From Gammaproteobacteria bacterium (GTDB taxonomy: Bacteria > Pseudomonadota > Gammaproteobacteria > UBA6429 > Thiohalophilaceae), in assembly GCA_029881995.1 (NCBI GenBank), contig JAOULO010000011.1:1-64000 (forward strand): a DNA stretch of 64,000 nucleotides, given 5' to 3'. Shown piece after piece: positions 1 to 64,000 of the stretch (positions are counted from its first letter, which is position 1; each line of letters opens with the position of its first letter). A model generated the notes under the pieces. It was not told where the DNA came from, did not search any database, and saw only the letters and a list, made by a program, of their open reading frames with translations. The position numbers and the translations under genes were made by a program.

Positions 1-2
1 TG

Positions 3-185
3 GGAAACCTTGGTGTGGGTGGTGCGATGCTATTAACACCAGCTGAACCCGGTTTATCTCTGATCAGCCTGAGAATGAATCGACGTGGCGCAGATCAGAT
101 GCCTGTACTGGGCAGCAATCTGGTAGATAATGATGGAGTGGCTTTGATTAATAACTGGATCAATAGTCTGACGGTATGCCCATGA
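3..185 (+). CDS. C-terminal end of a cytochrome c / beta-propeller-type secreted protein (partial)
   Basis: The window opens inside a plus-strand reading frame that stays open from base 3 to a TGA at 183-185, giving about 60 residues. The end reads like the C-terminus of proteins of the SO2930/TIGR03806 type, with a 'MPVLGS..VD..GVALI..WI' pattern that in cytochrome c modules supplies the distal Met and the last helix. No CxxCH is in the visible part, so the haem site, if any, lies upstream of the window. The family assignment rests on this short tail only. The next gene is convergent and its stop lies 3 bases away, so there is no room for a separate terminator. Confidence 0.5.
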   Translation, partial: GNLGVGGAMLLTPAEPGLSLISLRMNRRGADQMPVLGSNLVDNDGVALINNWINSLTVCP

Positions 186-188
186 AGA

Positions 189-1103
189 CTAAAGTGAGGC
201 GACCAGTTTGTACATTTTCTTGCGTGCCTCTTCATTGGGCAGTTTGCCAAGCCCGGCACCCATATTATCCACCAGATGTTTAGTCTTGCTGGTAGCGGGG
301 ATAACACAGGTGATATCCTGATTGGCCAGGATAAATTTCAAAAAGAACTGCCCCCAGCTATGACAATCAAACTCTGCTGCCCAGGCGGGTAGGGGTTGGT
401 TCTTTACCTTTCTAAACAGGGCGGCTTTTTCATAAGGGCGATTAACAAGGACTGCAATGCCTTTATCCCGCGCCAGGGGTAGCAGGCGCTGTTCAGCCTC
501 GCGTGTGACAATGGAATAGGGAAGCTGCACAAAATCCAGTTTGTATTTTTTCATGGTGGCTTCCAGTTCATCAAAATGCTCTACCAGGTAATGAGTGATC
601 CCGATATAGCGGATCTTTCCCTGTTCTTTCCATTTTGTCAGGGTCTTCATATGGGTATCGGTATCGACCAGATTATGTACCTGCATCAGGTCAATGACCC
701 TGGTCTTCATACGTTGCATGGACTGTTCCATTTGTTCGATACCGGCACGCCTGCCCGAGGTCCAGACCTTGGTGGCATAGAAGAGTTTTTTCTGGACCTT
801 TAACTGGCTGGCAAGATCACCAATAACGGTTTCCGCATGGCCATACATGGGAGAGCTGTCAATGAGGCTGCCGCCCTGTTTAATAAATTCATCCAGTACT
901 TCCAGCAACGGCTCACGTTCAAATTCATCAGGGCCTACATCAAAGGTCCGTGAGGTGCCCAGACCCATGGCGGGGATCATTTCACCGCTGGCTGGGATTT
1001 TGCGCATCAGTTGACTACCAGGTTTTCCCCAGGCAGAAATTGGGAAGCTGGTAGCCAGACCTAGAGCAGAAAGAAGTTTCAGTAGTTCGCGACGAGTGAG
1101 CAT
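189..1103 (-). CDS. Tat-exported aldo/keto reductase
   Basis: This 304-residue protein is an NADPH-type aldo/keto reductase fold. The catalytic tetrad is visible: Asp82 and Tyr87 in 'IDSSPMYG', Lys112 in 'ATKVW' and His143 in 'MQVHN'. The N-terminus 'MLTRRELLKLL' followed by a hydrophobic stretch to about residue 25 is a twin-arginine signal, so the enzyme should be exported folded, probably with its cofactor. The true substrate cannot be read from the sequence; exported members of this family are usually annotated only as oxidoreductases. It stands alone, convergent with the cytochrome-like gene before it and separated by 85 bases from the next minus-strand gene. Confidence 0.88.
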   Translation of the reverse strand: MLTRRELLKLLSALGLATSFPISAWGKPGSQLMRKIPASGEMIPAMGLGTSRTFDVGPDEFEREPLLEVLDEFIKQGGSLIDSSPMYGHAETVIGDLASQLKVQKKLFYATKVWTSGRRAGIEQMEQSMQRMKTRVIDLMQVHNLVDTDTHMKTLTKWKEQGKIRYIGITHYLVEHFDELEATMKKYKLDFVQLPYSIVTREAEQRLLPLARDKGIAVLVNRPYEKAALFRKVKNQPLPAWAAEFDCHSWGQFFLKFILANQDITCVIPATSKTKHLVDNMGAGLGKLPNEEARKKMYKLVASL

Positions 1104-1188
1104 GGCAGGCTATCCTTCAGACAAAAGAACATGTTCAGAAATATAGCTCATTTCTGCATTCAGGAGTTAGCAACTAAATCAAAACTGA

Positions 1189-2397
1189 TTAGAAAAAATC
1201 AATGTCTGAGGATGAGGCTTTTTTTGGCTTTTCTTTTTTGGTTTTGTTTCCATCATTGTTTAGTTCTTCAGCCAGATCCTGCTGGCGATCGACTACAAAC
1301 TGCAGTGTATTGACCACGCTGTGTAGATTGCCAATCAGTTCTGATGAGTTTGCATTCAGTGCTGTAGAATCCTTGGTGGTCTCTTCAATATAGTCCAGGA
1401 TAAAGGTTTCCTGATCTTCTTCCAGTGCCAATTTGGGCATAAAGTCCTGAATATTCTCAAACAGTTTACGCATGGCCAGGTTGTTTTTTTTCGAATTATC
1501 ACTGATAGAGTTGGTAATATTCAGCAAGGTTGTTTTAATCCGGTCAAATGAGACCTTCATATCAATGGCCTGGGCCTGCATGATATGGCCTGTTTTCATG
1601 GCAAGAACTTTGTTACTTATTGAGCCAAGCACGGTTGGTAACAGGTCTTTGATTCGTCCATAACGCTCTTTATCTTCTGTTGGCATGTTTTTTACCAGCA
1701 GGGTGGTATTGGGATAGTTGATAAAGGTACGGTTCCTGAAATCGATGATACGTTGCTGATCTTTCATTTTCTGCAACAGCTCTTCTTCCAGCGGCGAGAA
1801 CGAGCCGTCCGAGAAAAAGGCCTTTGGACCATCCTGAGTGAAAAACATAATGGCACAAGTCAGGCCAAGATTATTTGTCAGGCTGAAGAATGATGTTGCC
1901 AGCTCCTCATAGGTGTTAATCAGGAAACTTGCTTCTACCAGTTGCATGGCCATGCCGATCTCACTACTGCCTACCATGGCGATATGTGCTGTTTTTTGCG
2001 CATCCTGATACTGGGCATTTAATTTTTCACGCTCAGATTTGTAACGCAACATCACGTTAACTTTGGCGAGCAGGGTTTTGGGTTCACAGGGTTTTACCAG
2101 ATAGTCATCACCACCCGCCTGATAGCCCTTCATTTCTTCTTCGAGATCATTGTTGGCGGAGAGAAAAAGAACCGGTATCTCGAGTGTGGCTGGATTTTTT
2201 TTGAGTTCTTCACAGACTTCGTAGCCATTCATGCCGGGCATATTTACATCAAGGATAATGAGGTCGGGCTGAAGATCGGGAGCCAGGGCGATACCTTCCT
2301 CTCCGTTTGAAGCAAGGCGCACTGCATACTCTTTTTGCAGAACCTGCTGTATAAAGTTCTGGGTCAGCTCTTCGTCATCGATTGCCAGGATATTCAT
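1189..2397 (-). CDS. Response regulator with unrecognised C-terminal domain (REC-X, copy 1)
   Basis: Residues 1-120 are a receiver domain with acidic pocket Asp7/Asp8, phospho-acceptor Asp50 in 'IILDVNMPG' and Lys102 in 'YLVKP'. Residues about 140-270 form a domain I do not recognise, with the signature 'GSFSPLEE', 'RIIDF', 'RTFIN', 'LLVKNMPTED' and 'YGRIKDLL'. The same order of motifs is found in the protein at 29347-30465. Residues 270-380 are Ser/Asn-rich and likely helical or coiled coil, ending in a lysine-rich tail. There is no DNA-binding, GGDEF or EAL domain. The gene is divergent from the hybrid kinase at 2605, which is its likely partner. It probably works by protein-protein contact; function unknown. 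Confidence 0.85.
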   Translation of the reverse strand: MNILAIDDEELTQNFIQQVLQKEYAVRLASNGEEGIALAPDLQPDLIILDVNMPGMNGYEVCEELKKNPATLEIPVLFLSANNDLEEEMKGYQAGGDDYLVKPCEPKTLLAKVNVMLRYKSEREKLNAQYQDAQKTAHIAMVGSSEIGMAMQLVEASFLINTYEELATSFFSLTNNLGLTCAIMFFTQDGPKAFFSDGSFSPLEEELLQKMKDQQRIIDFRNRTFINYPNTTLLVKNMPTEDKERYGRIKDLLPTVLGSISNKVLAMKTGHIMQAQAIDMKVSFDRIKTTLLNITNSISDNSKKNNLAMRKLFENIQDFMPKLALEEDQETFILDYIEETTKDSTALNANSSELIGNLHSVVNTLQFVVDRQQDLAEELNNDGNKTKKEKPKKASSSDIDFF

Positions 2398-2604
2398 GTT
2401 GCCCTTAATTTAAATGCTGGTTTGTTTACGTTATGTTTCAGGTTTGTATCGACCCTTAAAGGTAGATTTTTAGCGTATTCAACTTAATAGAGGGACGATC
2501 ATGCCGATGTAATTAGATAGAGGCCTTTTGGTTATCTGAACAGAAATAAACACCTTATTTGAAGTGGAAATCAGATTTCAAGAAACCCATAGAAAAGTAA
2601 TTAA

Positions 2605-4869
2605 ATGGCAGACAAAAACGATACTTGTCAGACTGAACTGCTGGATAATGTCTTGCAGCACCTTTATGAGGGTGTCATTACCATTAATTCACTAGGCCAA
2701 ATTCTAATGGCCAATCCTGCTCTGATAAGAATGACAGGCTATGCAGAGAGCGATTTGATTGGGCAGAATGTCAATCTGCTAATGGGTGAAGAGTATGCCC
2801 AACAACATGATCGTTTTCTGATGGATTTCATAGAGAGAGGCGCCAATGATATTACCGGGATGCAGCGTTATTTGCCGGTACATAGAAAGGATGGTTCTGT
2901 TTTTAAGGCAGAGATATCGGTAACACGAATGGAACAGGATGGCGAGATCCTGTTTATAGGTAGTGTTATTGATGTATCAGAACGAGTTAAGCAACAGGAG
3001 AAAATTTACGAGCTGTCCCGTTTTCCTGAAGAAAATACTAATCCTGTTATGAAAATAAACCACGATGGTGAAATTACTTATAGTAATGCCAGTAGTGAGA
3101 TTATTTTAACATTCTGGGGAACTGCTATTCACGGTAAGGTGCCTGAAAATGTAATAAAGTTTATTGATAAGGCAATTGCCAAAAATAAAAATCAGGTAAT
3201 GGTAATCGAACCTGATAAGAATAAATATTACAAACTAACGTTTACACCAATTAAGGAATACGATTATGTAAATGTCTATGGTTCTGATATCTCTGAACTG
3301 AAAAAACGTGAGCAGGAATTGCTCACTCACCGTACTGCACTGGAGTATCTGGTCAGGGAGCGAACCAAAGAGGCTCAGGATGCATTGATGAAGGCGGAGC
3401 GGGCTAATCGTGCCAAGAGTCTTTTTCTGGCCAATATGAGCCACGAGATTCGAACGCCACTTTCAACCATTATTGGTTACTCTGAGTCTCTAAAGGAGCC
3501 GGATTTAACAGATGATGAAAAAGATAATGCCATTGATACGATTATTAAAAGCGGCCATCACCTCAAGGATTTGATTAGTGAGGTTCTCGATCTTACCAAA
3601 ATTGAGGCTGAGAAACTTGAGCTTGAGAGTATCAGTACTAACCTGTTCGATACGGTTCAGGATGTGTATTCACTGGTTGAGCCATTTGCAAAAGGGAAAA
3701 ATATTAACCTCAATATTGACTATCAATTCCCACTGCCAAGATCGATTGATATTGATCCCATTCGTTTTAAACAGATATTACTGAATCTTTATAGTAATGC
3801 CATCAAATTTACAGAGCAGGGAACCGTCAACATTGTTGTTGCGTATGACATAGCCGAAGAGCAACTTAAGATAACCGTAGCCGATACCGGTATCGGTATA
3901 TCAGAGTCCCAGTTGCAAAATCTGTTTGAGCCTTTTCAACAGGCCGATATCTCCACAAGCAGACAATACGGTGGTTCAGGTTTAGGGCTGTGCCTGTCGC
4001 GACGCCTGAGTAATCTAATGGATGGTGATATTGAGGTAGAAAGTACCCTGGGTGAGGGTAGTCGTTTTCGTTTGATATTGAATCTTGATACACATATCAA
4101 ATTGCAGCTGGTTGACAAAATCACATCTGATCGTGAGGTTGTAAAGCCTGCCGTAACTGATATGAAGAATAAACTAAAAGGCACCGTATTGCTTGTTGAA
4201 GATACTCCAGAAATTCAGATGTTGGTGGCGGCCATTCTGCGCAAAACAGGTCTTGAGGTAGAGACGGCCAATGATGGGCAGGAGGCATTGGAAAAGGCCA
4301 AGGAAAAAACATATTCCCTCATCCTGATGGATATTCAGATGCCTGTGATGGATGGTTTTACAGCGGTTCAGATGTTACGAGCCAATGACTACACACACCC
4401 TATTGTGGCGCTGACTGCCAATGCCATGAAGGAGGATGAAGAACGCTGTCTTGCAGCGGGTTGTGATGGTTTTCTTGCCAAGCCTGTACAGCGTGAGCAA
4501 TTGTATCGAACACTCAAAAGATATATGCAAGGAGAAGAACGTATGAGTAATGAGTCGCTTGTATCAACGTTATTTGAAACCGATCCGGATATGGTTGATA
4601 TGGTAAAAACCTTTCTGAACAAGTTTCCCGATTATCTCGATCAATGCAAGCTGGCCATGGAAGCTGAGAACTGGGAGGCCATGCGGGAAGTGTTGCATGT
4701 ATTGAAGGGAATTGGTGGTAGTTATGGTTATCCCACAATAACTGAAACGGCCAAAGAGGCAGAGAGTCATCTCAAGGTCGGCGATCACGGCGCAGCTGTT
4801 AAACTGTTTGAGAAATTGATTGAACTCAACGAGGCCGCGCAAAGGGGTTATCAGCAACAGGCGGGTTAA
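2605..4869 (+). CDS. Hybrid sensor histidine kinase (PAS-PAS-HisKA-HATPase-REC-Hpt)
   Basis: This 754-residue protein has no membrane segments and should be cytoplasmic. PAS domains lie at about 12-130 and 135-235, followed by a short coiled coil. The HisKA motif 'NMSHEIRTPLS' places the phospho-histidine at His280. The ATPase N-box is at about 394-402 and the G-boxes at 427-465. A receiver domain at 525-640 has phospho-acceptor Asp576, and a C-terminal Hpt domain has His698 in 'HVLKGIGGSYGYP'. The protein holds a whole internal His-Asp-His relay and lacks only an output regulator. The divergent REC-X protein at 1189-2397 or the single REC at 7437-7907 are possible receivers. Its C-terminal half resembles the kinase at 59236-61281. 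Confidence 0.93.
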   Translation: MADKNDTCQTELLDNVLQHLYEGVITINSLGQILMANPALIRMTGYAESDLIGQNVNLLMGEEYAQQHDRFLMDFIERGANDITGMQRYLPVHRKDGSVFKAEISVTRMEQDGEILFIGSVIDVSERVKQQEKIYELSRFPEENTNPVMKINHDGEITYSNASSEIILTFWGTAIHGKVPENVIKFIDKAIAKNKNQVMVIEPDKNKYYKLTFTPIKEYDYVNVYGSDISELKKREQELLTHRTALEYLVRERTKEAQDALMKAERANRAKSLFLANMSHEIRTPLSTIIGYSESLKEPDLTDDEKDNAIDTIIKSGHHLKDLISEVLDLTKIEAEKLELESISTNLFDTVQDVYSLVEPFAKGKNINLNIDYQFPLPRSIDIDPIRFKQILLNLYSNAIKFTEQGTVNIVVAYDIAEEQLKITVADTGIGISESQLQNLFEPFQQADISTSRQYGGSGLGLCLSRRLSNLMDGDIEVESTLGEGSRFRLILNLDTHIKLQLVDKITSDREVVKPAVTDMKNKLKGTVLLVEDTPEIQMLVAAILRKTGLEVETANDGQEALEKAKEKTYSLILMDIQMPVMDGFTAVQMLRANDYTHPIVALTANAMKEDEERCLAAGCDGFLAKPVQREQLYRTLKRYMQGEERMSNESLVSTLFETDPDMVDMVKTFLNKFPDYLDQCKLAMEAENWEAMREVLHVLKGIGGSYGYPTITETAKEAESHLKVGDHGAAVKLFEKLIELNEAAQRGYQQQAG

Positions 4870-4894
4870 TTGGGGGCGGTGAGTATCTCTGTAT

Positions 4895-6142
4895 TCAGGC
4901 TTGTCGGTTTTGTTTGCCCAGCCACCACCCGTTGGCGGCCCACAGCAGGGCGAATACCGCACCGATAAAGGCAATCCCCGTCAGACCGGTACCCATGGCC
5001 ATGAGTCCGGCAAACAACCAGCCACTGATGGCATCACCACCACGATAGACAACGGTATCGATCACATTTTTGGCCTTGTATTTTTCTTCTCGACTCAGCA
5101 CAGTAAACAACATCTCCCGCGCTGGTTTGGCAATGGCGTAATTTCCGGCACGACGCACGACCTGGAATATCACCAGTACCAGTAACACGGGCGAGATACC
5201 CAGCATAATAAAGCCCAATGCCATTAAAACAGGTATCAGTGCCAGGGTAAGCGATAATCCAAATCTATCAACAAGTCGACTGGTTATAAACAACTGGATG
5301 AGAATGGTCAGCGCATTAACAGTGAGATCGATTAAGGCAAAGACCTGGGTGCGTTGTTCGCTAGTCTCAAAGGCATTTTTAATGATGTGAGCCTGTTCAA
5401 AATAGAGAAAGGTCGCTAGGCAGGTATAAAGCAGGATATAGCTGGCAATCCCCATTAAATAAGGTGAACGTAATAACAACTTGAATCCAGCCAGGACATG
5501 ACCACCAAGGGCATCATCATTCGCGTGTTGAGTTGAATGTTGGGTATTGTTGTCTGACCAGATAACTAGACGATGGATACACAGGATAGCAATAAATAGC
5601 AGACTGGCTGAGATAAGTATTAAACTGGCCGTACCTAACGAAGTGGCCAACAGGGCAGTAAGAGTAGGACCGGCAATTGCTCCGGCACTTCCACCAGTAG
5701 CAATTAGACCAAACAGACGTTTGGCCTGTGCCTGTTTGAACAGATCACTCATAAAACTCCAGAACACGGAAACAACAAACAGGTTAAAGACACTGATCCA
5801 GACAAAAAAGCTGCGAGCCGTCCATTCAGGTGATAGTTGCTGGGTGAATAACCAGTAAAAAGTCAGCAGGTTAAGAATAAAAAATCCATAGACCAGTGGT
5901 AAAAGACGGTGTCTTGGGTAGTGGCGGGTCGCCCAGCCGTATAGGGGAACCGCCATCAGCATAACAACAAAGGTTGCGCTGAATAACCACTGCAGGTTTT
6001 CTATACCACCGACAATGCCCATGGCATCACGCACAGGGCGCAGGATGTAATAGGCAGATAGCAGGCAAAAGAAGTAGGCAAAGGCCCAGATAACGGCCGG
6101 GCGTTCTGCAGGTTCCAGTTTTAATAATCGATCAAACCACAT
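4895..6142 (-). CDS. ADP/ATP carrier-like (NTP/NDP exchange) membrane transporter
   Basis: A 415-residue polytopic protein with about 11-12 hydrophobic segments. Its N-terminus carries 'AYYILRPVRDAMG', the hallmark of the Tlc/NTT-like branch of the major facilitator superfamily, and 'GGSAGAIAGP' further on. True nucleotide transporters of this family belong to intracellular parasites and plastids; free-living bacteria carry shorter relatives of unknown substrate, and this length fits those. It is convergent with the hybrid kinase (25 bases between stops) and divergent from the gene at 6223. The substrate is not predicted from sequence alone. Confidence 0.78.
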   Translation of the reverse strand: MWFDRLLKLEPAERPAVIWAFAYFFCLLSAYYILRPVRDAMGIVGGIENLQWLFSATFVVMLMAVPLYGWATRHYPRHRLLPLVYGFFILNLLTFYWLFTQQLSPEWTARSFFVWISVFNLFVVSVFWSFMSDLFKQAQAKRLFGLIATGGSAGAIAGPTLTALLATSLGTASLILISASLLFIAILCIHRLVIWSDNNTQHSTQHANDDALGGHVLAGFKLLLRSPYLMGIASYILLYTCLATFLYFEQAHIIKNAFETSEQRTQVFALIDLTVNALTILIQLFITSRLVDRFGLSLTLALIPVLMALGFIMLGISPVLLVLVIFQVVRRAGNYAIAKPAREMLFTVLSREEKYKAKNVIDTVVYRGGDAISGWLFAGLMAMGTGLTGIAFIGAVFALLWAANGWWLGKQNRQA

Positions 6143-6222
6143 GGTCCAAGCATAGAGGAAAATGGCTTAAAATGTGAGACAATGCTGATTGTCTGTAACC
6201 ATACAGGACGCAGAATATAATA

Positions 6223-6693
6223 ATGATCGAGAGCCTGAAACTCCTGTTTGATACCCTGTCCAGTGCCGCCGGTACCGTCTCGGCCTTCAGTAAGGTCATC
6301 AAAGGTACTAAGGGTGATAGCCGTGCCCTGCTGGAAGAGATCAAGGAAAATGCCGGGCTCTGCTGGCTGGTAGTGGAAAAGGACCTACCCCCTGAAAAAG
6401 TCATCAGGGAACTGGCAAGTCGTGAGTATGATCGTCTGCTCAGAACAGAGTTTGATTTCAATGTTCTGAAACGAAAAAGAATTCGCACCTATAAAGAAAT
6501 AAAACATACTGAACTGTCCGGCTTCGCAGGTAAAACCACGGAGGTTTTACTGGTCAATATCTATGACAAGCTCAAGGAGCTTAAACGGATTGAGCGGATC
6601 GATAAAAATACCCGTGGTATACGCTGGCGGGTTAGGATCATTAATCTGCAAAAGCGCATACTGCTATTATTACGTCACTTGTCGGATCGCTGA
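6223..6693 (+). CDS. Hypothetical protein, basic, 156 residues
   Basis: I do not recognise this protein. It has no signal peptide, no clear membrane span and no cysteine-based metal motif. The N-terminal 35 residues are small and amphipathic, the rest is rich in Lys, Arg, Glu and Leu and likely helical, with a strongly basic C-terminal quarter. It begins 80 bases after the divergent transporter start and ends 8 bases before the phosphopantetheinyl transferase, so the two are likely cotranscribed. The coding call rests on length, the tight junction with the next gene and absence of a competing frame. Confidence 0.65.
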   Translation: MIESLKLLFDTLSSAAGTVSAFSKVIKGTKGDSRALLEEIKENAGLCWLVVEKDLPPEKVIRELASREYDRLLRTEFDFNVLKRKRIRTYKEIKHTELSGFAGKTTEVLLVNIYDKLKELKRIERIDKNTRGIRWRVRIINLQKRILLLLRHLSDR

Positions 6694-6701
6694 ACCTGTC
6701 C

Positions 6702-7421
6702 ATGCTCACTTTTAAGCCTGCCAATATAATTCGGCCAGATATTAATAAACTTCCTGAGTTAAAAAGTGGAGAAATACATCTGTTTGTTTTTTCAGTAACA
6801 GATATATTTTCTCGGTTACAGCAACTGTCGTCCTGTCTGAGTGCGACAGAGGAAAAGCGAGCAGCCCGTTTTATTAATCAACAGCATGGTGATAACTATC
6901 GATGTATTCGAGGTCAACTTAGAACATTGTTATCGGCCTATCTAAAAGATCAACCCAGTAATATCCAGATTGAATATGAAGAACACGGTAAGCCATTTCT
7001 AAATAATAAACGGCAGTTACAGTTTAATCTTTCTCACTCCAGAGACAGAGTTGCTTTTGTATTTTGTCGAGATAGTGTTATTGGTGTTGATATCGAGTTC
7101 ATGCGGCCACAGAAAAATTTCGCAGGAATGCTACGCCATGTGGCATCGGTCAGAGAACAGCAGGAACTGATGGCGCTCAATGAACCATCAAGCTTTAACG
7201 CCTTTTATCGACTGTGGACCCGCAAGGAAGCCTATATTAAGGCCGTGGGACGGGGGCTGGGTATGGGCCTGCGATCAATCTATGTTGGGACGGAGCCATT
7301 AGAAACATTTACGTCGGTTGAATACAAAGGTCAGATTCAAAGTAATTGGCAGGTTCTTGATGTTACGGCACCGGAAAACTTCAAGCTGGCTATCTGTGTT
7401 AATTCTGAAGAGTTGCAGTAA
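6702..7421 (+). CDS. 4'-phosphopantetheinyl transferase, Sfp type
   Basis: A 239-residue enzyme that moves the phosphopantetheine arm from coenzyme A to a carrier-protein serine. Family motifs are present in order: 'FNLSHS' at 108-113, 'GVDIE' with Mg-binding Asp130 and Glu132, and 'WTRKEAYIKA' at 172-181 with the third acidic ligand Glu176. Length suits the Sfp/Gsp class rather than the 120-residue AcpS class. No non-ribosomal peptide, polyketide or carrier-protein gene is in the window, so the target lies elsewhere and may include the fatty-acid acyl carrier protein. The upstream 156-residue gene is 8 bases away. No strong ribosome-binding site precedes the chosen ATG. Confidence 0.9.
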   Translation: MLTFKPANIIRPDINKLPELKSGEIHLFVFSVTDIFSRLQQLSSCLSATEEKRAARFINQQHGDNYRCIRGQLRTLLSAYLKDQPSNIQIEYEEHGKPFLNNKRQLQFNLSHSRDRVAFVFCRDSVIGVDIEFMRPQKNFAGMLRHVASVREQQELMALNEPSSFNAFYRLWTRKEAYIKAVGRGLGMGLRSIYVGTEPLETFTSVEYKGQIQSNWQVLDVTAPENFKLAICVNSEELQ

Positions 7422-7436
7422 GGATCTCGACAAAGC

Positions 7437-7907
7437 TTAAGTCGTAGCCCGGATTTTTTCCATATAGCGACTGATAGTTTCCTTGAGTTTGGACACATTA
7501 AGGGGCTTGGTGATGTATTCGTCAAATCCGGCATTCATACCCTTGTTGATTTGCGCTTGTGTTGCGTAGGCCGAGATGGCAATCACGGGCATCTTCAGCT
7601 GATCATTACTTTTTATTTGTCTGAGCGCAGTAATGCCATCTATACCGGGCAGGTCAATATCCATCAGAATGAGGTCAGGTTGTATCTTGTTGATGACTTC
7701 CAGGCCTTCTTCTCCTGTTATAGCAATAAGCAGCTCGACGCTTGAAAACAGGCCCTCAAAAATATGCCGCATGAGTTTGATATTTTCGGCATTATCTTCA
7801 ACATACAAAACAGTAATTTTATTATTTTTATTATTCATCAAAGAATCATCGCTATTATTTTCTGACCTGTCAAATTTGGCAGTCTTATTTACGGCAAAAA
7901 TACTCAT
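7437..7907 (-). CDS. Single-domain response regulator (REC only)
   Basis: This protein of 156 residues is a CheY/DivK-like receiver with a short Asn/Ser-rich N-terminal extension. The phospho-acceptor is Asp83 in 'LMDIDLPG', the switch residue lies in 'VIAISAYA' and the conserved Lys is Lys134 in 'YITKP'. An 'AAGGGT' ribosome-binding site 7 bases before the first ATG supports the long start over the Met at residue 24. There is no output domain, so it would act by binding a partner or as a phosphate shuttle. Hybrid kinases with Hpt domains in the window are candidates for partners; no kinase is directly beside it. It is convergent with the phosphopantetheinyl transferase gene. Confidence 0.9.
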   Translation of the reverse strand: MSIFAVNKTAKFDRSENNSDDSLMNNKNNKITVLYVEDNAENIKLMRHIFEGLFSSVELLIAITGEEGLEVINKIQPDLILMDIDLPGIDGITALRQIKSNDQLKMPVIAISAYATQAQINKGMNAGFDEYITKPLNVSKLKETISRYMEKIRATT

Positions 7908-8121
7908 GTTGATTACCCTTATATTTTATAGCTTTAATGTTAAAACCATATTGGGTGTGACCTTAATTATAAGTTGACTAAAACCAACTTGAGTTGAGTG
8001 AGACAAAAATTGACTTAATTTAAAGTTAAAAGTTGTTACATGTTGGAAGTGGTTTGTGAGCATGGATAAAAGCTTATTTAGACAGGTGAAGAGTAAGCTT
8101 AAAAGGTATTTGTTTGAATGT

Positions 8122-8835
8122 TCAAGGGGGTGTGTGCCTGGTCGGGACTTCCATGCCGTTATCTTTCGGATGTTTTGTGCTGATACCCAGCCTGTTAAAT
8201 AACCTGAAGCCAAGTAAAAAAATTGTTATAAACAAGTAGGGGATGTAGGAATAAACACCTACCTTGGTTTGCCACCAGTAATGAAATATCACCAGAATGA
8301 CAATTAGATAAACCGTCTTGTGCAGTCTTTGCCAATTGTTCTTACCCATCATCCGAAAAAGTGCATTAACAGATGTGATAGCTAGGGGTATCAGCATCAG
8401 GTAGGCAATCACACCTAGCAGGATATAGGGTTTTTCGTGGATGTCCTGTCTGGCCCAGTTCCATTCCAGGGAGACATCCAGAATGACGTACACCAGCATG
8501 TGCAGGTTGGCATAATAAAAACTGTAGAGCCCCAGCATTCGTCGCAGGCGAATGAGCCAGTTCCAGTCTTCCAGGCGGCGTCCGAATTTCAGATGTATCC
8601 AGATTGAAAATACATTGAGTGTTTGACGTAACGGAGTAACCGTCAGGGTGATGAGTAAAAAGATCAGTCCCCATTTTCCGGTAGTATGTTGCAGGGTTTG
8701 CAAGGGGTTTGAACCCAGCTGCTGGGTATAAAAATCATTAATCAGTAAAACGGTGGGTAAGGCCGAAAGCAGAAAAATACCCCACCAGATTAATCGATAG
8801 TAGTGCAGGAAAAAAAGCGTCAGTGAAAATTGCAT
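8122..8835 (-). CDS. msrQ: MsrQ, haem-binding membrane subunit of methionine sulfoxide reductase
   Basis: A 237-residue membrane protein with about six hydrophobic segments, of the ferric reductase-like/YedZ family. It carries conserved His residues in the spans ('YANLHML', 'RLHKTVYLIVILVIFHYWW') expected to ligate b-type haem. MsrQ passes electrons from the quinone pool or flavin to MsrP in the periplasm. Its start is 2 bases after the msrP stop, the standard msrPQ arrangement. The last 20 residues are a polar cytoplasmic tail. It is the last gene of a five-gene minus-strand run that begins with a di-haem peroxidase. Confidence 0.93.
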   Translation of the reverse strand: MQFSLTLFFLHYYRLIWWGIFLLSALPTVLLINDFYTQQLGSNPLQTLQHTTGKWGLIFLLITLTVTPLRQTLNVFSIWIHLKFGRRLEDWNWLIRLRRMLGLYSFYYANLHMLVYVILDVSLEWNWARQDIHEKPYILLGVIAYLMLIPLAITSVNALFRMMGKNNWQRLHKTVYLIVILVIFHYWWQTKVGVYSYIPYLFITIFLLGFRLFNRLGISTKHPKDNGMEVPTRHTPP

Positions 8836-8837
8836 AA

Positions 8838-9761
8838 CTAGTAAAACTTACGCAGATCCATACCTCGATATAAACCGGCAACCTGTTCTGCATAGCCGTT
8901 AAACATGTCGGTGGGTCGTTTACGAAGTTCTCCGATACGATTTTCTCGGCTCTGGGTCCAGCGAGGATGGGCCACAGTTGGATTAACATTGGCATAAAAA
9001 CCATACTCCGATGGGGCGGCCTGATGCCAACTGGTAACGGGTTGTTTTTCGACCAGACGAATATGCGTAATTGCCTTGGCACTCTTAAAAGCGTATTTCC
9101 AGGGCACAGCAAGGCGGATGGGGGCACCGTTTTGTGGGGGGAGGTCTTTACCGTATAAGCCCGTTACCAGCAGTGTTAATGGATGCCTGGCTTCATCAAT
9201 ACGAAGGCCTTCCCGATAGGGCCAGTCCAGCGTGGGGCGGCGCTGGCCGATCATTTCGGCCGGGCGGTGCAGGCTGACAAATTCAACATATTTTGCCCGA
9301 CTGGTCGGTGCTGCCTTGTTTAGCAGTTTACATAAAGGAATGCCCTGCCAGGGGATCACGGCGGCCCAACCTTCCACGCAGCGCAGTCGGTAGATGCGTT
9401 CCTCCTGGGTAAAATCACTCAACAGGTCTTCGATATCGATTGTATAGGGGTTCTCTACCTCACCCTCGATGGTTAGTGACCAGGGCCTGAGTGTCAGTGC
9501 CTTGGCCAGCTCAAAGATTACGCGCTTATTGGTTGAGAACTCGTAATAGTTATTGTAACGGGTGATGGACTGTAAGGAAGTGAGAGGGTCTTTTGATGAA
9601 AGCTTAGGCGATTGGCATTCACTGGCCAGCAGGGACGATGGCAGGGCCAGGCTGGCCGCACCTGCTGCAAGCTGTCTCAGGAACTCACGCCGTTGAGAGT
9701 AATCATGTTCGCTGGTAATTTCTGACGACGTAAATACATGTTGCTTGTTCTTAATAAGCAT
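8838..9761 (-). CDS. msrP: MsrP, periplasmic methionine sulfoxide reductase catalytic subunit
   Basis: This 307-residue molybdopterin enzyme repairs oxidised methionines in periplasmic proteins. It has a twin-arginine signal ('SQRREFLRQLA', residues 22-32), the 'YNNYYEF' stretch near 69-75 and the Mo-ligating Cys128 in 'RLRCVEGW'. Arginines and lysines of the pterin site are seen in 'PWKYAFKSAK'. Its start codon overlaps the stop codon of the preceding cytochrome gene by one base (TAATG), implying translational coupling. Placement next to a cytochrome, a cupredoxin and a peroxidase is unusual, since msrPQ is most often a two-gene operon or follows a two-component system. Confidence 0.95.
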   Translation of the reverse strand: MLIKNKQHVFTSSEITSEHDYSQRREFLRQLAAGAASLALPSSLLASECQSPKLSSKDPLTSLQSITRYNNYYEFSTNKRVIFELAKALTLRPWSLTIEGEVENPYTIDIEDLLSDFTQEERIYRLRCVEGWAAVIPWQGIPLCKLLNKAAPTSRAKYVEFVSLHRPAEMIGQRRPTLDWPYREGLRIDEARHPLTLLVTGLYGKDLPPQNGAPIRLAVPWKYAFKSAKAITHIRLVEKQPVTSWHQAAPSEYGFYANVNPTVAHPRWTQSRENRIGELRKRPTDMFNGYAEQVAGLYRGMDLRKFY

Positions 9762-10465
9762 TACTTACGTAGTGTCTTCAGATAAAGGATGAGGGATTCG
9801 ATTTCCTGTTCATTCAGGTCCTTGCCCCAGGGAGGCATCTTGGGTGAGCGGCCCATGGCTTCGCCACCTTTGTAGATGATGTTATAGAGATAATGATCAT
9901 CAACACGGCTCAAGGTCAGGTTGAATGGTGGTGGGTTTTTGATGATGCGCACCATCTTGCCGTTACCCCTGCCACTTTTACCATGGCACAGGGCGCAGCG
10001 GCCAAGGTAGATCGCACGACCGATGCGTTTGCTGGGCTCAATACCTTTGGCAAGGTCTTTGAGCATGGCCACAGCGGCTTCAAAATCCCGGTGCAGAAAT
10101 TCATTGAACAGTGCCACTGACTTTATTTCTCGCCTGTTTAACTCATCTTCCCAGGGCGGCATTTCATCATTGACCTTTTTCATTTTGCCGCCCTTGCGAA
10201 TAACATCCTCAATTCGACGCAGACTTTTACCAAAGCGGGGTTCCAGCAAATTGGTATTGGGATAGTTACCCAGGGCCAGGGGCAGAATACCCTCGCCCAG
10301 GCCGTCATTGCCATGACAAAGCGAGCAGCGGTAATGAAAGACCTCGGCCCCGTGTTTCAGGCAGGGTTTTCGTTTATTGCATTCGTAAGGATCGCTTGCC
10401 TCACTGGCAAATAACAAAGGGCTGGCAGACAACAGGCAGCCAAGCAGAATGATGCGGGCGATCAT
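9761..10465 (-). CDS. Di-haem c-type cytochrome
   Basis: Two CxxCH motifs are present, 'CSLCHG' in the N-terminal half and 'CALCHG' in the C-terminal half, each followed by a 'MPPW' that can supply the distal methionine. The protein is therefore a duplicated class I cytochrome c. The longer open frame starts at 10507, but the ATG at 10463-10465 is chosen because it opens directly on a signal peptide (MIARIILLGCLL...) and overlaps the stop of the cupredoxin gene as ATGA. It most likely shuttles electrons in the periplasm between the membrane chain and the neighbouring peroxidase or MsrP; the direction is inference. Confidence 0.88.
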   Translation of the reverse strand: MIARIILLGCLLSASPLLFASEASDPYECNKRKPCLKHGAEVFHYRCSLCHGNDGLGEGILPLALGNYPNTNLLEPRFGKSLRRIEDVIRKGGKMKKVNDEMPPWEDELNRREIKSVALFNEFLHRDFEAAVAMLKDLAKGIEPSKRIGRAIYLGRCALCHGKSGRGNGKMVRIIKNPPPFNLTLSRVDDHYLYNIIYKGGEAMGRSPKMPPWGKDLNEQEIESLILYLKTLRK

Positions 10466-10779
10466 TTGACGATAATGGTCATGCGCATATGGGGGTGGAT
10501 GGCGCACTCCACATCGACCTGACCAGCAGTATCAAATTCCACTTCACGGTGTTCACCCTTGGGATAGGAGCCAAGGTCAAAGGTCTTGCTGGGTGAAAGG
10601 CTGAAAACGTTGTGGAAAAAGGGGTCGTTATTGACAAAACTCACTTTATCACCAACCTTGATCACCAGTTTATCCTTGGTGAATTTCTTGTTCTTCTGGC
10701 CAACGCTATAATTTCCAGCACTGACGCCCACGCTGAACATGAGCATTGATATCGCAAGCAGTTTAAAAAGCATTTTCAT
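10462..10779 (-). CDS. Plastocyanin-like cupredoxin (periplasmic blue copper protein)
   Basis: This protein of about 105 residues has a signal peptide ending near 'GVSAG' and a single cupredoxin domain. The type I copper ligands can be placed: His in 'DPFFHNVF', then Cys, His and Met in 'VECAIHPHM'. The start at 10779 is favoured over the ATG five codons upstream because the sequence 'GAGGAAA' lies at proper distance before it. It overlaps the following cytochrome gene by four bases (ATGA) and starts 40 bases after the peroxidase stop. A soluble one-electron carrier for the peroxidase/cytochrome pair is the likely role. Confidence 0.88.
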   Translation of the reverse strand: MKMLFKLLAISMLMFSVGVSAGNYSVGQKNKKFTKDKLVIKVGDKVSFVNNDPFFHNVFSLSPSKTFDLGSYPKGEHREVEFDTAGQVDVECAIHPHMRMTIIVK

Positions 10780-10819
10780 TTCACATTTCCTCATTATTCA
10801 AACTAAGGTATTTGAGCCC

Positions 10820-11866
10820 TTACTTATCGGCAGGCAGTTTGGGAACGACAACTTTTTTATGGGGTGAGGTCAGGGTCTTCAGGAAGGCCACCAGGTCTTC
10901 CTTGTCCTGTCCACACAGGTCCAGTTTTTTCATAGTTGGTGACAGGTTGTCCTTTACCACACCACCCTGATTGTAATGATCTACGACGTCTTCCAGGGTT
11001 TTGGCCGAACCGTCATGAAAATAGGGGCCAGTGCGATCAATGTCTTTCAGTGTTGGTGTCTTGAAGGCACCCTTCATGAGCTTAACCGGGCGATGTGCAT
11101 AACGGCCCATGTCGGGGTCACTCTCACCAAAGGATTTCAGGCCGACATTATGAAAGCCATCATCTGTAAAGTTGGGTGCAGAATGGCAATTTGCACATTT
11201 GGCACGTCCGACAAACAGTTTAAAGCCACGGATCTCCTGTTGGTTCATGGCCTTTTTATTGCCCCGAATCCAGCGATCAAACCGGGAGTTACGGCTGATC
11301 ACAGTACGTTCAAAAGCGGCAATAGCGCGGGACACGGTGTCAGCATCAATGGGTTTATTGGGATAGGCTCGTCGGAAGGCTTTTTTATAGCCGGGGTTGT
11401 TATTGAGCCACTCAAAAAGTTTGGCCGTATCCATATTCATCTCTACCGTGGCCTCCATGGGCCCCATGGCCTGGTCTTCCAGGGATTTTTTGCGACCATC
11501 CCACATCTGGATTTTGTTATAGCCGGTATTGATGATGGTCGGGGTGGCGCGCCCCAACACCATGCTTTTCACGCCCCTGGCAGTAGGTAGTCCATCGGAC
11601 CAGCCCAGGGCCGGGTTATGGCAGGTGGCACAGGACATATTGCCATCACCACTTAAACGGGGATCAAAGAACAGCATTTTACCAAGGTGGATCCTGGCCT
11701 TGGTCGGTGTGTTATTACGGGGGTAAGGTGGCTTCTTGGGCAGGCGCCACTCACGCAGGCTGGGGTGTCCAGCTTTGAAGACATACTTTTTCTTGGCCTG
11801 TACCTGGCCTGAGTTCAGCAGCAGGCTGAACATGATGGCAGTTAATAGAAAAATACGTTTTATCAT
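10820..11866 (-). CDS. Di-haem cytochrome c peroxidase (CcpA/MauG family)
   Basis: A 348-residue exported protein with a Sec signal ending near 'VQAKK'. Two haem c sites are seen: Cys79, Cys82, His83 in 'CATCHN' (peroxidatic domain) and Cys224, Cys227, His228 in 'CANCHS' (electron-transfer domain). 'FDPRLSGDG' and 'FDRWIRG' are typical of bacterial cytochrome c peroxidase. It reduces hydrogen peroxide in the periplasm with electrons from cytochrome c or a cupredoxin, both of which are encoded just downstream. A clear ribosome-binding site 'CGGAGAA' precedes the start. It is probably the first gene of the operon through msrQ. Confidence 0.92.
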   Translation of the reverse strand: MIKRIFLLTAIMFSLLLNSGQVQAKKKYVFKAGHPSLREWRLPKKPPYPRNNTPTKARIHLGKMLFFDPRLSGDGNMSCATCHNPALGWSDGLPTARGVKSMVLGRATPTIINTGYNKIQMWDGRKKSLEDQAMGPMEATVEMNMDTAKLFEWLNNNPGYKKAFRRAYPNKPIDADTVSRAIAAFERTVISRNSRFDRWIRGNKKAMNQQEIRGFKLFVGRAKCANCHSAPNFTDDGFHNVGLKSFGESDPDMGRYAHRPVKLMKGAFKTPTLKDIDRTGPYFHDGSAKTLEDVVDHYNQGGVVKDNLSPTMKKLDLCGQDKEDLVAFLKTLTSPHKKVVVPKLPADK

Positions 11867-11904
11867 GAAAATTCTCCGGTATTACCTGTTTTCAGTGACA
11901 CTGT

Positions 11905-13527
11905 TTATAACTTGAACCATTTCACCACCCCCTGTAGATCATTTGCTGACTGGCCCAGGCTTTCGGCAAGACCATACATCTCATCGGCCTGTTTATTAGT
12001 ATCAAGAGATACAGCGGCCAGTTCCTGAATTGTTTTATTAATATTCTCCATAGCGATTTTCTGGGTTTCTACCAGTTGCACTAGCTGGTTCATTTCTCGA
12101 CTGATGAGGCCAGCCTGTTGGCTACTTTCGGTACTCTTTTCCCCGGAAATTTTTAGTTTATCGATGGTTTCCACCACATCATCACGGACACTTTGCACCG
12201 ACTCCACGGTGCTGTGGATGCTTTCATCAATGGAGCCCACCAGTTGAGTGATTTCCTTTACGGCTTCACCGGTGCGGGTGGCAAGAGAACGGACTTCATC
12301 GGCCACCACGGCAAAACCTCTGCCCTGTTCGCCAGCCCGGGCGGCTTCAATAGCGGCATTCAGGGCCAATAGGTTGGTTTGTTCAGAGATATCGCTGATG
12401 GTCTTGGTGATGCCGGTAATCTCAACGGCAATTGTCGCCAGGGACTCACTGTTCCTGGCCGTGGTGTCGATCTTGTCCTGAAAGGCTTCAAAGCGAGTCA
12501 CCGTTGCCATGATTTCCTGGGCGGCTTCCTGGGTAACTATGGCTGTGCCGTCAGATTTATCCTTGGCATAGGTGGCCTTATCATTTGCATTAGAGGCGGC
12601 GCTGGAAATCTGCTGAGAATCATTTTTAATGGTCTGGATAATGCCATCGAGCATATCGGTTACTTTCTGGATCGAGGCGGCTGTGCCTTCCACGGTTGCG
12701 GTTTTCTGGTCAATGTTTTTACTAGCAATGCTGATGAGCTCGATGGTCTCACGCAGCCGTTCAATGGTCTGGTTGGTGGCCGAAATGGTCTGGCTGATTT
12801 CATCGGCACCGGTTGCAGGCAGGTTGATATTGTCCTTGAGGTTGCCATCGGCCAGGGCCTGCATGGTGGTCTGGATACCTGTCATGGGTTTACTGACCAT
12901 CCGCGCACCTAGCAGTGCAACAAGGATCCCGATAGAGACACCCACACCGACCATGACGCCCAGGATTGAGAGAACTTTGAAGGCATTTTGTTTGGATCTT
13001 TTTAGTGAAGCCACCAACTCCTGTTCACTGCGGATCACGATGGACTCTGACAGGTTGGCCAGTTGGGTAAACTCGTCCTTAATACCTTCGGCCAGTTCCA
13101 GTGCTGCTACATCATCATTACCACGAGCCTTACCAATAATCTGTAATTGCTTTGGGCGCAGAGATTTCATGCCATCGATGAGAGAAAGCACTGCGGTATC
13201 TTCGCCGAAAGAGGTTTTGAGGTTGGACAGTTGCTCATCAAGTACTGCACCAGCACGAATTGATGCAATGGCTGAAGTCCGTATGGAGTCTGGTAAGTCG
13301 TGGGCAATGAGCGACTGAATGGACCGGTCCATGGCAATGATATTGATATTTACCTTGGAGGCAGCGCTGACTCGATCGTAGGATTGTTGCACGGCCGCTT
13401 CGATGGCATTGAACTGCTGTACATTGGCGTAGCCACCGCCCAGAATGATCAGGGTCATTCCGGACAGAAAGATCGCGGACACCACCAGAAAGCGGGCCCG
13501 TATTTTCAGCCTGTTTAAAAGCAGCAT
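11905..13527 (-). CDS. Methyl-accepting chemotaxis protein
   Basis: This 540-residue chemoreceptor has a membrane span at about 9-31, a periplasmic helical sensor of the four-helix-bundle type (about 32-185), a second span near 186-210, a HAMP domain to about 265 and a cytoplasmic signalling domain. The conserved hairpin tip reads '[19 protein letters not shown]' then '[15 protein letters not shown]'. It relays ligand or energy state to CheA/CheW; no other chemotaxis gene is in the window. A perfect FNR-type palindrome 133 bases upstream suggests control by oxygen. It ends 38 bases before the peroxidase gene start on the same strand. Confidence 0.94.
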
Positions 13528-13659
13528 GTGTACACCGGTTTATTGGGCGGTTGTCGCATATATAAGAGGTATCGGCCTAATTATTTGTTTCTAAAACTGG
13601 CGGGAAACTTACATATCGGAATAATGTCCTTTTTATTAAGGATAATTAGCTGGCCAGGC

Positions 13660-13673
13660 TTGATTTAGATCAA
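13660..13673. promoter_or_regulatory. FNR/Anr-type box between MCP gene and small ORF
   Basis: The sequence TTGATTTAGATCAA is a perfect match to the FNR consensus TTGAT-N4-ATCAA. On the minus strand an AATAAA hexamer sits 22 bases beyond it, the spacing for a class II site centred at -41.5 of a promoter for the chemoreceptor. On the plus strand the same spacing gives only TAGCAG, a poor -10. Control of the MCP gene is therefore the better guess. Confidence 0.65.
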
Positions 13674-13768
13674 TGGAAATTCATTGGTTTTGGCCTAGCA
13701 GAAGATGAGACATTGTGTCCTGTTGATTCTAGAATTAATGCAACAGCTTGATATAAGGGGCCAGGTTA

Positions 13769-13963
13769 ATGGAGTTGGATACAGCAAAAGAACTTTTGCA
13801 GACGCAGATTAGTATGGGTGGGCGAAATAGTAGTAATGGTGTAAAAATTATTCTGCTCGAAGTGAGTAAGGCGCATGGACAACAGGCGGTTGATCAGCTG
13901 ATCAAGGAGCTTGAGCTGGAAGAAAAATTTGGTTTCAAGCCAGGAGGATCCCTGTTTGTTTAA
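13769..13963 (+). CDS. Small hypothetical protein, 64 residues
   Basis: I do not recognise this protein. It is a short soluble polypeptide with alternating helices (Leu/Lys/Glu-rich) and a central 'GVKIILLEVSKAHG' strand-helix, and no signal peptide or cysteines. A 'GGGGCCAGG' stretch before the ATG is a reasonable ribosome-binding site. It is divergent from the chemoreceptor across a 241-base gap that holds the FNR box, and convergent with the glutamine amidotransferase gene. Coding is supported by the upstream signal and the lack of an overlapping frame, not by homology. Confidence 0.6.
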   Translation: MELDTAKELLQTQISMGGRNSSNGVKIILLEVSKAHGQQAVDQLIKELELEEKFGFKPGGSLFV

Positions 13964-13996
13964 GAATCATGAGCCGGGTTCGCCATTGCAAGAAAT

Positions 13997-14695
13997 CTAA
14001 CGAAGAAAATTCACTATCCATTTTGCTACCAACAGGTGATCTGTCTGGTCTGCAAGACTTTTCAGTCGCTGTTGATAACGCTCTTCTCCGATAAGCTCAC
14101 GCCTGCCTTCCATGGACTGGCGGGCATAGTCCACGCTGAATTCAGGGTGGCCCTGAAAGCTCAGGACATGTTGCCCGATCAGGTAGCTGCTATTAAGGCA
14201 ATGTTCGTTGCTTGCGATACGTTCAGCACTGACTGGCAGTTCAGCCACCTGATCCTGGTGGCTGACTAGCAGGGAAAAGCTTGGCTGGTACGGTGTCATC
14301 CAGGGCTTTTCAAGCAATATCTGGCTGTTCATCACACCCACACCCCAACCTTTATCACTCTTAGCTACTTTTCCCCCCAGGGCCTGGGCGATGAGTTGAT
14401 GGCCAAAGCAGATTCCGATCAGCTTTTTCTGTTTATACACCAGGGTTTGGATATAGTTTTCCAGTTGAGTGATCCAGTCATCATCATCATAGGCACTGGC
14501 CTTACTGCCGGTGATCAGGTAGGCATCACATTCATCGATTGTGTCAGGGTACCCGCCATTGATGACCGGGTAAGTCTGGAAGCTGAGATCAGCTTTTACC
14601 GCCTGCAGCAACCGGGCCGTCATATTGGCATAGCTACCATAGGTCTTAATGATTTCCGGTTTGAGGTTTTCTGCCTCAAGCAGTCCTATCTTCAT
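13997..14695 (-). CDS. Class I glutamine amidotransferase-like hydrolase
   Basis: This 232-residue protein has the class I GATase triad: nucleophile Cys96 in 'GICFGHQ', and His183 with Glu185 in 'QGHPEFS'. It is a stand-alone hydrolase of the GuaA-N-like branch. Its start lies 20 bases inside the end of the iron alcohol dehydrogenase gene, so it belongs to the GS/ALDH/ADH operon. In gamma-glutamylation pathways an enzyme of this kind releases glutamate from the oxidised gamma-glutamyl product, as PuuD does in putrescine breakdown. That role is inferred from the neighbours, as the triad alone does not define the substrate. Confidence 0.88.
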   Translation of the reverse strand: MKIGLLEAENLKPEIIKTYGSYANMTARLLQAVKADLSFQTYPVINGGYPDTIDECDAYLITGSKASAYDDDDWITQLENYIQTLVYKQKKLIGICFGHQLIAQALGGKVAKSDKGWGVGVMNSQILLEKPWMTPYQPSFSLLVSHQDQVAELPVSAERIASNEHCLNSSYLIGQHVLSFQGHPEFSVDYARQSMEGRRELIGEERYQQRLKSLADQTDHLLVAKWIVNFLR

Positions 14696-15884
14696 GTAAC
14701 TCTCCGCGGACTGCCTTGATGAAAATCTCGCTGTATTGTTGAGCCGTCAATGGGATGGGGTTGCCTGCTGCCGAGGGATCCTGCAGGGCGAGCTGGCCGA
14801 TCTCATCGGCCCGGTCGTCGTTAATCCCAATCTCCTGCAGGCTGTGTGGAATGGCCAGCTGTTTGCGAAACCCCAGCAACCAGTCAAACAAACCACTAAA
14901 TGAATCATCTGATAATTCCAGGCAGCGGGCCACATGGGCCAGCCGTCCTTCAATGGCAGGTCGGTTGTATACCAATATATAAGGTAACAGGATGGCATTG
15001 AGCAGCCCGTGGTGAGCATCGAACAGGGCACCCAGTGGGTGGGCGAGTGCATGCACCGCACCCAGTCCCTTCTGAAAGGCGGTGGCCCCCATGGATGAGG
15101 CCACCAGCATGTGACTGCGCGCGACCAGGTCTTCGCCATTGGTAAAGGCCATTGGTAGGTGGTTTTTAATGAGTCGCATCCCCTCCAGGGCAATACCATC
15201 GGCCATGGGGTGATAGCCGGGCGCACAATAGGCCTCCAGGTTATGGACCAAGGCATCCAGCCCGGTGGCAGCAGTAATGTTTGGAGGTAAACCGACAGTA
15301 AGTTGTGGGTCAGCAATGACCCGTTTGGGCAGCATGTCTGGGTGAAAAATGATCTTCTTGCTGTGGCTGGCCTCATCGACAATCACCGAGGCCCGGCCCA
15401 CCTCCGACCCGGTACCCGCTGTGGTGGGGATGGCGATGGTGGGGGCCATACCCTCAGGCCTGACCCTTAACCAGTTATCACCCACATCTTCAAAATCCCA
15501 CAGGGGCTGATCCTGCCCTACCATCAGGGCGATGGCCTTGCCGGCATCCAGGGCGCTGCCACCACCAAGGGCGATCACGCCATCGTGTTTACCCTGCTGA
15601 AAGGCCTTCACGCCATCATCAATATTTGTACCGGTTGGGTTGGGTTTTACCTGGCTGAATACATTGATCACCAGGCCGGCAGCCTCGATGGATTTAATGA
15701 TCTGGCTGACAAAAGGCAATTGCACCAGCCCACTGTCAGTTACCAGCAACGGCCGCTTGCTGGACAGTTGCTGGCAGGCATCGGCCAGCTCCTGGATTCG
15801 GCCATTCCCAAAGTGAATACTCGTGGGATAGTTCCAGTTACCTCGTAGCTGGTCCAGTGTATTGATTTCGATAGAATCAGTCAT
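14676..15884 (-). CDS. Iron-containing alcohol dehydrogenase
   Basis: A 402-residue group III alcohol dehydrogenase. The nucleotide motif 'GGGSALDAGK' is at 107-116 and 'TTAGTGSEV' at 154-162. The metal ligands by comparison with the family are Asp210 and His214 in 'GLDALVH', His278 and His292 in the stretch from 'VHALAHP' to 'DAHHG'. It oxidises an alcohol to an aldehyde with NAD(P). It starts 5 bases after the aldehyde dehydrogenase stop and overlaps the GATase gene, so it should supply the aldehyde consumed by that dehydrogenase. This points to an amino-alcohol substrate for the pathway. Confidence 0.93.
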   Translation of the reverse strand: MTDSIEINTLDQLRGNWNYPTSIHFGNGRIQELADACQQLSSKRPLLVTDSGLVQLPFVSQIIKSIEAAGLVINVFSQVKPNPTGTNIDDGVKAFQQGKHDGVIALGGGSALDAGKAIALMVGQDQPLWDFEDVGDNWLRVRPEGMAPTIAIPTTAGTGSEVGRASVIVDEASHSKKIIFHPDMLPKRVIADPQLTVGLPPNITAATGLDALVHNLEAYCAPGYHPMADGIALEGMRLIKNHLPMAFTNGEDLVARSHMLVASSMGATAFQKGLGAVHALAHPLGALFDAHHGLLNAILLPYILVYNRPAIEGRLAHVARCLELSDDSFSGLFDWLLGFRKQLAIPHSLQEIGINDDRADEIGQLALQDPSAAGNPIPLTAQQYSEIFIKAVRGELHEDRTA

Positions 15885-15889
15885 GGTGC

Positions 15890-17275
15890 TTATATCGTTT
15901 TGAGGTGAAAGGATTTGGGTCGGGTCAGTTGCGCATAACCCAGCACAGAGAGAGAACAGCCACGCCCTGAGTCCTTAGTTCCGACCCAGGCCAGGGCCGG
16001 GTCGAGGTAATCACAGCGATTCATAAAAACTGTTCCTGTATTTATCTCGTCACCAATGGCCGTTGCAGTATCCATATCCGCTGTCCAGATTGAGGCCGTG
16101 AGTCCATAACGACTATCATTCATGAATTCAATTGCCTGCTGATCATCACTTACCGACATAATGCCTACAACAGGGCCAAAGCTCTCTTCCTGCATCACGG
16201 CCATATCGTGTGAGACATCAATCAATACCTGTGGTGCAAGATAAGGTGAGTTATTTTTTGCCTGTGGGAATGTTGAAGTATCAATACAGGCCTTTGCTCC
16301 TGCAGCACAGGCCTTGTTGATCTGATCTCTTACCCGATCAGCCGCATTGGTATTAATCATGGGGCCAAGTGTTGTATCGGCTTCAAGTGGATTACCCAGT
16401 TTGTACTGCTTTACCAGGGTAATAAATTGCTCAACAAAATGTTCATACTGCGACTGGTGTACATAGACCCGCTCAATGCCACAACAGGATTGGCCTGAGT
16501 TGAAGTAGGCACCATCAACAATATTTTCAACGGCGTGATCAATGTTGGCATCTTCTCGTACATAGGCCGGGTCCTTACCCCCAAGCTCCAGTGCAACACC
16601 TTTAAAAAGTCCTGCAGCCGTACGCTCTATTTTAATACCACCCGTAACTGAGCCGGTGAAGGAAATAAAATCAACCTCATCACTTTTAACGAGTGCAGCT
16701 GTACCGGCATGATCAACAAACAAACTCTGAAAGACGCCTTTTGCCAGACCCGCATAATCAAAGGCCTGCTGAAAACGTTCAGCACATAATAATGTTTGCA
16801 TAGAATGTTTAAGCAGGACGGTATTACCGGCCATTAGGGCAGGAATAATGGTGTTAACGGCGGTCAGATAGGGGTAATTCCACGGTGCAATTGTCAGCAC
16901 AGTACCGAGTGGTGTACGCCGAATAAAACGGTGTAAGTGGTTACTGCTGACAGGGATGTCGGAAAGCTCCTGCTCAGCAATATCGATCATATATCGGCCA
17001 CGTTCTTCAAGGCCACGCAACTCACCGGGTGAGTATTTTATGGGGCGCCCCATTTGCAGGGTAATTTCCCGACTTATGTCATCAGAGTGGGCAAGTAGGT
17101 GATCAATGGCCTGATGACAGAAGGCAGCCCTGTCACTTATAGATGTGTTTTGCCAGCTATGTTGTACTATTTTTGCAGCCTGTAAGGCTTCAGCGATGTC
17201 CTTTTCCGTGGCCATGGGGCGTTCGGCCACAATGCTGCCATCAATGGGTGACGTGATTGAAATAGTATTAGCCAT
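15890..17275 (-). CDS. NAD(P)-dependent aldehyde dehydrogenase
   Basis: A 461-residue aldehyde dehydrogenase with Asn133 in 'PWNYP', general base Glu230 in 'LELGGKDP' and catalytic Cys264 in 'GQSCCG'. It converts an aldehyde to the acid. The start ATG shares one base with the stop of the glutamine synthetase-like gene (TGATG), so the two are translationally coupled. Within the operon it would act after the iron alcohol dehydrogenase, on a gamma-glutamyl amino-aldehyde. A shorter length than the usual 480-500 residues is common in succinate-semialdehyde-like clades. Confidence 0.93.
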   Translation of the reverse strand: MANTISITSPIDGSIVAERPMATEKDIAEALQAAKIVQHSWQNTSISDRAAFCHQAIDHLLAHSDDISREITLQMGRPIKYSPGELRGLEERGRYMIDIAEQELSDIPVSSNHLHRFIRRTPLGTVLTIAPWNYPYLTAVNTIIPALMAGNTVLLKHSMQTLLCAERFQQAFDYAGLAKGVFQSLFVDHAGTAALVKSDEVDFISFTGSVTGGIKIERTAAGLFKGVALELGGKDPAYVREDANIDHAVENIVDGAYFNSGQSCCGIERVYVHQSQYEHFVEQFITLVKQYKLGNPLEADTTLGPMINTNAADRVRDQINKACAAGAKACIDTSTFPQAKNNSPYLAPQVLIDVSHDMAVMQEESFGPVVGIMSVSDDQQAIEFMNDSRYGLTASIWTADMDTATAIGDEINTGTVFMNRCDYLDPALAWVGTKDSGRGCSLSVLGYAQLTRPKSFHLKTI

Positions 17276-18642
17276 CAGATGATTTCAAAATAACGATCGA
17301 GTTCCCACTGCGAAATGTGTTTGCGAAATTCGCGCTCTTCCCACTCGCGACTGGCGGCAAAGTGTTCTACAAAGGCATTGCCGAAATAGTCACGTGCCAT
17401 GCTCGAGGCCTTCAGCCGTTGGGCGGCATCCCATAAGGTAGAAGGGAGTTGCAGGTGGTCGGGGAAGCTTTGATCGTAGGCGTTGCCGGTGACCATGGCC
17501 TCGATCTCGACCTTGTTTTCGATACCCCAAAGACCAGAGGCAATCACCGCGGCGAGGATGACATAGGGATTGGCGTCGGCGGCGGCGATGCGATATTCAA
17601 GGCGCTGGGATTTTTCATTACCAGGGATGATACGAATGGCGCAGGTGCGATTGTCGACCCCCACACTGGCTTCGGTGGGAGCCCAGAAACCGGGGATCAG
17701 TCGCCGGTAGGAATTGATGGTCGGTGCCACCATGGCCAGCAGTTCGGGCATCAGTCGTTGCTGGCCAGCGACAAAGTGCTGCATAGTCTGGCTCATGTTG
17801 TAAGGCTGTGAGTCATCATAAAACAGGGCCTTACCGTTTTTATCCTGTAATGAAAGATGGATATGACCACTCTGGCCGGGATAGTCCGGTGACCACTTGG
17901 CCATAAAGGTAGCCATCTTGCCCTGTTTTTGCAGGGCGATTTTGCTGAAGGTCTTGAACAGGGCCGCCTTATCGGCGGCATTCATGGCTCGGTCATAGGC
18001 AATGGCCGCTTCCAGCACACCGGGGCCGGTCTCCTCATGCAGACCTTCAATTTCAAAGTCCATGTCTTCGGCCAGTTTGAGCAGACTCAGATAGGTCTCA
18101 GATTCGGTTGTATTGCGAATAACCGAATAGCCAAACTCGGCCGGGGCCATCGGTTCGATATTATGGTAATTTTTTTCGCGAATACTGTGCGGGGTTTCGT
18201 TAAAGATAAAGAACTCGTATTCAAAGGCGGCAGTAACATCAAAGCCCATGGCATCGGCCCGTTGCAGGACACGTTGCAAGGTCCCGCGGGGACAGATGGT
18301 ACTGGCTTCTTCGCTGAACTCGCCCAGAAAGAACAGCATATTGTCTTCCAGTGGCAGTTCACGGCAGGATTCAGGGATGATGCGTACTGGAGCATCGGGA
18401 TAACCGGTATGCCAGCCGGTATAGCTGACGTTGTCATATAGCTGGTCCTTTACGTCCCAGCCCAGTACCACATCACAAAACCCAAAGCCATTATCCAGTG
18501 CCGAAAAGAACTTGTCTTTTGACATGTACTTACCGCGCATTACGCCATCCATGTCGAACACACCAACTTTAATAAATGACAGCCCCCGCGTCTCGACGAT
18601 CTTGCGGGCCTGCTCATTATTGCGAACCTCTCTGGCCTCCAT
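17275..18642 (-). CDS. Glutamine synthetase-family gamma-glutamylamine ligase
   Basis: This 455-residue protein has the glutamine synthetase catalytic fold: the Glu-rich metal stretch 'AFEYEFFIF', the 'SGHIHLSL' ATP/metal loop and the 'GVDNRTCAIRI' glutamate-flap region. It lacks the adenylylation-site tyrosine context of housekeeping GlnA and its N-terminal domain is divergent, as in GlnA-like enzymes that join glutamate to amines (PuuA, GlnA3, GlnA4, IpuC). Being first in an operon with an alcohol dehydrogenase, aldehyde dehydrogenase and GATase supports a gamma-glutamylamine ligase over ammonia assimilation. The amine is not determined. Confidence 0.9.
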   Translation of the reverse strand: MEAREVRNNEQARKIVETRGLSFIKVGVFDMDGVMRGKYMSKDKFFSALDNGFGFCDVVLGWDVKDQLYDNVSYTGWHTGYPDAPVRIIPESCRELPLEDNMLFFLGEFSEEASTICPRGTLQRVLQRADAMGFDVTAAFEYEFFIFNETPHSIREKNYHNIEPMAPAEFGYSVIRNTTESETYLSLLKLAEDMDFEIEGLHEETGPGVLEAAIAYDRAMNAADKAALFKTFSKIALQKQGKMATFMAKWSPDYPGQSGHIHLSLQDKNGKALFYDDSQPYNMSQTMQHFVAGQQRLMPELLAMVAPTINSYRRLIPGFWAPTEASVGVDNRTCAIRIIPGNEKSQRLEYRIAAADANPYVILAAVIASGLWGIENKVEIEAMVTGNAYDQSFPDHLQLPSTLWDAAQRLKASSMARDYFGNAFVEHFAASREWEEREFRKHISQWELDRYFEII

Positions 18643-18776
18643 GGGTACCTCTGTTTTTCTTATGATACTATCTAAAGTCTAGTCCAAAACAACACTACTC
18701 GTAACAATGTCGGTCGCCTGTGAAGGCACGGCCCATCCGAATAGACATTATTAGAAATGAGGGAGGAAGAGGGATA

Positions 18777-19172
18777 ATGAGTGATACTATTACCCACCAC
18801 GGTGGTTGCCACTGTGGTGCAGTCCGTTATGAAGTCGATGCACCGGCCGATCTGGAAGTCACTGAGTGCAATTGTTCTATCTGTAGCAAGTCAGGTAGCC
18901 TGCATCTTATTGTGAATAGCGATCGTTTTCGATTACTTAAAGGTGAAGACAATCTCATCACCTACACTTTTGATACCCATGAGGCCAAACATTACTTTTG
19001 TAAGAACTGCGGTATCAAATCTTTCTATATCCCGCGTTCTCATCCCGAGGGTTTTAGTGTCAATGCCCGTTGCCTGGATGAAGGTACAGTACAGTCAATG
19101 ACTATTTCCCAATTTGATGGTAAGAACTGGGAAAAGAATATTGAGGCGCTCAGGAAAAAAAGAGGCTTTTAA
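18777..19172 (+). CDS. GFA-domain protein (glutathione-dependent formaldehyde-activating-like)
   Basis: About 131 residues from the ATG at 18777, chosen over 18720 because a 'GAGGAAGAGGG' ribosome-binding site precedes it and the domain begins right after. Zinc ligands follow the GFA pattern: 'GGCHCGAVRYEV', 'CNCSIC' and 'FCKNCG'. Most members of this large family do not act on formaldehyde, so the reaction is not assigned. It is divergent from the glutamine synthetase operon across 134 bases and upstream of the superoxide reductase-like gene. Confidence 0.88.
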   Translation: MSDTITHHGGCHCGAVRYEVDAPADLEVTECNCSICSKSGSLHLIVNSDRFRLLKGEDNLITYTFDTHEAKHYFCKNCGIKSFYIPRSHPEGFSVNARCLDEGTVQSMTISQFDGKNWEKNIEALRKKRGF

Positions 19173-19260
19173 TACTTCGGGAATTTTTTAACTCTTCCTT
19201 TTGTTAAGAGATATAAGGCTTTTGAAAAAAGCAATTTATTGACTGTAACAGGAGGAAATT

Positions 19261-19689
19261 ATGGACAGACGTTCATTTATTCGTATCGGTGTGGCCGGAG
19301 CAGCAACAGGTATCATTGCACCTAAAATAGTTCTAGCCGGTTCACTCGGCGATAAGATCAGTAACAACAACATGGCCGGCGGTCTATATTACACTAAGGC
19401 ATCGCCCGGTCGTTGGGCCAAGAAGGCTGGCTCTCACTCTCCCATCATACAAAAGTCCGGTAGTGGTATTAAGGTCGTTACTGGCCACCCTATGAAGCAA
19501 GGTAAACACTGGATCGTCAAACATGTATTACTGGATGAGAATTTTAAATTTATTTCAGAAAATATATTTAACCCGGGCAAAGACAAGGCAGCTATTTCCA
19601 AGTTCAGTCTGGATGGGCGTTCTGGTGCAGTGTATGCACTGAGTGTTTGTAATCTGCACGACTCCTGGCTTTCTGTTCTCGAAGTCTAG
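19261..19689 (+). CDS. Exported desulfoferrodoxin/superoxide reductase-like protein
   Basis: This 142-residue protein starts with a twin-arginine signal ('DRRSFIRIG') and ends in a neelaredoxin-type fold. Likely iron ligands are His59, His76, His83 or His88, Cys130 and His133, giving the 'GHPM', 'KHW' and 'CNLH' patterns of superoxide reductase. The usual 'EKHxP' lysine, which helps catalysis, is replaced by 'GSHSP', so either activity is altered or the protein has another role. A strong 'CAGGAGGAAA' ribosome-binding site precedes the start. An intrinsic terminator follows directly. I place it in the family on ligand pattern, not on full alignment. Confidence 0.68.
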   Translation: MDRRSFIRIGVAGAATGIIAPKIVLAGSLGDKISNNNMAGGLYYTKASPGRWAKKAGSHSPIIQKSGSGIKVVTGHPMKQGKHWIVKHVLLDENFKFISENIFNPGKDKAAISKFSLDGRSGAVYALSVCNLHDSWLSVLEV

Positions 19690-19699
19690 TGGTGTTTGG

Positions 19700-19721
19700 G
19701 GGAGCGTATGCTCCCTTTTTT
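19700..19721 (+). terminator. Intrinsic terminator after the superoxide reductase-like gene
   Basis: A GGGAGC-GTAT-GCTCCC hairpin is followed at once by six T residues. It starts 11 bases after the stop codon of the gene at 19261 and lies before the cupredoxin gene at 19776, so it should separate, or attenuate between, the two genes. Confidence 0.85.
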
Positions 19722-19775
19722 ATTTGGCGCAATGTGTTTACAACATTGTGCATAAAATTTATCGGAGGAAATACA

Positions 19776-20219
19776 ATGAGCAGGGTCACCATTGTTATGC
19801 TGATGTTGTTTTTTGTTTTAAATACCTATGCTGCAGGTGACATGACAGCACAACAGGCAGTAGAGATACGTGTTGACCTAGGTGATAAAAAGAACCGCCT
19901 GCGTTTTTTCCCCGAGCGCTTTGAGTTGGAGACAGGCAAGCTTTATAAGCTGGTGATAAAAAATCCCAGCCTGCAAAAACACTATTTTAGTTCGGCCGGA
20001 CTGGCAAGTGCGGTATTCACCCGTAAGGTACAGGTGGTGGATCGGCGCAATCAAACTCAGGTGGAGGTGAAGGGCACTATCAAGGAGATTGAGGTCTATC
20101 CTGGCAATACTGCAGAGTGGTGGTTTGTCCCTGTTAAGACACTGAGTAACAGCAAACTGTATTGCACTATCAAGGGCCACAGTGAGGCTGGTATGAGCGG
20201 TAGTATTAGTATTCGCTAA
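19776..20219 (+). CDS. Cupredoxin-domain protein, periplasmic
   Basis: The ATG at 19776 follows a clear 'CGGAGGAAA' ribosome-binding site and opens a signal peptide ending near 'TYAAG'; the longer frame from 19689 runs through the terminator and is rejected. The mature protein is a beta-sandwich with candidate type I copper ligands His in 'LQKHYF' and Cys, His, Met in 'LYCTIKGHSEAGM'. The long loop with Arg, Asn and Gln between the ligands differs from plastocyanin. It ends 10 bases before the di-haem cytochrome gene, so electrons may pass between them. Confidence 0.82.
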   Translation: MSRVTIVMLMLFFVLNTYAAGDMTAQQAVEIRVDLGDKKNRLRFFPERFELETGKLYKLVIKNPSLQKHYFSSAGLASAVFTRKVQVVDRRNQTQVEVKGTIKEIEVYPGNTAEWWFVPVKTLSNSKLYCTIKGHSEAGMSGSISIR

Positions 20220-20229
20220 GGAGAGCATT

Positions 20230-20820
20230 ATGCATTACTTCATCGTTACGATGATGCTATCAGTGGCATCGTTGTCAGTTTTAGCGGCAGGTAATCCTGA
20301 GGCCGGACAGGCCACAGCTGTTATATGTACAGGCTGCCATGGTCACGATGGTAATAGTGACAGTCCACTTAATCCAAAGCTCGCAGGCCAGCATGAAAGT
20401 TATTTAATCAAACAGCTCAGGGACTTCAAGTCTGGTGCACGCAAGGAAGAGCATATGACATCTATGGTTGAGGCCATTAGCATGGATGACATTCCCAATC
20501 TTGCTGCCTGGTTTGCCAGCCAGACCTTAAAGAACAAACATGCTAAAAGTAATCGGATTGGGAAAAAGATCTTTCATCGTGGTATCGACAGCAAAGGTAT
20601 AGCTGCCTGTGACGGTTGCCATGGGGAGAATGGCCGAGGCAATGCTGCCATCGGTTTCCCGTCTCTGGCGGGGCAACATGCCGAGTATGTCATTAAGCAA
20701 TTAAAAGACTTCCGTATGGGCAAGCGTCATAATGACAGTTTAATGATGCAGAGTATTGCCAAACCATTAAGTGATAAAGAGATTGTAAAACTTGCAGAAT
20801 ATATTTCGTCGATGAAATAG
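20230..20820 (+). CDS. Cytochrome c4-like di-haem cytochrome
   Basis: A 196-residue exported protein with a signal peptide ending near 'VLAAGNP' and two homologous haem domains. The first has Cys33, Cys36, His37 in 'CTGCHG' and the second Cys127, Cys130, His131 in 'CDGCHG'. Each half contains 'LAGQH..Y.IKQL.DF', the hallmark of cytochrome c4, and Met residues suited as sixth ligands. Cytochrome c4 donates electrons to terminal oxidases or periplasmic enzymes. It is likely cotranscribed with the cupredoxin gene 10 bases upstream. Confidence 0.93.
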   Translation: MHYFIVTMMLSVASLSVLAAGNPEAGQATAVICTGCHGHDGNSDSPLNPKLAGQHESYLIKQLRDFKSGARKEEHMTSMVEAISMDDIPNLAAWFASQTLKNKHAKSNRIGKKIFHRGIDSKGIAACDGCHGENGRGNAAIGFPSLAGQHAEYVIKQLKDFRMGKRHNDSLMMQSIAKPLSDKEIVKLAEYISSMK

Positions 20821-20929
20821 GAAGGCTTGTTGTCTATGAAATGCCCTTTAAAGGTTTTATTCATCAATATAATCACCGATAGACAAACTTAAACACTAAG
20901 CCTAAACACTGGGTGTGATCAGGATACAA

Positions 20930-21682
20930 TTAGGGCTGTAATTTGTTAGCAAAAGCCTGAAGTTCTTTAGAGTTGAGATCAGAAACCAGAGTATAAGTCA
21001 GCCCCCGCTCTTGCCAGTTTAGTAATTGATAACCCTGATGCTGGATAAGTTGCATCGTTGTGATTTGTGCTGGGGTATCTGCTTTGCGAACAAACAGGTT
21101 GATCACATGGGCACGACGTTTATAGATCAGTGCTGCAGTGGGTCGTCCTTTCAGGTAATCGAGTCGACCGCCAACGAGGGGATAGCCATGGTCTTTAAAA
21201 TCCACCACATTGGGAGAGAAGTCCAGCTTACCATTAAACCAGGGTTTGACCGTATGGCGATCAGATGAGGCAATATCAGTCATGTGATCAACCATGAGTG
21301 AGCGTACATGGGCACTGATCAACTCATCAGTATGGGCAAGCTGCAGGGGCGAATTAATCATTACACCCATGACCAGCCAAACCCCGACACCGGCAAACAG
21401 GGCACTGGCGCCACTGAAGCCAAGTAGTTGCGACCAATTGAAACCCGGTGAATCCTCACCGGAGAGATCAAGTAAACCAGCACGTATATTTCTTTTTAAC
21501 CCAGAGGGTCGACTACTGTAGCCAATCTTTTTTATCGAGGTGTTGAGTTTGCGCACGGCTTCCAGTCTTAACTGACAGTTGTTGCAATTACCAAGGTGTT
21601 CTTCGAAGTCACGGCGATCGGATAGCGTCAGCTCTCCATCCAGGTAGGCCTCAATGTTCTGTTGTATTTCATTACATACCAT
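20930..21682 (-). CDS. Anti-sigma factor with zinc-finger domain
   Basis: About 250 residues from the ATG at 21682, chosen because an 'AAGGAGGCAAC' ribosome-binding site precedes it and the domain starts at once. The N-terminal part has the ZAS-type zinc motif His-x3-Cys-x2-Cys in 'HLGNCNNC', residues 5-40. A single membrane span lies near residues 90-112, followed by a periplasmic domain of about 140 residues that resembles the C-terminal part of ChrR-like or DUF-type anti-sigma proteins. It should hold the ECF sigma factor next door inactive until an envelope signal arrives. The two genes overlap by 11 bases. Confidence 0.88.
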   Translation of the reverse strand: MVCNEIQQNIEAYLDGELTLSDRRDFEEHLGNCNNCQLRLEAVRKLNTSIKKIGYSSRPSGLKRNIRAGLLDLSGEDSPGFNWSQLLGFSGASALFAGVGVWLVMGVMINSPLQLAHTDELISAHVRSLMVDHMTDIASSDRHTVKPWFNGKLDFSPNVVDFKDHGYPLVGGRLDYLKGRPTAALIYKRRAHVINLFVRKADTPAQITTMQLIQHQGYQLLNWQERGLTYTLVSDLNSKELQAFANKLQP

Positions 21683-22220
21683 TTTGTTGCCTCCTTTTCT
21701 GTTGCTCAAGGAGCAGATTCTGTAACTGGCCGCGTCCCCGTGACAGGCGCGACATGACGGTTCCCTTGGGAACCTGGGTAATCTCGGCGATTTCCTTATA
21801 AGAGTAACCTTCGATCTCACGCAGGAACAGTGCTTCACGAAACTCTACCGGCAGGCGTTCCATTTGTTCCATAAGCTGTGAACTACGAGCATTGATGCTG
21901 ACGGCCTCTTCAGGTGTGAGCTGTTTTCGATTATCAGGCTCATGGCTGTGCAGGACTTCATCAAAACTGATGAGGTTGCTATTGCGTTTTTGTTTATTGA
22001 GCCAGTTGTAGGCAGTGTTTCGTACGATGGTCATGATCCAGCCGGCGGCATTACCGCCGGTAAAGGTATGAAAATGTTCAAAGGCGCGCATATAGGCGGT
22101 TTGAACGATGTCCTCGGCCTCGGCGGGTTCTCGTACCAGCCACAGGGCCAGGTTATAGGCACCATCAAGGTGACCCATCATCAGGCGCTCAAAGCGTTGT
22201 CTTTCTTTTCGGTTAGCCAT
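21672..22220 (-). CDS. ECF-type RNA polymerase sigma factor
   Basis: A 182-residue sigma-70 family protein with only regions 2 and 4. Region 2 includes 'AEDIVQTAYMRAFEHFHTF' (about 36-54) and region 4 includes the helix-turn-helix 'YSYKEIAEITQVPKGTVMSRLSRGR'. It pairs with the downstream anti-sigma gene with which it overlaps. The convergent superoxide reductase/cupredoxin/c4 genes are possible targets, but I could not find a matching repeated promoter. The final arginine/glutamine-rich tail ends on ATG-TAA. Confidence 0.93.
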   Translation of the reverse strand: MANRKERQRFERLMMGHLDGAYNLALWLVREPAEAEDIVQTAYMRAFEHFHTFTGGNAAGWIMTIVRNTAYNWLNKQKRNSNLISFDEVLHSHEPDNRKQLTPEEAVSINARSSQLMEQMERLPVEFREALFLREIEGYSYKEIAEITQVPKGTVMSRLSRGRGQLQNLLLEQQKRRQQNGM

Positions 22221-22396
22221 AATTTATTTCCCCTGTGAGTAAATAACACGCAGGGTGGTGGTTTTATTCCTGGATATTCGTCCTAGTTGACCAGAACAGG
22301 CATGAAAACACAAATAATGTACGTAATAGATTGGCTGTGCTTATAGGTGCTAGAATCTCAGCCTTCATTTGTGACTAGAAAGGAATTTATACCAAT

Positions 22397-23095
22397 ATGG
22401 CCGAGCAACCCCTGGGCCCATTCGTGGCCGATACCACCGTACGAAATTTACCCAACCGTCAGGCCATAAAAGGAAAGTTTATTGAGCTCCATGGTGTGGA
22501 TCCTGAGGCCCATCTTGAGGATCTGTATCAGGCCTGTAGTGGTGATCGAGCAAGAGAGTCGGTCTGGACCTATATGCCACGCTCTGGACCTTTTACAAAT
22601 CCCAAGGCCATGCAAAAGTGGCTCTACTGGTGCAAGGATCACCCCGAATATGTTTTTTATTCAGTATTCGACAAGGAACAGCAGAAATATATAGGTATGA
22701 CCAGCTTTGTTAGTATTGTGCCGGATATGCAGCGCCTGGAAGTAGGCTTTATCTGGTATACCCCTGCTTCGCAGCGAGGTAAGACCAATACTGAAAGTAT
22801 CTATCTGATGCTTTGTGAGGCGTTTGATCGGCTAAAGAACCGTCGGGTGGAATGGAAGTGTGATGCACTTAATCAGCCATCACGCAATGCTGCACTAAGA
22901 TTGGGATTTCAGTTTGAAGGTATCTTTCGTCAACATATGATCGTTAACGATAGAAATCGTGACACCGCCTGGTTTGCCATGATGGATTTTGAGTGGCCTC
23001 AAATCAAGAAGAATATGCAGGACTGGCTTTATGACAGTAGTGAATATTTTTCACTAGCTGAAAGAAATGCCAAAGTGGTAGAAAGCGTTTATTGA
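22397..23095 (+). CDS. GNAT-family N-acetyltransferase
   Basis: A 232-residue protein of the RimJ/RimL-like acetyltransferase group. It shows the order 'YIGMTSFVSI', 'EVGFIWYTPASQRGKTNTES' (acetyl-CoA loop, about 121-140) and 'WKCDALNQPSRNAALRLGFQFEG', the usual C-terminal core of this family. The acceptor could be a protein N-terminus or a small molecule; sequence does not say. It is divergent from the ECF sigma gene across 176 bases and its stop overlaps the end of the convergent EAL protein gene by 7 bases. Confidence 0.9.
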   Translation: MAEQPLGPFVADTTVRNLPNRQAIKGKFIELHGVDPEAHLEDLYQACSGDRARESVWTYMPRSGPFTNPKAMQKWLYWCKDHPEYVFYSVFDKEQQKYIGMTSFVSIVPDMQRLEVGFIWYTPASQRGKTNTESIYLMLCEAFDRLKNRRVEWKCDALNQPSRNAALRLGFQFEGIFRQHMIVNDRNRDTAWFAMMDFEWPQIKKNMQDWLYDSSEYFSLAERNAKVVESVY

Positions 23096-25212
23096 TTACC
23101 AGCCAGGTTTTCATTTTGTAGTGGTTCACCAGTTTTAGCAATATAGCTGGTGTAGTAGTCATAAAACTCTTTTGCGGGTAATGGCCGGCTATAATAGAAC
23201 CCCTGTACTTCATTACAGCCGTTATGGCGCAGGAATGTAATGTGGTGTTCCTCTTCGGCACCTTCTGCAATAACAGACAATCCCAGGTTATGCGCCATAT
23301 TAATGATGGTTTTTGCCATGGTGCCATTTTCCCCGCCGGGTCCAATGTCTTTAATAAAGGCGCGATCGATTTTTAGCATATCGATAGGCAACAAGTGCAG
23401 GCTGCTGAGTGATGAGTAACCCGTACCAAAGTCATCCATGGATATGGTATAGCCTCGTTGACGAAATATCTGCAGGCTGTCAATGGTCTGGTCAATATTC
23501 TGTAAGGCAATACTTTCGGTTATTTCTAGGTCAATACACTCTGATGGTAAGTTGTATTTTGCGACACATTGATCGATCTTATTTACCAACTCACGATCAC
23601 CAAACTGCTTGGCAGAAAGATTGATCCCGACTCGTAATTTATGCATGCCTGAATCAAGCCAGTGTTTAATTTGCTGGCATGCAGAATCAATAATCCAGTA
23701 GCCTACGGGTATAATAAGGCCGGTTTCCTCTGCTACTGGAATAAAGTCAATGGGCGACATCCAGTTATTGTCTGATAGTTTCAGGCGTATCAGTGCTTCA
23801 GCTCCAACCAGCTGTCTTGAATGAATATCGATCTGAGGTTGATAAAACAACTCCAGTCTATTTTCGTCTATGGCTTTTCTGATCTGAGACTCAATATCCC
23901 GAAACTTGCGTGCCCGGGTATTCATAGATTGAGAATGAAAACAGATCGATTCGTGGATCTCCTGTTTGGCACTATTAAGGGCAATAATCGAATTTGTGAT
24001 TAAGGCATCGGCGCTGTCATCTTCCATAGGGAAAATAGATATACCTACCTGGCTATCAAGAAATATTTCCTGACCCTCAATCATAAAGGCCTGTTTAAGC
24101 CGGGATTGGATGTTTTCCACAACTTGCTCAATCATATCAATGCGATCGATATTTTTCTGTATGCAGATAAAGGTATCAGTGTTATATCTTCCCAGGATGT
24201 TGTCACTGTTAATTCCTTTGAGCCGTTGGGCGATGCATCGGAACAAAATGTCCATGGAATGGTTGTCAATCGAATGATGAATTTCATCAAATCGGTTGAA
24301 TCCTATGGCCATGATCGCAATAAGCTGCTTGTCTTCAGTGTGGTTGTTAATAATTTCTTGAAGTTGAGAGTGCAGATGACGCTTGTTAGACAGGCCAGTA
24401 ATATCATCATGATTCTTCTGAAACTCCAGTAAAGCCTCGGCATTTCTTTGTTGAGTGATATTCTGGACAATCCCTTGTATGGGGCTGGCGCCACCATTCT
24501 GATCATTCGATGCTTCAATATTAAGGTGAAAGACATAAGTCTTATGATCGACCTGAAATCGATGATCAAATTCCATTGGCTTATTGTGAATAAGATGCTC
24601 AGTGAATTTGTTCTGCACATAAGTTCTATCTTCTGGGTGGGTAAGCATGAGATAGTCATTGAAGCTATTGAGAGATATTTTTTTACTGGGGAACTGCTGG
24701 TAGAAAGTATCTGAAAACAACATTTTCTGGGTTGGTTTATCCAGCTGCCAATAGGCCAATTTGGCAATCTGTTGTGCCTGATTCAATCGGGCTTCATTCT
24801 GTTCCATTGCCAGTTGTATTTGCCGGTCACGCAATGCATAGCGTACACGCTTTATTAGCAAAGGCCAGTTGATCGGCTTGGTTATAAAATCATTCGCCCC
24901 TGCATCAAACGCATCATCAACGGAACTGACATCATTTAATCCGGTTAGCATAATGACGGGTACTTCATTATAAGTATACTTGTCGCGTATGCGCTGGCAT
25001 GCCTCAAAACCATTTATGCCTGGCATCAGAACATCCATTAGTATGAGATCAGGCTTTTGTTTCTCAAGTTGCTCCAGTGCAGTTTCGCCACTGGTGGCTT
25101 CTATAACATTATATTTCTCACCCTGTAACATTTTACATAGTGTCATACGGGTAACAGAATCGTCATCCACTACCATAATAGTGTTATGTAATATAGTTTT
25201 CGAAGTATCCAT
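23089..25212 (-). CDS. Response regulator with PAS, degenerate GGDEF and EAL domains (c-di-GMP phosphodiesterase)
   Basis: This 707-residue protein has a receiver domain at 10-130 with phospho-acceptor Asp60 ('LMDVLMPG'), a PAS-like region to about 265, a GGDEF-type domain whose catalytic signature is lost ('YNTDTF' in place of GGDEF), and an EAL domain from about 440 to 695. The EAL part keeps 'AEALIRL', 'NLSAKQF', 'ITESIAL', 'DDFGTGYSSL' and 'EGAEEEHH', so cyclic di-GMP hydrolysis is likely. It is the last gene of an operon with an Hpt protein and an MHYT hybrid kinase, so its phosphorylation should tie that relay to c-di-GMP level. Confidence 0.93.
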   Translation of the reverse strand: MDTSKTILHNTIMVVDDDSVTRMTLCKMLQGEKYNVIEATSGETALEQLEKQKPDLILMDVLMPGINGFEACQRIRDKYTYNEVPVIMLTGLNDVSSVDDAFDAGANDFITKPINWPLLIKRVRYALRDRQIQLAMEQNEARLNQAQQIAKLAYWQLDKPTQKMLFSDTFYQQFPSKKISLNSFNDYLMLTHPEDRTYVQNKFTEHLIHNKPMEFDHRFQVDHKTYVFHLNIEASNDQNGGASPIQGIVQNITQQRNAEALLEFQKNHDDITGLSNKRHLHSQLQEIINNHTEDKQLIAIMAIGFNRFDEIHHSIDNHSMDILFRCIAQRLKGINSDNILGRYNTDTFICIQKNIDRIDMIEQVVENIQSRLKQAFMIEGQEIFLDSQVGISIFPMEDDSADALITNSIIALNSAKQEIHESICFHSQSMNTRARKFRDIESQIRKAIDENRLELFYQPQIDIHSRQLVGAEALIRLKLSDNNWMSPIDFIPVAEETGLIIPVGYWIIDSACQQIKHWLDSGMHKLRVGINLSAKQFGDRELVNKIDQCVAKYNLPSECIDLEITESIALQNIDQTIDSLQIFRQRGYTISMDDFGTGYSSLSSLHLLPIDMLKIDRAFIKDIGPGGENGTMAKTIINMAHNLGLSVIAEGAEEEHHITFLRHNGCNEVQGFYYSRPLPAKEFYDYYTSYIAKTGEPLQNENLAGNQ

Positions 25213-25575
25213 TTAAGTGGCCATTTTAAATTGTCGAATATACTCATCCTGAGTCTTCATAAAGATATCCTTGATTTCATTGACCAGCTCAGTAATGTTT
25301 TCAGCAACTAAGGTATGTACATTACTCTCCAGATCCTGGCATTTGATACTTAGTAAATGAGCACCGATATTACCACTTGCACCTTTTAGGCTGTGGGCGA
25401 GTAGCCTGACTTTTTCTTTGTCGTTATCGAAATCACTTTTTTCAATAATCTGTAATAATTGACCAGTTATTTCTTTGCCGGAATCAATAAACTCGTTGAT
25501 TACGTCAATAAAACCGTCCTCAAGTGCTTCATGGAGAATACCGGTTGTTTCAAAATCGATTAGATTTTCAGCCAT
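25213..25575 (-). CDS. Stand-alone histidine phosphotransfer (Hpt) protein
   Basis: A 120-residue helical protein with the Hpt signature 'AHSLKGASGNIGA', making His61 the phosphorylated residue. It sits between the MHYT hybrid kinase (5 bases upstream) and the REC-PAS-GGDEF-EAL gene, which begins directly after its stop. The order fits a relay kinase REC to Hpt to REC-EAL, all in one transcript. It has no membrane span. Confidence 0.93.
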   Translation of the reverse strand: MAENLIDFETTGILHEALEDGFIDVINEFIDSGKEITGQLLQIIEKSDFDNDKEKVRLLAHSLKGASGNIGAHLLSIKCQDLESNVHTLVAENITELVNEIKDIFMKTQDEYIRQFKMAT

Positions 25576-25580
25576 ACTAT

Positions 25581-28500
25581 TTACGCCTGTAATTCCTTTG
25601 GAGTTTGATCATCATTAGGATTTTCCAATAGCCATTTTTCCAGTGCCTGTAAAACGGTATCAGGTCTGATGGGTTTGCTGACATAATCATCCATACCAGC
25701 AGCCAGACATTTCTCCCTGTCTCCCTGCATTGCATTGGCAGTCATGGCTACAATAGGGGTTTGTTTATTCTTGCCCGACATACGGATCTGTCCTGTTGCG
25801 GTATAACCATCCGTATTAGGCATATGACAGTCCATAAATATCAGGTCATATTGATGTGTCTTACATTGTTCAAAGGCTTGTGAGCCATCTTCAACAATTT
25901 CTGCCTGGTAGCCTAGTTTTTTAAGGATGCCTAAGGTAACTTTCTGGTTGACACGATTATCTTCGGCAACCAGTATTTTAAACTGGTGTTTAGAGGTGTC
26001 GGCTTCGTGTTCAAGCTTAGGCTGAGTAGGCTGTTCAGATAGATGAATCTTTTCCTGGTTTAGTTCAGTGACAATTGAGTCGAGTAAGATTGATGATCTG
26101 ACTGGTTTAGTCAGAACGTGTTTTACACCAAGCTGTTTTGCCTGTTCCCGGTTTTCGTCATCATTCATGGACGAAAGGATAATCACAGGTGTATTTGCCA
26201 GTTTTTTATTGCTGCGAATTTCTTTTATAACACTAATGCCATCCATGCCTGGCATCATGCAGTCCAGTAAAACCAGATCGAATGCATTACCTGCATGACT
26301 AGCTATTTGAAGCTTGTTAATAGCATCTAAACCTGAATCACTCAGGGTTGTCGGGATATGCCAGCTATGGAGTAATTTTTCATAAATTGTCTGATTAACA
26401 GGATTGTCATCGACCACCAGCACATGAGTGCCGTGTAGGTCTATTTGCTTTTCCTTAGTCACCAGGGGCTTATCTGACTTGTTCAGTGTGAGTTCAAACC
26501 AGAAGGTACTGCCTTCGCCTTGTCTTGACGTGACACCTATGTTACCCCCCATTAATTCAACCAATTGCCGACATATCGACAGCCCAAGCCCGGTACCGCC
26601 AAAGCGACGCGTAGTCGAACCATCCGCCTGACTGAAAGATTCGAATATCCTTCGTTGTGCAGCTTCACTTATACCAATACCTGAATCAATAATTTCAAAT
26701 TTCATTCGGGCTGTATTACCAGCATCACTAAGAACCTGTACTCGTGTAATGACCTGACCTTTACTGGTAAACTTGATGGCATTACCAAGCAAATTTAATA
26801 GTATCTGTCTTAGGCGAGTAGGATCACCCAGTACCATGCGAGGTATATCAGGAGGTAAATCAAAATTAATTTCGATGTGTTTGCTATGAGCGCGTTCAGC
26901 AAGCAGACTGCTGGTATCTTCAATAAGGAGTTGCAGATCAAAGTCGGTTTTTTCCAGTTCCAGCTTGCCAGCTTCAATCTTGGAAAAATCCAGTATGTCG
27001 TTAAGAATATTGAGTAAGAGTTCACCGGAATTAAGGGCGGTCTCCGCATATTCCTTTTGCTCTCTACTAAGATGGGTGCCACATAACAGATTTAACATGC
27101 CAAGCACCCCATTCATTGGGGTTCTGATTTCATGGCTCATATTGGCGAGGAATTCTGACTTACTTTTATTGGCAGCGATGGCCTTTTCTCGGGATTCATT
27201 CAGGCCGATCTCGGCCAGCTTCTGGAAGGTGATATCCTGGACTGTGCAGACAGCCCCGACAATTTGCTTACCTTCAAATAATGGTGTCATGCCGACAAAA
27301 ACGTATTTAATAAACTCACAGGAATCAATCGTGGCCTCGATATTCTGAAAGGTCTGTCCATCTGTTAATACGGCATTGATGGCGTATTTAATAGATTCGT
27401 TATTGGATTCTGCAAGTAATCGGGTGAATGGCTTATCTAGTATGTCTGCAAGGTCAAGCCCGGTCATTTCAGTGGCGCGGGCATTGACCTGGGTGATTTT
27501 CTGGTAAACATCTGTGACAAATATAGAGTTAGAAGTGCTATCAAATATTTTTTCCATCAACTGCATATTATTTTGCAAATAGAGTTCTACCTGTTTTCGT
27601 TCTGTAGACTCTTCAAGTAGTTTTTTGTTGGACATTTCAAGCTCGAATGTTCGCTCTGAAATGCGTTCTTCCAGGTGTTCATGGGTGTCAGTTAATTCCC
27701 GAATCAGAGGGTTAATGACACTGCTGATAGCGATAGCACCAATAATAATCAGTATCAGTGAAAACACGATGTTCTCATACAGGCTACTGGCATAATATCC
27801 CATAAACTCATTGGTCGAGATTGAGGCAATCAAGGTCATGGACAGGGATGGAATATTCCCAAATGCATAGAGCCTGGCATGCTCTTCATTTTTCCTCTGC
27901 CAGTAGAGTGTAGTTATCTCCGTTGAGTTCTTGCTCGATTTTATGAAGTATTTAGCAAGCTCATCAATGCTCGTCTGATTCAGAACTGTAACACCACTGA
28001 TATTCTTGCGTATGGTGCGTCGTTTGTTGTTACCTGGTGATGTGTCAATGAGTGTTAGATGCATTGATGTATATGAAAGTGGACTGTGTTGCCATGCATC
28101 AACGACCTGTGAGAGTGTTGCACCTTTGGCACCTTCACGATGTGCTTCCTGACTATGCTGGCTGTCAAATCTGCCTACTGCCTCAATCAATTGAGTATTG
28201 AATTTAATTAAGGATGTCAGTGCCTTCTGATCTTCCTTAATGGCCATTTGATAGGCCGTATTACTGGAGAAGCCGGTAATAATGACGGAAACACTGGTCA
28301 GTACAATAAGCACAATTGCCAGACGTCGTCTGGCAGAGATATTTGACAATTTTCCATGGTTAGCACTGGTCAGGGCGCCAAGCCCCATGATCAGGAAAGT
28401 TATAAGACTGACCCATCCAGTCAAGAGTTTTTCATCAATGATATTGTCCAGCTTAATTTGTCCAGGCCCAGTTGGTGTGAAGCTGGCACCTGACATACCA

Positions 28501-29069
28501 GTGTAATGCATTCCAGCGATTGCTAAGCCAAGTATTAACGATGCGATCAGCTTGATAATAAGTGAATCACTGATACGGAAGCGATCCTGATGAATGGCAA
28601 GCCATATTGCAATATATGAGGCAGAAATGGCGATAATAATTGAGAGTAGAACGATGCTGGAATTGTATTTAATCGTTGCCGGCATAATCATCGCATCCAT
28701 ACCGGTATAATGCATGAGTGAAATACCACAACCAATAAATATGGCTGAAACAATGAGTCGGATATGTGTGAATCTGGGTTTGCTTATAACCAATAATGCA
28801 AAACAGGCCGTGATGATGGCCACAATAATGGACAGGATGGATTGGTAGAAATCATAGGCAACCAGCATATTCATGTTGAAGGCAAGCATACCGATGAAAT
28901 GCATTGACCAGATGCCAGTCCCCAGAGTCAACCCACCCATGGTAATCCAGAGTTTATGGGATGAGTCTTCAGCCCTGCGCAGGTGCTGTGTATGGCTCAG
29001 TGTGATGAATGAGGCAACTACAGCAATAAGGTAGGACAGGATTACCAGTTTAAGATCATAATTTCCCAT
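25581..29069 (-). CDS. MHYT-domain hybrid sensor histidine kinase (MHYT-PAS-HisKA-HATPase-REC-REC)
   Basis: About 1162 residues. The N-terminal seven-span MHYT domain carries the 'MHxxGM' motifs near residues 56, 119 and 187 that are proposed to bind copper or a diatomic gas. A further span near 250 and one near 440 enclose a periplasmic sensor of about 170 residues. A coiled coil, a PAS domain (about 500-630), HisKA with 'NMSHEIRTPMNG', HATPase and two receiver domains ('LLDCMMPGMDG', 'FMDCHMPNTDG') follow. The ATG at 29067-29069 is preferred to the TTG one codon upstream. It heads the operon with Hpt and REC-EAL and is divergent from the REC-X gene at 29347. Confidence 0.93.
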   Translation of the reverse strand: MGNYDLKLVILSYLIAVVASFITLSHTQHLRRAEDSSHKLWITMGGLTLGTGIWSMHFIGMLAFNMNMLVAYDFYQSILSIIVAIITACFALLVISKPRFTHIRLIVSAIFIGCGISLMHYTGMDAMIMPATIKYNSSIVLLSIIIAISASYIAIWLAIHQDRFRISDSLIIKLIASLILGLAIAGMHYTGMSGASFTPTGPGQIKLDNIIDEKLLTGWVSLITFLIMGLGALTSANHGKLSNISARRRLAIVLIVLTSVSVIITGFSSNTAYQMAIKEDQKALTSLIKFNTQLIEAVGRFDSQHSQEAHREGAKGATLSQVVDAWQHSPLSYTSMHLTLIDTSPGNNKRRTIRKNISGVTVLNQTSIDELAKYFIKSSKNSTEITTLYWQRKNEEHARLYAFGNIPSLSMTLIASISTNEFMGYYASSLYENIVFSLILIIIGAIAISSVINPLIRELTDTHEHLEERISERTFELEMSNKKLLEESTERKQVELYLQNNMQLMEKIFDSTSNSIFVTDVYQKITQVNARATEMTGLDLADILDKPFTRLLAESNNESIKYAINAVLTDGQTFQNIEATIDSCEFIKYVFVGMTPLFEGKQIVGAVCTVQDITFQKLAEIGLNESREKAIAANKSKSEFLANMSHEIRTPMNGVLGMLNLLCGTHLSREQKEYAETALNSGELLLNILNDILDFSKIEAGKLELEKTDFDLQLLIEDTSSLLAERAHSKHIEINFDLPPDIPRMVLGDPTRLRQILLNLLGNAIKFTSKGQVITRVQVLSDAGNTARMKFEIIDSGIGISEAAQRRIFESFSQADGSTTRRFGGTGLGLSICRQLVELMGGNIGVTSRQGEGSTFWFELTLNKSDKPLVTKEKQIDLHGTHVLVVDDNPVNQTIYEKLLHSWHIPTTLSDSGLDAINKLQIASHAGNAFDLVLLDCMMPGMDGISVIKEIRSNKKLANTPVIILSSMNDDENREQAKQLGVKHVLTKPVRSSILLDSIVTELNQEKIHLSEQPTQPKLEHEADTSKHQFKILVAEDNRVNQKVTLGILKKLGYQAEIVEDGSQAFEQCKTHQYDLIFMDCHMPNTDGYTATGQIRMSGKNKQTPIVAMTANAMQGDREKCLAAGMDDYVSKPIRPDTVLQALEKWLLENPNDDQTPKELQA

Positions 29070-29346
29070 CAAGTTTCATTTTCCACTACATAACTATCTA
29101 TTAATTGTCGGCAGAAAGTGTTGTGAGTCCATTTGAAGCGAGCAGAATAATGTAGCAATGTGTTAAATCAGTCTGAATTGTTAAAAGCTGTAAATTCCAA
29201 CAAGTTAAGAGTGTGATAAGTAACTAAATCACCATTTAAAGATTGGTATTTATAGAACTTAAAGAACTAAGCATTTTGTCCGTTATTCTTACTTATAAAG
29301 GATATCTTCATAAATAATCACTAAAAAACAGGGAAATATTCAGGCC

Positions 29347-30465
29347 ATGTCAGACAGTACAATACTTGTTGTGGATGATGATCTGCACATGCTGGAATTG
29401 CTGGTGCTTCATGTTGAGGGTGCGGGTTATGCAGCGATTCGGGCTGAGAATGGGCTGGAGGCGATACAGATACTTGAAAAAGAAAATATTAAACTCGATG
29501 CCATTATCTCTGACGTGGAAATGCCTAAACTGGATGGTTATGAGTTGTGTAGTCAGGTGAGGGAACTGGATAAATTCAAGGAATTACCATTTGTTTTTGT
29601 TTCCGCAAAGACCAGCCTGGAAGAAAAGCTTAAGGGCTATGGGGTGGGTGGGGATGAATATATTTCCAAGCCTGTCGATGGTGAAGAGGTTGTGCTGAAG
29701 GTCAAGCATATTATTGACAATAAAATTATTCATCATGATATGGCTCAACAGATAATCGAGTCCCGAAATGCCGCGATGCAGGCAATGAACTATACCAGTA
29801 ACCTTGGTCAGGTACTGCAGTTTATGCAGGTCACCTCTGAGGTGACAGAGTTTGATGCACTGGCTGATAAGTTATTTGCTGTGACAGAGTCTATGGGGCT
29901 GGTGGTCGTTGTACAGTTCCATACACCCGCTGGAATCATTAACTATAAGAAAAATGGAAGTGTAAGCCCGCTTGAAGCCAATGTTATCGAACTGGCCAGA
30001 AATAAGGGGCGGATTTTTGATTTTGAATCCAGAACAATTTTTAATGATAAGGATTTTTCATTACTGGTCCTCAACATGCCGGTGGAAGACAGTGAGAAAT
30101 ACGGCATGATGAAGGATGTTTTAGGTAGTCTTTGTGATGCCGTTGAGTCTCGGGTCAAATTTGTGTCATCAAATACCGTGTTACGAGAAAAGGATGCCAC
30201 AATACATACAGTTAACAGTTCCTTGCAACATATTGATCGTGCCTATCATGATGTGCAGGAGGCAAGTATGATGGCGATAGATGAGATGATACAGCGTATG
30301 GAAGAAGCTATGTTTGGTTTTGGTTTATCTGAAAGTCAGGAAGACACAGTGCGCGGTATTGTCATGTATACCAGGAACAAGGCGGCGGAAGTGTTTGAGG
30401 ATGGCAAGGAATTATATAAGGAGTTTGAGAAGATCCATAACGTACTACTTAATGGATCTAAATAG
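29347..30465 (+). CDS. Response regulator with unrecognised C-terminal domain (REC-X, copy 2)
   Basis: Receiver domain at 1-125 with phospho-acceptor Asp56 ('IISDVEMPK') and Lys108 in 'YISKP'. Residues about 150-275 match the unknown domain of the protein at 1189-2397, with 'NGSVSPLE', 'RIFDF', 'RTIFND', 'LLVLNMPVED' and 'KYGMMKDVL' in the same order. The tail (275-372) is predicted helical with heptad-like spacing and differs from copy 1. Like copy 1, it is divergent from a hybrid kinase gene, here the MHYT kinase. A palindrome follows the stop. Output mode unknown. Confidence 0.85.
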   Translation: MSDSTILVVDDDLHMLELLVLHVEGAGYAAIRAENGLEAIQILEKENIKLDAIISDVEMPKLDGYELCSQVRELDKFKELPFVFVSAKTSLEEKLKGYGVGGDEYISKPVDGEEVVLKVKHIIDNKIIHHDMAQQIIESRNAAMQAMNYTSNLGQVLQFMQVTSEVTEFDALADKLFAVTESMGLVVVVQFHTPAGIINYKKNGSVSPLEANVIELARNKGRIFDFESRTIFNDKDFSLLVLNMPVEDSEKYGMMKDVLGSLCDAVESRVKFVSSNTVLREKDATIHTVNSSLQHIDRAYHDVQEASMMAIDEMIQRMEEAMFGFGLSESQEDTVRGIVMYTRNKAAEVFEDGKELYKEFEKIHNVLLNGSK

Positions 30466-30469
30466 AAGG

Positions 30470-30486
30470 TTGGCATATTAAATGCC
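30470..30486 (+). promoter_or_regulatory. Candidate sigma-54 promoter before the DUF815 ATPase gene
   Basis: TGGCATATTAAATGCC has GG and GC exactly 10 bases apart, as required at -24/-12. The 16-base core is identical to that upstream of the PEP-CTERM gene at 51359. It is also a palindrome (TTGGCAT..ATGCCAA), so it could instead be a hairpin after the REC-X gene; no T run follows. It lies 47 bases before the DUF815 start codon. Confidence 0.4.
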
Positions 30487-30532
30487 AATTATGGTGGTTG
30501 TGAAAATCAAGCCATAGGTATAAATTATCACT

Positions 30533-31294
30533 ATGAGCATTGACTGGAATAAACACCAGGCCGCAATCTGGCGATCCCGAAAGGAATACCTTCGTCCTGT
30601 GCAGAATATCGACCCAATTTCACTTGATGATCTACTGGGTGTCGAACGACAGAAGCACTTACTCCTGGCTAATACAGAACGTTTTGTAAACAAGCAAAAA
30701 GCCAATAATGCCTTATTATGGGGTGCCAGGGGTACCGGAAAATCTTCGTTGATCAAGGCAATGTTTAATCAATTTTACAAGCAGGGCCTGCGTCTTGTGG
30801 AAGTGGACAAGGACGATTTGATATTTCTACCAGAAATTGTTGATGAAATACGAGATATCGAACATCGCTTTATTATCTATTGTGATGATCTTTCCTTCGA
30901 GGCCAATGAAACCCACTACAAGTCTCTCAAGAGCGTACTGGAAGGATCGATAGAGCTACCGCCAGATAATGTCCTGATCTATGCCTCATCCAATCGTCGC
31001 CACCTTGTTCCTGAATCCATGCAGGATAATCGAGATAGTGGCCTTGTTGAAGGTGAGTTGCACTATGCAGATGCCATTGAAGAAAAGATCTCGCTTTCCG
31101 ACCGTTTTGGGCTGTGGTTGTCTTTTTATCCGCCTGGACAGGAGCAATATCTGGAAATGGTGGATCATTACTTTAAGGGATTCAAAGGCAGTCGTGATGA
31201 ACTACATGCAGAGGCATTACGGTTTTCTCAGTCCAAGGGGGGCGCCAGAAGTGGGCGCACAGCAAAGCAGTTTTTTCAGTTCTATGTTGAATAA
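30533..31294 (+). CDS. DUF815 AAA-type ATPase
   Basis: A 253-residue P-loop ATPase with Walker A 'GARGTGKSS' (about 64-72), Walker B-like 'FIIYCDDLSFE' and a sensor-1 Asn in 'IYASSNRRHL'. This matches the DUF815 family, whose members are close to DnaA/DnaC-type AAA proteins and have no settled function. It starts 68 bases after the REC-X gene and is convergent with the cNMP-EAL gene 3 bases from its stop. The 16-base core upstream may be a sigma-54 promoter. Confidence 0.9.
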   Translation: MSIDWNKHQAAIWRSRKEYLRPVQNIDPISLDDLLGVERQKHLLLANTERFVNKQKANNALLWGARGTGKSSLIKAMFNQFYKQGLRLVEVDKDDLIFLPEIVDEIRDIEHRFIIYCDDLSFEANETHYKSLKSVLEGSIELPPDNVLIYASSNRRHLVPESMQDNRDSGLVEGELHYADAIEEKISLSDRFGLWLSFYPPGQEQYLEMVDHYFKGFKGSRDELHAEALRFSQSKGGARSGRTAKQFFQFYVE

Positions 31295-31296
31295 AT

Positions 31297-32637
31297 CTAT
31301 TTTGGTTTAAGTAATTCAAGCACGTCTGTAAAAGGCAGGGGTTTGTGAAAATAAAAACCCTGCACTAAGTCACAATTGAGATCCTGTAGTGCCTTCAACT
31401 GTTCTTCAGTTTCCACACCTTCTGCAATGATAGTGAGATCAATAGCATTGGCAAGGCTGACAATGGCATTGACGATATTCAGGCTGGTATGGTTCTCCAG
31501 CATGGAAATAACAAAACTGCGATCAATTTTCAGGGTATCAATGGGGAAGGTGTGCAGGTAGCTCAGACTGGAATAACCGGTTCCAAAATCATCGATAGCA
31601 ATTCGAAAACCCTGTTCTTTGAATTTTTCCAGGATCACCATGGCTGTCTCAGGACTGTCCATCAAAATACTTTCAGTAATTTCAAATTTAATATTTTTTG
31701 GAGTCAAACCGTGCGTGTCAAGGCTTTTTGTTACTACGCTGAACAGGTCAGGGAAAATAAACTGTTTGGCAGACAGGTTGATACTGATAAAAAAATCCGG
31801 TTGTTCTTTTAGCAGGTCTGGATATTCATTAGAGAGGCGACTGAGTTGGCGGCAGGCCTCCTGGATAATCCAGTCCCCCATTTCTTTGATAAGACCGGTT
31901 TGCTCCGCCGTGGTAATAAATTCACCCGGAGGAACCATACCACGTTCAGGGTGGAACCAGCGGATCAGGGTCTCAAAACCTTCGACTCGCCCTGTAGTGG
32001 CTTTAACGATTGGCTGAAAGTAAAGCTCAAATTCATCATCGCGAAGGGCACGATTTAATTCATTTTCTGCCTTGACCAGGTAAACCGTTTCATTTCGTGC
32101 ATCGAGAAACTTGTTATTGAATTTATCCTGGCTTAGCAGGTAGCCCGGTGTTACAACCTTATTGAGTAATAACTGGTTGGTCTTACGCAGGTTATACAGG
32201 ATCGTATGCATGAAAAGGTTTACAAGCGGGTGCGCCTTATCAAAGGCCTTTTCAAACAGGGATCGATCAATGGCAATCACTTCGGTGGGTTCAAGCACGG
32301 TTATGGTGGCAGAGCGAGGTGTGTCATCGATCAGTGCCATTTCACCAAACAGGTCGCCAGTATCATACTGTGCCAGTACCAGCCTCTCACCTTTACGGGA
32401 AATGGACACCTCCACCTTACCGCGTTCTATTATATAGGCGGTACAGCCAGGGTCACCTTCATTAAAGATGGTGTCGCCGGTTTTAAAGGCAAGAGTGTAT
32501 GAGGCAAGTGCTTTCATTGCTATCCAAGACTGTACGATTTGGCCCGGCTTTGACATGCGGGCATTATGCGCTCCCTTCGTAGTCGGTGCTGCTGACCACG
32601 TCTCCAGACCAGTGTGATCCGTGTTTTGTGTCGGCAT
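31297..32637 (-). CDS. cNMP-binding/EAL domain protein
   Basis: A cyclic-nucleotide-binding (Crp-like) domain at about 45-160 with 'GDIFGEMALIDDTPRSATI'-type phosphate-binding cassette features is joined to an EAL domain at about 195-440. The signature reads E-T-L ('GFETLIRW') with the key glutamate kept; 'NLSAKQF', 'ITESIL', 'DDFGTGYSSL' and 'EGVETEEQ' are present, so c-di-GMP phosphodiesterase activity is likely. The cNMP domain would let a nucleotide tune hydrolysis. Start codon is uncertain: ATGs at 32637, 32556 and 32517 are possible and none has a strong ribosome-binding site; the domains lie downstream of all three. Confidence 0.88.
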   Translation of the reverse strand: MPTQNTDHTGLETWSAAPTTKGAHNARMSKPGQIVQSWIAMKALASYTLAFKTGDTIFNEGDPGCTAYIIERGKVEVSISRKGERLVLAQYDTGDLFGEMALIDDTPRSATITVLEPTEVIAIDRSLFEKAFDKAHPLVNLFMHTILYNLRKTNQLLLNKVVTPGYLLSQDKFNNKFLDARNETVYLVKAENELNRALRDDEFELYFQPIVKATTGRVEGFETLIRWFHPERGMVPPGEFITTAEQTGLIKEMGDWIIQEACRQLSRLSNEYPDLLKEQPDFFISINLSAKQFIFPDLFSVVTKSLDTHGLTPKNIKFEITESILMDSPETAMVILEKFKEQGFRIAIDDFGTGYSSLSYLHTFPIDTLKIDRSFVISMLENHTSLNIVNAIVSLANAIDLTIIAEGVETEEQLKALQDLNCDLVQGFYFHKPLPFTDVLELLKPK

Positions 32638-32748
32638 GTTGGATGGTGAATTAAGGGTTTTTTTGAGTCATTTAGTGAAATAAAGGCTAAAGTAGCGGTA
32701 GAAAAGCTGATTTATTGTACTTAAACAGTAACTTAGTGTGGATAGCTA

Positions 32749-33141
32749 TCAATCCAGTACATCACCATCCATATACAGCCAGCTATCCCACTCGTAACGG
32801 AAGCGACTGTTTTCATGTAGACGGTGGGCCTTGCCATTGATTTTATAACGGGCCACAAACTCAACTTCGCCGGTTTCATCCCCAGCTTTTCCTGCTGAGC
32901 AGTGGATGATTTTCAGGCCAATCCATTTTGTGTTCTCTTTGTCCAGTGAAAGAGTTGCGGGACGGGTTGATGGATGCCAGCTTTTTAGCAGATAAGTCTC
33001 GTCCTGAATAACATGGGCAGTGTATCGAGAGCGCATTAATTGTTCAGCCGTTGTGGCAGGGGTTGTACCGGTGATGCAGGGTTTACAACACTGATCAAAT
33101 GTACATCCAGAACCACATGGGCAGGGGCTATTGCTTTTCAT
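32749..33141 (-). CDS. YchJ-family protein (SEC-C zinc motif, NTF2-like)
   Basis: About 130 residues from the ATG at 33141, where the protein opens on 'MKSNSPCPCGSG' and 'CC', a SEC-C zinc-binding motif. The longer frame to 33360 reads through the divergent promoter region and is rejected. The rest fits the NTF2-like fold of YchJ ('RSRYTAHV', 'SWHPSTRP', 'SRFRYEW'). E. coli YchJ has a second SEC-C motif at the C-terminus; none is visible here. Function is unknown for the family. It is divergent from the WYL-domain regulator. Confidence 0.88.
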   Translation of the reverse strand: MKSNSPCPCGSGCTFDQCCKPCITGTTPATTAEQLMRSRYTAHVIQDETYLLKSWHPSTRPATLSLDKENTKWIGLKIIHCSAGKAGDETGEVEFVARYKINGKAHRLHENSRFRYEWDSWLYMDGDVLD

Positions 33142-33256
33142 GGAATCCGTAATTCTGTAAAACGTTACTGACACAATGTTGTCAGTAGTCATGTTGTACA
33201 CTGTATCGCGAAGGCTCACACTATAACAAACAATATTGACAGGGAGTAAACACACC

Positions 33257-33955
33257 ATGCGCCGGGCTGATCGCCTCTTTGAAATTATCCAATGGCTACG
33301 ATCACGCAGAGTCACCACCGCCCAGTGGTTGGCAGAAAAGCTGGAGGTGTCCGAGCGCACTATCTATCGCGATATTCAGGATCTGATGTCATCAGGCGTG
33401 CCTATCGAAGGGGAGGCTGGGGTGGGTTATGCCCTGAGGAAGGGCTTTGACTTACCACCCTTAATGTTTAATCGTGAGGAACTGGCGGCCCTCAGCCTGG
33501 GTGCACAAATTATCAGGAGCTGGGCCGATCCAAAGCTGGCCGATGCTGCCGAGCGAGTGTTAAGCAAGATCGAGGTAATCCTGCCCGACGAACTCAAAGA
33601 CAAGATTGAAAATACCCGGCTCTATTCTCCCATGGTCCGTCTTAATCCCAAAGTGGCCAATGTGCTGGCCAGTTTACGTCTGGCTATCGATCAACAGAAC
33701 AAGGTCAGCATTGATTATCAACGGGAAGATGGCCAAACATCCCATCGAACCGTCTGGCCTCTGGGCCTGTTTTTCTGGGGAACGGTGTGGACCTTGGGCT
33801 CATGGTGCGAATTACGTGAGAGTTTTCGCAACTTTAGACTGGATCGAATTCGCGACCTGACAACAACAGATGAAAATTACCCATTAATGGAAGGTCGTAC
33901 CCTAAATGATCTGCTACGGGAGTGTAATAAGGAAGAAGGATATGAAACGATGTGA
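33257..33955 (+). CDS. HTH-WYL transcriptional regulator (YafY-like)
   Basis: About 232 residues from the ATG at 33257, preceded by 'AGGGAG'. The N-terminal 60 residues are a winged helix-turn-helix of the DeoR/HTH_11 type ('RLFEIIQWLRSRR', 'VSERTIYRDIQDLMSSG'). The WYL domain follows, with 'KVSIDYQRED', 'VWPLGLFFWGTVWTLGSWC' and 'FRNFRLDRI'. Such proteins sense ligands or nucleic acids, often after DNA damage. Its end overlaps the Tag glycosylase start by 14 bases, so the pair and the following VOC gene probably form an operon. Confidence 0.9.
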   Translation: MRRADRLFEIIQWLRSRRVTTAQWLAEKLEVSERTIYRDIQDLMSSGVPIEGEAGVGYALRKGFDLPPLMFNREELAALSLGAQIIRSWADPKLADAAERVLSKIEVILPDELKDKIENTRLYSPMVRLNPKVANVLASLRLAIDQQNKVSIDYQREDGQTSHRTVWPLGLFFWGTVWTLGSWCELRESFRNFRLDRIRDLTTTDENYPLMEGRTLNDLLRECNKEEGYETM

Positions 33956-34502
33956 GTGGTGTGGTGAAGATCCCGTCTATGTAAAGTACCATGATAAGGT
34001 ATGGGGTGTGCCGGTATTTAATGAACGTAAACTGTTTGAATTTTTAACCCTGGAAGGCGCGCAGGCAGGCCTTAGCTGGATTACGGTACTCAAAAAGCAG
34101 CCGCATTACAAAAAAGTTTTTGATAATTTTGATGTAAACAAAATTGTTCACTATAACAGTCGTAAGGTAGAAAGCCTGTTAAAAGACCCTGGCATTATTC
34201 GTAATCGACTCAAGGTGCAGTCTACTATTGGTAATGCCCGTGCCTGGCTTGAATTAAAAGAACAGAAAATTAAACCGGCTGAGTTCCTGTGGCAGTTTGT
34301 CGATGGTGAGACGAAACAGAATACCTGGCGCAGTCTTAAACATCTTCCGTCCACAACAAAAGAATCGGATGCCATGAGTAAAGAACTTAAGGCTCGAGGT
34401 TTCAAGTTTGTCGGCTCAACCATTTGTTATGCCTTTATGCAGGCGGTGGGTATGGTCAATGACCATACCACGGATTGTCACCGTCATTCTCAACTTAAGT
34501 AA
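33942..34502 (+). CDS. tag: DNA-3-methyladenine glycosylase I
   Basis: A 186-residue base-excision enzyme removing 3-methyladenine. The ATG at 33942 opens on 'MKRCEWCG' and 'YVKYHDKVWGVPV', the family N-terminus with zinc-binding Cys4 and a key Glu; the zinc site is completed by 'DCHRH' at the C-terminus, and 'WITVLKKQPHYKKVFDNFD' is conserved. The gene overlaps the WYL regulator by 14 bases in another frame and lies 15 bases before the VOC protein gene. Coupling of a WYL regulator to a DNA repair gene is sensible, though not proven here. Confidence 0.95.
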   Translation: MKRCEWCGEDPVYVKYHDKVWGVPVFNERKLFEFLTLEGAQAGLSWITVLKKQPHYKKVFDNFDVNKIVHYNSRKVESLLKDPGIIRNRLKVQSTIGNARAWLELKEQKIKPAEFLWQFVDGETKQNTWRSLKHLPSTTKESDAMSKELKARGFKFVGSTICYAFMQAVGMVNDHTTDCHRHSQLK

Positions 34503-34517
34503 AACAAGGAGGTCAAT

Positions 34518-34967
34518 ATGACCATGCTCGAAAAAGATCCCTCTATGCCCTGGTGTTCACCCATGCTGATTGTTAAGGACGTCGATGCCAGTGTAAAAAA
34601 ATATGCCGCTGCGTTTGGTTTTGAACCCGGCGGTAGTATGAAAGACGAAGACGGTAGAACCAATTATGCCAATATGATGTATAAAGGCCAGACAGTCCTA
34701 ATGATGATGCCTGAACAAAGCTGGGGCAGTCCGGCCGTTACACCAAATAGTAGTAATACACCAACACCTGTCACCCTGTATATCTATGTCGATAATGTTG
34801 ATGAGCAATTTGAACAGGCCAAACAGGCGGGTATCACCGTACTATCACAACCTGAAGATATGATGTGGGGCGATCGTGTTACCCAGCTACAGGATGATGA
34901 TGGCCATGTTTGGAGTGTAGCAACGCGAATTGCTGAGTATGAAACAGAACAGGAAGTGACAGCCTGA
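34518..34967 (+). CDS. VOC/glyoxalase-fold protein
   Basis: A 149-residue vicinal oxygen chelate protein with two beta-alpha-beta-beta-beta units. The visible pattern is 'CSPMLIVKDVDASVKKYAAAFGFEP', 'TLYIYVDNVDEQFEQAKQAG' and 'WGDRVTQLQDDDGHVWSVA', as in YdeI/PhnB-like members with no assigned reaction. A clear 'AAGGAGGTC' ribosome-binding site lies before the ATG. It is third in the WYL-tag-VOC run and is followed by a bidirectional terminator. Confidence 0.9.
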   Translation: MTMLEKDPSMPWCSPMLIVKDVDASVKKYAAAFGFEPGGSMKDEDGRTNYANMMYKGQTVLMMMPEQSWGSPAVTPNSSNTPTPVTLYIYVDNVDEQFEQAKQAGITVLSQPEDMMWGDRVTQLQDDDGHVWSVATRIAEYETEQEVTA

Positions 34968-35030
34968 TTTAGCGCCAGGGTATGGTGTGCCATGTCAATA
35001 ATTAACAACTTGGGTACTCATACAAAAACA

Positions 35031-35054
35031 AAAGGGCGACCGAAGTCGCCCTTT
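35031..35054. terminator. Bidirectional intrinsic terminator
   Basis: AAAGGGCGAC-CGAA-GTCGCCCTTT forms a perfect 10-bp stem. On the plus strand it is followed by CTTTTC and on the minus strand by TGTTTTTG, with T-rich tracts in both directions. It separates the convergent VOC gene and phosphofructokinase gene. Confidence 0.88.
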
Positions 35055-35075
35055 CTTTTCATTAATGACTAAAGC

Positions 35076-36497
35076 TTAAAGTTCAAACTTTGGACATTTT
35101 TTCGGTACTGCAACACCCTTGATACGAACATACTTGGGCATACCATCTTTATAAGGTGGGTAATCTTCACCCTTGATCAATGGCTCCATGTAGTCGCGAC
35201 AGGCTTTAGTAATACCGAAGCCATCTGGTGTGATGAAGTTATCAGGCATCATCTTCTCAACATTCGCTACCTTGGCAAGGTCGGCCATACCGACTTTCCA
35301 TTTGAAAGGTTTGTTGGAAGTACGAACCACGGTTGGCATCACGGAGTTGTGACCTTTAACTGCAAAGTCTACAGCCGCTTTACCCATGGCATAGGCCATG
35401 TCGACATCGGTTTTAGAAGCGATGTGACGGGCAGCACGTTGCAAGTAGTCAGCCACGGCCCAGTGGTTTTTCAGGCCAAGCTTGGACTGAATCATGCCAC
35501 TGATTACTGTGGCGGCACCACCGAGTTGGCTATGGCCAAAGGCATCTTTCAGACCGGTTTCGGCCAGGAAGCGACCGTCTGGGTAGTGAACACCTTCTGA
35601 TACGACAACTGAACAGTAACCAAACTTCTCGACCTTTTCTTTAACATTGGCCAGGAACTTCTCTTCGTTGAATTCCACTTCAGGGAACAGGATGACAATT
35701 GGAATGTGTGTGTCATCGGTAGAGGCCAGGCCACCGGCCGCTGCAATCCAGCCAGCGTGACGACCCATGACTTCAACAATGAAGACCTTGGTTGAGGTCT
35801 TGGCCATGGAGCCTACGTCGAAAGAGGCTTCACGAGTCGATACGGCAACATACTTGGCAACAGAACCAAAGCCTGGGCAGTTGTCAGTGATCGGCAGATC
35901 GTTATCAACGGTCTTGGGTACGTGGATAGCCTGGATAGGGAAACCCATTTCCTTAGACAGCTGAGAAATCTTGTAACAGGTATCAGCTGAGTCACCACCA
36001 CCGTTATAGAAGAAGTAACCGATATTGTGTGCCTTGAAGACTTCGATCAGGCGCTCGTATTCACGCTTGTTGGCTTCCAGTGATTTCAGTTTGAAACGGC
36101 AGGAACCAAAGGCACCCGATGGTGTATGACGCAGGGCAGAGATAGTCGCAGCGGATTCTTTGCTGGTATCGATCAGGTCTTCAGTCAGGGCGCCGATGAT
36201 TCCGTTACGGCCAGCATAGACTTTACCGATTTTGTTGCTCTTACGAGCGGCTTCGATGACGCCCGCAGCAGAGGCATTAATGACCGCAGTTACACCACCA
36301 GACTGTGCATAGAAGGCATTTTTAGGTGGAACTTTAGGCTTGGATTTCTTTTTAGCCTTTTTCTTGGCTTTTTTCTTAGCAGGTTTCTTTTTAGCAACTT
36401 TCTTCTTCGCCTTTTTCTTGGCGACTTTCTTTTTGGATTTTTTCTTTGCTACTTTTTTCTTAGCAACTTTCTTCTTGGCTTTTTTCTTAGCGGCCAT
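35076..36497 (-). CDS. PPi-type 6-phosphofructokinase with an N-terminal lysine-rich tail
   Basis: A 473-residue protein. Residues 60-473 are a long-form phosphofructokinase of the PPi-dependent class: 'YAQSGGVTAVIN' (about 63-74), 'GGGDS' at 166-170, where the Asp replaces the ATP-type Gly, 'PKTVDNDLP' (194-202) and 'MGRHAGW'. It interconverts fructose-6-phosphate and fructose-1,6-bisphosphate with pyrophosphate and can run in both directions. Residues 3-59 are almost only Lys, Ala and Val: eleven 'KKK' triplets separated by A, VA, S or PA, about 36 lysines in all. The start at 36497 has a 'CGAGGAGATC' ribosome-binding site, so the tail is translated. No enzyme relative known to me has this tail. 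Confidence 0.9.
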   Translation of the reverse strand: MAAKKKAKKKVAKKKVAKKKSKKKVAKKKAKKKVAKKKPAKKKAKKKAKKKSKPKVPPKNAFYAQSGGVTAVINASAAGVIEAARKSNKIGKVYAGRNGIIGALTEDLIDTSKESAATISALRHTPSGAFGSCRFKLKSLEANKREYERLIEVFKAHNIGYFFYNGGGDSADTCYKISQLSKEMGFPIQAIHVPKTVDNDLPITDNCPGFGSVAKYVAVSTREASFDVGSMAKTSTKVFIVEVMGRHAGWIAAAGGLASTDDTHIPIVILFPEVEFNEEKFLANVKEKVEKFGYCSVVVSEGVHYPDGRFLAETGLKDAFGHSQLGGAATVISGMIQSKLGLKNHWAVADYLQRAARHIASKTDVDMAYAMGKAAVDFAVKGHNSVMPTVVRTSNKPFKWKVGMADLAKVANVEKMMPDNFITPDGFGITKACRDYMEPLIKGEDYPPYKDGMPKYVRIKGVAVPKKCPKFEL

Positions 36498-36556
36498 GAG
36501 TTTCGATCTCCTCGTTGTGATTTTAATTTAAAGGCGGTAGAGGCCAGAGGTACGGC

Positions 36557-36901
36557 TTATTTAATTGCCCCTTGTTTTTTCAATTCGTGGTCTGCCTGGA
36601 CACGTAGGGTTGAGAGCAGGCAGTCACTCAAGTCATCGTAAAAATCTTTTCCAGTGCTAAATTGTTCTTCAGGGCCATAGAAAAACTGGCTGGCAAATTC
36701 ACCCTCGCCAGTTTTGGCCAGTACGAAATGACAATCTTTATGTTCCCAGTAAACGGCCGGGCAGACATAGAGCTGTTCGTCATCTTTCGATGGCATTTCG
36801 ATATCAACGTGTTCTGTTTCGACGGATTTGCCGTAACGTTCAGCCAGGGTGTCTTCAATGAGTTTGGCTTCGGATTCAGTAAAGTCAGGTGTCTTGCTCA
36901 T
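36557..36901 (-). CDS. Hypothetical acidic protein, 114 residues
   Basis: I do not recognise this protein. It is soluble and acidic, with no signal peptide. It contains 'CPAVYWEHKDCHFVLAKTGEG' in the middle and a helical C-terminal third. It is on the same strand as, and 59 bases upstream of, the phosphofructokinase, and could be cotranscribed. Coding is supported by position between same-strand genes and by lack of an alternative frame with a good start. Confidence 0.68.
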   Translation of the reverse strand: MSKTPDFTESEAKLIEDTLAERYGKSVETEHVDIEMPSKDDEQLYVCPAVYWEHKDCHFVLAKTGEGEFASQFFYGPEEQFSTGKDFYDDLSDCLLSTLRVQADHELKKQGAIK

Positions 36902-37042
36902 GAATTTTTGAGTGCGATTAATTCAGGGTGGCTAAGTCTACTCGATCAGACGATAAATTGCATCGATCTGCAATCTAAACAATGCTGTTTTTCAGGGCAA
37001 TGGGTTTATTTTTATACTGTAATAAACAGGGTTTTGTGTGAG

Positions 37043-37669
37043 TTAATCAGCTTTTTCGATGTATTGTTGGAGACGGGCCAGGCGTGCAGCCAGGCGTTCT
37101 ACATAATTACGCACATCATTGACCTCGGTGATAAAGGAATCAACTTCTTCTTTGAACGGAACATCAAAGGACTCCTGTTGCAGGTATTCTGCACCATTTT
37201 GGCCAAGTGTCTGCAGGGTGTTCTGGCCCCATTGGTTAAAATTTCGTACCAGCTCACCCAGTTTGTGGGCGATAACATCACCGGTGTAAGTGGAGAGTAC
37301 CTCTTCCCAATCCACATCCAGCTCATCGAGGATACGCTTGAAGTCCTGACCCAGTTTGATGTCTCCGCTAATGGTGACGTCACCACGGAACAGCACCCGG
37401 TTGGGATTATGGCTCAGCGACAGCTTGGCAAAGGATATCGGTGTACCGGCCAGAGTGGCGTCGGGCTCTCCTTCAAAATGGCTTTGTATCATCAGGCCCC
37501 GATGGTCGGGGAGTAAATAGAGCGTCTGGTTCAGGCCGTGCAGTTCCACGGCAATAACTTTGCCCTGTAGTTTGGCCAGTTTCGCCAGGCTATCGGGTGA
37601 GAGCTTCAGGTACTGGTTGGCGGCGGTTTCCAGCACGGCGGTAAAGGCGGCATTGAATTCAGGCAGCAT
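37043..37669 (-). CDS. ubiJ: UbiJ, SCP2-domain ubiquinone biosynthesis accessory factor
   Basis: A 208-residue protein with an SCP2-like lipid-binding fold, typified by 'HGLNQTLYLLPDHRGLMIQSHFEGEPDATLAGTP' (no longer stretch quoted), and a C-terminal helical region 'DVRNYVERLAARLARLQQYIEKAD', both usual for UbiJ. It works with UbiK and the Ubi complex in aerobic ubiquinone synthesis in the cytoplasm. The gene starts 2 bases after the RDD gene stop. In many gammaproteobacteria ubiB follows directly; here a hypothetical gene does. Confidence 0.92.
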   Translation of the reverse strand: MLPEFNAAFTAVLETAANQYLKLSPDSLAKLAKLQGKVIAVELHGLNQTLYLLPDHRGLMIQSHFEGEPDATLAGTPISFAKLSLSHNPNRVLFRGDVTISGDIKLGQDFKRILDELDVDWEEVLSTYTGDVIAHKLGELVRNFNQWGQNTLQTLGQNGAEYLQQESFDVPFKEEVDSFITEVNDVRNYVERLAARLARLQQYIEKAD

Positions 37670-37671
37670 GG

Positions 37672-38250
37672 CTATTGCACCTCATCCATCAGATCGTACA
37701 GGGATTGTTCCGCATAATCATGGGGCGTGTAAAGCACCAGAGTTTTGGCCATTTTGTCGTGAAAACCCTGTTTCTTTTTGTCCCAGCCAATCCAGAAAAA
37801 GCCAAGGTTCAGGGGCAGGCTGGAGGCGAAATAACAGGCCAGGCGGGTCATGGCCTTTAGGTTGTTCGGTGGGTGTAGGGTGTTCGTATCCACTATCCTG
37901 CAGGACATGAGCAGTTTACCGGGGGTAGCGCCCATGGTTTGCCAGCAGATAATGATCCCCACAACAGGCAGGATGCGGGCCAGGATCAGGTCCCATGCGC
38001 CATAGATGCTGAGGATATCAAAGCTGGTAAACAGCCATTTGAAATAGCCATGGCCATAGATAATGAAAAGCAGGGGGGCGGTGAGGGTCAATACCAACGC
38101 ACCATCCAGGATCACGGCGGCAAGGCGTCGCCAGAATCCGGCATATTGTAAGCGGGGGTGTGAGTCAGCCTGTTTTGCTGGTTCGACTACCGGACTGGTG
38201 GATTTGCCCCAGTGCAGGAAGCCCGGCAGGGTAGAGGGTGTTGTGTTCAC
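37672..38250 (-). CDS. RDD-family membrane protein
   Basis: A 192-residue protein with four hydrophobic segments. It has the Arg and two Asp residues that name the family ('[16 protein letters not shown]') and '[13 protein letters not shown]'. The start codon is GTG and overlaps the ubiE stop as GTGA, a strong sign of translational coupling. The RDD family has no general function; here it is inserted between ubiE and ubiJ, which is less common, so it may have a role near quinone synthesis or just share the promoter. Confidence 0.88.
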
Positions 38251-38990
38251 AACTTATAGCCACGATGTAACGCGACAATACCCCCGGTCAGATTGAAGTA
38301 TTCACAGCGCTCAAAACCGGCATCCGCCATCATACCCTTGAGGGTCTCCTGATCCGGGTGCATGCGAATGGACTCGGCCAGGTACTGATAGCTCTCAGCA
38401 TCGTTGGCGATGAGCTTGCCCATCAACGGCAGCAGCTTGAAAGAATAGGTATCGTAGATTGGGCTGAGCATCTTGTCTGGCTTGGAAAACTCCAGCACCA
38501 GCAAAGGGCTGCCCGGTTTCAGGACTCGATACATGGAACGCAGAGCCTTGTCCTTATCGGTGACATTGCGCAGGCCAAAGGCGATGGTGATGGCATTGAA
38601 ATAGTTATCGGGGAAGGGCAGGCATTCGGCATTGGCCTGCACATATTCCACGTTACCAGCTATGCCTCGGTCTACCAGGCGTTCACGACCCACCCTGAGC
38701 ATGGAATCATTGATGTCCGACAGGATGACCTGACCCGTAGGGCCGACAATGCGGGAGAATTTAGCAGTGAGATCTCCTGTTCCGCCAGCCAGGTCCAGCA
38801 CCCGGTTACCGGTCCGTACACCACTTTGCTCAATGGTGAAACGTTTCCAGAGGCGGTGGATGCCGAGCGACATCAGGTCGTTCATTACATCATATTTCTG
38901 TGCCACCGAGTGGAATACACCGGCGACCTTCTTTTGCTTCTCTTCCCAGGGGACGTCTTTGAAGCCGAAATGGGTAGTTTTGTCTGTCAT
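38247..38990 (-). CDS. ubiE: UbiE, ubiquinone/menaquinone C-methyltransferase
   Basis: About 247 residues. It methylates 2-methoxy-6-polyprenyl-benzoquinol (and demethylmenaquinol) using S-adenosylmethionine. The ATG at 38990 gives the family N-terminus '[13 protein letters not shown]', so the longer start at 39011 is rejected. The SAM site is '[12 protein letters not shown]', followed by '[11 protein letters not shown]' and '[22 protein letters not shown]', both UbiE signatures. It is first in the ubiE-RDD-ubiJ operon and lies after the gene for a small membrane protein. No strong ribosome-binding site is seen. Confidence 0.95.
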
Positions 38991-39076
38991 GGGGGGTATT
39001 GTAGCGCCCATGATGGGCGCTGCCCAGCATGTAATAAAGGAGGGGCGGGTTCTAGCCGCCCCAGTAGATTATTGGC

Positions 39077-39331
39077 TTATTGACTCTTTTTGATGGGAAA
39101 CCAGAAGGGTTTGCTCAACATGCAATACATCCAGAAAACGGCGGCATACAGCAGGCCACCGATAGCAATTCGGTTGTACATGGCGACTTCAGCTTTGGAT
39201 TCACTAAGCGAACTGAAATCACCAGTGGCGATCATGAAAAAGCCCGTTAAAAAGGCTGTAAGGCCCAGTAAAATATTGAGTCGTAGAATACGTCTGCGTT
39301 TCAGCGCCTTATCGGGGGGAAGTAACTTCAT
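39077..39331 (-). CDS. Small two-span membrane protein
   Basis: An 84-residue protein with a basic N-terminal tail, a hydrophobic segment at about 19-42 and a second at about 50-72, ending 'FPIKKSQ'. The topology suggests both ends inside. A ribosome-binding site 'GGAG' sits before the ATG and a full FNR-type promoter lies 35-76 bases upstream. I do not recognise the family; expression at low oxygen is predicted. Confidence 0.75.
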   Translation of the reverse strand: MKLLPPDKALKRRRILRLNILLGLTAFLTGFFMIATGDFSSLSESKAEVAMYNRIAIGGLLYAAVFWMYCMLSKPFWFPIKKSQ

Positions 39332-39365
39332 ATAATGCTCCAGTCAAAACATCGATTTATGACAA

Positions 39366-39407
39366 AGCATAGAAGAATTTATATTAGAGTCTATTGATAT
39401 AGATCAA
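39366..39407 (-). promoter_or_regulatory. FNR-dependent class II promoter for the small membrane protein
   Basis: A perfect FNR box TTGATATAGATCAA lies at 39394-39407. Exactly 22 bases further along the minus strand is TATGCT at 39371-39366, giving a -10 element and a box centred near -41.5. Predicted start of transcription is near 39359, leaving a 28-base leader before the ATG at 39331. The next gene upstream is on the same strand and ends at 39531, so no other promoter target is available. Confidence 0.7.
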
Positions 39408-39530
39408 GTCCAGATAAATTAGAAAAATTGGGGTTTTAAAGCCATGGGGAAGAGGAGAACCCAGGGAACGGCTAGTCTCCCCGGATGTTGGCAGTAGGCT
39501 AGTCGTGCTGCCTTGACAGAGGAGGATTAT

Positions 39531-39920
39531 TTACAGGTTTTTACCCACTTCGAGTTTGGTCCATTTGACAACTTCATTGCCACTGTCATTGATACGCGAA
39601 TAGGTGCCGTCACCATTGTCCTTGATGCTGGCACAGCGGTCCTTACCCTTCCAGAAGAGGCAGTGTTTATTGCCATCAAAGCGATACGTGGTTTTGACGA
39701 TTTCACCGTTACGTTTTTTCCGAAAGGCGGTTTTACCATCTTTGTCAAAATAGATACTGAATTCAAAATCCTTTTTAAGGTGCTTGGCTCGAACCGTTTT
39801 GTTGATCACCAGACTGGCCAGCTTGTCACCAGTGACAAAGTCACCGGCATGGGCCTGGGTAAACATGGTGATTCCAGACAGCATGATGAAAATTGTGATA
39901 AGTCTGTGCTTGTAGCGCAT
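39531..39920 (-). CDS. Hypothetical exported protein
   Basis: A 129-residue protein with a clear Sec signal ending near 'TQAHAG' and a start supported by 'GGAGAC' before the ATG. The mature part has the order 'AKHLKKDFEFSIYFDKDGK', 'GEIVKTTYRFDGNKHCLFW', 'CASIKDNGDGTYS', a beta-rich lipocalin-like layout with one pair of cysteines that may form a disulfide. It could belong to the DUF995-like group, though I am not certain. Isolated on the minus strand, with 199 bases to the small membrane gene. Confidence 0.75.
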   Translation of the reverse strand: MRYKHRLITIFIMLSGITMFTQAHAGDFVTGDKLASLVINKTVRAKHLKKDFEFSIYFDKDGKTAFRKKRNGEIVKTTYRFDGNKHCLFWKGKDRCASIKDNGDGTYSRINDSGNEVVKWTKLEVGKNL

Positions 39921-40137
39921 GATTGTCTCCGTGTCGTTAGTCTAATGTTATGGCAGAGCTCAAAGTCTGAGCGGACAATAAATCTGGAAAAAAACAAACA
40001 ACTTTAATTGGTTTATTAAACTGAAAAATTCTACCGGTAAAGCTTGTAGAAGTAATCACCCAAACGGGTGAAACAAATCTGAAGTGGCAACAAATATAGA
40101 GTTATGAAATGAGAGTTTTTGATAAGTTGAGGTGTCG

Positions 40138-40162
40138 GGCTGGCAGGAGAAACCTGCCAGCC
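40138..40162. repeat. Perfect 10-bp hairpin after the DUF971 gene
   Basis: GGCTGGCAGG-AGAAA-CCTGCCAGCC lies 25 bases beyond the DUF971 stop on the minus strand. No T run follows in either direction, so it is not a classic intrinsic terminator; it may protect or end the hslVU-DUF971 transcript. Confidence 0.6.
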
Positions 40163-40186
40163 GGTTTATGGCAGTAATATTGAAGC

Positions 40187-40558
40187 TTAATGTTTGGGTT
40201 CAGGCCGTTCATGGCCAGCAGCCTTTAATTTATCCAGATACTCTGGCCAGAGTGTGTTGTGCTCTTTGCCAAGCATATAGAGATGTTCCCAGGAATAGAT
40301 GCCTGTATCGTGGTTATCATCAAAGAAGATCTGGATGGCATAAGTGCCGACCTGTTCGATCTTTTCTATGTTCACATCCTGCTTACCAATCTGCAGCACT
40401 TCCTGACCGGGACCGTGGCCCTGGACTTCGGCAGAAGGGGAATAGACGCGCAGGTACTCAACAGGTAGCTGGAAGCGTTCACCATCATTGAAGGCAACCT
40501 CTAATACATGAGAGGCCTGATGTAATGTAATTTCAGTCGGTTTTGGTTTGTCTGACAT
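40187..40558 (-). CDS. DUF971-family protein (gamma-butyrobetaine hydroxylase-like N-terminal domain)
   Basis: A 123-residue protein of the DUF971 fold, recognised by 'PTEITLHQASHVLEVAFNDG', 'LPVEYLRVYSPSAEVQGHG' and 'YAIQIFFDDNHDTGIYSWEHLYMLG'. The family occurs next to hslVU and ubiE in gammaproteobacteria and is sometimes tied to iron-sulfur assembly. A 'GAGGAATT' ribosome-binding site lies before the ATG. It is separated from hslU by 216 bases containing a palindromic repeat. Confidence 0.9.
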   Translation of the reverse strand: MSDKPKPTEITLHQASHVLEVAFNDGERFQLPVEYLRVYSPSAEVQGHGPGQEVLQIGKQDVNIEKIEQVGTYAIQIFFDDNHDTGIYSWEHLYMLGKEHNTLWPEYLDKLKAAGHERPEPKH

Positions 40559-40620
40559 GGTTAAATTCCTCAGTCATTTTTTCACCACGAAGTCTTAAAG
40601 ACACAATGGATAAGAATAAT

Positions 40621-40730
40621 GTTTCCCCCTCCTTGCAGGAGGGGGCCAGGGGGTGGTGATAAATAAATTGGGTTTAGTCTGATATCGATCACCCCATCCT
40701 GATCCTCCCCTACAAGGGTAGGGAAAGTCA
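40621..40730. repeat. Imperfect palindromic repeat element between hslU and DUF971
   Basis: The left arm (40621-40660, with CCCCCTCCTTGCAGGAGGG) and the right arm (40686-40730, with ATCACCCCATCCTGATCCTC and ACAAGGGTAGGG) are imperfect inverted copies about 40 bases long around a 25-base AT-rich loop. The left flank also reads TTCACCACGAAGT. This resembles dispersed palindromic elements of many proteobacterial genomes. Transcribed as RNA from the minus strand it would form a large hairpin between hslU and DUF971. Confidence 0.7.
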
Positions 40731-40774
40731 TTTCATTTTCTGTAGTAGCTGTACGTGTTCGCGGTTCAAATTTT

Positions 40775-42133
40775 TTACAAAATATATCTACTCAAATCTT
40801 CGTTCTCGACCAGACTGCCTACATTCTCATCGACATAGCTGGCGTCGATGGTCACGCTGTCCCCGGCATGATCCGATGCGGTAAATGAAATCTCTTCCAG
40901 TAATCTTTCCAGTACCGTATGCAAACGACGGGCACCGATATTTTCAGTCCGTTCATTCACCTGCCAGGCCACTTCGGCCAGGCGTTTTATGCCGTCATCG
41001 GTGAATGTCAGTGTGACATCTTCGGTGGATAACAGGGCACAATACTGTTCTGTTAAAGAGGCGTTGGGCTCAGTAAGGATGCGGACAAAATCTTCAGTGG
41101 TCAGCGCCTTCAGTTCAACACGAATGGGAAAGCGACCCTGCAATTCGGGAATCAGGTCAGAGGGTTTTGATAAATGGAATGCACCGGAGGCGATAAACAG
41201 GATGTGATCAGTTTTGACCTGGCCATACTTGGTGGAGACCGTTGAACCTTCCACTAATGGTAACAGGTCACGTTGCACTCCTTCACGTGAAACATCGGCA
41301 CCGCCACTGGTTTGTTCAGCGCGTTTGCAGATCTTATCCATTTCGTCGAGGAAAACGATGCCGTTCTGTTCGACATTTTCCAGTGCCTTTTCTTTCAGAT
41401 CTTCTTCGTTTATCAGGCGGGCGGCTTCTTCATCGGTCAGTAATTTTCGCGCCTGATGAATTGGTAGCTTGCGAGTCTTTTTCTTACCACCACCGAGATT
41501 CTGAAACATTCCCTGTAACTGGCTGGTCATTTCTTCCATGCCAGGCGGGGCCATGATCTCTACGCCCACACTGGGCGCACTGACTTCGATCTCAATTTCT
41601 TTGTCATCCAGATCGCCCTCACGCAGTTTCTTGCGAAACTTTTGCCGCGTGGCGTTTTCCTTTTCGGTTTCCTGTTCGGGTTCTTCGTCGGGGCTAAATC
41701 CAAAACGGACATCTCGTGCAGACGGTAACAGGATATTGAGAATGCGTTCCTCGGCGGCATCCTCTGCACGGTGTTGTACCTTGGTCATGGCCTGTTCGCG
41801 GGTCAGTTTGATGGCCGATTCCATCAGGTCGCGGATGATGGATTCCACATCTCGACCGATATAACCCACTTCGGTAAACTTGGTGGCTTCAATCTTTATA
41901 AAGGGTGCATTGGCCAGCTTGGCCAGGCGGCGTGCGATCTCGGTCTTACCGACACCGGTCGGTCCGATCATCAGGATATTCTTGGGGGTGATTTCGGCGC
42001 GCAGCTCTTCTTCGACGTGGGCACGGCGCCAGCGATTGCGCAGGGCAATGGCCACGGCGCGCTTGGCCTCATCCTGGCCAATAATATGATTGTCCAGTTC
42101 CTGGACGATCTCCCGGGGAGTCATGGTCGACAT
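40775..42133 (-). CDS. hslU: HslU, ATPase subunit of the HslVU protease
   Basis: A 452-residue AAA+ unfoldase. The start '[14 protein letters not shown]' matches the family. Walker A '[12 protein letters not shown]' is at about 57-68, Walker B '[10 protein letters not shown]' around 257-266, and the pore loop 'GYIGRD' near 91. The I-domain is the charged central stretch. The C-terminus 'DLSRYIL' docks into HslV. It unfolds substrates for the peptidase encoded immediately upstream; the gap between the genes is 3 bases. Confidence 0.97.
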
Positions 42134-42136
42134 GAA

Positions 42137-42688
42137 TTAGATTTCCAGTTCTTCGATAACAATATTGTGATTGGTATAGATGCAGATGTCGCCGGCGATA
42201 TTCAAGGCCTTCTCGACAATTGTTTTGGCATCTAAGTCAGTATTTTCCACCAGGGCGCGTGCCGAGGCCTGGGCAAAGGGTCCGCCGGAACCGATGGCGA
42301 TGATGCCCTGCTCGGGCTCGATGACATCACCGTTGCCAGAAATAATGAGTGAGGCCTCACTATCGGCCACGGCCAGCAGGGCTTCCAGGCGGCGCAGCGC
42401 ACGGTCGGTACGCCAGTCCTTGGCCATTTCCACTGCGGCGCGAACCAACTGGCCGGAGTGTTTTTCCAGCTTGGCTTCGAAATATTCAAACAGGGTAAAG
42501 GCGTCGGCGGTGCCGCCAGCAAATCCGGCGATGACCTTATCTTTATATAAGCGTCGTACCTTACGGGCATTGCCCTTCATGACTGTATTGCCCATAGTGA
42601 CCTGGCCATCGGCTCCGATGACCACTTTATTCTTGTCTCTGACCGAAAGGACGGTCGTGCCGCGATACTGTTCCACACCCTGCTCCAT
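42137..42688 (-). CDS. hslV: HslV, peptidase subunit of the HslVU protease
   Basis: About 183 residues from the ATG at 42688; the longer frame to 42925 is not coding because the family begins at '[10 protein letters not shown]'. The propeptide of about 10 residues is removed so that Thr11 ('[10 protein letters not shown]') becomes the catalytic N-terminus. '[11 protein letters not shown]' and '[14 protein letters not shown]' are typical. It forms a double hexamer with HslU for ATP-driven proteolysis. No strong ribosome-binding site is visible; a TACAAT hexamer 21 bases before the start could be a -10 element, giving a very short leader. Confidence 0.96.
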
Positions 42689-42989
42689 ATATATAAGAGG
42701 TGGCTGATTGTACACCAGCCGAGCGGGGATAGAAAAAACCTTGATATTAACCACGGGAAACAAGGGGATGAACCACGAACACTTGTTTAGCAGACGGACG
42801 TAGCCTGGTGAATGCCAGACCAGCGATGGTCTGGCTGACCTGTCTCGGAGCCACGAAAGTTGCGCCATGGATGGCGAGTCCTGCAATGGGAATATCGTCG
42901 TACTTAAACAAAATCCCCCGTCCATTTTCAGTTTGATTTCAGCTTCACTTGTTAGGCTTTATTCAGAGAAAGCTTTATTGGAGGTCAAT
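42689..42989. other. Divergent intergenic region with two perfect hairpins
   Basis: This 301-base gap between hslV (minus) and the cytochrome b561 gene (plus) holds no convincing gene. It contains GCCAGACC-AGCGAT-GGTCTGGC at 42814-42835 and CGCCAT-GG-ATGGCG at 42863-42876, plus ACCACGAA and CCACGAAAG motifs like those near the palindromic element at 40590. It should hold the promoters of both flanking genes. Confidence 0.55.
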
Positions 42990-43571
42990 ATGAGTGAGCT
43001 GAATAAACTGAAGGTCTGGGATCCACTGGTGCGCGTATTTCACTGGACCCTGGTGCTGGCATTTTTTGTGGCTTTTATTACTGAAGAAGATTTCCTTGAT
43101 ATCCATGTCTTTGCCGGTTATCTGATCCTGTTGCTATTGGTCATTCGTGTTGTCTGGGGTTTTGTTGGAACACACTATGCGCGATTCAGTGAGTTCGTTT
43201 ATCGACCCACAGTGGTGATGCAATTTGTTAAAGATACCCTGGCGTTAAAAGCAAAACGGTACATCGGCCACAATCCGGCAGGCGGCGCCATGATTATTGC
43301 CCTGATGGTGAGTTTAGTTATCACGGGTTTCACTGGCCTGCTGGTTTATGCTGCGGCCGAACATGCGGGGCCATTGGTAGGCTGGTTTACCTCAAAAGGT
43401 GGTTTCTGGGCAGAGGCCTGGGAGGAGGTGCATGAGTTCTTTGCCAATTTCACCATGTTCCTTGTTGTCGTTCATGTGATCGGCGTATTACTGGAAAGCC
43501 TTGTTCATGGTGAAAACCTGGTCACTGCCATGATTACCGGATTTAAATCCAGGCACAGTCGTTCAGACTAA
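42990..43571 (+). CDS. Cytochrome b561-family membrane protein
   Basis: About 193 residues from the ATG at 42990, which follows 'TTGGAGGTC'. Four membrane spans carry His residues placed for b-haem ligation ('VRVFHWTLVLAFF', 'VHEFFANFTMFLVVVHVIGV'). It heads an operon with SHP- and DHC-type cytochromes, so it probably feeds electrons from the quinone pool to those periplasmic proteins. This gene set is known from Rhodobacter and Shewanella; its physiological substrate is not settled. Confidence 0.9.
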   Translation: MSELNKLKVWDPLVRVFHWTLVLAFFVAFITEEDFLDIHVFAGYLILLLLVIRVVWGFVGTHYARFSEFVYRPTVVMQFVKDTLALKAKRYIGHNPAGGAMIIALMVSLVITGFTGLLVYAAAEHAGPLVGWFTSKGGFWAEAWEEVHEFFANFTMFLVVVHVIGVLLESLVHGENLVTAMITGFKSRHSRSD

Positions 43572-43583
43572 TTGGAGGTCACG

Positions 43584-43988
43584 ATGAAACGCATTTCATT
43601 TTTATTTAGCTGTCTGTACCTGGGCGCAACAGCGGTGCAGGCAGAGTCTGTGGCCGTGACGAGATTGCTGAAAACATATAAGTCACAAGGTGCAACAACT
43701 GCCAGTCGTGATCAGGGCAAAATAATGTGGCAGAAACAGTACTCTGGCAAATCACCTTTTAATACGCGCAGTTGCGCAAGCTGTCATGAGACTGATCTGA
43801 AACAGTCAGGTAAACACGTAAAGACAAAAAAAGTGATTAAGCCAATGGCACCGTCAGTTAACCCTGAGCGACTAACTGACATCAAGGAGATTGAAAAGTG
43901 GTTCCGGCGTAATTGTAAATGGACCCTTGGACGAGAATGTAGTCCAGCCGAAAAAGCCAGTTTACTGACTTATATCTCGCAGCAATAA
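43584..43988 (+). CDS. SHP-type monohaem cytochrome c (DUF1924)
   Basis: About 134 residues from the ATG at 43584 ('TTGGAGGTCACG' before it), with a signal peptide ending near 'AVQAES'. The haem site is Cys64, Cys67, His68 in 'CASCHE'. The C-terminal part 'IKPMAPSVNPERLTD', 'WFRRNCKWTLGREC' is typical of SHP, an oxygen-binding cytochrome with an unusual Asn ligand. It is 12 bases after the b561 gene stop and 15 before the DHC gene. Confidence 0.9.
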   Translation: MKRISFLFSCLYLGATAVQAESVAVTRLLKTYKSQGATTASRDQGKIMWQKQYSGKSPFNTRSCASCHETDLKQSGKHVKTKKVIKPMAPSVNPERLTDIKEIEKWFRRNCKWTLGRECSPAEKASLLTYISQQ

Positions 43989-44003
43989 AAGAGGAGATTA
44001 GTT

Positions 44004-44546
44004 ATGAAAAAGTTATCTGCAATAACAATGGTTCTATTGGTCGGAATCTTTGGCATTAACACTGCATGCAGTGATGATGACTGGGAAGACCGTATTCGGT
44101 ATTCAACAGGCGTAAAACTGCTGGAAAATCCTGTGTACAAAAAAGAGTGCGGTGATTGTCACATGGCATATCATCCTGGTCTGTTACCGGCAGCATCATG
44201 GCAAAAGCTGATGGCAGGCCTTGAGGATCACTTCGATGACAATGCCGAGCTGGATAAAGAGTTAGCCCAGCAGATCACACAGTTTCTGCTTGATAACAGT
44301 GCCGATAAATCAGATTACAGGCGTTCACGTCATTTCCGGAATATGGCCAGAGAAAAAGTTGTTATACGTATTACGGAGTTGCCCTATTTCATTCATGAGC
44401 ATGATGAAATACCCGCTCGATTGGTGAGTGGAAATAAGGAAGTAAACAGTTTCAGTCACTGTAATGCCTGCCATAAAAAGGCGGAGCAGGCGTCATTTCG
44501 GGAACATGATATATTTATACCAGGTTATGGCAAATGGGATGATTAA
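44004..44546 (+). CDS. DHC-type di-haem cytochrome c
   Basis: A 180-residue exported protein with a signal peptide in the first 23 residues and haem sites at Cys49, Cys52, His53 ('CGDCHMAYHPGLLP') and Cys153, Cys156, His157 ('CNACHKKA'). The pattern 'CxxCHxxYHPGLLPxxSW' is the DHC signature. DHC is thought to pass electrons from cytochrome b561 to SHP, which is encoded upstream. The stop overlaps the start of the PepSY gene. Confidence 0.92.
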   Translation: MKKLSAITMVLLVGIFGINTACSDDDWEDRIRYSTGVKLLENPVYKKECGDCHMAYHPGLLPAASWQKLMAGLEDHFDDNAELDKELAQQITQFLLDNSADKSDYRRSRHFRNMAREKVVIRITELPYFIHEHDEIPARLVSGNKEVNSFSHCNACHKKAEQASFREHDIFIPGYGKWDD

Positions 44547-44877
44547 AGAGTTATTGCAAATGGCCAGCGCGTTTATAACAAAGCTGAAAACAATGACGGC
44601 CATTTTGGTAATGGCCATGCTAACCCCTATGAGCTTGGCCGAGAAAGATCATGACACCGCGCAGCGCTTACGGGAGTCAGGTGACATTCTGCCACTGGAA
44701 AAAATTCTAGCCAGCATACGCACCGACTATCCTGGCAAGGTGCTTGAAGTGGAGCTGGAAAGAAAATCCGGTCGCATGGTCTACGAGATCGAGATTCTTT
44801 CGAAACAAGGCATTGTGTATGAGCTATATGTCGATGCCGCCACGGCAAAAATACTGAAGTCAAAAATAGACGATTAA
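44539..44877 (+). CDS. PepSY-domain periplasmic protein
   Basis: The C-terminal 70 residues form a PepSY domain ('PLEKILASIRTDYPGKVLEVELE', 'VYEIEILSKQGIVYELYVDAATAKILK'). An N-terminal hydrophobic stretch 'TAILVMAMLTPMSLA' is a likely signal. The start is uncertain: ATG at 44539 overlaps the DHC stop, ATG at 44560 gives a shorter signal region. It ends 1 base before the response regulator gene; PepSY proteins often modulate sensor kinases or proteases. Confidence 0.85.
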   Translation: MIKELLQMASAFITKLKTMTAILVMAMLTPMSLAEKDHDTAQRLRESGDILPLEKILASIRTDYPGKVLEVELERKSGRMVYEIEILSKQGIVYELYVDAATAKILKSKIDD

Positions 44878-44878
44878 G

Positions 44879-45541
44879 ATGCGACTCTTATTAGCTGAAG
44901 ATGACAGGGAACTAGCGTCATTACTAAAAAGGGACTTACAGTCAGCCGGCTATGCGGTGGATATTGCAGATAACGGTATCAGTGCCGAAGTGCTTGGTAA
45001 TGAAGCTATCTATGATGTTGCCGTGCTTGATCTTGGCTTGCCCGAACGTAACGGCATGGAGGTACTGAATAACTGGCGCAAGAAAGGTAACACTTTACCG
45101 GTCATTATTCTCACTGCACGAAACGCCTGGTATGAGCGAGTCGAAGGTTTTAAGACCGGTGCAGATGATTACCTTGGTAAACCCTTTCATACAGAAGAAT
45201 TGCTGGCGCGTATTGCTGCACTTGTGCATCGTTCACATAAACAGGCTGGTGGTAAGCTGAATGTCGCAGGCCTGGAACTGGACGAAGACCGGCAGGAACT
45301 ACAAACTGCTGATGGAATTATTCACAAGCTAACGGGTACAGAGTATCGCTTATTACGCTACATGCTATTACATCCGGGGCGAATCATGTCAAAGTCAGAA
45401 TTGACCGAGCATATTTATGAATTCGATGCAGATAAGGACAGTAATGTGATTGAGGTTTATATCCGCCGTTTGCGTCAGTTGCTTGGCAAGGAACGTATCG
45501 AGACCCGTCGTGGCCAGGGATACGTTTTCAGGGAGAGCTAA
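44879..45541 (+). CDS. OmpR/PhoB-family response regulator
   Basis: A 220-residue regulator. The receiver domain has Asp51 ('VLDLGLPERNG') and a Lys in 'YLGKPF'; the winged helix follows from about 125, with 'LTGTEYRLLRYMLLHPG' and 'VIEVYIRRLRQLLGKE'. It probably controls the upstream cytochrome operon. Its stop shares a base with the start of the sensor kinase gene (TAATG). Confidence 0.95.
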   Translation: MRLLLAEDDRELASLLKRDLQSAGYAVDIADNGISAEVLGNEAIYDVAVLDLGLPERNGMEVLNNWRKKGNTLPVIILTARNAWYERVEGFKTGADDYLGKPFHTEELLARIAALVHRSHKQAGGKLNVAGLELDEDRQELQTADGIIHKLTGTEYRLLRYMLLHPGRIMSKSELTEHIYEFDADKDSNVIEVYIRRLRQLLGKERIETRRGQGYVFRES

Positions 45542-46866
45542 TGCATTCATTACAGAACAGGTTGGGTTCGGGTTTAATCATCAGTCTGCTGCTTGCATTT
45601 AGTGCATTATGGTTTGTCGTCAGTGAAGGTGTGCAGTTTCTCGCAGAGGAATATATCGCCTCGCGCCTGCAACATGATGCCGAAAGTCTGTTAAGTCAGC
45701 TTAAACAGGATAAATCGGGTGTTTTGAAACTCTCAGACAGCCAGATTGATTCAGTTTATACAAAACCCTTCTCAGGACATTACTACCAAATTAATATTGA
45801 AAAGCAGATTATTAAATCTCGCTCCCTGTGGGACAGTCTGTTGCAGGCTGTGTCAGTTGAGACAGGTCAGCAATTAAGAAGCTACCATGCCGGCCCCAAT
45901 CAGCAACAGTTATTGGTCATGCATTATGGGTTCGAGAAACAGGGCAAAACAATCCAGATACATATTGCTGAGGATTTAAATCCAGTCACAGCAAGTATTC
46001 GAGAGTTTAACATCCGATTTGCGATCACCGCTCTGTTAATGCTAATGGTGCTGGTTATTGTGCAGATGTTTATCATGCGACGTAGCCTGAAAACACTCAG
46101 GATAATTCGTGATGAGCTGAGCCAGTTACAGGAAGGAAAAATATCTCAGCTGAGTCGCTGCCCCTTAATAGAATTGCATCCGTTGGTTGATGAAATTAAT
46201 CATATGCTCACTAATATGTCGCAGCGCTTACGACGTTCACGGGGATCCTTGGGTGATCTGGCTCACTCAATAAAGCGACCGTTGACAGTCATTCAACAAC
46301 ACATTGAACAGGCCGAAAATGTGCCGGTTGAACTGCGCAATAGTATGCTGGAACAGTTAAGTGACATTAACCAGTTAACCGAGCGAACTCTCAAACGGGC
46401 CAGCCTGGCGGGTGATCAACATGGTGTAACACGCTTTTCATTTAGTACGGACGTTGATGCCTTGATAAAGACGCTTGAGCTGATGTACAGCACGAGTAAT
46501 GTTCACATTGATCAAAAAGTCGATAGTGATATTTCCTACCATATTGACCGGCAGGATATGCTCGAATTGCTGGGTAACCTTTTGGATAACGCATGCAAAT
46601 GGGCAAACAGCAGGGTGATGCTTTCCATTTCACAGAATGGGGCATTAAACATTTGTGTCGAAGACGATGGACCAGGAATTGATCAAACAGACAAGGAACA
46701 ACTTGCAAAGCGTGGCTCAAGGCTGGATGAAAGCAAACCAGGCTACGGGCTTGGACTTGGCATCGCCACCGATATTGTCGAAGAGTATGGCGGTACCATT
46801 CATTACTCGCGCTCACAAGAGCTAGGTGGTTTTAAAGTAGACATTTCACTGTCTGAAACTCGTTAA
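45541..46866 (+). CDS. Membrane sensor histidine kinase
   Basis: A 441-residue kinase with spans at about 10-30 and 160-178, a periplasmic sensor of about 130 residues and a HAMP-like linker. HisKA reads 'GDLAHSIKRPL' with His242, in which the usual 'HELRTPL' is changed as in PhoQ-like kinases. The ATPase N-box is 'NLLDNACKWA' and the G-boxes 'EDDGPG' and 'GYGLGLGIA'. It pairs with the preceding regulator. Confidence 0.94.
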   Translation: MHSLQNRLGSGLIISLLLAFSALWFVVSEGVQFLAEEYIASRLQHDAESLLSQLKQDKSGVLKLSDSQIDSVYTKPFSGHYYQINIEKQIIKSRSLWDSLLQAVSVETGQQLRSYHAGPNQQQLLVMHYGFEKQGKTIQIHIAEDLNPVTASIREFNIRFAITALLMLMVLVIVQMFIMRRSLKTLRIIRDELSQLQEGKISQLSRCPLIELHPLVDEINHMLTNMSQRLRRSRGSLGDLAHSIKRPLTVIQQHIEQAENVPVELRNSMLEQLSDINQLTERTLKRASLAGDQHGVTRFSFSTDVDALIKTLELMYSTSNVHIDQKVDSDISYHIDRQDMLELLGNLLDNACKWANSRVMLSISQNGALNICVEDDGPGIDQTDKEQLAKRGSRLDESKPGYGLGLGIATDIVEEYGGTIHYSRSQELGGFKVDISLSETR

Positions 46867-46879
46867 ATATATGTTAACG

Positions 46880-46964
46880 AAGTGGGAGTGAAGCAAGACC
46901 ATTAGTTCAGTTACAAATAGCAGCTTAGTGAACGACCGACTAATGGATAGTGACTCCACAACTT
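46880..46964. repeat. Long imperfect inverted repeat after the sensor kinase gene
   Basis: CCATTAGT (46899-46906) pairs with ACTAATGG (46939-46946), and AAGTGGGAGTGA (46880-46891) pairs imperfectly with TGACTCCACAACTT (46951-46964). The element lies between the convergent sensor kinase and symporter genes. There is no T run, so it is not a simple terminator. Confidence 0.45.
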
Positions 46965-47004
46965 AATATTGCAGGAATTTCCACCAGTACCCCAAGGTAA
47001 AACC

Positions 47005-47955
47005 TTACGAAGCGATACTCGGCGGATGTTGGTTTTTACTCTCTCGATATCGAAAATAAGCCGTTGCACCTGCCGCCGTTAAAATACACCACACAGCAAA
47101 TAATGCACCGGGCAGGGCGGTCTCCGGGGTGTCTTTGAAGTGGGCCAGTGCCAGTACCACCCCCATACCAGCATTCTGCATACCGATTTCAATGGCCAGG
47201 GTCAGACGATGTTTGTGGTCAAAGCCATAGAGCTTAGCGGCAAACCAGCCTCCGAGATAACCCAGGGCATTTAGTGCTACTACCATGATAAAGATGTCCA
47301 TACCCACCTGGCTGATGCGTGACTGGTTGGCGGCTACGGCGTAGGAACAGATGATAATGATGGCCGTGGCGGCAACAGCGGGGGCGATCTCCTTAGCTGC
47401 CTCCAGCCCCGTTTTAAGCTGGCGACGCAATAGCATACCGAGTGTCAGTGGTAATACCACGGTAAGTAAAATCGTCTGCATCATTCCCCAGAATGGAATG
47501 GGGAGTAAGTGCCCGCCTAAGGTCTCAACCATAGTTGGTGTGATCAAGGGTGAAAGAAAAGTCGCGACTGTGGTCATGGCAATAGAGAAGGCCATCGCCC
47601 CACCAGCGAGATAAACAATCACATTACTGGCCATGGCACCGGGTGCAGAGCCGACGATGATAAAACCCAGCGCCAGCGCAGGTGGCAGGTCAGTAAATTT
47701 GACCAATAGAAAGGCCATGGTTGGCATCAGCAAAAACTGTGTTAACACACCAAGGCCGATCCGCTTTGGATGTTGCAGAGTATCCGAGAGTTCTTTGGGT
47801 TCCAGTACCACGCCCAGGGCAAACATGGTGGCGGCGAACATCCATTTAAAAACACTACCAAAAATCAAAAACCATTCAGGTTTGAAATAGGCCAGGATGG
47901 CACCGATTAAGGTGAGCGGTGCCAGGCCATTGGCAATGAGCCGAAAAATAAACAT
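47005..47955 (-). CDS. Bile acid:sodium symporter-family transporter
   Basis: A 316-residue membrane protein with nine or ten spans. It matches the SBF/BASS family, with 'MFALGVVL', 'GSAPGAMASNVIVYLAGG' and 'AIEIGMQNAGMGVVLA'. In bacteria such proteins move organic anions or pantothenate-like compounds with sodium; the substrate cannot be read here. It is convergent with the sensor kinase gene and divergent from the gene at 48106. Confidence 0.92.
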   Translation of the reverse strand: MFIFRLIANGLAPLTLIGAILAYFKPEWFLIFGSVFKWMFAATMFALGVVLEPKELSDTLQHPKRIGLGVLTQFLLMPTMAFLLVKFTDLPPALALGFIIVGSAPGAMASNVIVYLAGGAMAFSIAMTTVATFLSPLITPTMVETLGGHLLPIPFWGMMQTILLTVVLPLTLGMLLRRQLKTGLEAAKEIAPAVAATAIIIICSYAVAANQSRISQVGMDIFIMVVALNALGYLGGWFAAKLYGFDHKHRLTLAIEIGMQNAGMGVVLALAHFKDTPETALPGALFAVWCILTAAGATAYFRYRESKNQHPPSIAS

Positions 47956-48105
47956 CAGGGTATTTTACGTTCACGCTGGATAAAAGCAAAACATAAATTA
48001 ATCCAATCACAGCTTTGCGGTGTCTCAGGTTTACCAGGCTATATTGTGGCCAGGTTTTAGAGATAGGGGCGGATTTTTTTAGTAAAAAAGTTTTTGGGGA
48101 AAAGA

Positions 48106-48819
48106 ATGAAACATAAGACTTTATTTATATTGCCATTTTTGTGTGTATTAATATGGGGGGAGTTGGCGCTTGCACAAGATGATTCTTTAATAAGGGCACG
48201 TGCCACATTGGGTTGGTCATCATATGAGCTTACTTTGACTGGTAGAGGCTCTAATTCACCGGATGCCAAGAGTGATTATCCAACAGTTGGTGGTGGTTTG
48301 TCTTATGCCAAGGATAAATTCTATATAGATACTACCTACGCAGTAAGCCTGGATGCTAGACATGACTGGGAAGGATATGAAGGTAAATTTAAACGGGAAG
48401 ATACTACGTTTACGGTAGGTTACCTTCTGGAAAACAATTGGTCGGCATTTGCTGGTTATAAATGGGGTAAGTCCAAATTTAGTCAGGATAACCTTCCTGG
48501 CTATTCGTTAAGTTTTGAAGTATTTGGTTGGTATGTTGGTGGTAGCAAAGTTATACCGATGCAACAGAAAGGAAGTTTAGTGTTGAGTGTCGCGGTCGCT
48601 TCAATGAAAGGTGAAATATATGATACGGATACTCTGGATGATACAGGTGAAGCAGTTGGTACCAGTTACTCAATTGGATACAGCTTACCGTTACAGAAAA
48701 AATCAGGCCTTCAGTTTCGCAGTTATTACCAGAAATATAAATACAGTAAGTTTGCAACGGTGGTGGATATTGAAGAAGACATTTTTGGACTGGATGCGAG
48801 TTTTTATCTAAATTTCTAG
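48106..48819 (+). CDS. Secreted or outer-membrane beta-barrel-like protein
   Basis: About 237 residues from the ATG at 48106, with 'GGGGAAAAG' before it. A Sec signal ends near 'LALAQDD'. The mature part alternates hydrophobic and polar residues with many Tyr, Trp and Gly ('FAGYKWGKSKF', 'VFGWYVGGSKV', 'GLQFRSYYQKYKYSKF') and ends in Phe ('ASFYLNF'), typical of an outer membrane barrel. No specific family recognised. Its stop lies 52 bases before the Ser/Thr kinase gene on the same strand. Confidence 0.75.
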   Translation: MKHKTLFILPFLCVLIWGELALAQDDSLIRARATLGWSSYELTLTGRGSNSPDAKSDYPTVGGGLSYAKDKFYIDTTYAVSLDARHDWEGYEGKFKREDTTFTVGYLLENNWSAFAGYKWGKSKFSQDNLPGYSLSFEVFGWYVGGSKVIPMQQKGSLVLSVAVASMKGEIYDTDTLDDTGEAVGTSYSIGYSLPLQKKSGLQFRSYYQKYKYSKFATVVDIEEDIFGLDASFYLNF

Positions 48820-48870
48820 TGGATAAGATTTTGTGCGTATGAATGGGTACTTAAACAGGAATAACGGATA

Positions 48871-50556
48871 ATGGTTGAACTGCCAGGATATGTAATGATT
48901 CACGAGTTAGGTCGAGGGGGAATGGCTCATGTCTATTTAGCGCTCCATAAGGGCCTGGATCGTAAAGTGGCAATTAAGGTCATGTACCCTAACCTTGCTA
49001 CAGATAGTTCGTTTAGTAAACGGTTTATCCGCGAAGCCAGGATTCTGGCCAGCCTGAATCATCGAAATATTATTACAGTCTTTGATGTGGGGGTACATAA
49101 TGGGCATCACTACATTGCAATGGAATACCTTCCTGGTAATCGTTTACATGGAAAAATCAAAAACGGGTTTAACCCACAGGAGGCACTCTCGATTGTAAAA
49201 CAGATTGCAGTGGGGCTTGATGTTGCCCATAAGAATGGTTTTATTCACCGAGACATAAAACCTGGAAATATTCTGTTCCGAGGTGATGGGGCGGCAGTAA
49301 TTACCGATTTTGGTGTCGCTCGGTGTGAAGATGTAGAGACCAAAATGACCCAGACAGGAACAGTCATTGGGACCCCTCGTTATATGAGTCCAGAGCAGGC
49401 CCAGGGTAGTGAGCTGAAGCCATGTTCAGATATATATAGTTTAGGCGTTGTGTTTTATGAAATGCTGACAGGAAAGGTTCCTTATCGAGCTGATTCAACA
49501 GTGGGGCTAATGTATAAGCATGTTCATGAACCTGTCCCAAATCTTCCTCCTAGTTATCAGACATATCAGGCATTGCTCAATAAACTAATGGCAAAGAATC
49601 ATACCGAACGATTTCAAAATGGTTCTGAGATCATTAATGCGATTGAAAATATACAGGATGAACAACCACATGCTACAGTGACAACCCGGATAAAGCCACA
49701 GGCCTCTATACGTAAGTTAAAGGTTTTAGATAAGGTTAAAACCAGTATTAAAGTAATTAATTTTGACAGGGTACGACATTTTCTGGTTTCAAGACCTTTA
49801 ACTATTGGTGGGGTTGTAGTGCTATTATTTACACTCGGTATGACAATTCTAAGCAACTATAAACAGCATGCTGAGGAATTTGTAGATACTCAGAGACAAA
49901 CAAAAGCAGAACCACCAGTCAGTTTATTAGCGCAGGAGCCACAGACGAATAATAAATTGAGTGAAGAGGCTCTGGCACTTGCAGCAGTTTCTCAGCATGT
50001 AAATTATGATGACCAGGAAGAAATAAAGATTGCGAAGGAAACTGAGGGTAAGATAGCTATAGATAAGACTGCAAAGGGTAAGGAGGCTGAGAATAAAGAA
50101 CAGCTTAAGCAGGAAGCCAGTAAGGCCTTGCAGCTGGAAACTGCAATACGGATTAAGCAACAGCAGCAGAATGAACAAAAGAAAATAAGGACGCTCATTT
50201 CCCAGGCAGAGAAAGATTTAAAAAGCAACCGATTAAAAGAGGCTTATCGACACTATAGTAAAGTACTGAAGCTGGAGAGCAAGAATGATATGGCACGTCA
50301 AGGTATAAAACAGGTTTCAGGAAAGTATCTTGATCTGGCAATAAGTAATGCCAATCAGGCCCGCTTTAAAAAAGCAGATTATTATTTTGGCCAGGGTAAG
50401 TCCATTATGCCGGGTCATCCGAAACTGGCAGTGACCAGAAAACAGATAATTCATTTAAGACAAAACCATAAGCTGGCAGAGGAAAAGAAGTCCACAAAAT
50501 TTCAGCCAGAGCCTGTCGAATCAGACACTACTCCACAAGTGTTCGGTGGGTTTTAG
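48871..50556 (+). CDS. Transmembrane Ser/Thr protein kinase with C-terminal TPR-like region
   Basis: A 561-residue protein. The Hanks-type kinase domain spans about 5-265, with glycine loop 'GRGGMAHVY', Lys36 in 'VAIKV', catalytic Asp128 in 'HRDIKPGN' and Asp146 in 'DFGVA'; 'GTPRYMSPEQ' is the activation segment. A membrane span lies at about 308-333, followed by a Lys/Glu/Gln-rich coil (about 370-450) and a tetratricopeptide-like region (about 450-530). The kinase would lie in the cytoplasm and the rest outside the membrane. No type VI secretion or other partner locus is in the window. Confidence 0.94.
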   Translation: MVELPGYVMIHELGRGGMAHVYLALHKGLDRKVAIKVMYPNLATDSSFSKRFIREARILASLNHRNIITVFDVGVHNGHHYIAMEYLPGNRLHGKIKNGFNPQEALSIVKQIAVGLDVAHKNGFIHRDIKPGNILFRGDGAAVITDFGVARCEDVETKMTQTGTVIGTPRYMSPEQAQGSELKPCSDIYSLGVVFYEMLTGKVPYRADSTVGLMYKHVHEPVPNLPPSYQTYQALLNKLMAKNHTERFQNGSEIINAIENIQDEQPHATVTTRIKPQASIRKLKVLDKVKTSIKVINFDRVRHFLVSRPLTIGGVVVLLFTLGMTILSNYKQHAEEFVDTQRQTKAEPPVSLLAQEPQTNNKLSEEALALAAVSQHVNYDDQEEIKIAKETEGKIAIDKTAKGKEAENKEQLKQEASKALQLETAIRIKQQQQNEQKKIRTLISQAEKDLKSNRLKEAYRHYSKVLKLESKNDMARQGIKQVSGKYLDLAISNANQARFKKADYYFGQGKSIMPGHPKLAVTRKQIIHLRQNHKLAEEKKSTKFQPEPVESDTTPQVFGGF

Positions 50557-50570
50557 TTGCTTAATTAATA

Positions 50571-51131
50571 TTATTTATCTAACTGATAGGTAGCCAGGGT
50601 CCAGAAATCTTTTCCTGTTTTAGCAGGGCCAGACCAATTTTGAACCAGTAGTTCTTTGGCAATAAAGTAATTCATGAAGCCATGCCCAACCAGCAGTACT
50701 CTGGAGTGCTCCTCTGCCAGGCTGACTAGTTTAGATGTAGCGGTTTTGGCGCGCTGTTTTGCCATAGCGAGCGACTCACCATTTTTTGCAAACCCAAAAA
50801 TAGACATGACGCGAAACAATACGCTCCACTTACTAATCGACATTCGTAATGCACCTTTATCATAATAGGGCATGGCGACTTCTCTGAAAATTGGGTCAGT
50901 TATGTGGATCTTATTTATTCCCAGGGCATGTGCAGATTCAATGGATCGTAAAAGATCACTGCAGACAATATAATGATGTTGTAATGCAAACTGTTTGAGT
51001 TGACTTGGTGGTGTTTCCTGAATCCCAGACTGGTTGTATTTCTCAACAATATCACCAAATTCACCAGCAGATGGAGCTCCTTTAAGTTCGTAGCTTGGTC
51101 TGCCATGGCGTAACAGGGTGATTTCAGGCAT
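50571..51131 (-). CDS. Histidine phosphatase-family protein (SixA/phosphoglycerate mutase-like)
   Basis: A 186-residue protein with the 'LLRHG' signature (nucleophile His9) and a second conserved His in 'VLLVGHGFM'. It lacks the long insert of phosphoglycerate mutases. The family covers phosphohistidine and small-molecule phosphatases. It is convergent with the Ser/Thr kinase gene, 14 bases apart, so co-occurrence is noted but joint function is inference. Stop codons of both lie within the gap. Confidence 0.87.
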   Translation of the reverse strand: MPEITLLRHGRPSYELKGAPSAGEFGDIVEKYNQSGIQETPPSQLKQFALQHHYIVCSDLLRSIESAHALGINKIHITDPIFREVAMPYYDKGALRMSISKWSVLFRVMSIFGFAKNGESLAMAKQRAKTATSKLVSLAEEHSRVLLVGHGFMNYFIAKELLVQNWSGPAKTGKDFWTLATYQLDK

Positions 51132-51358
51132 TGGATATTGATCTGAATATAATTAATGGTTTTGAGTATTTTCAATAACCCAATGGATTCTGTCTAGTCT
51201 TCGACTGATAGAAATTTAATTTATGATTTGTAGTTTTATATTAGTGTGGTTAATAGTTGAACAAAATTGATGTCAGAAATATTTACATATTTAGCATTTA
51301 TTAAATCATTTCTTTTTCTGTCTAGATATAACCTATTGTATTTGAGTCGTTTATATAT

Positions 51359-51375
51359 TTGGCATATTAAATGCT
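51359..51375 (+). promoter_or_regulatory. Sigma-54-type promoter upstream of the PEP-CTERM gene
   Basis: TGGCATATTAAATGCT at 51360-51375 fits the -24/-12 consensus TGGCAYR-N4-TTGCW with one mismatch and GG/GC spaced by 10 bases. Predicted start is near 51386, leaving about 45 bases before the ATG at 51431. PEP-CTERM genes in other proteobacteria are known to depend on RpoN with PrsK/PrsR. Confidence 0.65.
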
Positions 51376-51430
51376 AAATGTCTTGTCATTACAATTAATC
51401 ACAAAATTAGGCAATAACAGGAGGTGGCTT

Positions 51431-52150
51431 ATGTCTGTTGGTTTTAAAAAAATAATTCTATCTGCATTCAGCTTTTTTATCTGCTCTACAGTTGTTGCGG
51501 TGCCCGTTAACCTTTATGTGGATTCTGCACCCAATATCTATGGTTCACCAGATTACCCGGCCTGGGAATCAACGACATACAGCTCAGCAGCTGATGGCAG
51601 CTTTACTAATATGGCCAATAGCAGTAATGCTGCCAATGCCGGGACAACTAATTTCGAAATGGATGATATGGTGGTATACAGCTTTGGTGATCTGGGTAAG
51701 CGCCTGCATTTTCTGTATTGGTTGCCTGGTGAAACAGTAGCGGGTCTCAGTGGCCGGTTTGAGGTAAGTCTTCAATATGATTGGGATGGAACTACCTATG
51801 ATGGTTACCTGGGTTACTATGGAACCAGCTGGATTACGCCATTGAACTGGCAGGACTATGATAGTGACGGTGACGGTTTATCCGATGGTGTGATGGGCAG
51901 TTCAGGTTGGGCTTGGTGGGGCGCGTATGGTGACAACACCCAGGCAGCACTTGATGCCGATATTGCAAGCTGGAACCAGTATCAGGGAAATATGTATTTC
52001 AGAGCCAGATTAGATAATGAGATTTATAATCTAACTGCCTATCACAGCGTCCCTGAGCCTAGCATATTGTTTCTGTTTGTTATGGGTTTGATAGTGTTGT
52101 CAGTTACTGCAAGTCATAAAAGCAGAAAAAATAGAATCAGAAAACTATAA
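51431..52150 (+). CDS. PEP-CTERM sorting-domain protein
   Basis: About 239 residues from the ATG at 51431, chosen for its 'AGGAGGTGG' ribosome-binding site and signal peptide ('SAFSFFICSTVVAVP'). The mature protein is rich in Tyr, Trp, Ser and Asp, with a 'DYDSDGDGLSDG' calcium-like stretch. The C-terminus has 'SVPEPS', a hydrophobic span and a basic tail 'KSRKNRIRK', which together form a PEP-CTERM signal cleaved by exosortase. No exosortase, glycosyltransferase or exopolysaccharide gene is near, so this is an orphan target, likely secreted or surface-bound. Confidence 0.9.
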   Translation: MSVGFKKIILSAFSFFICSTVVAVPVNLYVDSAPNIYGSPDYPAWESTTYSSAADGSFTNMANSSNAANAGTTNFEMDDMVVYSFGDLGKRLHFLYWLPGETVAGLSGRFEVSLQYDWDGTTYDGYLGYYGTSWITPLNWQDYDSDGDGLSDGVMGSSGWAWWGAYGDNTQAALDADIASWNQYQGNMYFRARLDNEIYNLTAYHSVPEPSILFLFVMGLIVLSVTASHKSRKNRIRKL

Positions 52151-52153
52151 AGC

Positions 52154-52591
52154 CTATTCTTCACAGAGAAAATCTTCTGTCTGAGGGATGGTGAATACTT
52201 TTTCCAGAAATTGTTCTGGCAAGGCGGTCAGTTTTCGTTTGGCAAGGTCCATCCATGCACCATCCACGGTGACTGTGGCAGCCAGTTTACCATCGGGCTT
52301 TGTAAAACTATGTACAAACGTCCAGCGTGAACCGTCGGGCCTGGTTTTTTGTAAGCGGGCATCGACGGTAATCACGTCTCCCATATTGAGTTCACGATAA
52401 AAGATCGTCTCTTCTCGAAACAGTACCGGCCCAAAATTATGTTTGGCCATGGTGACCAGATCCATGTCGATGGCCTTTAACAGTTTAACTCGCAGATGGG
52501 CAGCATAATCATTATAGGCGGAGTGGCGCATGTGGCGATTGGCATCTACATCGGCCCAGCGCACCTCAAACTGCATTGAAAAATTATCCAT
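52154..52591 (-). CDS. Hotdog-fold acyl-CoA thioesterase
   Basis: About 145 residues from the ATG at 52591 ('MDNFSMQFEVRWADVDANRH'), a 4HBT-type hotdog enzyme with Asp in 'ADVDANRHM' at the usual catalytic place. It overlaps the upstream thioesterase gene by 8 bases, so the longer frame to 52735 is not used. Likely hydrolyses acyl-CoA or acyl-carrier thioesters, with unknown chain length. Convergent with the PEP-CTERM gene, 3 bases from its stop. Confidence 0.88.
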   Translation of the reverse strand: MDNFSMQFEVRWADVDANRHMRHSAYNDYAAHLRVKLLKAIDMDLVTMAKHNFGPVLFREETIFYRELNMGDVITVDARLQKTRPDGSRWTFVHSFTKPDGKLAATVTVDGAWMDLAKRKLTALPEQFLEKVFTIPQTEDFLCEE

Positions 52592-53051
52592 TGAGATTTT
52601 TCTCCACTGTGGCCATAACCTGGTCTGGTGGAATAATGCCGTCACGCCGACTATAGATAACACCTTTCGAGGTTCCTTCAGCAACAACACGATCACCAAC
52701 CAGAAATTCATGCACCATATCAAAGGCGCGGTCATCCCAGCCGGTTACCTTCATGGTGACTTTATATTTTTGAAAGGGCTTGAGTGCCTTTTTATAGGTC
52801 ATGGTATGTTCGGTAATAATGGGCATCCATTTTTGTTTCATCATAGTTCTGGCAAGTCCTGATCGTATAAACATATCGACACGATTGAGATCGCATATTG
52901 TGAGATAGCGACCATTGTTCATGTGCATATTAATGTCCAGGTCATTAGGTAAAACTATCATGCTTAATTCATTAAATGGCTTGATATGTGGTAGCCGTGG
53001 CTTAAATAGTGATGTGATAAGTAGCCATAGCATTCTGAATATAAGACTCAT
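52584..53051 (-). CDS. Thioesterase-family protein (THEM6-like hotdog)
   Basis: A 155-residue protein with an N-terminal hydrophobic segment 'IFRMLWLLITSLF' and a hotdog domain with 'LPNDLDINMHMNNGRYLT', the catalytic Asp pattern, and 'DRAFDMVHEFLVGDRVVAEG'. The N-terminal span suggests membrane association, as in THEM6. It is followed by the second thioesterase in an overlapping frame and lies 10 bases after the MAPEG gene; the three genes likely form one transcript. Confidence 0.88.
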   Translation of the reverse strand: MSLIFRMLWLLITSLFKPRLPHIKPFNELSMIVLPNDLDINMHMNNGRYLTICDLNRVDMFIRSGLARTMMKQKWMPIITEHTMTYKKALKPFQKYKVTMKVTGWDDRAFDMVHEFLVGDRVVAEGTSKGVIYSRRDGIIPPDQVMATVEKNLNG

Positions 53052-53061
53052 ATTTACTCCA

Positions 53062-53484
53062 TTACTTCAAAATTATACGCACAAATATTTCACACCAGAG
53101 CGTGATCAGTATAATGACATTATAGATAAATATCTGTTTTCGTTTGAGTAGCTTATTGGTACCGAGGTGGATATAGGTGTGAATGAAACGTGTGGCGACA
53201 AACAGCCATGCCAGGCCAATGGCCAGCAGGTCTACACTCGCGGTGATATAAGCAATAAGACAAATGGCATAAAAGAGCACCGGCTGTTCAAAATGGTTGA
53301 TGTAGTGCTGTTCACTGCGTAAAAGGTATTCCGGCGGTTCGCCGCCACGATTGTTTTTGAAATAGGCTGCCTTCAGCCCATCCTGCAGCACGGCACGTAC
53401 TCGAACTTTGGCCAAACGAATAGTGATATAAAAAGTAAGTGCCGCCATGACAAACAGCGGATAGAGAATATGTAGTTGTTGCAT
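53062..53484 (-). CDS. MAPEG-family membrane protein
   Basis: A 140-residue protein with four hydrophobic spans of the MAPEG type, with 'RSEQHYINHFEQPVLFYAICL' and 'RFIHTYIHLGTNKLLKRKQIF' as signature stretches. Eukaryotic members handle eicosanoids and glutathione; bacterial ones are poorly known. A strong 'AGGAGAACGGG' ribosome-binding site precedes the ATG. First of the minus-strand run with the two thioesterases and divergent from the TetR regulator, which may control it. Confidence 0.9.
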   Translation of the reverse strand: MQQLHILYPLFVMAALTFYITIRLAKVRVRAVLQDGLKAAYFKNNRGGEPPEYLLRSEQHYINHFEQPVLFYAICLIAYITASVDLLAIGLAWLFVATRFIHTYIHLGTNKLLKRKQIFIYNVIILITLWCEIFVRIILK

Positions 53485-53574
53485 CCCGTTCTCCTTTATG
53501 ATGAATCAATCTGGCATTTATCATAGGCGGTAGTTTAATATGTTCAACAACATATTTAAATTTGTGAGGTCAAT

Positions 53575-54189
53575 ATGCCCTATACCGCTGAACACAAACA
53601 ACAGAGTCGTGAGCGAATCCTGGGTAGTGCGGTACGTCTGTTTACCCGCAAGGGTTTTGATAACACCTCCATCGATGAGGTCATGGCCGATGCCGATCTG
53701 ACCCGCGGTGCCTTTTATGCCCATTTCAAAAGCAAGCAGGATCTTTATGCACAGGCCATTGCCAGCACACCGCTGTTTTCAATCTTTGGCCAGCCTAAGC
53801 CGGATGACAAAGATGAGCGCCAGTGGTTATCACAGTTGGTGAGCGCCTATCTCAGTAAGTTGCATGTTAAAAAAGCAGACTTACCCTGTCCGCTTGCTTT
53901 TCTGGTCACCGATGTAGCAGTAAATGAACCAGAACCAAGACAGGCCTATACCGAGGTTTATCTGAAGATGAACCAGATGATACGTGCCTATACACGACAG
54001 TTTTCATGTTGTGATAAAGAAACCGTTATGGCAGTGACGGCGATGATGATCGGTGGTGTGGCTGTATCCAGAACGCTAACTGATAAAAAGGCACAGGACG
54101 ATCTATTGAAAAGCTGTAGGCAGCTTGCTCTGGGTTTACTGGGAGTGGAATCGAGTAAAAAAAGAAACCCACGCATAGCGTGGGTTTGA
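53575..54189 (+). CDS. TetR/AcrR-family transcriptional regulator
   Basis: A 204-residue repressor. The helix-turn-helix is at about 12-55, with 'RILGSAVRLFTRKGFDNTSIDEVMADADLTRGAFYAHFKSK' split as usual; the C-terminal ligand domain is of the AcrR type. It is divergent from the MAPEG-thioesterase genes, 90 bases away, a typical TetR target. The last ten codons coincide with an intrinsic terminator that serves the opposite strand. Confidence 0.92.
   Translation: MPYTAEHKQQSRERILGSAVRLFTRKGFDNTSIDEVMADADLTRGAFYAHFKSKQDLYAQAIASTPLFSIFGQPKPDDKDERQWLSQLVSAYLSKLHVKKADLPCPLAFLVTDVAVNEPEPRQAYTEVYLKMNQMIRAYTRQFSCCDKETVMAVTAMMIGGVAVSRTLTDKKAQDDLLKSCRQLALGLLGVESSKKRNPRIAWV
54165..54187 (-). terminator. 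Intrinsic terminator of mlaC lying inside the tetR coding end
   Basis: AAACCCACGC-ATA-GCGTGGGTTT is a perfect 10-bp stem with a 3-base loop. On the minus strand it is followed by CTTTTTTT, so it should stop the MlaC-type transcript, which ends 38 bases upstream. The same bases encode the last residues of the TetR protein on the plus strand, where only GAGATAG follows. Confidence 0.85.
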
Positions 54190-54225
54190 GATAGTTTGAT
54201 ATTTACACTATTTAAGTAAAACGAA

Positions 54226-54927
54226 TCAATTCACTTTACTTTTTTTTTCCTTATCTTTCTTTTTAAAGGCCGGTGCCTGTGCCATGAACTTGCTGTTTTT
54301 ATCAGACAGCGAAGCAATCAGACTATCCAGACCATTAGCAACAATCTCACTCCCAAAGCTGGTGCGATAGGTGGTGATTACACTGATCCCTTCAACTGAT
54401 ACATCATAAACGCGCCAGCCTTTTTTAGTCAGGTGCATGTGATAGTTGACAGGAATGGGTTCACCTTTGGTTGGGATAACGTCTGAACGAACTGTGACGT
54501 CCTTGTCTTCCGCAGAAGCTCGCAAACGTTTAAATTTAATCATTCCAGGATCGAGCTTTTTACCTTTCTGGTCACCCAGATACTCGGCAAGGGCCGTGGA
54601 ATAAAATCGTAACAGCAGATTACGGAACTGGCGAATGAATTTGAGTTTCTGATCCTTGTTGGCTGTACGCCAGTGTTTACCCAGCACATATTTTGACGCG
54701 ACGATGATATCGATATGGGGCAGCAGAATCTGCTCAATGACTTTTTGCACTTCTGCAGGGTTATTACTGAGCCGAGCTCGATTAGCATTCAATTCCTTGA
54801 ACATTTGGTCCGATGCCGTTTTCAGCACATCCACTGGTCCGGGTGTATTAGCCGCTCCTGCTGTGGAATACAACAGGGCTGCGAGGGTGGCAATGATCAG
54901 GGTCAGGGTACGAGCTTGGGCTATCAT
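54226..54927 (-). CDS. MlaC/Ttg2D-family phospholipid-binding protein
   Basis: About 233 residues from the ATG at 54927, chosen by 'AAAGGAT' 10 bases before it and by the signal peptide 'IIATLAALLYSTAGAAN'. The mature part matches MlaC: 'FRQLLRFYSTALAEYLGD'-type helix, 'VNYHMHLTKKGWRVYDVSVEGISVITTYR'. Mature MlaC carries phospholipid across the periplasm from the outer membrane MlaA to MlaFEDB. No other mla gene is in the window, so this copy is alone. It has a Lys-rich C-terminal tail. Confidence 0.88.
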   Translation of the reverse strand: MIAQARTLTLIIATLAALLYSTAGAANTPGPVDVLKTASDQMFKELNANRARLSNNPAEVQKVIEQILLPHIDIIVASKYVLGKHWRTANKDQKLKFIRQFRNLLLRFYSTALAEYLGDQKGKKLDPGMIKFKRLRASAEDKDVTVRSDVIPTKGEPIPVNYHMHLTKKGWRVYDVSVEGISVITTYRTSFGSEIVANGLDSLIASLSDKNSKFMAQAPAFKKKDKEKKSKVN

Positions 54928-55067
54928 GGTGTAATTCATCCTTTGATATTGCATAATCTAGTCGTTATTGTTTGATCCAGTTGCGCTGGATTGTTTCATA
55001 ATAATAGTGTGTTTGGAACGCTTGTGCGATGAATGACAGGGCATTAAAACCTTAATTAATTCAATGA

Positions 55068-56099
<1,032 letters not shown>

Positions 56100-56196
56100 T
56101 ATATTAGTAATACTTTATAACTCAGTTATTAAATTTTAAAAAAAATATCTCTTTAATCAAGTGTTTGGCACGGTAAAAAAAATGTAAAAAAAATTC

Positions 56197-56224
56197 TTGT
56201 ATTTGTCTTTCCCCCGGTTATACT
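56197..56224 (+). promoter_or_regulatory. Candidate sigma-70 promoter for the DUF47-pit genes
   Basis: TTGTAT and TATACT are separated by 16 bases, with an A/T-rich run just upstream. Transcription would start near 56231, giving a 65-base leader before the ATG at 56296. The gap to hemB holds no other obvious promoter. Confidence 0.45.
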
Positions 56225-56295
56225 GCGCGCAAATCAAGGTTAAATTTTTTAGAAATTGATGCTGGTTGGCAGTATCACAAAAGAGGAAAATTTCT

Positions 56296-56973
56296 ATGGC
56301 TAGAACGACCATCTCCAGCCTGTTTGGCTCATCACCCGTTAAACCCCTGCAACAACACATGGAAAGCGTACAGGAATGTATTTCTGAGCTTATCCCCTTT
56401 ATTAAAGCTGCTTTAAAAGAAGACTGGTCTGAAGCCAAGAAGGTTCAGAAAAAAATCTCCAAACTCGAAAGAGATGCCGACAAGTTAAAACGCAGTCTGC
56501 GTTTACACATGCCTAAAAGTCTATTCATGCCAGTATCTCGTGCGGACCTGCTGGAAATTCTGCGTATGCAGGACAATATTGCCAACAAGGCAAAAGATGT
56601 GGCGGGTTTGATAGTTGGCCGCAAGATGAGCTTTCCAGAATCAATCAACGAAAAAATGATTGAGTTTGTACAACGTTGTATTGACGCATCGAAACAGGCC
56701 CAGGTTGCTATCAATGAGCTGGATGAACTGGTAGAGACGGGTTTTGGTGGCGGTGAAGTGCAATTGGTCCAGGAGATGATTAAGACACTGGATGAGATTG
56801 AGTCCGATACCGACAAGATGCAAATCAAGATTCGGTCTGAATTATTTAAAGTAGAAAAAGATCTGCCACCGGTGGATGTGATGTTCATGTACAAGGTACT
56901 CGACTGGATCGGAGACCTTGGTGATTTATCCCAACGTGTAGGCAGTCGCCTCGAACTCTTGTTGGCTCGCTGA
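56296..56973 (+). CDS. DUF47/TIGR00153 PhoU-like protein
   Basis: About 225 residues from the ATG at 56296, with 'AGAGGAAAA' upstream. It is a PhoU-like helical bundle, with 'KPLQQHMESVQECISEL', 'EAKKVQKKISKLERDADKLKRSLR' and acidic metal-binding stretches. Members of this family regulate or accompany Pit phosphate transporters. The gene ends 20 bases before pit, so they form an operon. Confidence 0.9.
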   Translation: MARTTISSLFGSSPVKPLQQHMESVQECISELIPFIKAALKEDWSEAKKVQKKISKLERDADKLKRSLRLHMPKSLFMPVSRADLLEILRMQDNIANKAKDVAGLIVGRKMSFPESINEKMIEFVQRCIDASKQAQVAINELDELVETGFGGGEVQLVQEMIKTLDEIESDTDKMQIKIRSELFKVEKDLPPVDVMFMYKVLDWIGDLGDLSQRVGSRLELLLAR

Positions 56974-56993
56974 TTTTCTGGGGAGGAGTTATC

Positions 56994-58247
56994 GTGGAAT
57001 TTGAATTTTACTATATCGCTATGGCCTGTATCTTCGGTCTGTTCATGGCCTGGGGTATTGGTGCGAATGACGTGGCCAATGCCATGGGAACCTCGGTGGG
57101 TTCTGGTGCGATTACCATAAAACAGGCCGTCATCATTGCGGCCATTTTTGAATTTGCCGGTGCGTTTCTAGCCGGTGGTCAGGTAACCAAAACCATTCGT
57201 AAAGGTATTGTCGATGCCGAGCTATTATCCGGCACACCAGAACTACTAGTGTTTGGGATGCTGGCTGCACTGCTGGCAGCGGGTATCTGGTTATTGGTTG
57301 CGTCTCGTCACGGCTGGCCGGTTTCTACGACGCACTCTATTGTCGGTGCCATCGTGGGTTTTGCTGCCGTCGGTATCGGTATGGATGCGGTTAAATGGGG
57401 CAAGGTAGGTTCCATTGTCATGAGCTGGGTGATATCTCCAGCCATAGCCGGGATTATTTCCTACTGGTTGTTCCGCAGTGTGCAGAAATTTATTCTCAAT
57501 ACCGATGATCCACTGGGCAATGCAAAGCGTTATGTCCCTATTTATATCTTTCTTGCCGGCTTTATTATGGCGCTGGTGACCATGTTCAAAGGTCTGAAAC
57601 ACGTTGGCCTTGATCTGACCACTGGTCAGAGCTATTCACTTGCTGTATTGATTGGTCTGATTGTTATGTTTATAGGTATCTATTTCATCCGTAAACTCGA
57701 TATCGATCCTAATGCCGATCGTGAATTCCATTTTGCGAACGTTGAAAAAGTCTTTGCGGTGTTAATGGTTGTGACTGCCTGTGGGATGGCCTTTGCACAC
57801 GGCTCTAATGATGTGGCCAATGCGATTGGACCAGTTGCAGCAGTTATTAGTATTGTGGATAGTGGTGGCCAGATTAGCCAGAAATCCGTGCTCCCTGCCT
57901 GGGTGCTCTTGCTCGGTGGTGGTGGTATCGTGGCAGGTCTGTTGATGTATGGCCGTCGTGTTATTGCCACTGTTGGTAAGCACATTACTGATCTAACACC
58001 TAGCCGTGGTTTTGCCTGTGAATTGTCTGCGGCCACAACTGTGGTGCTGGCGTCTGGGACTGGTCTGCCCATTTCTACGACTCATACCCTGGTGGGTGCG
58101 GTACTGGGTGTTGGTCTGGCTCGCGGTATCGGCGCATTGAACATGAATGTAGTACGCACCATCTTCCTGTCATGGATCGTCACCCTGCCTGCCGGGGCGA
58201 TTATGTCGATTCTATTCTTCTTTACCCTCAAGGGAATGTTTGGTTAA
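56994..58247 (+). CDS. pit: PiT-family inorganic phosphate transporter
   Basis: A 417-residue membrane carrier starting at GTG, with 'GGGGAGGAG' ahead. It has the two inverted signature repeats 'GANDVANAMGTSVGSGAIT' and 'GSNDVANAIGPVAAV', and 'PVSTTHSIVGAI'/'PISTTHTLVGAV' loops. It imports phosphate with a cation. The DUF47 partner upstream likely modulates it. Confidence 0.95.
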   Translation: MEFEFYYIAMACIFGLFMAWGIGANDVANAMGTSVGSGAITIKQAVIIAAIFEFAGAFLAGGQVTKTIRKGIVDAELLSGTPELLVFGMLAALLAAGIWLLVASRHGWPVSTTHSIVGAIVGFAAVGIGMDAVKWGKVGSIVMSWVISPAIAGIISYWLFRSVQKFILNTDDPLGNAKRYVPIYIFLAGFIMALVTMFKGLKHVGLDLTTGQSYSLAVLIGLIVMFIGIYFIRKLDIDPNADREFHFANVEKVFAVLMVVTACGMAFAHGSNDVANAIGPVAAVISIVDSGGQISQKSVLPAWVLLLGGGGIVAGLLMYGRRVIATVGKHITDLTPSRGFACELSAATTVVLASGTGLPISTTHTLVGAVLGVGLARGIGALNMNVVRTIFLSWIVTLPAGAIMSILFFFTLKGMFG

Positions 58248-58383
58248 GACAGTCAGCAAAATTGTTTTCAATAATAACGACTACCTTGTCCTCAAATCAT
58301 CCTGTATTTAATATACACTCAGATTAGAGCGCAGGGTTTTTTATTGCCTTAAGAGAAAATTAACTTTCCTGGACACTTTATAA

Positions 58384-59235
58384 ATGTCTGACATATTCGA
58401 TTTTGATGTACGAAAGGATCAATATGCGGTGATGGGCAATCCCATCTCCCATAGCAAATCACCTTATATCCATTCCCTGTTTGCAAAACAAACCAGCCAG
58501 AGACTCGAATACACAGCCATTCATGTAGACCTGGGAGGCTTTGCGCAGGCGGTTGGAAATTTTGATGCAGCAGGGGGCAAGGGTCTTAATATTACCGTGC
58601 CCTTTAAGCAGGAAGCCTGGCAGCTAGTAACTGAAAGAAGTGAGCGGGCAGAACGGGCTGGTGCGGTTAATACCATCAGGTTTGGCAAGGGGCAGTTGTA
58701 CGGTGATAACACCGATGGTGTGGGGCTGGTGAATGATCTGCGAATCAACCATCAAATAGCAATTAAGGCTAAACGAGTCCTGTTAATGGGGGCGGGTGGA
58801 GCAGCCCGTGGTGTGTTGGCACCCTTGCTTGCTGAACAGCCTCTTGAGCTGGTGATTGCCAATCGAACTGTTGATAAAGCGGTTGAGTTGGCAATGAGTT
58901 TTGCTGATATGGGCAATATAAAAGGTATGGGCTACGATGGCATTAATGACATACAGTTCGATATTGTGATCAATGCCACTGCCGCCAGCCTGCAAGGCCA
59001 GCTGCCTCCACTGCCCGATGAGTTACTTGCAGAAAATGCCTGTTGTTATGACATGATGTACGGTGCTGAGCCGACAAGCTTTATGCAGTGGGCAAGTGCA
59101 CATGGTGCAGGCCGGGTACTTGATGGATTGGGTATGCTGGTAGAGCAGGCTGCAGAGTCGTTTTATATTTGGCGTGGTGTTAGACCTGATAGCATAGCAG
59201 TTATAGAGACTTTACGTGCTGAGACAAAGAGCTGA
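58384..59235 (+). CDS. aroE: Shikimate dehydrogenase
   Basis: A 283-residue NADPH enzyme of the shikimate route, converting 3-dehydroshikimate to shikimate. 'GNPISHSKSPYIHS' binds substrate; catalytic Lys lies in 'NITVPFKQEAW' and Asp in 'GDNTDGVGL'; 'LLMGAGGAARGV' is the cofactor loop. It is transcribed alone, convergent with the third hybrid kinase. Confidence 0.96.
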   Translation: MSDIFDFDVRKDQYAVMGNPISHSKSPYIHSLFAKQTSQRLEYTAIHVDLGGFAQAVGNFDAAGGKGLNITVPFKQEAWQLVTERSERAERAGAVNTIRFGKGQLYGDNTDGVGLVNDLRINHQIAIKAKRVLLMGAGGAARGVLAPLLAEQPLELVIANRTVDKAVELAMSFADMGNIKGMGYDGINDIQFDIVINATAASLQGQLPPLPDELLAENACCYDMMYGAEPTSFMQWASAHGAGRVLDGLGMLVEQAAESFYIWRGVRPDSIAVIETLRAETKS

Positions 59236-61281
59236 CTAAGCACAGTCGGTGTCGGGCATTTTCCCTAGATAGATACGCTTCGTCATAATATCGAGCTCGT
59301 TTAAATATTCCCGTACCTGTTCGTAATTCTGCTGTTTTAGGGCAAGCTCGAGATGCTCTGCCAGATCAGAAAGCTGCGGATAACCAAATCCACCCCCCAT
59401 ACCTTTTAGATCATGAGCAGTTTCCTGCATGGACTGCCACTGTTCATCGACAAAGGCCATCTTGATATTGGTCATCATGCGTGACAGTTCATGAATAAAA
59501 TCCTGTAGTAGGTGATTGATAACCGAATCTTTATGTAATAGTTCTGAATGAATAGGTTGAATGACCTCTTCTATAATTCCAGTTTCATCTATATCCAGAT
59601 ATTTTGCAGTAAGGGAATATAAGCGTTCGCGATTAACTGGTTTAGTCAGGTAGTCATTACAGCCGGCATCCAGGCAGCTTTGGCGATCTTCCCGTGTGGC
59701 ATTGGCAGTCAGGGCAACAATAGGGGCTCGGTAATAGTTAGCACGTAACTGTTTGATAGCCTCAAGGCCAGACATCACGGGCATTTGCATGTCCATGTAG
59801 ATAAGGTCATATTGTTGGCGCAAAGCCAGCTCCATGGCTTCTTTACCATCATTCGCACAGGTCACGCTAGCGCCCATTTTTCTGAGTAGTGAGGCTATAA
59901 GATTCTGATTGGTCTTATTGTCTTCTACCAACAGGATTGTACCGCTTAGATTACTTTGGGTATTAAAGTCGGGTTCATTCAGCTTATTAAAATTGATCTG
60001 CTTCAAATGTGTAATCATATCGCCTGTTTGACCACAGGGTATGCTTAGAATGAAGGTTGTTCCATTGTCAGGCTGGCTTATTACATCAAGTTCGCCATCG
60101 AGCAGGCCAGCCAGTTTATTTGATAGTGACAGCCCGAGGCCTGTCCCGCCATACTGCCTGCTGGTAGAGATATCAGCCTGTTTGAATGGTTCAAAGATCT
60201 GAGCTAACTGCTGTTCTGTCATACCGATACCAGTGTCCTTTACCAGAAACTGTAGTTTATTGTATTCAGGCAGATTTCTTATTGTGATGGTAATCGCGCC
60301 AGCTTCTGTAAACTTGATGGCATTTCCTGTTAGATTCAGCAAAATCTGTTTCAATCTAAGTGGGTCACCAGTGATAGTGCCAGGGATGGGGAGTTGGTAA
60401 TCGACATCGAATGCCAGCCCTTTTTGAATTGCCTGGGTAGAGGCAATGGCTTCAACATCGGCCATGATTTGAAATGGGTTGACACTTATTTGTTCAATAT
60501 CCATTTCATCGGCTTCGATTTTAGATATATCAAGAATATCGTTAATAATATTCAGCAGATGTCGACCACTGGTTTTAATAATTGAGAGGGCTTTGACCCG
60601 ATCCTGCATGGTCTGGTCACTATCAAGTGAAGACTCAGAGTAACCAATGATAGCGGTCAGCGGTGTCCTAATTTCATGACTCATGTTGGCCAGAAAACGG
60701 CTCTTGGCTTCATTGGCAACTTCAGATTTGACGATGGCGGTTTCCATTGCATCGATCAATTTGGCAACATAAAATGGTAAGACGATTAGCCAGACCATCA
60801 GGCCAAGCCCCATAGCAAGATGTGATTGCCAGAACTCTGTAATAGCTAAAGTTGTAGCAAAACCAATCAAAGCAATGACATGGGCGGTAAACATATAAGG
60901 CTTACCAAATCGGATGCCATAGGCCACAATGACCCAGATAAACCCGCCATAGATCCAGGCCGTAGAAGCCCCACCTCCGATCATAATAATTGTGCCAATG
61001 ATAATATCTAGGCTAAAACCAGCAATACAGCGTAGAGGGCGAGTTCTGGGACTAAAGCGGGTATGGGTAAAAAGGATAATCGATCCAACTACATGGAATA
61101 CCATGGCATACAGAATCAATTCAGGAATGTGGTCTTCAGCGCCTAATTGATAGGTTGCTGTGACATAACAAACAATAGAGAAGGCAATGAATAGACGGAT
61201 CTTTGTTGACTGCTGTTCCTGGTCGAGACGGTATTGCAAACTGGTCTGGAATGAATGGATGAGTTTTTTCAGTCCCGACAT
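59236..61281 (-). CDS. Membrane hybrid sensor kinase (TM-HisKA-HATPase-REC-Hpt)
   Basis: A 681-residue protein. Residues 28-175 hold about five or six membrane spans with little periplasmic domain. HisKA has His202 in 'NMSHEIRTPLTAIIGYS'. The ATPase region includes 'NLTGNAIKF' and 'GGTGLGLSL', the receiver 'YMDMQMPVMSG' and the Hpt motif 'HDLKGMGGGFGYP'. From HisKA onward it strongly resembles the hybrid kinase at 2605-4869 ('YSES', 'FEPFKQADISTSRQYGG', Hpt end), so the two are paralogues with different sensors. No cognate regulator lies beside it. Confidence 0.93.
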   Translation of the reverse strand: MSGLKKLIHSFQTSLQYRLDQEQQSTKIRLFIAFSIVCYVTATYQLGAEDHIPELILYAMVFHVVGSIILFTHTRFSPRTRPLRCIAGFSLDIIIGTIIMIGGGASTAWIYGGFIWVIVAYGIRFGKPYMFTAHVIALIGFATTLAITEFWQSHLAMGLGLMVWLIVLPFYVAKLIDAMETAIVKSEVANEAKSRFLANMSHEIRTPLTAIIGYSESSLDSDQTMQDRVKALSIIKTSGRHLLNIINDILDISKIEADEMDIEQISVNPFQIMADVEAIASTQAIQKGLAFDVDYQLPIPGTITGDPLRLKQILLNLTGNAIKFTEAGAITITIRNLPEYNKLQFLVKDTGIGMTEQQLAQIFEPFKQADISTSRQYGGTGLGLSLSNKLAGLLDGELDVISQPDNGTTFILSIPCGQTGDMITHLKQINFNKLNEPDFNTQSNLSGTILLVEDNKTNQNLIASLLRKMGASVTCANDGKEAMELALRQQYDLIYMDMQMPVMSGLEAIKQLRANYYRAPIVALTANATREDRQSCLDAGCNDYLTKPVNRERLYSLTAKYLDIDETGIIEEVIQPIHSELLHKDSVINHLLQDFIHELSRMMTNIKMAFVDEQWQSMQETAHDLKGMGGGFGYPQLSDLAEHLELALKQQNYEQVREYLNELDIMTKRIYLGKMPDTDCA

Positions 61282-61437
61282 TCATTTTTCCCTAAATTTT
61301 ATATAGTGAAGAGAGATTTAAAAAATCTATACAGAACGTAATGTATTTATCGAATGGATATGAAGGATCTTGAGGTAAATATTACCAATAAATAACCAAG
61401 TGGTTATATAAGGATTTGGTTTATGGTAGTGACAATA

Positions 61438-62172
61438 TCAGGCGTTTTTACGCTTCGTTCTTAACCTTTTTTCCAGTTTACGAAATAGGCCTAATTTGGG
61501 TGGGCTGTATATTGGGATGCTAGGGGTACCTGTTTTCAGATCATAGGGTTTTTCCATTTTCCGTTTTTCTATTACTACGACACTGTCATAAAAATGGAGG
61601 GAGTGGGCCGAACGTGTAAATTCAGATACCTTTAGTTTCGAGGGTTGTCGTGAGTGCCAGGCATGGATGTCGTCAATCCAGTTTTTACTGTATTCAATAA
61701 AGCTTCCGCGCCGTTTATAACCGCCGCCAAAGCCCTTCCAATATGAAGTATGTGTGTCCTCACAGAGATAAACACCATCCTCGGCAACATGTGGATAGAG
61801 TTCTTCGAAAGTATGTATCTGTTGCTTCATGGTGTGGCCACCATCTTCAATCAGAATATCAATTTTGGGAATCTTATTGGCCAGGGATCGTAGAAAGCTT
61901 CGATCTTCCTGGTCACCAATAAAGACCTGCACCTGTTCTTCTTCAAGTTTTTTGCAGTGAGGGTTTATATCGACACCATATATTTTTGCTTTTGGGCCAA
62001 AATAATCCTTCCACATTTGCAGGGAGCCACCCTGAAAAATACCAAATTCGACGATATGAACCTCTTTGCCGCGATAAGCAGAAAAGTGGCGATCATAGAT
62101 TTCAAAATAATGCTGCCATTTATGGATTAACTTACCAGTGTTGTTTTTAAAATAGTTTTCTAGGTCGTTCAT
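61438..62172 (-). CDS. Class I SAM-dependent methyltransferase
   Basis: A 244-residue protein with the SAM-binding pattern 'IVEFGIFQGGSLQMWKDYFG', 'IYGVDINPHCKKLE' and 'IDILIEDGGHTMKQQ'. It resembles cephalosporin hydroxylase/macrocin-O-methyltransferase-like enzymes that often modify sugars or lipids. The C-terminal 45 residues are basic. It stands alone on the minus strand between the kinase and a SirB2 gene; no target gene cluster is near. Confidence 0.88.
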   Translation of the reverse strand: MNDLENYFKNNTGKLIHKWQHYFEIYDRHFSAYRGKEVHIVEFGIFQGGSLQMWKDYFGPKAKIYGVDINPHCKKLEEEQVQVFIGDQEDRSFLRSLANKIPKIDILIEDGGHTMKQQIHTFEELYPHVAEDGVYLCEDTHTSYWKGFGGGYKRRGSFIEYSKNWIDDIHAWHSRQPSKLKVSEFTRSAHSLHFYDSVVVIEKRKMEKPYDLKTGTPSIPIYSPPKLGLFRKLEKRLRTKRKNA

Positions 62173-62284
62173 GTGGGTGCCTGGTTTTAAAGTGGTGTGA
62201 GAGTGGTTGTTATTATTATATTAATTCTAGCTAATCGAAATGATTTAACAAATGTTGAATAAAAGTCAGTCCGCAGTTATTTCC

Positions 62285-62659
62285 CTAGAAGAGGAAAAAG
62301 GCATTTCTTGTCCTGGCAATACCAACCATATACAAAAAAACAAGTATTGCAGCAAGCCAGGTAATAATTCGTTGTTGTTTGCTGTATCCATGGCGAATGG
62401 TCAACATGCCAAGCCCAATATAAATCATTAAGGCAATAATTTTTGCAGTCAACCAATCGTGAACAAATGGATATTGTTTGATATGAATGGCCAGGGTGAT
62501 ACCTGTTATTAATAGAATCGTATCATTGACGTGGGGGAGAATTTTAATCCAGCGCTGATTTAGCCTGGGAGAATCCATGACCATCCAGACGCCACGCAGA
62601 ACAAATCCACTGATGGAAACTAAAACTGTGAGAAGGTGTATGTTTTTAATCAGGCTCAT
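62285..62659 (-). CDS. SirB2-family membrane protein
   Basis: A 124-residue protein with four spans, matching SirB2 by 'ISGFVLRGVWMV', 'PHVNDTILLITGITLA' and 'LTAKIIALMIYIGLGMLTIRHG'. The family has no settled function, though its genes often accompany prfA/hemK or cytochrome genes. It overlaps the preceding 199-residue gene by 4 bases (ATGA). Confidence 0.88.
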   Translation of the reverse strand: MSLIKNIHLLTVLVSISGFVLRGVWMVMDSPRLNQRWIKILPHVNDTILLITGITLAIHIKQYPFVHDWLTAKIIALMIYIGLGMLTIRHGYSKQQRIITWLAAILVFLYMVGIARTRNAFFLF

Positions 62660-63255
62660 TTTTTAGACGTTTTTCTTTGGCCTTTAGGGTTAGACGGTAC
62701 TTTGTCATCAGTAATGATATATATAATAAGAATTATCATGCTTACGATAATCACATAAAGAGAAGTATAACCCGCCAGTGCCTCACGCTGGTGTTTAAAC
62801 AGCCAGTAGGCCAGGCTGGCGGCACCAAAACTCATCAGAATTAAGCTTTGAACCAGATAATACCAGACCATTCGGGGTGAGGAGTCACTATGGCAGAGCA
62901 GGGCATAGCGGAATTTACGTAAATTCGGTAACCAGTTGTACTTGCTTTCCAGAAAACGGCCCTCGGACATAATCCAGACCAGTTGTCGATGATAGACCTG
63001 CAGATCCAGTGCCCAGAGTATGCAAATTCCTAACAGGGCCGTGGTGTTTATGCCAAGAAAGATGATCTCGTTTGAAATATGCAGGTTCAGGTTTTCTGAC
63101 AGGATATAGGCCATCCCAGCAAAGGAACCCCATAACCACAGGGAAGCAATCAAGCGGCAGCGGGACTGGATAGTCAGAATATGACGTTCCATCTCACCCA
63201 CTTCGGCATAGCTGATATTTACCTTGTCGGTACTGTATTCTTTCGATTCAGACAT
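62656..63255 (-). CDS. Hypothetical four-span membrane protein, 199 residues
   Basis: Four predicted spans lie at about 36-56, 65-83, 130-150 and 157-180, with basic stretches in between and a Lys-rich C-terminus. I recognise no named family. It overlaps the SirB2 gene by 4 bases and starts 21 bases after the TlpA-like gene stop, so all three are likely one transcript. Confidence 0.78.
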   Translation of the reverse strand: MSESKEYSTDKVNISYAEVGEMERHILTIQSRCRLIASLWLWGSFAGMAYILSENLNLHISNEIIFLGINTTALLGICILWALDLQVYHRQLVWIMSEGRFLESKYNWLPNLRKFRYALLCHSDSSPRMVWYYLVQSLILMSFGAASLAYWLFKHQREALAGYTSLYVIIVSMIILIIYIITDDKVPSNPKGQRKTSKK

Positions 63256-63276
63256 GGATGTATTAGCGTTTTGGTT

Positions 63277-64000
63277 TTATTTTTCTGCAATCAGTTCACT
63301 GATTGTAGACACGATTTCCGAACTGTCCCAATCGATACTGCCAAAAACTGCAAAACGGATCACGCCGTGCCGATCCAGGAGGTAGCTAGTGGGGAAGGCA
63401 AAGACCTTCCATTGCCGAAGTGCGGTGCCATCTTTATCCATAATGACAGGAAAATTGATCTTAACCCTATTATTAATAAAGTGGTGGATGGTGCGTTTGT
63501 CCTCGGCCATGTTAACCGCGAGTATAGTAAAGCCCTGCCTCTTGAACCGGTTCATAAGCCGGGCCATCGATGGCATTTCATGAACACAGGGCGGGCACCA
63601 GCTGGCCCAGAAGTTGACCAGTACCACCTGTCCTTGCAGATCTTTTATATCAAGCTTGTTATCAGATAAATCGTTCAGGGCCAGCGGAGGTGGTATTGGA
63701 TTGCCTTTATATACTTGTAGTTTCAGGTCCTTTTTGCCTTCCCTGACGCTTGGACTGGCCAGGCTTTTAGTAACCGCTTTACGTGTTTTATTAGGTAGTT
63801 GCAGGAGTAATTGGCTGGCCTGTTGCAGTAGTTTTGGCAAGGCTTTTGTGGCTTCATGCTCCTTGCTGACCGCATCGGGCCGAAAGAAAAACCGATCACG
63901 GATATTGTCCAGTCGCTGAATAAAGGCATCACTTCCGCTTTGTTCCAATCCCTTGACCAGTGTGGGTAGTTTCCAGAACCAGGGTGACTGGGCAGGTTGC
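63277..64000 (-). CDS. TlpA-like thioredoxin-fold protein (N-terminus beyond the window)
   Basis: The C-terminal 150 residues are a TlpA/ResA-like thioredoxin domain with 'NFWASWCPPCVHEMP' (CxxC redox site) and 'VFAFPTSYLLD' (cis-Pro loop). The frame has no stop up to base 64000: the extra residues include 'SPWFWKLPTLVK', so the N-terminal part continues outside. The unknown N-terminal region of over 75 residues is helical and basic. Such proteins maintain reduced cysteines, often for cytochrome c maturation; this is inferred. Confidence 0.85.
   Translation of the reverse strand, partial: QPAQSPWFWKLPTLVKGLEQSGSDAFIQRLDNIRDRFFFRPDAVSKEHEATKALPKLLQQASQLLLQLPNKTRKAVTKSLASPSVREGKKDLKLQVYKGNPIPPPLALNDLSDNKLDIKDLQGQVVLVNFWASWCPPCVHEMPSMARLMNRFKRQGFTILAVNMAEDKRTIHHFINNRVKINFPVIMDKDGTALRQWKVFAFPTSYLLDRHGVIRFAVFGSIDWDSSEIVSTISELIAEK

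Follow-up and report, generated by a model that had tools for sequence, protein, structure and literature searches.

The window, i.e., the whole 64,000-nt stretch of DNA analyzed here, carries on its minus strand an ORF (35,076–36,497) that starts with ATG and encodes a PPi-dependent phosphofructokinase (PPi-PFK) of 473 amino acids, the N-terminus of which reads MAAKKKAKKKVAKKKVAKKKSKKKVAKKKAKKKVAKKKPAKKKAKKKAKKKSKPKVPPKNAFYAQSGG. Two segments can be told apart in the product—a disordered polylysine N-terminal tail covering residues 1–58 (36,324–36,497, minus strand), delimited by composition and pLDDT, and the phosphofructokinase core, residues 59–473 plus the stop codon (35,076–36,323, minus strand), recognized through PF00365, NF010675 and the structure 3hno. 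Model NF010675/PRK14072 scored 649 bits on the protein, against a cut-off of 273, and was covered from position 4 to 415 out of 416; the core matched 3hno with E = 1e-220. Both 3hno and 3k2q, which are tail-less, align with the protein from residue 58–59 onward. The GGGDS and PKTVDND motifs are invariant, with D169 and K195 constant across 16 homologues; we take the Asp in GGGDS and the Lys in PKTVDND to be the residues of PPi-type phosphofructokinases. By family and motifs, the core is a standard PPi-PFK, and PPi-dependent catalysis is predicted for it. A Shine-Dalgarno-like GAGGAG (36,508–36,513, minus strand) lies 10 nt 5' of the pfp ATG, bearing out the good ribosome-binding site described in the first-pass annotation. 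Directly upstream of pfp, the segment 36,557–36,901 (minus strand) encodes a small conserved protein of 114 amino acids that had no Pfam or NCBIfam match. The Phe/Leu-rich antisense ORF at 36,126–36,641 (plus strand) mirrors the lysine codons and was not counted as a gene. Elsewhere in the window, a gene for an AAA protein of the Cdc48 subfamily (40,775–42,133) adjoins a proteasome-fold gene (42,137–42,925) on the minus strand, an ordinary arrangement consistent with HslU/HslV.

The tail comprises 35 Lys, 11 Ala, 5 Val, 4 Pro, 2 Ser and 1 Met, with 11 KKK triplets, no Asp or Glu and a net charge of +35. These figures agree with the earlier description of about 57 residues with eleven KKK triplets, and the further claim of a histone-H1-like, in-frame tail placed before a normal enzyme core also stood, the core beginning at residue 58–59. 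In an AlphaFold2 prediction built with 16 homologues, residues 1–54 had a pLDDT of ~37 and the fold began at the strand formed by residues 60–66, i.e., the tail is modeled as intrinsically disordered. It has the features of the H1-like class—low-complexity, Lys/Ala-rich, disordered and devoid of acidic residues—and a Pfam search of the protein matched no family besides PFK, the tail corresponding to no curated tail family. Scanning of pfp codons 2–72 for ATG, GTG, TTG, CTG and ATH returned none, such that no alternative start precedes codon 73. An internal start yielding a tail-less enzyme was therefore rejected, and a tail-less core could not be made unless the tail were removed afterwards. 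Recent DNA slippage was also rejected as the origin of the tail, since its Lys codons are mixed (AAA 19, AAG 16) as they are in the core.

Aligning homologous phosphofructokinases for the tail had been proposed as a check in the first-pass annotation, and this comparison was run. N-termini were read for 80 homologues from genome contigs and for 30 from genomes related to that of the window, and every one of the 28 PFKs examined in the window's own uncultured gammaproteobacterial family had a basic N-terminal tail—ranging from 12 to 81 residues, with MAAKKKAKKK... as the commonest wording. Nearly all outgroup PFKs, those of Betaproteobacteria included, have only 3–9 N-terminal residues such as MAKKNAF. 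Basic tails of other wording were found in a few PFKs (L008/L009, L013 and L020), and, on the core tree, the character 'ten or more K+R' must have switched at least nine times. Within the window's genome (G000), the codon pattern for KKKxKKK occurred at 38 sites, versus 0 for the reversed control; together with the conservation in relatives, this makes the tail more than a product of chance. The PFK tail is genuine and conserved, and it belongs to a larger pattern.

The extent of this pattern was explored by the codon-pattern search, which gives a lower bound of tailed proteins. The same genome contains a free-standing H1-like protein of 94 amino acids (L142, 1,954–2,238 on contig C27, plus strand), made up nearly entirely of KKKA-type repeats and without any family match, and KKKxKKK sites were also found on an HU/IHF-like protein (L145) and RNase R (L144). 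The variant KKKxxKKK is present on ribosomal protein uS2 (L176) and DksA (L177), the tail of the latter matching HC2 below the cut-off, and further carriers among the relatives are a ParB-like protein, a coiled-coil protein and, with a short basic leader, a thiolase of one relative (L183). Apart from PFK and a second adenylate kinase (Adk2), the tailed proteins are mostly DNA, RNA or ribosome proteins. The earlier remark that such a tail is not expected on a glycolytic enzyme holds insofar as the tail is unusual; it is, however, not peculiar to PFK, as Adk2 carries a longer tail and several nucleic-acid proteins the same repeat.

Adk2 is encoded at positions 20–1,090 of L143 (contig C65 of G000, minus strand) and ends in a polylysine C-terminal tail of ~140 residues; the contig stops right after adk2, and several contigs of relatives stop within the repeat. 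The protein matched PF00406 and PF05191 (ADK fold and lid) as well as NF001380, with 303.5 bits against a cut-off of 251. Another adenylate kinase of canonical length (contig C18, 217-codon frame) shares 50% identity with Adk2 and is tail-less. We collected 65 Adk2-like sequences, defined by at least 55% identity or, for L202, by gene clustering, and a tail of at least 20 K+R was present in 57 of them. Contig ends truncate most of the others; L201 and L207 are the only complete sequences that lack a tail, and L019 is apparently broken. Among 39 other adenylate kinases, one had a tail. Complete Adk2 tails range from 90 to 293 residues, with medians of 185 residues, 72 K+R and 5 acidic residues. 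Because tails are found more widely among Adk2 sequences than among PFKs, the feature is probably older on Adk2. Co-variation of tail lengths between the two enzymes was rejected, no correlation being found (Spearman 0.07, n = 15).

On this basis, we propose that the polycationic tail tethers PPi-PFK and co-locates it with Adk2 on nucleic acid, a reading that has, in our judgment, about an even chance of being right. An oligomeric PPi-PFK would present several tails of ~+35 each, which could tether the enzyme to a polyanion, likeliest nucleic acid—be it the nucleoid, nascent RNA or polysomes—and the C-terminal tail of Adk2, being of the same type, would put both enzymes on one scaffold. On that scaffold, Adk2 and PPi-PFK might capture the AMP and PPi co-released by aminoacyl-tRNA synthetases, and the PPi released by polymerases. 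We infer the oligomeric state, the binding to nucleic acid, the co-localization and the metabolic purpose alike, and the choice of nucleic acid as the ligand is suggested by guilt by association with the tailed DNA and RNA proteins. The uncorrelated lengths of the PFK and Adk2 tails count against the tether, as do the location of pfp and adk2 on separate contigs in the window's genome and the basic leader on the metabolic thiolase.

Could the repeat instead be a lineage-wide, low-complexity lysine expansion that is tolerated and idle on the enzymes? Its occurrence on many proteins of the family and the variable length of the PFK tail, which does not track that of Adk2, are compatible with such a neutral origin, which we nevertheless regard as unlikely. 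Across 955 tail residues from the family, 547 are Lys, 18 are Arg and none is Glu or Asp—a notable absence, since a single transition suffices to convert AAR into GAR. Change is almost purely synonymous, the third position of the tail Lys codons varying freely and the first and second hardly at all. For tail codons 2–15 in 12 homologues, pN/pS was 0.035 (pN 0.029, pS 0.83) as compared to 0.101 in the aligned PFK core; these homologues were chosen by a lysine-requiring motif, which biases pN downward, and pS is close to saturation, such that constraint is shown more cleanly by the codon count. The mixed Lys codons argue against recent slippage, and the PFK of G005 is tailed although its core branches outside the main clade (AU p = 0.007, for a group picked after inspection of the tree). 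A Lys-rich tail also occurs on adenylate kinases of a different subgroup, in organisms that we take to be Alphaproteobacteria. Judged from the codons, the tail is maintained by selection, under a lysine-specific constraint.

The genomic surroundings of pfp bear on the metabolic role of the tailed enzymes. In the outgroup families, adk2 adjoins pfp, often together with hppA, a soluble pyrophosphatase gene (ppa) and a small gene. We compared two such small genes, flanked by pfp and adk2 in L193 and L196, with the 114-residue product encoded upstream of pfp in the window; both are homologous to it (41% and 47% identity), and the small protein may belong to the PPi module. RuBisCO and an H+-pyrophosphatase (H+-PPase) were present in six of six genomes tested and fructose-bisphosphatase in four of these, the window's genome included, which leaves a role of PPi-PFK as the sole fructose-bisphosphatase unsupported for G000. 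Judging by these enzymes, the host probably grows autotrophically and runs a PPi economy like that in which a route from PPi-PFK to H+-PPase was proposed for chemosynthetic symbionts (PMC4287430). The same route, together with the H+-PPase found in every genome tested and the position of hppA—immediately before adk2 in G020 and G003, and beside pfp in many outgroups—would suit tails that bind anionic membrane lipids and keep PPi-PFK and Adk2 near the H+-PPase, with PPi being handed to the pump. However, the tail has no hydrophobic anchor, and the other carriers of the repeat in the genome are DNA, RNA and ribosome proteins rather than membrane proteins; we hold this membrane reading to be quite improbable.

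Polyphosphate granules are a further candidate, in that the tails would place PPi- and phosphate-handling enzymes at the polyphosphate store. AlgP of Pseudomonas aeruginosa, which has a Lys-rich repeat tail, depends on PPK for its localization to such granules (PMC9239181), and PPK1 was present in G017, G018 and G020, and PPK2 in G009, G014, G017 and G018. Against this, searches for PPK1 and PPK2 detected neither in G000 (97% complete), G003 or G016 (both 100% complete), all of which keep both tails, whereas the same searches gave matches in control genomes. Polyphosphate synthesis was therefore rejected as a general requirement, polyphosphate probably does not serve as the tails' general ligand, and the granule reading as a whole is very doubtful. 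The earlier proposals fare accordingly—of a tail that binds nucleic acid or polyphosphate, or localizes the enzyme, the polyanion-binding or localizing role is probable and the polyphosphate part is disfavored, and of the suggested link to PPi or polyphosphate chemistry, the PPi side persists in altered form, through the tailed Adk2 neighboring pfp and the H+-PPase in outgroups. That the tail draws in anionic substrates of the enzymes themselves (PPi, ATP, fructose bisphosphate) or condenses with nucleotides, altering kinetics with no fixed tether, would suit a disordered, +35 tail on two enzymes using polyanionic substrates, but is highly improbable given that the canonical adenylate kinase of the same genome and nearly all outgroup PFKs are tail-less and that the tails on uS2, DksA and HU would be left unexplained.

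Returning to the tether on nucleic acid, a wider formulation would treat PPi-PFK, Adk2 and H+-PPase as a pyrophosphate-energy module, the soluble members of which are brought together by their polycationic tails, on RNA or the nucleoid, near reactions that release AMP and PPi—an electrostatic bacterial metabolon that we consider rather unlikely. In bacteria, Lys-rich, H1-like tails are known from DNA-binding proteins; the family studied here retains them throughout on two core phosphoryl-transfer enzymes, the genes of which are neighbors in an outgroup pyrophosphate cluster. If the tails do tether, these bacteria would place the recycling of PPi and AMP on a polyanionic scaffold, and would offer a testable case of why metabolic enzymes gain polycationic tails, complete with a natural length series (12–81 residues on PFK, 90–293 on Adk2). 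We found no tailed adenylate kinase or tailed PPi-PFK in the open-access papers searched; the parts are of known kinds (H1-like tail, PPi-PFK and adenylate kinase), and their combination on a pyrophosphate cluster appears undescribed there.

Compared with the PPi-PFKs of NF010675/PRK14072 (3hno and 3k2q), the core of the window's enzyme (residues 59–473) aligns end to end and has the PPi-type motifs in common, whereas the known structures and most outgroup homologues begin M(A)KKNAF and are tail-less. Among adenylate kinases, a Lys-rich C-terminal tail also occurs in the NF010381/PRK13808 group (L211 and L212), presumably alphaproteobacterial as judged by that model; this is, however, another subgroup, on which Adk2 of the window's genome scores 226 bits against a cut-off of 426, and its tails are shorter and sparser. 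The C-terminal domains of AlgP and PhaF from Pseudomonas resemble the PFK tail in being disordered, Lys/Ala-rich and histone-H1-like, and they bind DNA—that of AlgP being also required for the spacing of polyphosphate granules (PMC9239181). Yet AlgP and PhaF are nucleoid or granule proteins with a C-terminal KPAA repeat, while PFK is a metabolic enzyme with N-terminal KKKA/KKKV repeats. Actinobacterial TopA and mycobacterial HupB, which lysine-rich repeats hold on DNA (PMC7398561, PMC5676037), likewise carry a Lys-rich tail on a folded bacterial protein; these proteins themselves act on DNA, whereas PFK and Adk act on metabolites.
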